Source: a virus
DNA: 24,580 bases
Reading direction: 5' to 3' (one strand)
IMG/VR virus record: IMGVR_UViG_3300025072_000045
Span: 1-24,580 of that record
A program made the translations under genes and the position numbers. Position 1 is the stretch's first letter. Every line of letters begins with the position of its first letter. Below the pieces are notes generated by a model that was given only the letters and a program-made list of their open reading frames with translations, made no database searches and was not told where the DNA came from. Below, one piece after another: positions 1 through 24,580 of the stretch.

Positions 1-600
1 GTTCTCAATTCTGGATCTGTGGCTGATGGCACGTACACCGCAAGTTTGCCAAGCGTCAGAGCGGCCGGTAATGGCTGGTGGTGCAAATTTGTTATCGGTG
101 AGGTCACAGGCGGCGACGTTCTGATTAGCGCATCAGCTGATGATACAACTTCGATGTTCGTGCATAAGCCCATGTCTCGCAATGATGTAGCATATGGCAA
201 CGGCGCTTACTACAACGCCTACTATGAGGTCCATTCGCGCGGACTCGGACTTCCCGGTCCCGGCCGCGTGCCGATGTTTGGGACCAACATGGTTTTTGTA
301 CCTCAAAATATTGCGTCCGCTGGTTCTGTCCGCTTTACAATCTCTTCGTCTGCTAATCCTGGCGGCTGCATGCAGGACAATCTTTCTTATGATTATTATC
401 TTTCTTATGACGATTTCCAACCGAGCGCCAGCTGCGTGGTTAACGATACACTAGAATTGATGACCGATGGCGTACGCTGGTACGGCCAAACCACTTTAGA
501 TTCTTCAGTATCACTATTGGATGGAACTGAAAATCCTTGTTTAGCACTTACTGCTTCACTGACGTATGGCTACGGTGGCTCCGGCGAGATCATCATATGA
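1..600 (+). CDS. Fibre- or surface-like virion protein, 3' part only
   Basis: The frame is open from base 1, so the gene begins upstream; a GTG at 19 is in frame but has no convincing ribosome binding site and I do not take it as the start. About 199 residues are visible. They are rich in Gly, Ser, Tyr, Asn and Thr, with no long helices, no membrane segment and no recognisable enzymatic motif. A composition of alternating polar and aromatic residues ending in a Gly/Tyr stretch (YGYGGSGEIII) is common in tail fibre tips, whisker or head decoration proteins. The position just upstream of the neck genes fits a virion role, but I do not recognise a family. The role is inferred from composition and context only. 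The stop is a TGA at 598-600. Confidence 0.55.
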   Translation, partial: VLNSGSVADGTYTASLPSVRAAGNGWWCKFVIGEVTGGDVLISASADDTTSMFVHKPMSRNDVAYGNGAYYNAYYEVHSRGLGLPGPGRVPMFGTNMVFVPQNIASAGSVRFTISSSANPGGCMQDNLSYDYYLSYDDFQPSASCVVNDTLELMTDGVRWYGQTTLDSSVSLLDGTENPCLALTASLTYGYGGSGEIII

Positions 601-640
601 TGAGGCCGGCGTAGCTGCAGACGGCTAGAAAGAAGTGATA

Positions 641-647
641 TATTTAT
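641..647 (+). promoter_or_regulatory. TATTTAT motif upstream of the histone-like gene (possible late promoter)
   Basis: In the 67-base gap 601-667 the sequence GATATATTTATCG lies about 21 bases before the start codon at 668. It resembles, without matching exactly, the ACTATTTA motif found before the genes starting at 3777, 6765, 8508 and 20994. It is the weakest member of that set. The role is inferred from recurrence and position. Confidence 0.25.
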
Positions 648-667
648 CGTAAAAGGGAAAACGTATT

Positions 668-1042
668 ATGGGAAAAAAGAAAAAGCTTATGACTAATAGA
701 CGCGGCGGGAAATTTGCCGGCCATCCGGCAGTAAGAGCAGCTCGTTCAAAATTGCGCGAAGCCCAAAAGGCCCGACGCTCCGCACCGAAGCCAGCTCCGA
801 AAGCTATAACAGAAGCTGTTAAAGAAGCTCGAAAAGAGGTTGTGAAGGTTCAGAAAGAAGCTCGACAAGAGATCAGGAAAACACGCACAGCCAAAAAAGC
901 GCCCAAAAAGTCGACTAAAACAACTACAACAAAAGCCAAGGCCAAGAAAACGGTTCTTGAAAAAGTAAAAGAAGTTGTGGCACCAAAGAAAAGTACCAAG
1001 AAGAAGGAAGCGCCTGAAGAAGAAACAAACTCTCCTGACTAA
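668..1042 (+). CDS. Histone H1-like Lys/Ala-rich basic protein
   Basis: This is a 124-residue protein made almost entirely of Lys, Ala, Arg, Glu, Thr and Pro. It has three parts: a very basic N-terminus (MGKKKKLMTNRRGGK), a middle with helical KEARKEV-type heptad-like repeats, and a C-terminal tail of KKAPKKSTK- and KAKAKK-type blocks ending in an acidic EEETNSPD. This composition is typical of H1-like or AlgP-like nucleic-acid-binding proteins that neutralise DNA charge without a fixed fold. There is no Cys or Trp. An AAGGGA ribosome binding site lies about 9 bases before the ATG. Its place between a surface protein and the neck genes suggests a late product, perhaps packaged with the DNA or acting on host or phage nucleoid, but that is inference. 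Low-complexity bias could make similarity searches misleading. Confidence 0.7.
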   Translation: MGKKKKLMTNRRGGKFAGHPAVRAARSKLREAQKARRSAPKPAPKAITEAVKEARKEVVKVQKEARQEIRKTRTAKKAPKKSTKTTTTKAKAKKTVLEKVKEVVAPKKSTKKKEAPEEETNSPD

Positions 1043-1068
1043 TTATATTGTATAGGAGACTTTCATGA

Positions 1069-2346
1069 ATGGCGACACCGACACTTACACCTAGTTCACA
1101 AACATCAGCTGTTGTCTTGCCATCAACAGGTAGTCTTGTTGTAGCTGGTGATTCTGCAAATTATCCGTATGGTCTTTATGCAGACGCTGGTTCACAACTG
1201 TTTGATACTAACTTTATTACTGGCGCAGTTGAACAAGTTAATTTCACCTACAGGAAGCTTGGTGGTGATGTTCTTGATATTGAGTTAACTGATAAAAATA
1301 TTTATGCTGCTTATGAAGAAGCAGTATTGGAATATTCATATATCGTTAACGTGCATCAAGCCAAAAATGTGTTACATAGTTCTTTAGGCGCGACAACTGG
1401 AACTTTTGATCAAGATGGCCAGCGAACTGATTCTTTGAGCGGCAGCAACGTTGAATTGAAGTATCCTAAATACAAATTGGGATATTCAAAAAAGATTATG
1501 GACAATACGATTATGGAATCCGGCCTTGGCGGCACCGCTGCTGTGTATTCAGGATCTATTGCCACAAATAGGCTGCAGCAGGATTATGATTTGCAACAAG
1601 AAATTCAAACTAATTCTTTGACTGCTAGTTTTGATTATTTTAGTAAAATTAACAACAAACGGGTTATCATAAGAAGAGTATATTTTAAAACGCCACATGC
1701 AATGTGGAGGTTTTATGGTTATTATGGTGGCTTGAATGCAGTAGGCAATATGTCAACTTATGGTATGTATGCTGATGACTCTACTTTTGAAGTAATTCCG
1801 CCATGGCAAAATAAATTGCAAGCGATAACGTATGAAGATGCAATTTATACACGAAATTCTCACTATTCTTATGAAATTAAAAATAATAAATTAAGAGTAT
1901 TCCCGATTCCAACAAGCACCAGTCCAAGAAAGATTTGGTTCGAATTCACAGTTGAGGAAGATCCATGGGAAGATCAGGATGATCGCAAAGGTGGCTTGGA
2001 CGGTGTTAATAACATGAACACTTTGCCTCTGGCAAATATACCTTATCGGAGCATTAATAGTATAGGAAAACAGTGGATTAGAAGATTTACTATAGCTTTG
2101 TGCAAAGAAGTCCTTGGTCAGATTCGAAGTAAGTTTGCCACAATTCCAATTCCCGGGGCTTCAGTAACACTTAACGGGCCCGCAATGATTACAGAAGCTA
2201 AAGCGGAACAAAAAGAGTTGAGGGAAGAACTGCAGAAGGTGTTAGATGAGTTAACTTATCAAAAACTTACAGAAGCACAAAATGATATGGCCAAGAACAC
2301 TCAGGAGTTAGCACGTACATATCCATATTCTGTCTACCAGGGGTAA
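1069..2346 (+). CDS. Neck / head-tail connector protein, T4 gp13-like
   Basis: The product has 425 residues. After a Thr/Ser-rich N-terminus, residues about 65-95 carry an ELTDKNIYAAYEEAVLEYS helix of the kind seen in head-tail adaptor proteins. A beta-rich, aromatic region follows (about 195-295; TPHAMWRFYGYYGG, LRVFPIP), then a C-terminal helical region (about 365-415) rich in Lys/Glu/Gln. T4 gp13 is 309 residues, so this would be a longer relative. The assignment rests on the adaptor-like helix and on the gene order 13-14-15-18-19, not on a clear full-length match. GGAG at 1055-1058 is 10 bases before the ATG at 1069. A second ATG at 1065 in another frame opens only 9 codons and is ignored. 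The next gene starts 7 bases after the stop. Confidence 0.55.
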   Translation: MATPTLTPSSQTSAVVLPSTGSLVVAGDSANYPYGLYADAGSQLFDTNFITGAVEQVNFTYRKLGGDVLDIELTDKNIYAAYEEAVLEYSYIVNVHQAKNVLHSSLGATTGTFDQDGQRTDSLSGSNVELKYPKYKLGYSKKIMDNTIMESGLGGTAAVYSGSIATNRLQQDYDLQQEIQTNSLTASFDYFSKINNKRVIIRRVYFKTPHAMWRFYGYYGGLNAVGNMSTYGMYADDSTFEVIPPWQNKLQAITYEDAIYTRNSHYSYEIKNNKLRVFPIPTSTSPRKIWFEFTVEEDPWEDQDDRKGGLDGVNNMNTLPLANIPYRSINSIGKQWIRRFTIALCKEVLGQIRSKFATIPIPGASVTLNGPAMITEAKAEQKELREELQKVLDELTYQKLTEAQNDMAKNTQELARTYPYSVYQG

Positions 2347-2353
2347 AATTTAA

Positions 2354-2848
2354 ATGGCGAGTGAAAAAAATAAATGGACGCAGCCAACTCAGCCACCCCC
2401 TCCTCTTTTTCTTGGTGAAAAAGAACGAGACTTGGTTAAACAGGTTAATGATGAGTTAATTGAAAGAGTAATTGGACAACAAATTGCATATTATCCAATT
2501 GATCTAGAACATACAAATTTTCATTCGTTATATAATGAAGCGGTTGTTAAAACTTTTTTGCCTCCTGTCAGGGTCTATGCTTTGGTTGAATTTATGGGCC
2601 AAACAACACAAACTGATAAATATGGTATAGACAAGACTGTAAAAATAAAAGTTCATTTTCACAAAAGAAGATTAACTGAAGATCAAGATCTTTTCGTCCG
2701 CGAAGGTGATTTTGTTGCCTATGGTGAAAACCATTATGAAATAGTCAAATTAGAAGAGACAAAAGAACTATTTGGCCAGGCGGATAGAAGAATTGAAATA
2801 TCTGCTGAATGTATCAAGTCTAGAGAGGGCCTTTTTGATGGCACATAA
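2354..2848 (+). CDS. Neck protein, T4 gp14-like
   Basis: The product has 164 residues. A Pro-rich N-terminus is followed by ERDLVKQVNDELIERVIGQQIAYY-type sequence (about 25-50) and by SLYNEAVVKTFLPPVRVYALVEF (about 59-80). The remainder is strand-rich, including VREGDFVAYGENHYEIVKLEET. The layout (helix, a YYPID-type strand, an LYNEA element, then a small beta-barrel) resembles the head-closure proteins of T4-like phages such as gp14, although T4 gp14 is longer (256 residues). An AGGGG overlapping the end of the preceding gene provides the ribosome binding site. The 3' end overlaps the gp15-like gene by 11 bases, which suggests translational coupling. Placement between gp13-like and gp15-like genes supports the call; sequence evidence alone is moderate. 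Confidence 0.55.
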   Translation: MASEKNKWTQPTQPPPPLFLGEKERDLVKQVNDELIERVIGQQIAYYPIDLEHTNFHSLYNEAVVKTFLPPVRVYALVEFMGQTTQTDKYGIDKTVKIKVHFHKRRLTEDQDLFVREGDFVAYGENHYEIVKLEETKELFGQADRRIEISAECIKSREGLFDGT

Positions 2849-3686
2849 AGATTCTATAAATGAAGATGTGGCAAGAGATGTTCCAAGATACAAATCTGAG
2901 CTGGAAGATATCGATATGGCTTTATATAACTTTATTAATGACTCTTTGGATTTAAAAACAACAACTAATAAAGGTTTCGAAAAAGTACCGGTAATATGGG
3001 CGGGATCCGAAAGGGCCCATAATATAAAAAATACCGATATAAGGCGTGATAAGACTGGGCAGATCATTTTGCCAGTTATTGTTGTTGAAAGAACAAAAGT
3101 TACAAAACAATTCGAAAACAAAGGTGTTCCATATGCTGCAGTTGATCCTCAGGGTGATTTGAAAGGCGGCCTTTTAACAATTAATAAGGTTATTAAACAA
3201 GATAAGACTTCTAATTTCGCTAATATGGATGCTTATAAAGCTCGAAATCAAACTAATTTCCCTACATATAGGCACAAGAAAAACAACAAAGTTGTCTTCG
3301 AGACCATCACCATACCTATACCCATATATGTGGAATTAGGATACGATATATCTATCAGAACCGAGTATCAGGAGCAAATGAATGATATCACGGTGCCCTT
3401 CATTCGTAGGGCCCATGCTCATAAGAGAATTATGATTAGTCACAACTATAATAATTATGAAGCTTTTATAGAGGGAGACCTGGCGTTAGCCAACAATGTC
3501 TCCTCTTATGAGCAGAATGAACGCAAGTATGAAACGAAACTAGCCATTAATGTTTTAGGGTATCTTATAGGTGACGGTAAAAACCAAAGTCAGCGCAGAA
3601 CTGTAAGAAGGGAAAACGCTGTACAAATACGTTTTGCTAGGGAACGAATCATCATTGGAGATGAAGATGGAGAATTTAGATTTTAA
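2838..3686 (+). CDS. Tail sheath stabiliser and completion protein, gp15 family
   Basis: In T4, gp15 caps the finished tail and joins it to the neck. The product here has 282 residues, close to T4 gp15 (272). Family-like features are the KVPVIWAGSERAHN segment (about 50-63), matching gp15's VPITYAS region, and the C-terminal core with IPIPIYVELGYDISIRTEY followed by MNDITVPFIRR and a final KLAINVLGYLIG strand. The open frame extends upstream to 2772, but the ATG at 2838 has a strong GAGAGGG at 2823-2829 and gives an 11-base overlap with the preceding gene, so I choose it. The gene ends 90 bases before the sheath gene. The first 20 or so residues are charged and probably flexible. The family call is fairly secure from the paired motifs and context. 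Confidence 0.72.
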   Translation: MAHKDSINEDVARDVPRYKSELEDIDMALYNFINDSLDLKTTTNKGFEKVPVIWAGSERAHNIKNTDIRRDKTGQIILPVIVVERTKVTKQFENKGVPYAAVDPQGDLKGGLLTINKVIKQDKTSNFANMDAYKARNQTNFPTYRHKKNNKVVFETITIPIPIYVELGYDISIRTEYQEQMNDITVPFIRRAHAHKRIMISHNYNNYEAFIEGDLALANNVSSYEQNERKYETKLAINVLGYLIGDGKNQSQRRTVRRENAVQIRFARERIIIGDEDGEFRF

Positions 3687-3707
3687 AGGAGTTTCCAACC
3701 AGCCAAG

Positions 3708-3715
3708 ACTATTTA
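3708..3715 (+). promoter_or_regulatory. ACTATTTA motif upstream of the sheath gene (possible late promoter)
   Basis: The 90-base gap 3687-3776 between the gp15-like gene and the sheath gene contains ACTATTTA, 69 bases before the sheath ATG. The same octamer precedes the genes at 6765, 8508 and 20994. T4 late promoters are a single short AT-rich element (TATAAATA), so a one-element late promoter is a reasonable guess. An unused AAGGAG at 3686-3691 is also in this gap and is followed by no sensible start codon. Confidence 0.35.
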
Positions 3716-3776
3716 ATTATGAAAATGTGTATTTTATTTTAGTTTAAACTAGAGATTATCCAAGGGAGCTATAAAC

Positions 3777-6710
3777 ATGGCAGTTGACAAATTTAAATTT
3801 ATTTCACCCGGTGTTTTCATCGATGAAATTGATGAATCCGCTTTACCGCCGCTTCCCGAGCGAATGGGCCCGGTGATTGTAGGACGTTTCGCAAAGGGCC
3901 CGGCCAACCGACCGGTCAAGGTAGAGTCATTTAAAGAATTCGTTCAATTATTTGGACGCCCATCTGCTGGAAACCCTGGAGGTGACATCTGGCGTACTGG
4001 TGCTTTGACTGCACCGACTTATGCTGCATATGCAGTTCAGGCTTGGCTACGAAATAATTCTCCCTGCACAGTATATCGAGTTTTGGGTGAACACCCTTCG
4101 ACTGCTGAAACTAGTTTTGCAATTGCAGAAGGGGGCCTCCCGGGGTGGAGAACTCAAAATACTTTAAGTAGTTCACTTACTACCGCCGGCGGAGCATATG
4201 GTCTTGTTGTATTCCCTGTTCATTGTGGCGCCCTGTGCACTGGGTCTGCACTTACCGGCACACTAGCTGCTATCTGGTACGTGCAAAACGGCACTGTCGA
4301 AGTAGATGGCCCCGGCGTGTCCGGATCCGCCGGCGCCACTTCATCAGCCGGCATGTTGCATGAGTTCGAGGGAGGAGTTTACAGCGTTGCTATAAAAAAT
4401 AGCACTGGCACCACCGTGAAAGCTGCGAGGTTTACCTTTAATAAAGATAGTGAACTTTATATTAGAAAGGTCTTCAATACTGACCCAACCAAAACAAATA
4501 CCGACATAACAGTCGCCGAGGACGAAGAAATATATTGGCTTGGTGAAACCTTTGATCCTCACGTCCTTAACAGTGACACATGGTCACTAGCTGTCACGGG
4601 CACATCTTACACCGGCGGAGATACGACGTGTGCTATACTAGGCCTCCAGGGCGATGTTTGGGGCGGTACAAACGGCGATTATGCCGACCGACGCCAGTCC
4701 TCTCAGGCTGCTCGCACAGGCTGGTTCTTCTCACAAGACACCCGCGGCGAGATGACCGCGTCCTTCGATCCTACTGAACATACGAAAGATTTATTTAGAT
4801 TTGTGGCACACGATAGCGGCGAACATGCGAATAGAGATTTCAAGATTTCAATTCAGGATATCAAAGTTCCAACTGACAATTATAATAAATATGGTAGTTT
4901 CACCGTGCTAGTCAGAGCAGCTGGGGATTCTGACAATAATCCCATCGTCTTGGAGCGCTTTAGCGGTCTTAATTTAGATCCAACTTCTACTGGCTACATC
5001 AAAAAAGTAATTGGTGATGTAAGTTACGTATATGACGAAAACACCAAAGTTATTGTTGAACATGGTGAATGGCCTAACAGATCTAAGTATATCCGCGCCG
5101 AGGGCAAACCAATTATTGAAGGAAACGCGGAAGGCCTTCTGCCGTTTGGAGTTTATGGTCCAAGAGTGCCAATCACACTACAAATACTGAGTGGCACCAC
5201 AAATCTTAATATGTCAGCTAGCGCGACGGGTGAAGCATGCGATTCTTGGGTCATCGGCCAACACGCCAACGGCCTCCCAAGTGCCTCTCTGACGTCTAGT
5301 CACGCCGCCGGTCACATATTGCACGCAGGTGACGAATTCACTGGGTCACTGCAATGGCCCACCACTAGGTGCAGAGTTTCTTCTTCCGAGGGTGATTTAG
5401 TATTAGAAACCCGTGCTTACTTTGGCTACCAATCTGTTATGCCAGATACTAGAATTTTTGAACAAACTAATCTAGATCTCCTACGCGGCCAGCCGTCTGG
5501 CATTGTTGGTGATACTAACGCAACAGCATCTCAGCATTCTTGGGTCTTTACTTTGGATGATATCGTGGTTGAAGATAATTCAGCGGTATGGACTGCTGGC
5601 TCCAGGGCCCTTGGTGATTCCAGGACCGCATCGTCATCCGCCGATACCGGTGGCCACGAAGGGCTATTAGGCGAAAATTGGAATCGCTTTACCTCCCCCA
5701 TGTTTGGAGGTTTTGACGGCCTAGATGTAACAGAGAAAGATCCATTCCGAAATGAATATATCGGACTCACACCTACATCAAATACTAACTATGCTTATCA
5801 TTCGATGAAGAGAGCAATTGATACTTTATCTGATAGCGAGTTTGCGGAATTTGATATTGCAACTATTCCTGGCATCACGGCCCCCAAGTTGGTAACTTCT
5901 TTGGTCAATGTGTGCGAAGACCGCGGCGACGCCATAGCAATTATTGATGCAGCCGGCGGGTATAAACCGCAGCATGAAAATGATGATGACGAGCAAACTA
6001 GATTTGAAGCAGGAACCATTGATACAGTTGTCGATACGGTGAAAAACAACTTGCAGATTAATTCAAGTTATGGATGCACTTTCTATCCATGGGTTCGTAT
6101 TAAAGACAACGTCAACAACGCTGTGTTATATGTCCCGCCCTCGGTGGTAGCACTTGGCACCTTCTCAAGTTCCCAGAGAAAATCAGCAGTTTGGTTTGCA
6201 CCAGCTGGTTTCACTCGCGGCGGCTTAAGCGAAGGCTCTGCCGGGTTGCCAGTGGTTGGCGTGAGAGAGCGTCTTACTTCAGCACAAAGAGATAAGCTTT
6301 ACGATGCAAATATTAATCCTATTGCTAGTTTCCCAGCTGAGGGAATTGTCATCTTCGGTCAAAAGACAATGCAGGTAACTCGTTCTGCTCTGGATAGAAT
6401 TAACGTGAGAAGACTGCTCATTTATCTCAAGAAAGAGATATCGCAGATTGCATCTAGAATTCTCTTTGACCAGAATGTTACAGCCACGTGGGATAAATTC
6501 ACTGGCCAGGTTGTACCCTTCTTAGACGGTGTGAAAGCTGGCTTGGGTCTCACAGACTTTAGGGTTGTGCTTGACGAATCAACTACAACGCCAGACTTGA
6601 TTGATAGAAACATTCTGTATGCCAAGATTTACCTGAAGCCCGCAAGAGCTATCGAATTCATAGCACTTGACTTTATTATTACTAGAAGTGGTGCTTCTTT
6701 CGATGATTAA
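3777..6710 (+). CDS. Contractile tail sheath protein, gp18 family (extra-long)
   Basis: The product forms the contractile sheath around the tail tube. The N-terminal domain (about 1-105) is classic, with FISPGVFIDEID, a GPVIVGRFAKGPAN strand-turn and YAVQAWLRNNSPCTVYRVLG. The C-terminal domain (about 800-977) has KSAVWFAPAG, INPIASFPAEGIVIFGQKT, INVRRLLIYLKKEI and a terminal IEFIALDFIITRSG; this is the most conserved part of sheath proteins and carries the inter-subunit mesh strands. At 977 residues it is far longer than T4 gp18 (659). The extra length is in the middle (about 110-330 and 460-560), where the coding DNA is visibly GC-richer and the protein is Gly/Ser/Thr-rich, as expected for surface-exposed inserted domains. 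AAGGGAG at 3762-3768 precedes the ATG. The tube gene follows after 54 bases, as in T4. Confidence 0.93.
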   Translation: MAVDKFKFISPGVFIDEIDESALPPLPERMGPVIVGRFAKGPANRPVKVESFKEFVQLFGRPSAGNPGGDIWRTGALTAPTYAAYAVQAWLRNNSPCTVYRVLGEHPSTAETSFAIAEGGLPGWRTQNTLSSSLTTAGGAYGLVVFPVHCGALCTGSALTGTLAAIWYVQNGTVEVDGPGVSGSAGATSSAGMLHEFEGGVYSVAIKNSTGTTVKAARFTFNKDSELYIRKVFNTDPTKTNTDITVAEDEEIYWLGETFDPHVLNSDTWSLAVTGTSYTGGDTTCAILGLQGDVWGGTNGDYADRRQSSQAARTGWFFSQDTRGEMTASFDPTEHTKDLFRFVAHDSGEHANRDFKISIQDIKVPTDNYNKYGSFTVLVRAAGDSDNNPIVLERFSGLNLDPTSTGYIKKVIGDVSYVYDENTKVIVEHGEWPNRSKYIRAEGKPIIEGNAEGLLPFGVYGPRVPITLQILSGTTNLNMSASATGEACDSWVIGQHANGLPSASLTSSHAAGHILHAGDEFTGSLQWPTTRCRVSSSEGDLVLETRAYFGYQSVMPDTRIFEQTNLDLLRGQPSGIVGDTNATASQHSWVFTLDDIVVEDNSAVWTAGSRALGDSRTASSSADTGGHEGLLGENWNRFTSPMFGGFDGLDVTEKDPFRNEYIGLTPTSNTNYAYHSMKRAIDTLSDSEFAEFDIATIPGITAPKLVTSLVNVCEDRGDAIAIIDAAGGYKPQHENDDDEQTRFEAGTIDTVVDTVKNNLQINSSYGCTFYPWVRIKDNVNNAVLYVPPSVVALGTFSSSQRKSAVWFAPAGFTRGGLSEGSAGLPVVGVRERLTSAQRDKLYDANINPIASFPAEGIVIFGQKTMQVTRSALDRINVRRLLIYLKKEISQIASRILFDQNVTATWDKFTGQVVPFLDGVKAGLGLTDFRVVLDESTTTPDLIDRNILYAKIYLKPARAIEFIALDFIITRSGASFDD

Positions 6711-6731
6711 AAATAAAAATTTAAATAAAAC

Positions 6732-6739
6732 ACTATTTA
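6732..6739 (+). promoter_or_regulatory. ACTATTTA motif upstream of the tail tube gene (possible late promoter)
   Basis: CACTATTTATAGTAG lies in the 54-base gap between sheath and tube genes. The octamer starts 33 bases before the tube ATG, leaving room for a short leader and the GGGAG at 6750-6754. The flanks make an imperfect inverted repeat. It is the same octamer as at 3708, 8471 and 20966. The role as a promoter allowing extra tube transcripts is inference. Confidence 0.4.
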
Positions 6740-6764
6740 TAGTAGACAAGGGAGAAATAAAATA

Positions 6765-7382
6765 ATGCCATTTTTTTCAGATTCAGGACCAGGTGGATTC
6801 GAGCCTAAAAGAAAACATCGGTGGACTGTAAGTTTTAAACATCTTGGTAATGATTTGGTTTTCATGGCAAAAAGCGCTTCGAAGCCCAAATTTACCTCAA
6901 CTCCCACGAAACATCAATTTATGAATCATGAATTCAAATATCCCGGCATTGTTCAATGGCAGGATCTCAGTGTGACGCTAGTTGACGCTTTTGAGCCGAA
7001 TATAGGTAGTGTTTTTTGGAATGTTCTCTTGAACAACGGTTACGACCTTCCTACTAATTTTACAAATTCATTAATAGGATTTACCAAAACTTCAGCAGTG
7101 GCTACTCTTGGTGATGTGGTGATCAGACAATTAGACGGTGGTCATCGAGCCGGTATTTCTCCCGTCGTCGTCGACCCAGGTAATGTTGTCGGGCCCCCTG
7201 TTGGGCCCTTCATCAGAGAAGAGTGGACTTTAAAAAATGCATTTGTTAAAGATGTAGATTGGTCCGGAGAAATGACTTATTCAGGTGATTCTGGCTTGGT
7301 TGAAATTAAGGTTGGATTAACTTATGATTTCGCCACGTATGCGACCAAAAACTCTTCAGAAGGCTTGGGTCAATATCTTTAA
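6765..7382 (+). CDS. Tail tube protein, gp19 family
   Basis: The product polymerises into the inner tube through which DNA passes. Its 205 residues compare with 163 in T4 gp19. Recognisable elements are the N-terminal RWTVSFKHLG strand, VFMAKSASKPKFTS, the FKYPGIVQWQDLSVTLVDAF segment (about 58-77), the DVVIRQLDG strand (about 117-125), and the C-terminal EEWTLKNAFVKDVDWSGEM followed by SGLVEIKVGLTYDFA, which is the family's most conserved stretch. Between the last two blocks (about 126-150) sits a Pro/Gly/Val-rich loop not expected from T4 gp19; it accounts for much of the added length. GGGAG sits 10 bases before the ATG. Its position directly after the sheath gene confirms the assignment. 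Confidence 0.9.
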   Translation: MPFFSDSGPGGFEPKRKHRWTVSFKHLGNDLVFMAKSASKPKFTSTPTKHQFMNHEFKYPGIVQWQDLSVTLVDAFEPNIGSVFWNVLLNNGYDLPTNFTNSLIGFTKTSAVATLGDVVIRQLDGGHRAGISPVVVDPGNVVGPPVGPFIREEWTLKNAFVKDVDWSGEMTYSGDSGLVEIKVGLTYDFATYATKNSSEGLGQYL

Positions 7383-7401
7383 AAGCTAACGAGAGGTTAA
7401 G

Positions 7402-8253
7402 ATGCGCAATAATGAGAGACGTTTGGGAATGGGGCCTGGCCCCCAACCAGACGATATAGCGGGGGCTTGCCAACAAGGCTCCCCGTTGGCATTTGTGGTG
7501 CCAACAGAGTTTGTTGAACTACCGTCAAGAGGAGTGTTTTATCCAGAAGGTCATCCTCTCCATGGTGAAGACACGATTGAGATAAGATTCATGACAGCAA
7601 AGGACGAAGATATTTTAACTTCGGCGACGCTTATTAAAAAAGGGATTGTTTTAGAAAGACTCATTGATAATCTCATAGTTGATAATAGAATCAAAGCTTC
7701 GAATCTTTTTGTTGGTGATAGGAACGCCATAATGGTTGCTGCACGCAAATCAGCTTATGGTCGCCTCTATGAAACAAATATAACTTGTCCTTCCTGCAAT
7801 CATTCTTCTGATGAAGAATATGATCTTGAAGAAATAAAGTATATTGGACAGTGTTTTGACGAAGAATTCTTAAAAGAAAATAACGTTAATATCAATCCGG
7901 AGTTTGGTATTTTTGAATTGCAGCTTCCCAGATCAGGTGTTACGGTTGGCCTTCGACTATTGGCCGGCAGGGATGAACGCCAGCTGGTACAAGCTAGAAA
8001 GCAAAGAGTAGAAGAAACCAATATTACTGATGTCTTATACTCTATTGTTGTTTCCGTTAACGAGGTTAACGATAATATAACAATTAAAAACTTTGTTGAA
8101 TCAATGCCTGCCATGGATTCAAAATATTTAAGAAGCTTATACTCAAAATTAATTCCCAATATTGATTTTAGCCGGTTTTTTACTTGTTCAAAATGTTATC
8201 ACGCAGTTGACCTGGAGGTGCCGTTTACTGCGGCGTTTTTTTGGCCTGAGTGA
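7402..8253 (+). CDS. Baseplate protein, gp26 family, with two CxxC pairs
   Basis: The product has 283 residues. The family block FVELPSRGVFYPEGHPL (about 37-53) followed by IEIRFMTAKDEDILTSATLI (59-78) and GIVLERLIDNLI is typical of the T4 baseplate gp26-type proteins of T4-like phages, which act in baseplate hub assembly. CPSC (129-132) and CSKC (262-265) likely form one four-cysteine zinc site. The protein ends in VPFTAAFFWPE; an aromatic FFWP ending occurs in relatives. The first 30 residues are Gly/Pro-rich and variable. GAGAGGT precedes the ATG by a few bases. The 3' end contains seven consecutive T bases (8236-8242) where a +1 slip would continue into the 52-aa gene; normal termination at 8251-8253 is the default reading. 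Confidence 0.82.
   Translation: MRNNERRLGMGPGPQPDDIAGACQQGSPLAFVVPTEFVELPSRGVFYPEGHPLHGEDTIEIRFMTAKDEDILTSATLIKKGIVLERLIDNLIVDNRIKASNLFVGDRNAIMVAARKSAYGRLYETNITCPSCNHSSDEEYDLEEIKYIGQCFDEEFLKENNVNINPEFGIFELQLPRSGVTVGLRLLAGRDERQLVQARKQRVEETNITDVLYSIVVSVNEVNDNITIKNFVESMPAMDSKYLRSLYSKLIPNIDFSRFFTCSKCYHAVDLEVPFTAAFFWPE
8236..8242 (+). other. U7 run with potential +1 frameshift into the next gene
   Basis: In the gp26 frame the run reads TTT TTT TGG. If the tRNA on the second TTT moved +1, it would still pair with TTT (8240-8242), and the next codons would read GGC CTG AGT GAA AAA TAT ATG in the frame of the 52-aa gene. A short GCCG/CGGC hairpin (8220-8223 with 8231-8234) sits just before the run, and an SD-like GGAGGT lies at 8214-8219. 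No −1 slip is compatible, because GTT would replace TTT. Whether slippage occurs cannot be told from sequence alone. Confidence 0.35.
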
Positions 8254-8260
8254 AAAATAT

Positions 8261-8419
8261 ATGGAAAAGGTTTATGAACAATTCTTTGTTCTAAAGCTTC
8301 ATGGCGGTTGGAGTTTCATTGAAGCATATAATTTGCCAGTTGGCCTACGTTTGTGGTTTGTTGATAAGTTGGCAGAACACTTTGAACAGCGTAAAGAGGC
8401 CATAGAAGATTCTTCGTAG
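8261..8419 (+). CDS. Small protein after gp26, possibly gp51-like or a tail assembly chaperone
   Basis: The product has 52 residues, beginning MEKVYEQFFVLKLHGGWSF and continuing with a short helix pair (AYNLPVGLRLWFVDKLAEHF) and a charged tail. The frame is open upstream to an ATG at 8162, but that extension lies in the conserved end of gp26, so I take the ATG at 8261, which lies 7 bases after the gp26 stop and probably depends on coupled translation (only a weak GAGTGA upstream). T4-like phages often carry a small gene, sometimes called gp51, just after gp26, and many tailed phages carry a frameshifted assembly chaperone just before the tape measure. This gene occupies both positions. Which name applies is unsure; the gene itself looks real because its compact aromatic and charged pattern is protein-like and it ends just before a terminator. 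Confidence 0.6.
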   Translation: MEKVYEQFFVLKLHGGWSFIEAYNLPVGLRLWFVDKLAEHFEQRKEAIEDSS

Positions 8420-8433
8420 CTGACATATTCAAC

Positions 8434-8460
8434 AAAAGGCCCGCAAGGGTCTTTTATTTT
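8434..8460 (+). terminator. Rho-independent terminator after the gp26 / 52-aa gene pair
   Basis: The inverted repeat AAAAGGCCC (8434-8442) / GGGTCTTTT (8447-8455) makes a 9-bp stem with one G-T pair, closed by a GCAA tetraloop of the stable GNRA class and followed by a T-rich tract (ATTTTATTTTATT). It lies 15 bases after the 52-aa gene's stop. It would end transcripts coming from the sheath/tube region; transcription could restart at the ACTATTTA motif 11 bases downstream. Confidence 0.85.
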
Positions 8461-8470
8461 ATTGAATTTC

Positions 8471-8478
8471 ACTATTTA
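8471..8478 (+). promoter_or_regulatory. ACTATTTA motif upstream of the tape measure gene (possible late promoter)
   Basis: TTTCACTATTTACTTATAC lies between the terminator and the tape measure gene, 37 bases before its ATG. The combination of a strong terminator immediately followed by this octamer is the best contextual argument that the octamer is a promoter element. Confidence 0.45.
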
Positions 8479-8507
8479 CTTATACACCACAAGGGGGGAT
8501 AGAAAGA

Positions 8508-10646
8508 ATGGGCGCTCGGCTTCCAACAGATCCAAAAGAAGTTAAAGAACTAATAGCGCTTTATAAAGAATTAACTAAGGTTGGCTCAGGCGTGGTAGAT
8601 ATTGACGACAAGAAGTATAAGAAGCTGTCAGACATGATACTCATGGTGAAACAGCAGGCAGATGGTTATAAAGCTTTAGTAGAAGCAAAAGAAGAAGATC
8701 TTGAACTTCTCACCAAGGGCAGCCGGTTGCACACCGCGGCCCTCGATGACCTGGAGAATCTGAAACTATCCCATGAACAACTCGCCCGGGCGGGAGTACT
8801 AAGTTACGAAAAGATTACTAAGCTAGCAAAAGAACTAAAAAAAGCTAGCGACGGCACCGGAACCGCCGCGGCAGAAGCCCAAAAGGATCTTGAGGCCCTC
8901 AACGCAGCTATAGAAGAAAATACTATAAAGACTCAATTTGGGATTACAGCAAGAGATTTAGCAATTGCCTCGCTTGGCACCAGTTCGAAAGAAATACTTG
9001 CCAACCTGAAAACAAGCTTTAATTCATATGCTACCATGATGGATACTGGCTTAACAAAATACACTGCAACTATTGGCTTGTATTCTAAAGCACTTGAGTT
9101 GGCTCATGTTTCTGCACTCGGCCCCTTTAAACAGATCGGTGAGGATGGGCAGGAAACATTAGAAGCATTTGATGGTATCATGAGGGGCATCGGCCTAACC
9201 GGAGAAGATGTAGGTTCAGCCCTCCAGGATATAACAAATAATATTTCAATAATGCGCCATGGCGTCCACTCTATAGGCGATAGAGAAATTATTAGTCGTA
9301 CTGCCAATTTAGTAGCAGGTATGAAAAAGCTGGGTGTCGGTACAAAAACTACAACAACCGGAATTGATCTTTTCACGAGGGCTTTAAAACAAACTCCTGC
9401 CATGGCTTTGAATAGCATGTTAAGGTTGGATGGCCTAGCTAATTCTTTGCATATTAATGTTAATCAGGCAATTCAGGATTACAATTCTTTGGCACCCACA
9501 TTGGTTGCATATGGAGAGCGCTCCATTGATGTTTTTGCTGGGATGGAAGCCCAGGCTCAAGCAACCGGGATATCTTTAGCAAATTTGGATAAGTTTGCAC
9601 AAAAATTTGATACATTTGAAGGTGCGGCAACAGCGGCTGGCAAATTAAATGCCATATTGGGCGGCACACATTTATCAATGATGGAACTTGTTCATGCTGA
9701 TCCTGCTGAAAAATTTGAATTAATAAAACAAGCAGTGGCAGATGCGGGTGTTGCTTTTGAAGATATGGATCGTCGTCAAAAAATGGTCATCGCCGGCGCC
9801 CTTAGCATGGATGTTGAATCTGCTGCAAGATTGTTTGGTAGCGAGGAAGACTTCCAGATGGCCGGCGAAGCAATGGATACCACTGCGACAAAACAAGATG
9901 AGATGACAGAGCGCATCAAAAAAGCAACAACAGCTACAGATTTATTAAAGTTGAAATTCTCTGAGCTGGCTGATCCAATGAGAGATTACGAAAATCTTAT
10001 TCGAAGAGTGTCGACAAAATTAGGAGAAGCCCCAGTTAAATTGGCGCAGGACATGCAGAAGGCCATGATGGGCTTCGGTGCTAGCGCCCAGTCTGCCGGC
10101 GAAGCAGTAATTGGTTCTTCCGGCGTAATAATCGACGGTGTATCAAAAAAGATTGAACAAGTAAAAGGCTTGATACCTGGTTCTGGCGTGCTAAAAGACC
10201 TTGGAATATTGGGCCTTATATTGCTAGGAGAAACCGGTGGCGAACTCACGAAAGACCAAATTGAAAAGATTCAGAAGAGAGTAGAAGATATACAGAAAGA
10301 TGCAGCTCGCGGTCTATTGCCCAGCGCCCGCAATACTTATGATCCGAATAGGGTACTCCTCGCATCTTCCCCGTTGACTCCCACCAGCCCAGCAGTAATG
10401 TCACCTCAAAATCTTGCTGCACCTGTGATTCCAAAATTGGAATCGCCGGCCCTCGCCGCCGGAAGGCTCCCAGGACCCACCAGTCCTTCGTTGCTTGGTG
10501 AAACCCTTCAATCTCCTTCAATAGCAGGCGCAACACCAGCACTTGGACCACAAATTGTACAACTAATTGTGGATGGTAAAAAACTAGGGGAGGTGGCAAT
10601 TAAACATGGTCTTACCGGCCCTGTTCTTGCGAGGATGCATTCTTAA
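8508..10646 (+). CDS. Tape measure-like tail protein
   Basis: The product has 712 residues. It is helix-rich with likely coiled coil from about 10 to 150 (repeated Lys/Glu/Leu/Ala), a central region (about 150-480) and a Pro/Leu/Ala-rich C-terminal tail. The central block FDTFEGAATAAGKLNAILGG, followed by LSMMELVHADPAEKFELIKQA and RRQKMVIAGALSMDVESAARLFG, resembles the central block of tape measure proteins of large T4-like myoviruses. A short hydrophobic segment, LKDLGILGLILLG (about 564-576), is typical of proteins that may touch the host membrane during injection. Tape measures set tail length and sit inside the tube. T4's equivalent (gp29) is 590 residues, so the tail may be somewhat longer. 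GGGGGG at 8493-8498 precedes the ATG. The stop codon shares one base with the next start (TAATG). Confidence 0.72.
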   Translation: MGARLPTDPKEVKELIALYKELTKVGSGVVDIDDKKYKKLSDMILMVKQQADGYKALVEAKEEDLELLTKGSRLHTAALDDLENLKLSHEQLARAGVLSYEKITKLAKELKKASDGTGTAAAEAQKDLEALNAAIEENTIKTQFGITARDLAIASLGTSSKEILANLKTSFNSYATMMDTGLTKYTATIGLYSKALELAHVSALGPFKQIGEDGQETLEAFDGIMRGIGLTGEDVGSALQDITNNISIMRHGVHSIGDREIISRTANLVAGMKKLGVGTKTTTTGIDLFTRALKQTPAMALNSMLRLDGLANSLHINVNQAIQDYNSLAPTLVAYGERSIDVFAGMEAQAQATGISLANLDKFAQKFDTFEGAATAAGKLNAILGGTHLSMMELVHADPAEKFELIKQAVADAGVAFEDMDRRQKMVIAGALSMDVESAARLFGSEEDFQMAGEAMDTTATKQDEMTERIKKATTATDLLKLKFSELADPMRDYENLIRRVSTKLGEAPVKLAQDMQKAMMGFGASAQSAGEAVIGSSGVIIDGVSKKIEQVKGLIPGSGVLKDLGILGLILLGETGGELTKDQIEKIQKRVEDIQKDAARGLLPSARNTYDPNRVLLASSPLTPTSPAVMSPQNLAAPVIPKLESPALAAGRLPGPTSPSLLGETLQSPSIAGATPALGPQIVQLIVDGKKLGEVAIKHGLTGPVLARMHS

Positions 10647-11797
10647 TGGCAAATAATTTTTTTCAAAATGAAAAGTTTCTTCAATATGAAACATCTTTAA
10701 TCGCAAAATCAGATATTCAAGGTACACGCGGCAAATTAACACGAGTTGCCCCAGAAATATTGAAATCTGGGTCTCCCGATAAAGATAAATTTACTACTGA
10801 CGGCGCCCAGCGGGGTACTTTATTAGAAATTATTCCAATGCATATCAAGAATCCGCCTAGAATCACATTTATGGCCTTTCTTGACGCTTTTACGGATACT
10901 TTAAATCCCGAATACAGCGCGCAGCAAGTATACGGGCGCAACGACGCTTATCATATCTGGAAGGGTTCTCGAAGGTCTATAAGATTATCCTGGGTGATAC
11001 CTTCTAGCGGAAAGAACATGGCTTTAAGGAATTTATCTCATATTAGTTGGTTTATGGCGTCTTTGTATCCTGCGTATAAAGAAGTGGGCGGCGGTTCAAA
11101 TGCCGTTTCTGCTTCTCCTCTTTTCCGGGTTAAATATGCTAATATGATCACGTCTGCTAATTATCCTCTAGAAGGTTTATTATGCGTCATCAAAAATGTA
11201 CAACTCAGCCACAATAAAAAAGCCGGCTTTATATCAATGCATCCTGGGGGCCTAGGACAACTAACCCGCGACGTCGACGCCGATGAGGGCGGCCAGTTCG
11301 GCGTCGCTGCCAATATAGATCCGTTGTCCGACGGGGGTATATTTGATGATTTAATGGGCACCGTTGAAACACGTCCAGAATATTTTTTGATACCGATGGA
11401 ATATAAAATTTCATGCAACTTGGATATTATTCATGAACACTCACTAGGGTGGGATCATGAAACTGGCGCTTGGCGAGGCACCTCGCCTGGAGGAAAAATA
11501 GCAGAAGCCGTAAGTGACGCCGATGTTGGGCGACTTTTCCCATACGGACTCGAATTGAACAAGGGTTTATCAACTGATAAGCCTGGCACCGAGCCACCAG
11601 AAGATTCTGGTTATGATGTGGTTGACGATCTGCCCGAAGTACCGGATGATTACAACTGCATCGACGGCAACCCTGCCGATGGTCGCTGTGACCCCAACGG
11701 CGCGGAACATACAGAGAGAATAGCCGATCTCGACGGCAGCGGCCTCGCACCTGACGCAGCTGGGGAAGAAAACACATTTGCGGCGATTTCTGATTAG
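10646..11797 (+). CDS. Baseplate / tube-end protein, possibly gp48/gp54-like
   Basis: The product has 383 residues. Segments such as ITFMAFLDAFTDTLNPEYS, AQQVYGRNDAYHIWKGSRRS and IRLSWVIPSS (about 72-121) recall T4 gp48, where a YGGAENR segment is followed by a strand ending in TPRS; these proteins start or cap the tail tube on the baseplate. Later strands (FRVKYANMI, LLCVIKNVQLS, YFLIPMEYKISCNLDI) fit a tube-like beta fold. The last 75 or so residues are different: acidic and Asp/Gly/Pro-rich with two Cys (DYNCIDGNPADGRCDPNG), encoded by GC-richer DNA, and probably disordered. The start ATG overlaps the previous stop by one base, with GAGG about 13 bases upstream. The family call is tentative; a role in the baseplate is likely from context. 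Confidence 0.45.
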   Translation: MANNFFQNEKFLQYETSLIAKSDIQGTRGKLTRVAPEILKSGSPDKDKFTTDGAQRGTLLEIIPMHIKNPPRITFMAFLDAFTDTLNPEYSAQQVYGRNDAYHIWKGSRRSIRLSWVIPSSGKNMALRNLSHISWFMASLYPAYKEVGGGSNAVSASPLFRVKYANMITSANYPLEGLLCVIKNVQLSHNKKAGFISMHPGGLGQLTRDVDADEGGQFGVAANIDPLSDGGIFDDLMGTVETRPEYFLIPMEYKISCNLDIIHEHSLGWDHETGAWRGTSPGGKIAEAVSDADVGRLFPYGLELNKGLSTDKPGTEPPEDSGYDVVDDLPEVPDDYNCIDGNPADGRCDPNGAEHTERIADLDGSGLAPDAAGEENTFAAISD

Positions 11798-11807
11798 GGG
11801 GTAACTT

Positions 11808-12140
11808 ATGAGATATTTTAACCAAAACATTTATGTCAATAACGATCCTGCTTATCAACGTTATTTAAAGAAAAGAGGGATGAAACTTATTCGTCAATTT
11901 GATACACCACAATTTCGTCATCCAAGCGCAGCAGACCGCAGTCATTTTAAAAGAGCGCAGCATGTTTGGGGCACTGGTGATCGTTTTTATAAGTTGGCTG
12001 ATGATTATTATCAAGATCCAGAAAAATGGTGGGTTATAGCTCTTTACAATCAAAAACCAACAGAGTTCCATGTCCAGCCAGGGCAGGTAATATATATTCC
12101 ATATCCTTTAGATTCTGTGTTATACTATATGGGATATTAA
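11808..12140 (+). CDS. Baseplate protein with LysM-like domain, gp53-like
   Basis: The product has 110 residues. The N-terminal half (IYVNNDPAYQRYLKKRGMKL) is polar and basic. The C-terminal half reads as a LysM-like fold: GTGDRFYKLADDYYQDPEKW (about 54-73), then WVIALYNQKPTEFHVQPGQVI and IPYPLDSVL. The order is an initial D-x-hydrophobic segment, a YY-D turn, WWVIAxYN, and a closing PGQxIxIP strand. T4-like gp53 baseplate wedge proteins and the LysM-type baseplate proteins of other contractile tails share this layout. It lies between two baseplate candidates, with a GGGGGT ribosome binding site. It probably acts as a structural joint rather than a cell-wall hydrolase, since there is no catalytic domain. 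Confidence 0.65.
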   Translation: MRYFNQNIYVNNDPAYQRYLKKRGMKLIRQFDTPQFRHPSAADRSHFKRAQHVWGTGDRFYKLADDYYQDPEKWWVIALYNQKPTEFHVQPGQVIYIPYPLDSVLYYMGY

Positions 12141-12152
12141 TCGGAGAAGAGT

Positions 12153-15047
12153 ATGACTGAGCCGAAAAAGGATCCTGCTAGCAAAGATGCGTCTGAAGAA
12201 GTATCAGCAGAAAAAGAAAAGCAATTAAGAGAACAGAAACACAGACACAGGACTGAACGGAATCTTCGGAATGTAGAACAATATATTTTAAGTCAAAATA
12301 TTAATACAGTTAGAGAATACCAAAACTCCAAAAAGGGTCTTTTTAATTATAAAACTTTTAGGCAAGTCAAGGGCAATAGTTCTGATATTGTAACCAAATT
12401 AAGGGCCATGCCAGACTTGGCTCCATTTTTTAAATTAAAAAATTCTACGTTATCTTTGATTCAGCCAAAAATTAGAATATATCGCGTTACATATGAAGAA
12501 CTAGCCCCCGCTTCGGTAGAGGGTGGGACATCAGATGGCTACCCAAATGTTCGTACGATGGACAGTGCTCAGCGTGTTCCCTTACCAACTCCGTGTTATA
12601 GAGAATTTAAATTTTCAGATAATTTTGGGAATGAAAATGCTGCGTCTGTTGAGGATTATTTAGCTAGTGAGTCGACCAAGGCTACCTGGAGAAATGTTGG
12701 TTTGCAATCTTTTGATTTTAAGCAAATAGGTACCTCCCACGGCGCTATCGAACACAATATTGAGTGCAATCTTAAAATAAAATTAAAAAGTCTTAAAGAT
12801 TTAACAGCCCAGCCACCCGGCGAGCCCCCTCCGGAAAAAGGTGGCCTAAGATACGTAGACTTGGTAATACATCCCGGTACTAGGATCGATAACGAAACTC
12901 AACAATTAAATCCAATGCATTACGAAATTAAAGTTTTGCTGGGATATCACTCTCCCACTAAAGACATGATTCAGAACATTAGTACCGAAGCAAACGAGAG
13001 GGAAATACTCGAAAGCTTGGAAAAGATGAATATGGTCTTGGCTCTCTCTTTAAGAGATTACGATTTTAATATAAGCGACGATGGATCTGTAACTTTAGAT
13101 ATCAACTATTGGGGCCGTATAGAATCGGTTTTAAATAATAGCTATGCTAATATTTTTCAAGAAACTTTTCATGTCGGCGAGAACGGCGACTTACTTTATG
13201 ATCCGAAAGCTAATATAAAAAATAATTATGGTGCGATCGCCAGACTTTCAAAACAAATTTTATCTGTTCACACGGGAATGAATACTCCTTCTTGCAATGG
13301 TACAGACTGTAAAGCAAAAAAAACGTTAAATAAAATATTAAATGAAAATGAGCTGTTCAAAACAATAGCAAAAGAAGAAGAAGTCGACGGCCTGAATCCT
13401 ACCGGTGCTTCGGATATGACCAAGATGTATGAGTGGTTTAAGGATGTTGATAACACTAATAAACTAATAGGATCCTTAAAAAGCAAAGCAGCTGCATTCC
13501 GAGAACGAGTTTACCAAGGCTTTATGGCTCAAATAATTGATGGGAATCCTCAGGATGCTAAAGGAAACGGCACTCGTTTATTCTGTGCCTCTGCCACCAA
13601 GAAGGATATACAAGCCGCTGTCGGCTTAATTAATTCAGCCAAAGAAGGAAAAGAAAAGAAATCTAAAATAAAAATAGATAGTATAAAAAGAGAAAGTAGT
13701 ACAGCGGTCGGTGAAGCTAGCAAGACCTTGAAGATCGGCCGATGTAGTGAAATGAATATGCCAGGAACAGGGCTGGCTAAAGTTGCCGAAGCAACAGCCG
13801 GCTCGGTTACTAAAGCAGTTGAAGATGAATCAAAATCAAACGATGGTAAGAGCGATAAAAAAGAAGAGATTGATTCTTCTAAATCAAAAACAATACTAGA
13901 TGCCGGTTCTGATGGCGATCATAATTATTATTTTGTATTTTTAGGAGATATAATTGAATTAGCATGTAAAAATGCTGGTATAAAGGCCATTTTTCGAAAA
14001 GAACTTCTTTTTGACCGATCCGAAGGCGACGGCGACATCCACGATTCGAAAGATCCTACAGTTCCCCATCCGGACGCTTTTATTTATAAAAAAGAAAGTT
14101 ATATAACCGATGGAGAGATAGCTCTTGATTACCCACTTACTGGCGTACGCCTCTTATTGGGCCCTTTGGAATATTATGATCGGGATAAGGCTCTACAAAG
14201 AATTAATTTAGCTCAATTTCCGATAGCCTTTGATTTATTCCGAGAATGGTTTCTCCAAACTATCGTGAAGAAAAGCCGAATCAAAATGCCGATTGGTACT
14301 TTTATTACAAAAATTATTAATCAATTAGTGATGCCGGCCCTATCGAGTGACTTCATAAGAACTGTCAAGCCACGAGGGACGAGAACAGAAAGTATAAGTT
14401 TGTCACTACCTGGCCGCCAGTTAAAAGGTGAAAAAGTTAAAGTATGCGGCCGGGATGTTTCTCGTTTGGCTGAATTATTGCCAAATTGGCTTGAAATTGA
14501 TGTCGACAGTGATGAGTTCAAAACCAATTATTTTGATAAAGCCAAACAAATTGTTTCTGATGAATCAATGATCCGAACTTCTTTTGACTATTGGTTGGTT
14601 CAAGTTTCTACAATAGAAGACATAACTCGACGTACCGGCCAACCATCCAAGGATATACCAGATGGGATATTTCATTTTAATATCGGTTCAGACCGCGGCC
14701 TGCTGAAGAATATGAAATTTGCAAAAAGTAAACTTGCGGGCCTAGCAGAGATGAGAAGCTTGCAAGCACTTGGTGGGGGAACAGATCAAATAGCCCAATT
14801 AAGAGAAGTATACGATTGCAATATAAATTTAATTGGTAATTCTCTCTTCACCCCGGGCATGCTTTTTTACGCAAATGCCAGCCTTCTTGGTTTGGGCGAT
14901 CCTTCTGATACAAATTCTTTAGCTTACCAATTGAATTTGGGTGGCTATTTTGCAATCATGGAAACGAATATGTCCATCCGCCCGGGAGAATATATAACCA
15001 GCCTAACAGGAAAACAAGTGGGTTTCGGGAAAAAGAGGGGAAAGTAA
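12153..15047 (+). CDS. Large baseplate protein, probable hub component
   Basis: The product has 964 residues and I do not recognise its family with certainty. The first 45 residues are highly charged (Lys/Glu/Arg). Residues about 100-350 are strand-rich with paired motifs (SFDFKQIG, IECNLKIKLKSL, YEIKVLLGYHSP, LSLRDYDFNISDDGSVTLDINYWGR) like the beta-barrel domains of hub proteins (gp27/gpD type). A Lys/Ser/Glu-rich linker at about 500-590 follows. The second half contains YYFVFLGDIIELACKNAG, VRLLLGPLEYYDRD and IAFDLFREWFLQTIVKK, and the protein ends LGGYFAIMETNMSIRPGEY followed by TSLTGKQVGFG. An ending in 'display value, IRPGEY.T.L' form is common in hub proteins. CGGAGAAG precedes the ATG. 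It may combine functions that T4 divides between several hub subunits, but this is inference. Confidence 0.5.
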   Translation: MTEPKKDPASKDASEEVSAEKEKQLREQKHRHRTERNLRNVEQYILSQNINTVREYQNSKKGLFNYKTFRQVKGNSSDIVTKLRAMPDLAPFFKLKNSTLSLIQPKIRIYRVTYEELAPASVEGGTSDGYPNVRTMDSAQRVPLPTPCYREFKFSDNFGNENAASVEDYLASESTKATWRNVGLQSFDFKQIGTSHGAIEHNIECNLKIKLKSLKDLTAQPPGEPPPEKGGLRYVDLVIHPGTRIDNETQQLNPMHYEIKVLLGYHSPTKDMIQNISTEANEREILESLEKMNMVLALSLRDYDFNISDDGSVTLDINYWGRIESVLNNSYANIFQETFHVGENGDLLYDPKANIKNNYGAIARLSKQILSVHTGMNTPSCNGTDCKAKKTLNKILNENELFKTIAKEEEVDGLNPTGASDMTKMYEWFKDVDNTNKLIGSLKSKAAAFRERVYQGFMAQIIDGNPQDAKGNGTRLFCASATKKDIQAAVGLINSAKEGKEKKSKIKIDSIKRESSTAVGEASKTLKIGRCSEMNMPGTGLAKVAEATAGSVTKAVEDESKSNDGKSDKKEEIDSSKSKTILDAGSDGDHNYYFVFLGDIIELACKNAGIKAIFRKELLFDRSEGDGDIHDSKDPTVPHPDAFIYKKESYITDGEIALDYPLTGVRLLLGPLEYYDRDKALQRINLAQFPIAFDLFREWFLQTIVKKSRIKMPIGTFITKIINQLVMPALSSDFIRTVKPRGTRTESISLSLPGRQLKGEKVKVCGRDVSRLAELLPNWLEIDVDSDEFKTNYFDKAKQIVSDESMIRTSFDYWLVQVSTIEDITRRTGQPSKDIPDGIFHFNIGSDRGLLKNMKFAKSKLAGLAEMRSLQALGGGTDQIAQLREVYDCNINLIGNSLFTPGMLFYANASLLGLGDPSDTNSLAYQLNLGGYFAIMETNMSIRPGEYITSLTGKQVGFGKKRGK

Positions 15048-15050
15048 AAT

Positions 15051-16439
15051 ATGCCGAATAAAATTACAGAAGCTATTTTTAATTCTAAAAAGAATTTAAG
15101 CAATTTTTATCCCGACTTGGGTGACATAAAACACTTTGATTTAGAGAAGAAACAACTTCTTTATGGCCGAATAGATCGCCAGGGAAACGCAGTTTATTTG
15201 GCTAGCGCAGCGAATTTAACAGAGATCTATGCAGGCGGAAGCAAAACTGAACTTGCAATTGATTTTGTGTCAGAAGCTTTTTCCGACCTGCGCGCTTATA
15301 TTAAAAAAATGAGCCCAGAGATTAATAAACAAAGCTTATATAATGGAAATATAAAAATTCACAAAGCCTGGCGCGCCGGTGATCTGGAGTGGTCTTATTA
15401 TAAATATGTAAATAATTTATATACTAATTTTGTTGAAGAATATTTGACAGTCGATAATCGCTTTAGAAAAATTAAAAATTTTCATGATTTCATGCATCAG
15501 TTTCTAACGTATGTTGGCAGAATAGCTTATTATTTTCCAATTACACGAACAGGTTATATCCTTTCTAATCATTGCAGCCCCTATATTAGTGGTCTGATGG
15601 TAGAAATAGCATCTGAGCTTCACGGAACAGGCAATAACAAAAGCATTATAAAATATGTTAATGATCCTAACTTTATGTTTCTTGTGAACGCTGCAAAGAA
15701 ATTTGGTTTCATGGTCGACAAAAATGCTCCATGGCGTCTGGTATTTAATGTTGCCTCAGGTACAGCTCAAGCTGCGGAAGAAGCAGAAGCTTCTGGTGCA
15801 AAAAAATATATGGAAAGGTACGGGGTTCAATTCGAAAATGTTTTTGATTTTTATTATGAAAAGGCTCATCTTGCTGAACTTGATAATTTTAAAAATTATA
15901 TGTTTTCTTTTTATAATACATTTTATTCTCAATTCGGTACCTACGAAGAGGTAAAATATGTTGTTTGTCCCAAGGGCCAACATGGGGGCCCAACCTTACA
16001 ATCATCGTTCTCTGTTAACGATGCCATCCTTGGTCGACTTAAGACTGAGCAGAAGGCTCGCGAGCCCCTCCCACCGACTCCAGCTGGTACACCAACAGAA
16101 ACTCCCGGTTTGGTGAATATATATGGTAACGAATATTGGCTAAAAATTATTTTAAAGCTTAGATTGCTAGAATCTAATACTTCCCATGATAACGGCAACT
16201 TTGATAATTTCGCAAAGCGAACAATTAGAATAAATAGGATGCTTGGGATTACGGCAGCATTAAATTATATAAATGACTTGACTAAAGGCATGTTGAAGAC
16301 TAAATTTATTAAAGATGGAAAATATTGGCATGGCGAATCACGGTTTATTGGTGATCGCAGAAGAAAAGAATCCGAATCTAATATTAATTTTCCTGATCAA
16401 GTAGACATCGAATTAACTGGTGTTTTAAATAAAAAATGA
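15051..16439 (+). CDS. Phage protein of unknown function, probably virion-associated
   Basis: The product has 462 residues and is not recognised. It is mostly helical, rich in Tyr, Phe, Asn and Lys (for example the repeated YYKYVNNLYTNFVEEYL and FKNYMFSFYNTFYSQF), with a VDKNAPWRLVFNVASG segment at about 222-237. A Pro/Thr-rich linker (about 340-356) separates the N-terminal two thirds from a basic C-terminal part with KRTIRINRMLGI and FIGDRRRKES. There is no signal peptide, membrane helix or obvious catalytic motif. GAGGGG precedes the ATG, which lies only 3 bases after the preceding stop, so it is probably co-expressed with the hub candidate. Its stop (16437-16439) lies in the ribosome binding site of the polymerase gene, placing it at the structural/replication boundary. 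Confidence 0.6.
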   Translation: MPNKITEAIFNSKKNLSNFYPDLGDIKHFDLEKKQLLYGRIDRQGNAVYLASAANLTEIYAGGSKTELAIDFVSEAFSDLRAYIKKMSPEINKQSLYNGNIKIHKAWRAGDLEWSYYKYVNNLYTNFVEEYLTVDNRFRKIKNFHDFMHQFLTYVGRIAYYFPITRTGYILSNHCSPYISGLMVEIASELHGTGNNKSIIKYVNDPNFMFLVNAAKKFGFMVDKNAPWRLVFNVASGTAQAAEEAEASGAKKYMERYGVQFENVFDFYYEKAHLAELDNFKNYMFSFYNTFYSQFGTYEEVKYVVCPKGQHGGPTLQSSFSVNDAILGRLKTEQKAREPLPPTPAGTPTETPGLVNIYGNEYWLKIILKLRLLESNTSHDNGNFDNFAKRTIRINRMLGITAALNYINDLTKGMLKTKFIKDGKYWHGESRFIGDRRRKESESNINFPDQVDIELTGVLNKK

Positions 16440-16446
16440 GGTATCT

Positions 16447-17625
16447 TTGTTATTCCAAACGCTAGATAACAAAAAAGAATGTTATGCAATTTATAGTTCC
16501 GGCGATCTTTATTATTATCCAAATAATTTAAAGCCAACACACACATGGGCTTATACGCCGCACTTTAAAAATAATCCTATTGAATATGCTCAGATCTGGG
16601 CTGGGGGTAAAAACCTATCACAGGTTTGTCCTGTGCATCTTAAGGAAAAATGGGAAGATATAGAACACTCAGCAAAGGCGTTTTTAAGCTCTTTTTGCGA
16701 GGCCAAGATTAATTTAGATGATGTATGCTTTTATGATCTAGTACCAAAAAAGTTTCTTCTTGAATATTGCGAAATTAAAAATAAAATAACGAATTATGTT
16801 TTTGAACACTTCAAGAAGCCGCCCAACTATGATTTTATGCTGGATCTAGTAAAATTGGTACAAGATATAGAAAAACAAAAATTGAACATACAAATAGATA
16901 ACTTAGATTATATTAATGTGAATAACAGAAAAATACTTAATAAAATTAAGAATTCATCAAACCACATTAAATATAACCCATGGGGTACAGTCACAGGTCG
17001 TCTGGCTACTGAAAAAGATAGTTTCCCGATCCTTACTTTAAACAAGGAATTGCGAACTGTGTTGCGACCCAACAATGATTTGTTTGTTGAGCTAGATTTC
17101 AATGCGGCTGAACTGCGTACCCTGTTTGGCCTCACTGGACGAAAACAACCTGCGGGAGACATCCATACAATGATCAATAAGCATGTTTTTGATTCAAAAT
17201 ATAGTAGAGAAGAGAGCAAGAAGAACGTTTTTGCATGGTTGTATAACCCCAAGGCAAGCAACAAAAATCTGAGCCAATATATTGATAAGAATGAGGTAAT
17301 AAAAAAATATTATTTTGATGATATTGTTAAAACACCTTTTGGCCGAGATCTTCCAATTGGAAAGGATAAAGCTTTGAATTATTTAGTACAAAGTACAGCT
17401 AGCGATATATTTCTAAGCTCTGCTTTAAAAATTCATGAAATATTAAAAGACTATAAGTCCAAAATTGCTTTTTGTATACATGATAGCTTGGTAATTGATT
17501 TTTGTGCAGAAGAGAAAAATATCTTGCAAGAAATAATTAATGTATTCTCTGACACCAAGTATGGCAAATTTGAAAGTACATTAAGCGCCGGCACTAATTT
17601 TGGGAGCATGAAGAAAATTATATGA
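16447..17625 (+). CDS. Short family-A DNA polymerase (polymerase domain only)
   Basis: This is a DNA-dependent DNA polymerase of the Pol I type. It has 392 residues, with TGRL at 183-186, motif A LDFNAAELR (catalytic D217, E222, R224), motif B as a perfect R-x3-K-x3-F-x3-Y (R254, K258, F262, Y266), QSTASD (315-320) and motif C IHDS (345-347, catalytic D346). The usual motif C is HDE, so S347 is unusual. There is no room for a 3'-5' exonuclease domain; residues 1-170 show no exonuclease motif and may be thumb-like. The spacing B to C is shorter than in E. coli Pol I. Translation probably starts at TTG 16447 with GAGG six bases upstream; no earlier in-frame ATG exists. T4 itself uses a family-B enzyme. 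The 3' end overlaps the next gene by ATGA. Confidence 0.88.
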   Translation: MLFQTLDNKKECYAIYSSGDLYYYPNNLKPTHTWAYTPHFKNNPIEYAQIWAGGKNLSQVCPVHLKEKWEDIEHSAKAFLSSFCEAKINLDDVCFYDLVPKKFLLEYCEIKNKITNYVFEHFKKPPNYDFMLDLVKLVQDIEKQKLNIQIDNLDYINVNNRKILNKIKNSSNHIKYNPWGTVTGRLATEKDSFPILTLNKELRTVLRPNNDLFVELDFNAAELRTLFGLTGRKQPAGDIHTMINKHVFDSKYSREESKKNVFAWLYNPKASNKNLSQYIDKNEVIKKYYFDDIVKTPFGRDLPIGKDKALNYLVQSTASDIFLSSALKIHEILKDYKSKIAFCIHDSLVIDFCAEEKNILQEIINVFSDTKYGKFESTLSAGTNFGSMKKII

Positions 17626-18467
17626 ATGTAGTTGGATTGGGATCAGCTGGGTGTGCAATAGCAAGTAAGTTTGCAGAATATCCAGAATATAAAATATTTT
17701 GTATTGATACAGAAGATAAGAATTATGGTGATTCTTTTGTTAAAATAAAAAAACAAAAAGATCATGAGCAATATGAAGCGAACCATAAATCTGTCAAATT
17801 GAAACTGGAAAACGTACCAGTTCTCTTTATCCTCTCAGGCGCTGGCGATATAAGTGGCGCTTGCTTGAGAATCCTAGAGGATTTAAAAGGGAAAAAAATT
17901 AATATTTTGTATATTAAGCCAGACGAAACTTCCCTCGGCGCTGCGGCCAAGTTAAAACACAGATTAATATATCAGGTGCTGCAGCAATATACTCGGTCAG
18001 CTGTTTTTGAAAATATATGTACCGTTGATAATGCGTTGGTTGAAAAGCTAACTAAGCAAATATCGATAACAAATTATTGGGATAGTTTAAATGAGTTGAT
18101 TGCGCGCACTTATCACATGATTAATATTTTTAATAATACAGAACCGCTGCTCACAACTTTTTCATCATCTCCTCCGCCTATCACGGCCAAAATGAACACT
18201 CTTGGATATGTTGACTACAAATCAAAAGAAGAAAAATTATTTTATGATTTAAAATATCCTCGTATGAAAATGTATTATTTTGCAATAAATTCAGCAGAGT
18301 TAGAGTCCAATAAAGAATTATTACACGAGATACGTGCTTTTATAAAAGATCGGAAAGAAAAAAAAGTTGACGTTGCTTTTTCAATATATTCAACTGTTTA
18401 CGAGCAAAACTACATTTATAGTGTACATCACGCTTCTTTAATCCAAGAAGAAAATTTAAATTTATAG
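17622..18467 (+). CDS. Divergent FtsZ/tubulin-like protein
   Basis: The product has 281 residues. The pattern follows FtsZ: an N-terminal glycine loop VVGLGSAGCAIA (3-14, FtsZ T1), a strand with FCIDTED (26-32, FtsZ AINTD), then LFILSGAGDISGACLRIL (68-85) at the place of the tubulin signature GGGTGTG, then INILYIKPDE (93-102, FtsZ VVTKP) and ENICTVDNALVEKL (130-143, FtsZ IVIDNDKLL), and a long helix. The last 70 residues (KMYYFAINSAELES, IRAFIKDRKEKKVDVAFSIY, YIYSVHH) match the order of the FtsZ C-terminal domain. The signature is eroded to GAGDISGA and the catalytic T7 loop (NxDxxD/E) is not visible, so GTP hydrolysis is doubtful. ATGA overlap couples it to the polymerase gene. A plain Rossmann protein is the main alternative. 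Fold call: moderate; function: unknown. Confidence 0.6.
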   Translation: MNVVGLGSAGCAIASKFAEYPEYKIFCIDTEDKNYGDSFVKIKKQKDHEQYEANHKSVKLKLENVPVLFILSGAGDISGACLRILEDLKGKKINILYIKPDETSLGAAAKLKHRLIYQVLQQYTRSAVFENICTVDNALVEKLTKQISITNYWDSLNELIARTYHMINIFNNTEPLLTTFSSSPPPITAKMNTLGYVDYKSKEEKLFYDLKYPRMKMYYFAINSAELESNKELLHEIRAFIKDRKEKKVDVAFSIYSTVYEQNYIYSVHHASLIQEENLNL

Positions 18468-18496
18468 TTTACACATACTTTAGATGTTACTATTAT
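18468..18496 (+). promoter_or_regulatory. Sigma70-like promoter upstream of the ssb gene
   Basis: TTTACA (18468-18473) and TATTAT (18491-18496) are separated by exactly 17 bases, matching the bacterial housekeeping promoter layout. It begins right after the FtsZ-like gene's stop codon and would start transcripts about 60 bases before the ssb ATG. The first 16 bases share 14 positions with the sequence at 20475-20490. Confidence 0.6.
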
Positions 18497-18515
18497 GATA
18501 GCATGACAAACTTAG

Positions 18516-18539
18516 ATGGTTGGAATATTTGCTAACCAT
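18516..18539 (+). promoter_or_regulatory. Leader hairpin upstream of the ssb gene
   Basis: ATGGTT (18516-18521) pairs with AACCAT (18534-18539) around a 12-base loop in the 5' leader, 25 bases before the ssb start codon. T4 gp32 represses its own translation by binding its leader RNA, so a structured leader here could be an autoregulatory site. That function is inference from the T4 case; the stem is only 6 bp. Confidence 0.3.
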
Positions 18540-18564
18540 ACTATACCTAAAAAGGAGAAATATT

Positions 18565-19308
18565 ATGGGTATTGATTTTGAGAAGATGAAGGCGAAGCGC
18601 GATGCCTTGGAAAATCGTGGCAATGGCAAGAGCGCTTTTTGGCGGCCGGAAGATGGCGAACAAACTATTCGCATTCTACCAACCCCAGACGGCGATCCGT
18701 TTAAGCAGTATTGGTTTCATTATAATCTAGGCAAGAACCCTGGATTTCTGAGCCCGAAGAAGAATTTTGGTGAGAGTGATCCGCTTGATGACTTCATTCG
18801 CCAGCTTTATAAGGACGGCAGTGATGACAGTATCAAGATGGCTAAGCAGCTATCAGCGCGCCAGCGCTTTTTTAGTCCTGTTGTCGTCCGCGGAGAGGAG
18901 AAGGAAGGCGTACGACTATGGGGCTTCGGCAAGATGGCGTATCGAGAGCTACTGAATCTCGTTCTAAACCCAGAATACGGCGACATTACCGATGTCAATG
19001 AAGGCGTTGATCTAGTTATCAACTATGGTAAGCCTCCAGGGGCCCAATTCCCGCAGACGACAATTACTCCTCGTCGTCGTAATTCACCTGTTTCTGAGAA
19101 TGAGGAAGAGATCCAATCCTTCCTTGATCAGGTGCCTGACTACAGTACTGTTTTCGAGCGCAAGACTCCAGAACAGGTTCAGGCGATGCTTGATGAATTC
19201 TTGTTGAGTGAGGAAGATGCCGAGGAGATGTCATCTGAATCATCGAGATATAGTAGTGGCGAAACAAACTCAGTTGATCAGGCCTTCAAGGAACTGCTGG
19301 GAACTTAG
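18565..19308 (+). CDS. Single-stranded DNA-binding protein, gp32-like
   Basis: The product has 247 residues. It coats single strands during replication and recombination, working with UvsX and the helicase. Family features are the N-terminal basic segment FEKMKAKRDALENRG (the LAST-like co-operativity region), AFWRPEDGEQTIRILPTPDG (24-43), FHYNLGKNPGFLSPKKNFG, MAKQLSARQRFFSPVVVRGE and VRLWGFGKMAYRELL, followed by YGDITDVNEGVDL. The C-terminus is acidic (LSEEDAEEMSSES), the usual partner-binding tail. It has no cysteine at all, so the zinc finger of T4 gp32 is absent, and it is shorter than T4 gp32 (301). The start at 18565 has AAAGGAG at 18551-18557; an upstream TTG at 18520 lies inside the leader hairpin and is rejected. 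It lies immediately upstream of uvsX. Confidence 0.88.
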   Translation: MGIDFEKMKAKRDALENRGNGKSAFWRPEDGEQTIRILPTPDGDPFKQYWFHYNLGKNPGFLSPKKNFGESDPLDDFIRQLYKDGSDDSIKMAKQLSARQRFFSPVVVRGEEKEGVRLWGFGKMAYRELLNLVLNPEYGDITDVNEGVDLVINYGKPPGAQFPQTTITPRRRNSPVSENEEEIQSFLDQVPDYSTVFERKTPEQVQAMLDEFLLSEEDAEEMSSESSRYSSGETNSVDQAFKELLGT

Positions 19309-19309
19309 T

Positions 19310-19354
19310 CCTCCACCGCAGGGAGGCCTGGGTTTACAGAGGCCTCAAATTTTA
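19310..19354 (+). terminator. Two mutually exclusive hairpins between the ssb and uvsX genes
   Basis: CCTCC (19310-19314) can pair with GGAGG (19322-19326), or GAGGCCT (19323-19329) with AGGCCTC (19340-19346), but not both at once because the bases overlap. The second stem has 7 bp, a 10-base loop and is followed by AAATTTTAAAA, a weak terminator-like tail. This could be a leaky terminator lowering uvsX expression relative to the abundant SSB, or an mRNA-stability element. Confidence 0.4.
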
Positions 19355-19367
19355 AAACGAGGATGTT

Positions 19368-20471
19368 ATGGCAAAGAAAGCAAAGAAACTAGGTCGACTA
19401 AATATTGATGAGATGAGAAATCTTGTTAACAAGAGGGCCGGCATCGAAGTTGCTTATGACCTGACAAAAGATAATCCAACAAAAGTTAAAGAGTGGATCC
19501 CAACTGGATCAAGATGGCTTGACAGTATTGTTTGTCGCGGCCACCTTGGAGGTATTCCAGTAGGTAAAATAGTTGAAATTGCCGGTTTAGAGGGTTCTGG
19601 TAAATCCTATATGGCTGCGCAAATTGCAGCCAACGCTCAAAAAATGGGGATTACAGTTGCATATTTTGATGCGGAATCAGCTATCGACCCTGCTTTCCTG
19701 ACTAGTGCAGGATGCAACATCGAAGATATGTTGTATATGCAACCGCCTAGTGTTGAATACGTTTTAGAAACCATTGAGGAATTGTTAGGTACTAGTGAGA
19801 ACAGAATGCTGTTTATATGGGATTCTCTTGCTCTCACCCCGTCTATTAGTGATGTTGATGGTGATTTCAATCCTCAGTCTTCAATGGCTGTTAAGGCAAG
19901 AATTTTGGCAAAAGGCATGTCTAAATTAACAGTTCCTATCGCCAGTTCACAATCGACTTTTTTGGTTTTAAATCAACTTAAAACCAATATTACTAGATTT
20001 GCCGCAGAGGCCATGACCACCCCTTATGTCACGCCTGGCGGGAAAGCAATGCACTACGCATATTCACTACGTATATGGCTAACAAAACGTAAAGCAAAGG
20101 CATCCTTCATTGAAGATGAGAATGGATATAGAATCGGCTCGGAAGTAAAAGCAACGTTAAATAAAAGTCGATTCGGCACTGAAGGTCGGCAGTGCACCTT
20201 TAAAATTCTTTGGGGCGGCGAAGTCGGCATTCAAGATGAAGAGAGTTGGCTTGAGGCTATTAAGGGATCCGAATCCCTAGTTCGGGCTGGTGCATGGTAT
20301 AATTTAGTTTATGAAGATGGAACAACTGAGAAATTTCAAGCAGCTAAGTGGAAGGACAAGTTGACCAATGAAAAATTCCGTAATCGAGTACTTCAAATTA
20401 TGGATGAAGATATCATCATGCGTTTTGATAAGAAGGAAGGCAAAGCAGAAGAATTTTATAATATTGAATAG
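19368..20471 (+). CDS. uvsX: UvsX/RecA-type recombinase
   Basis: The product has 367 residues (T4 UvsX 391). It forms filaments on single-stranded DNA and drives strand exchange, which T4-like phages use for recombination-dependent replication. Walker A is GLEGSGKS (73-80), FDAESAIDP (100-108) holds the likely catalytic E103, and LFIWDSL (148-154) is Walker B. LVLNQLKTNI (199-208) is the strand-and-sensor segment (RecA has FINQ), and TPGGKAMHY (222-230) is the following loop. C-terminal blocks RIGSEVKATLNKSRFGTEGR and YNLVYEDG fit the family. GAGG precedes the ATG by a few bases; an out-of-frame ATG at 19363 is ignored. It follows the gp32-like gene, its usual functional partner. Confidence 0.93.
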   Translation: MAKKAKKLGRLNIDEMRNLVNKRAGIEVAYDLTKDNPTKVKEWIPTGSRWLDSIVCRGHLGGIPVGKIVEIAGLEGSGKSYMAAQIAANAQKMGITVAYFDAESAIDPAFLTSAGCNIEDMLYMQPPSVEYVLETIEELLGTSENRMLFIWDSLALTPSISDVDGDFNPQSSMAVKARILAKGMSKLTVPIASSQSTFLVLNQLKTNITRFAAEAMTTPYVTPGGKAMHYAYSLRIWLTKRKAKASFIEDENGYRIGSEVKATLNKSRFGTEGRQCTFKILWGGEVGIQDEESWLEAIKGSESLVRAGAWYNLVYEDGTTEKFQAAKWKDKLTNEKFRNRVLQIMDEDIIMRFDKKEGKAEEFYNIE

Positions 20472-20474
20472 TCT

Positions 20475-20502
20475 TTTACACATATCTTAGCGTCCTTATA
20501 AT
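20475..20502 (+). promoter_or_regulatory. Sigma70-like promoter or conserved motif upstream of the deaminase gene
   Basis: TTTACA (20475-20480), 16 bases, TATAAT (20497-20502, a perfect -10 hexamer). The first 16 bases match 14 of 16 in the promoter at 18468. If used as a standard promoter the transcript would start about base 20509, in the GGAGG, leaving only about 10 bases of leader. So the element may act as a promoter for a nearly leaderless transcript or have another role. Confidence 0.45.
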
Positions 20503-20518
20503 ATTGAAGGAGGCAGAT

Positions 20519-20965
20519 TTGTCTGAAGAAACACAGTTTAAGAGTCGTACGCCCTTTTTAGGGAAAGCTATTCATAAGTCAAAAAAGATTGGAAGATATT
20601 TTGAACTAGCTCGGAATATGGCCTACAACAGTCCATATGGTAAGCTGCGCCATGGCGCCGTCCTAGTCCGAGGTGGTTCTGTTTTAAACACCTCCTTCAA
20701 TAAAGATAAGTTTAATTCTTTTGGCTCTCGCTTCCGAGAGCAACATCGCGGCCCAGCCACGATGCATGCTGAAATTGGCTGTATACTTGGCTTATCTAGA
20801 GATGTTACTTCTGGTACTGATATCTATGTTTGTCGTATCAATAAGAAGGGTGATTTTAGATATAGCAAACCGTGTGCTATGTGCCACCAGGTTTTGAAGC
20901 ATGTTGGTATTAAAAGAGTTTATTACACAACTAATGAAGATGTAATTGAGATGTATAAATTATAA
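20519..20965 (+). CDS. Deoxycytidylate deaminase-like zinc enzyme
   Basis: The product has 148 residues. It carries the zinc-dependent deaminase motifs HAE (83-85, with E85 as proton shuttle) and PCAMC (118-122, zinc ligands C119 and C122). LRHGAVLVRGGSVLNTSFN (43-61) is the usual strand preceding the active site. Such enzymes convert dCMP to dUMP to feed thymidylate synthesis in T4-like phages; its short length and divergent N-terminus leave the exact substrate (dCMP, cytidine, other) open. The likely start is TTG 20519, 5 bases after a strong GGAGG (20509-20513); a TTG at 20504 in the same frame lies before that ribosome binding site and is less likely. It sits near the nucleotide reductase gene. 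Confidence 0.8.
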   Translation: MSEETQFKSRTPFLGKAIHKSKKIGRYFELARNMAYNSPYGKLRHGAVLVRGGSVLNTSFNKDKFNSFGSRFREQHRGPATMHAEIGCILGLSRDVTSGTDIYVCRINKKGDFRYSKPCAMCHQVLKHVGIKRVYYTTNEDVIEMYKL

Positions 20966-20973
20966 ACTATTTA
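20966..20973 (+). promoter_or_regulatory. ACTATTTA motif upstream of the 110-aa gene
   Basis: TAAACTATTTATATAAAC, immediately after the deaminase stop, carries the same octamer as at 3708, 6732 and 8471, here 28 bases before the ATG at 20994 and 8 bases before a GGAGG. It suggests that this small gene can be transcribed separately, perhaps with the structural genes. Function is inferred from recurrence. Confidence 0.4.
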
Positions 20974-20993
20974 TATAAACGGAGGTTTTATAA

Positions 20994-21326
20994 ATGAACA
21001 GTCTCAAAGCTCTTGTCCGCGAACATTTAAAGGAGAACTTGTACGAAGCAACTGTTGTTTTGCGCTCTTCTCGTGATTTTAATATTACAATAATAGCGGA
21101 CAATATACGTGGCATATGTGGGATAACCGTATGCACAATCGCTGCAGCCGCCCGACCGGTCTCCAACACACATGAAAGAACTGAACTAAAAATTAAGTTT
21201 CATAAGCTGGAGCCTACGATGGAAGAAACTGTCATAAAGATGTCAAATGCGGCGAGGAAGATTGACGGGGTCTCTTCTTTTATCGTTGCAAGGGTCGAAA
21301 GAGTATTCAGTAGAATTTACAGATAA
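20994..21326 (+). CDS. Small unknown protein, possible ferredoxin-like fold
   Basis: The product has 110 residues. I do not recognise a characterised family. After a helical N-terminus (SLKALVREHLKENLYEA) it alternates strands and helices: IRGICGITVCTIAAAARPV (38-56), ELKIKFHKLEP (63-73), TMEETVIKMSNAARKIDGV (74-92), SFIVARVERVF. A strand-helix-strand-strand-helix-strand pattern with 'IRGI.GI' and 'IDGV' turns resembles ACT-type or ferredoxin-like small domains. GGAGG at 20981-20985, 8 bases before the ATG, gives a strong ribosome binding site. It has no catalytic motif. The gene is well expressed by signal, and its own ACTATTTA motif sets it apart from neighbours; function unknown. Confidence 0.65.
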   Translation: MNSLKALVREHLKENLYEATVVLRSSRDFNITIIADNIRGICGITVCTIAAAARPVSNTHERTELKIKFHKLEPTMEETVIKMSNAARKIDGVSSFIVARVERVFSRIYR

Positions 21327-21341
21327 GAATAAAAGAGGAAC

Positions 21342-22313
21342 ATGAAGCGCAAGAAAAGATTACTGATCATTGATCAGTTAAACCTGTTTTTTAGAAATTA
21401 TATTGTTAACCCCAGCCTCTCTCTCAACGGACAACCCATCGGTGGTTTACGGGGGTGCTTTCAAAGCATTCAAAAAATCGTCAGGGAATCCAAACCTGAT
21501 TTGATTGTAATCTGTTGGGACGGCGAAGGCGGCTCTAAAAAAAGAAAATTGCTAAAGAAGGATTATAAAGAAGGGCGAAAACCAATTCGGCTCAATCGAT
21601 CCGTCAAATCTTTAACAGAGCACCAAGAAATAGAAAATAAAATTTGGCAGCAGACAAGACTAATTGAGTATTTTAATTATACTCCTATGATGCAATTTAT
21701 GTTTCCTGGTACAGAAGCTGATGATATTATTGCATATATTTCTCAAGCTAAAGAATATGTAGACTGGGAAAAACTTATTGTTTCAAGTGACAAAGATTTT
21801 TTTCAACTACTTGAAAATAATACAGTACTATATAGGCCAGTCCAGCGCGAGGTATTGAATGAAAATTCTATTTTAGAGAAATTCAATATCCATCCTACCA
21901 ATTTTGCCATGGCAAGAGCCCTGGTCGGAGATAAGTCGGATAATATTGAGGGCATTTCTGGCGTTGGCCTGAAAACTGTTGCAAAAAGATTTCCATTTTT
22001 TGCAAATAAGAAGTCTGTAACTTATGATGATATTCTGAAATATTGTCATGAAATGGTTGAAGAGAGTTCGGTAAAAGTATACCAATCTGTACTTGAAAAC
22101 GAAAATATTTTGAAAAGAAATTACCAAATGATGCAACTTTATGCTCCAATTCTTTCAATAAAAGACAAGAAGATTATCCGAGAAACTATCAAGGATCCAG
22201 ACTTGTCCTTCAACAGAACAGAACTAATAAAGATGATGCTGAAAGACGGTTTTGGTGAAATTAATTTTATTGAATTGTTCCAGCATTTCAATAAAATTTG
22301 CCTGGACAGCTAG
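21342..22313 (+). CDS. 5'-3' exonuclease / flap nuclease, T4 RNase H type
   Basis: The product has 323 residues (T4 RNase H 305). It removes RNA primers and flaps during lagging-strand synthesis. Metal-binding acidic residues are in place: D11 (IIDQLN), D60 (CWDGEGG), GTEADD (123-128), SSDKDF (148-153) and GDKSDN (196-201). The last is followed by the helix-turn-helix ISGVGLKTVAKRF (205-217) that binds DNA in the PIN/FEN nucleases. RKLLKKDYKEGRKP (68-81) is the basic arch region. AGAGGA precedes the ATG. Because the polymerase here has neither exonuclease nor 5' nuclease domain, this separate gene would supply the 5' nuclease activity; the 3' proofreading activity is not in the window. Confidence 0.9.
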   Translation: MKRKKRLLIIDQLNLFFRNYIVNPSLSLNGQPIGGLRGCFQSIQKIVRESKPDLIVICWDGEGGSKKRKLLKKDYKEGRKPIRLNRSVKSLTEHQEIENKIWQQTRLIEYFNYTPMMQFMFPGTEADDIIAYISQAKEYVDWEKLIVSSDKDFFQLLENNTVLYRPVQREVLNENSILEKFNIHPTNFAMARALVGDKSDNIEGISGVGLKTVAKRFPFFANKKSVTYDDILKYCHEMVEESSVKVYQSVLENENILKRNYQMMQLYAPILSIKDKKIIRETIKDPDLSFNRTELIKMMLKDGFGEINFIELFQHFNKICLDS

Positions 22314-22350
22314 GTAAAAGTTCCTAAACTTATAGTAACAGGGTTGATGC

Positions 22351-23745
22351 ATGATTAAAAACGATAAAATTAGTTTTTCCAAATATGGTAAACAGTTCCA
22401 GGAATCCCTAGCTCAACTGGTTCTGCAAGATCGTCCGTTTGCGGACCAGCTTGAGGAAGTATTAAACACAAATTTTTTTGAATTACAATACTTACGAGTT
22501 TTTATTTCAAAGATTTTTAGCTATAGAAGGAAGTACGGAGTTCACCCAACTGATAAGATCATTGCCCCAATTTTAAGGACCGAGCTTGATAACGAGAGTG
22601 AGGCGACACAAAAGCAAGTAAGGGATTACTTTGCTCGCGTTCTAATTAAAAATGTTCAAGATGAACAGTACATCAAAGAAACTTCATTGGATTTTTGTAA
22701 GAAGCAAAAACTCAAAGAAGCTTTGATGCAATCTGTGGACCTTATCCAAAATTCGTCTTATGATGAGGTTAAGAGAATTATCGACGAGGCTTTGAAGCTG
22801 GGAACAGATAATAATTTTGGACACAACCTAGTTAAAGATTTCGAGTTAAGATATGAATTGAAAGCGCGCAGCCCCATTACCACTGGCTGGGATAAGATAG
22901 ATAAGCTTACAAAAAATGGCCTGGGTACCGGTGAACTAGGGGTTGTTGTTGCTCCGACAGGAGCAGGCAAATCAATGGCCTTGGTGCATCTTGGATCACA
23001 AGCAATAAAAGCTAATAAAAATGTGGTGCATTATACACTAGAGTTGTCGGAAGAGATGACTGGCCAACGCTATGATAGCTGCATTAGTGAAATCCCACTA
23101 TCCTCTCTATTTCATAGAAAGCAAGATATTTTAGAGGTGATTACAGATTTGAAAGGGTCTTTAATCATCAAAGAGTACCCGACAAAGACCGCCACTCCAA
23201 ATACTTTACGCGCTCATTTAGAAAAATTAAAAAAAAGAAATCATAAAATCGATATGATTATAGTAGATTACGGTGATTTGCTCAAACCAAGCACACATTT
23301 TAAAGAGAAAAGGAACGAACTGGAGTCTATTTATGAGCAGTTAAGGGCAGTTGCTCAAGAATATCGCTGCCCAGTCTGGACAGCATCTCAGACCAATCGG
23401 TCAGGGTTAAATGCCGAGGTTATAACAATGGAATCAATTTCTGAAGCTTTTAATAAATGTTTTGTTGCAGATTTTATTTTTTCTATCTCTCGAACGATTA
23501 GAGACAAAAATGCCAACACAGCCAGAATGTTTGTTGCAAAAAACAGAAATGGCCCAGATGGGCTTGTGTTCCCGATGTTCATGGATACAAGTAATGTACA
23601 ATTAAGGGTGCTGACTCCTGTTGATAGGCCACAACAGAGTGGCTTCACAACAGATGCCACACCTCAAGAATTAGCTAAAACATTAAAAGAAAAATATAAA
23701 GATTTTCGCAAGTCAAGAAAGGAGTCAACGAATGGAGCTACCTAG
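22351..23745 (+). CDS. Replicative DNA helicase, DnaB / T4 gp41 type
   Basis: The product has 464 residues (T4 gp41 475), a hexameric 5'-3' helicase that opens the fork. The N-terminal domain (about 1-150) is helical. The RecA-like core has TTGWDKIDKL (177-186), Walker A APTGAGKS (201-208), TLELSEE (229-235, E231 as catalytic glutamate), Walker B MIIVDYGDLL (302-311) and a TASQTNRSG sensor segment. MFVAKNRNGPDGLVF follows, with the arginine finger-type region KNRNG. CAGGG precedes the ATG. An ATG at 22347 opens only three codons. Its stop overlaps the next gene by 14 bases. A loader or primase is not seen in this window. Confidence 0.92.
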   Translation: MIKNDKISFSKYGKQFQESLAQLVLQDRPFADQLEEVLNTNFFELQYLRVFISKIFSYRRKYGVHPTDKIIAPILRTELDNESEATQKQVRDYFARVLIKNVQDEQYIKETSLDFCKKQKLKEALMQSVDLIQNSSYDEVKRIIDEALKLGTDNNFGHNLVKDFELRYELKARSPITTGWDKIDKLTKNGLGTGELGVVVAPTGAGKSMALVHLGSQAIKANKNVVHYTLELSEEMTGQRYDSCISEIPLSSLFHRKQDILEVITDLKGSLIIKEYPTKTATPNTLRAHLEKLKKRNHKIDMIIVDYGDLLKPSTHFKEKRNELESIYEQLRAVAQEYRCPVWTASQTNRSGLNAEVITMESISEAFNKCFVADFIFSISRTIRDKNANTARMFVAKNRNGPDGLVFPMFMDTSNVQLRVLTPVDRPQQSGFTTDATPQELAKTLKEKYKDFRKSRKESTNGAT

Positions 23746-24580
23746 TAAGATTTTATCTGATATAACTATACACATGAAATACGCACGTTACTTACCCGAG
23801 AAAGAAAGAAGAGAAACATGGGAAGAAGTCGTTACTAGAAATAAAAAGATGCACATTAGAAAATATCCCTCCTTAAGAGAGGATATTGAGCATGCTTATA
23901 AATTTGTTTATGAAAAAGAAGTATTACCATCAATGCGATCAATGCAGTTCGGAGGAAAGCCAATTGAAGTGGCTCCTAACAGGATTTACAACTGCGCTTA
24001 TATGCCTATCGATCACCCTGATTCTTTTAACGAGTGCATGTTTCTCCTTCTTGGGGGAACTGGTGTGGGATATTCAGTACAAAAGCACCATATTGAAAAA
24101 CTTCCCGAAATTCAGGGCCCTAGCACGAAAAGAACTCGTCGTTTTCTTATAGGTGATTCTATTGAGGGCTGGGCGGACGCAATTAAAGTATTGATGAATT
24201 CCTATTTTGAAGGAAGATCTAAGGTTCGTTTTGATTTTAGTGACATCCGTCCGAAGGGCGCGACACTAATTACTTCAGGTGGGAAGGCTCCCGGCCCGCA
24301 ACCACTTAAAGAATGCCTATTGAAAATTAAAGGAATTTTAGATGAGAAAGAGCTTGGCGATCAGCTTGAATCAATCGAAGTACATGATATCATTTGTCAT
24401 ATTGCTGACGCTGTTCTTGCCGGGGGCATTCGCCGCGCTGCTCTTATTTCATTGTTCTCGGCAGATGATGAGGAAATGCTTGCGGCTAAGACAGGAAACT
24501 GGTGGGAAACAAACCCACAAAGAGGAAGAGCTAACAATTCTGTAGTTTTGTTACGCCATCGTATAACTCATGATTATTTC
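23732..24580 (+). CDS. Class II (B12-dependent) ribonucleotide reductase, 5' part
   Basis: The frame stays open to the last base, so only the first 283 residues are seen. It reduces ribonucleotides to deoxyribonucleotides using adenosylcobalamin. Family features are LPSMRSMQFGG (65-75), IYNCAYMPID (85-94, with C88 placed like the first redox cysteine), FNECMFLLLGGTGVGYSVQ (99-117), GDSIEGWADAI (141-151), VRFDFSDIRPKGATL, IADAVLAGGIRRAALISLFS (224-243) and TGNWWETNPQRGRANNS (254-270). These match the monomeric adenosylcobalamin-dependent type (NrdJ) better than the class I NrdA of T4. The catalytic thiyl cysteine and C-terminal cysteines lie beyond the window. AAAGGAG precedes the ATG at 23732, which overlaps the helicase stop by 14 bases. 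Confidence 0.9.
   Translation, partial: MELPSKILSDITIHMKYARYLPEKERRETWEEVVTRNKKMHIRKYPSLREDIEHAYKFVYEKEVLPSMRSMQFGGKPIEVAPNRIYNCAYMPIDHPDSFNECMFLLLGGTGVGYSVQKHHIEKLPEIQGPSTKRTRRFLIGDSIEGWADAIKVLMNSYFEGRSKVRFDFSDIRPKGATLITSGGKAPGPQPLKECLLKIKGILDEKELGDQLESIEVHDIICHIADAVLAGGIRRAALISLFSADDEEMLAAKTGNWWETNPQRGRANNSVVLLRHRITHDYF

Follow-up and report, generated by a model that had tools for sequence, protein, structure and literature searches.

The window analysed here, a 24,580-nucleotide stretch of viral DNA (positions 1 to 24,580 of IMG/VR record IMGVR_UViG_3300025072_000045), carries on its plus strand a replication module in which a tubulin-fold, FtsZ-like gene, hereafter FZL, stands between a DNA polymerase gene and the gene for a single-strand DNA-binding protein. 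FZL is an open reading frame of 281 aa with an ATG start (17622..18467). Upstream lies a family-A DNA polymerase gene, pol (16447..17625; PF00476, E 4e-16; phrog_17), and downstream are the genes for a gp32-like single-strand DNA-binding protein, SSB (18565..19308; PF08804, E 7e-11; phrog_1192, E 2.5e-27), and a UvsX/RecA-like recombinase (19368..20471), the latter in an order kept in related loci and at a position annotated as "recombinase" in Immutovirus. Besides this UvsX-like recombinase, the replication block of the window encodes a dCMP deaminase, a 5'-3' exonuclease, a DnaB-like helicase and, judging by its place and sequence, a putative ribonucleotide reductase-like protein. The window also encodes a T4-type tail, including a T4_baseplate protein (PF12322) and a tail sheath.

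At the junction between pol and FZL, the letters ATATGAATG place the polymerase stop codon TGA at 17623-17625 and the FZL ATG at 17622-17624, so that the two genes overlap by the four bases ATGA (17622..17625, plus strand). The most likely start of the SSB gene is the ATG at 18565, 97 nt downstream of FZL, which limits the overlap to the polymerase-FZL junction. A preliminary description of this DNA, made from its letters and open reading frames, had reported this reading frame, its length, its ATGA overlap with a polymerase and its position ahead of a gp32-like SSB, all of which agree with the sequence and the family assignments above. It had also listed the elements GLGSAGC, CIDTED, GAGDISGA, IKPDE and VDNALVEKL followed by a C-terminal half, and these occur in the translation in that order. 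A chance or overprinted reading frame was considered and is ruled out by the large family to which the protein belongs and by its conservation.

As a single query, the FZL protein had no significant match in Pfam, PHROGs, PDB or the phage collection. A search of IMG/VR with the FZL protein yielded two copies identical to it and two relatives at 37-41%, and searches with alignments then extended the family to at least 212 and subsequently at least 554 IMG/VR stretches. We aligned 57 members over their full length, which is near-constant, and found 13 invariant residues. When members were scanned one by one, 16 of the 57 matched the Pfam Tubulin family PF00091 weakly (E<=1; best 1.4e-4), 10 of 57 matched the NCBI FtsZ model TIGR00065 weakly (E<=1; best 0.0018) with none of the 57 reaching its curated cut-off of 295 bits, and 14 of 57 matched the Rossmann family TrkA_N (best 6.8e-6). 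Because TrkA_N matches accompany the Tubulin matches, sequence alone cannot separate a tubulin from other Rossmann proteins, and the tubulin assignment of FZL therefore leans mainly on predicted structure. Literature searches found no paper describing the gene. One copy (L113:5977-6828) is broken by an in-frame stop or an assembly error. The sole match in bacterial genomes was in a WOR-3 MAG, CP070664.1 (L226:5505-11000), where a g15051-pol-FZL-ssb-uvsX piece lies inside the MAG "chromosome" with runs of N on both sides; we rejected it as a bacterial FZL, as it is a short phage piece that probably reflects a scaffolding error or a masked stretch.

An AlphaFold2 model of FZL built from the 57-sequence alignment had a pLDDT of 94.9 and a pTM of 0.92, and shows a tubulin N-domain and a C-domain of four strands, with a core helix H7 of 23 residues (149-171). 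The C-terminal domain (18192..18446, plus strand) comprises strands 191-197, 213-223, 249-258 and 264-271 and helices 224-229 and 233-244 in the model; it is retained across the family, and its conservation is good in part. The structure comparison that the preliminary description had proposed supported its tubulin assignment: in Foldseek searches against PDB, the best 50 matches were all TubZ, FtsZ or tubulin, led by TubZ 4ei7 (E 5e-13). A plain Rossmann dehydrogenase, TrkA_N or ThiF identity, suggested by weak sequence matches, was rejected since only the tubulin superfamily appeared among these best 50 structural matches. The same description had set a plain Rossmann or ThiF-like fold lacking a tubulin C-terminal domain against its own reading, and the model shows both H7 and the C-domain sheet. 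In the viral structure library BFVD, the best match was A0A6J5RW92 (E 8e-13, TMq 0.75), with a few phage tubulins ranking next. The C-terminal helical extension of the TubZ/PhuZ type is absent, and the model stops about 10 residues past strand 264-271.

Conservation within FZL is concentrated in the predicted nucleotide pocket. The T1 glycine-rich loop and the start of H1 (17628..17663, plus strand; VVGLGSAGCAIA, residues 3-14) form the best conserved stretch of the protein, IIGLGxAGCNIA, with an entropy of 0.45 against a mean of 1.71; G5, L6, G7 and A14 are present in 57/57 members and A9, G10 and C11 in 56/57. In FtsZ and tubulin, an Asn of T6 and an Asn or Asp of H7 contact guanine. We compared FZL with 17 FtsZ sequences from one bacterial phylum by hhalign (E 5e-4, one comparison, probability 31%), and at the level of this alignment N137 in the T6 loop (18030..18032, plus strand) pairs with the guanine-contacting Asn of the FtsZ "PN" motif (PN[D/Q]), while N157 in H7 (18066..18134, plus strand; residues 149-171 by DSSP of the model) pairs with the Asn/Asp at the guanine contact of FtsZ H7. 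Both residues are invariant (57/57), as are H165 and M166. The same alignment pairs the T4 loop equivalent (17835..17861, plus strand; SGAGDISGA, residues 72-80) with the GGGTGTGA region of FtsZ. The GGGTGTG/GGGTGSG signature does not occur in T4 of the 57 members, which have a degenerate G-[SA]-G-x-[IV]-S-G-A in its place, where G75 is kept in 52/57, S78 in 50/57 and G79 in 51/57.

The catalytic side of the molecule is different. The T7 loop and H8 equivalent (18135..18191, plus strand; residues 172-190) is a coil of nearly fixed length, with no conserved acidic pair at 171-190 in the 57 members and no helix there in the model. The eroded glycine signature and T7 loop noticed in the preliminary description thus hold across the family, with a degenerate T4, no conserved Asp/Glu pair and no H8 helix. 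Classical GTPase filaments of FZL seem unlikely on this basis, because FtsZ filaments use the T7/H8 face for longitudinal contact and hydrolysis.

FZL is a regular component of the module in which it lies. The order pol-FZL-ssb-uvsX was strict, and on the same strand, in every related locus read with the window proteins where the ends were present, so the polymerase-FZL pair that the preliminary description had suggested looking for in related phages does recur. Among 122 distinct loci, pol and FZL overlap or abut in 66 (30 of them by exactly 4 nt), are separated by 1-30 nt in 17 and by 33 nt in one, and lie more than 100 nt apart in 38, often with another gene between them. The overlapping and abutting loci suggest a possible translational coupling of the two genes, against which the 38 widely spaced loci count. 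We also fetched 69 SSB-centred loci without reference to FZL. FZL was upstream of ssb in 59 of these; eight of the remaining 10 begin less than 200 nt from ssb and two carry a different gene ahead of the contig end, such that FZL was present in 59/59 loci that extended far enough upstream and held no other insert. Exactly one copy of FZL was found in each of 13 contigs of 113-186 kb picked from the SSB-centred loci.

Several types of open reading frame were seen in or near the spacer between pol and FZL. About 20 loci (e.g., L023, L029 and L044) have, in a spacer of about 300 nt, a conserved frame of about 103 aa whose translation begins YNKLVRDxIPEII. We take it to resemble a MazG-type nucleotide pyrophosphatase; Pfam and NCBIfam did not recognise it. 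In L024, L039 and L141, a frame of about 640 aa between pol and FZL has an N-terminal signal and a CGDT/CSDT lipobox-like start. Many otherwise dissimilar small frames share an N-terminal pattern such as M(K/R)ITKxxLxxLIxEEL or M..IMENWRxFL; they were found between pol and FZL or nearby in L004, L010, L015, L017, L018, L076 and L183, and also in L052, L078 and L197. One possibility is that this shared pattern is a targeting peptide common to them, directing them, for instance, into the phage head.

We compared the divergence of seven genes of the module across 40 distinct loci. FZL distances correlated best with those of pol (r 0.76), and after controlling for the other genes the partial correlations were 0.49 for FZL-pol and -0.17 for FZL-ssb; other high partial correlations were found for ssb-dnaB (0.51) and uvsX-exo (0.47). 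With three genes from 123 loci, the correlations were 0.72 for FZL-pol and 0.42 for FZL-ssb, with permutation maxima below 0.1. Adjacency alone does not predict this asymmetry between the two neighbours, which makes partnership with the polymerase the leading reading. The co-divergence of FZL and pol could also come from tight linkage and similar rates rather than from contact.

Among named phages, those most similar in tail sheath, SSB and polymerase are the Far-T4-like phages Immutovirus, Microcystis phage Mel-JY01 and Rhodothermus RM378, which likewise combine a T4-like tail with a family-A polymerase. Immutovirus further shares a gp32-like SSB, recombinase, separate 5'-3' exonuclease and DnaB in the same order. 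The cultured Far-T4 phages examined differ in having other genes between their related pol and SSB genes and no FZL there, and HMM searches gave no convincing FZL remnants in the stretches covered of Immutovirus, Mel-JY01 and LR756508 or in the first 50 kb of RM378. These relatives indicate that FZL is core to one large marine branch and not to all Far-T4 phages. The text of the paper describing Far-T4 phages has no FtsZ (Roux et al., 2015, PMC4360716). We are nearly certain that FZL is a divergent tubulin-fold protein and a core replication-module gene of a large marine group of Far-T4-like myoviruses.

Comparison with known tubulin-superfamily proteins shows that FZL is a new, divergent tubulin-fold family and is not FtsZ, TubZ or PhuZ, from which it is set apart by its signature, its T7/H8 region and its C-terminus. 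TubZ of Bacillus plasmids and phages (PDB 4ei7, 2xka) has the same two-domain tubulin fold and is the best PDB match (TMq 0.68), but identity is at most 17%, and the GGGTGTG signature, T7 acids, H8 and C-terminal helical extension are missing from FZL, which adjoins pol and ssb. FtsZ (PDB 1fsz, 5mn5) shares with FZL the T1 motif I-G-x-G-x-A-G-C-N, the T6 Asn, the H7 guanine-contact position and the C-domain sheet; it differs in that FZL has no T7 or H8 and no C-terminal conserved peptide was seen, with identity of only about 10% over the structural alignment. At that identity, and far under the cut-off of the FtsZ model, we rejected an FtsZ newly taken from a host. PhuZ of phiKZ-like jumbo phages is also a tubulin-fold protein encoded by phage, but its T7 loop is active and it bears a C-terminal tail, its HMM similarity to FZL is not above noise (E 2.7, phiKZ gp39), and in phiKZ it is not directly beside pol. 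A search for the phiKZ nuclear shell gave no match and is uninformative. The BFVD match A0A6J5RW92, named "FtsZ" and from an uncultured Caudovirales phage, has 17% identity to FZL and is 452 aa long, compared with 281 for FZL. A precedent for superfamily members without canonical assembly elements is provided by the cellular FtsZl1 and FtsZl2 (Makarova and Koonin, 2010, PMC2875224); the T6-H7 region is missing from FtsZl1, whose C-terminal part also differs, whereas FZL has T6, H7 and a tubulin-type C-domain.

A second phage tubulin of about 346 aa was also encountered (L228:805-1845, minus strand, IMGVR 3300048881_000698; relatives L262-L309). It is found in 48 marine viral contigs of up to 281 kb, had no match in the phage collection, and keeps intact GLGGGGGKLA, GGGGGTGS and FDSKDL motifs. 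It matches FtsZ by hhalign (E 2e-11), and its model (pLDDT 91) has H8 and finds TubZ and FtsZ as best matches (E 2e-19). It thus retains the FDSKDL loop and H8, whereas the T7/H8 region of FZL is a coil without conserved acids. Among the FZL phages tested, only two (L212/G008 and L266/G047) have it in addition to FZL, and FZL was not seen in most contigs with the second tubulin, many of which are fragments.

These observations bear on what FZL might do. We consider it quite possible, though short of probable, that FZL binds guanine nucleotide and partners the replisome without forming classical GTPase filaments. Such a protein would bind guanine nucleotide in its retained N-domain pocket, would serve the replisome as partner or scaffold alongside the family-A polymerase translated with it, presumably by binding that polymerase, and would form no usual GTP-hydrolysing head-to-tail filament because the T7 loop/H8 face is missing; it may assemble in another way, or act as a monomer, dimer or cap. 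Two observations weigh against this reading: more than 100 nt lie between pol and FZL in 38 of 122 loci, and Far-T4-like phages in culture (Immutovirus, Mel-JY01) have related pol and SSB genes but no FZL at that site. That FZL is a stable polymerase partner of marine Far-T4-like phages, a nucleotide-gated replisome component or scaffold that lost filament GTPase activity and gained a role in DNA synthesis, is a speculative and somewhat unlikely proposal. A role as processivity factor was also considered; a search for the gp45 clamp (PF02916) found no match in nine large contigs, which is only a hint, as the search had no positive control.

The known phage relatives of tubulin form filaments by which DNA is moved or centred, and a true cytoskeletal filament of FZL, positioning or partitioning phage DNA or replication sites in the manner of PhuZ and TubZ, would fit the tubulin fold, the top structural match to TubZ and the location among replication genes. 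We regard it as unlikely, given that FZL is without the T7 catalytic loop and H8, which provide longitudinal contact and the trigger for GTP hydrolysis in known filaments, has no C-terminal helical tail past its last strand, and in at least two phages is accompanied by a second tubulin whose motifs are intact and which could fulfil this role. The asymmetry of the erosion, with a conserved pocket and an unconserved T7/H8 region, raises the thought of a pseudo-FtsZ: with its nucleotide face kept and its T7 face missing, FZL could join one end of a host FtsZ filament and stop its growth, blocking host division. Small proteins of other phages are reported to inhibit FtsZ (PMC3961180, PMC11897509, PMC10714956), but an identity of about 10% to FtsZ argues against capping, as does residence in a core replication module while co-diverging with pol, since a gene for host takeover ought to be patchily distributed and to change fast; we judge this quite improbable. 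Similarly doubtful, and placed lowest here, is reuse of the fold for sensing guanine nucleotide or regulating phage DNA synthesis, without any part in assembly. The most conserved features of FZL are indeed pocket residues, and the pol-FZL spacer of about 20 loci holds the frame of about 103 aa that may be MazG-like, but that frame is recognised by neither Pfam nor NCBIfam, FZL has no enzymatic signature, and its C-terminal domain is also kept and partly well conserved.

If the replisome-partner reading is correct, FZL would be a large, core, replication-linked family in which the nucleotide pocket was kept and the filament GTPase parts were lost, indicating that the tubulin fold serves another job in these viruses. 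It would add to the tubulin superfamily a clade that is unnamed in the family libraries searched here, and the polymerase and its partner would offer a directly testable gene pair in a group of ocean viruses that is abundant but uncultured.
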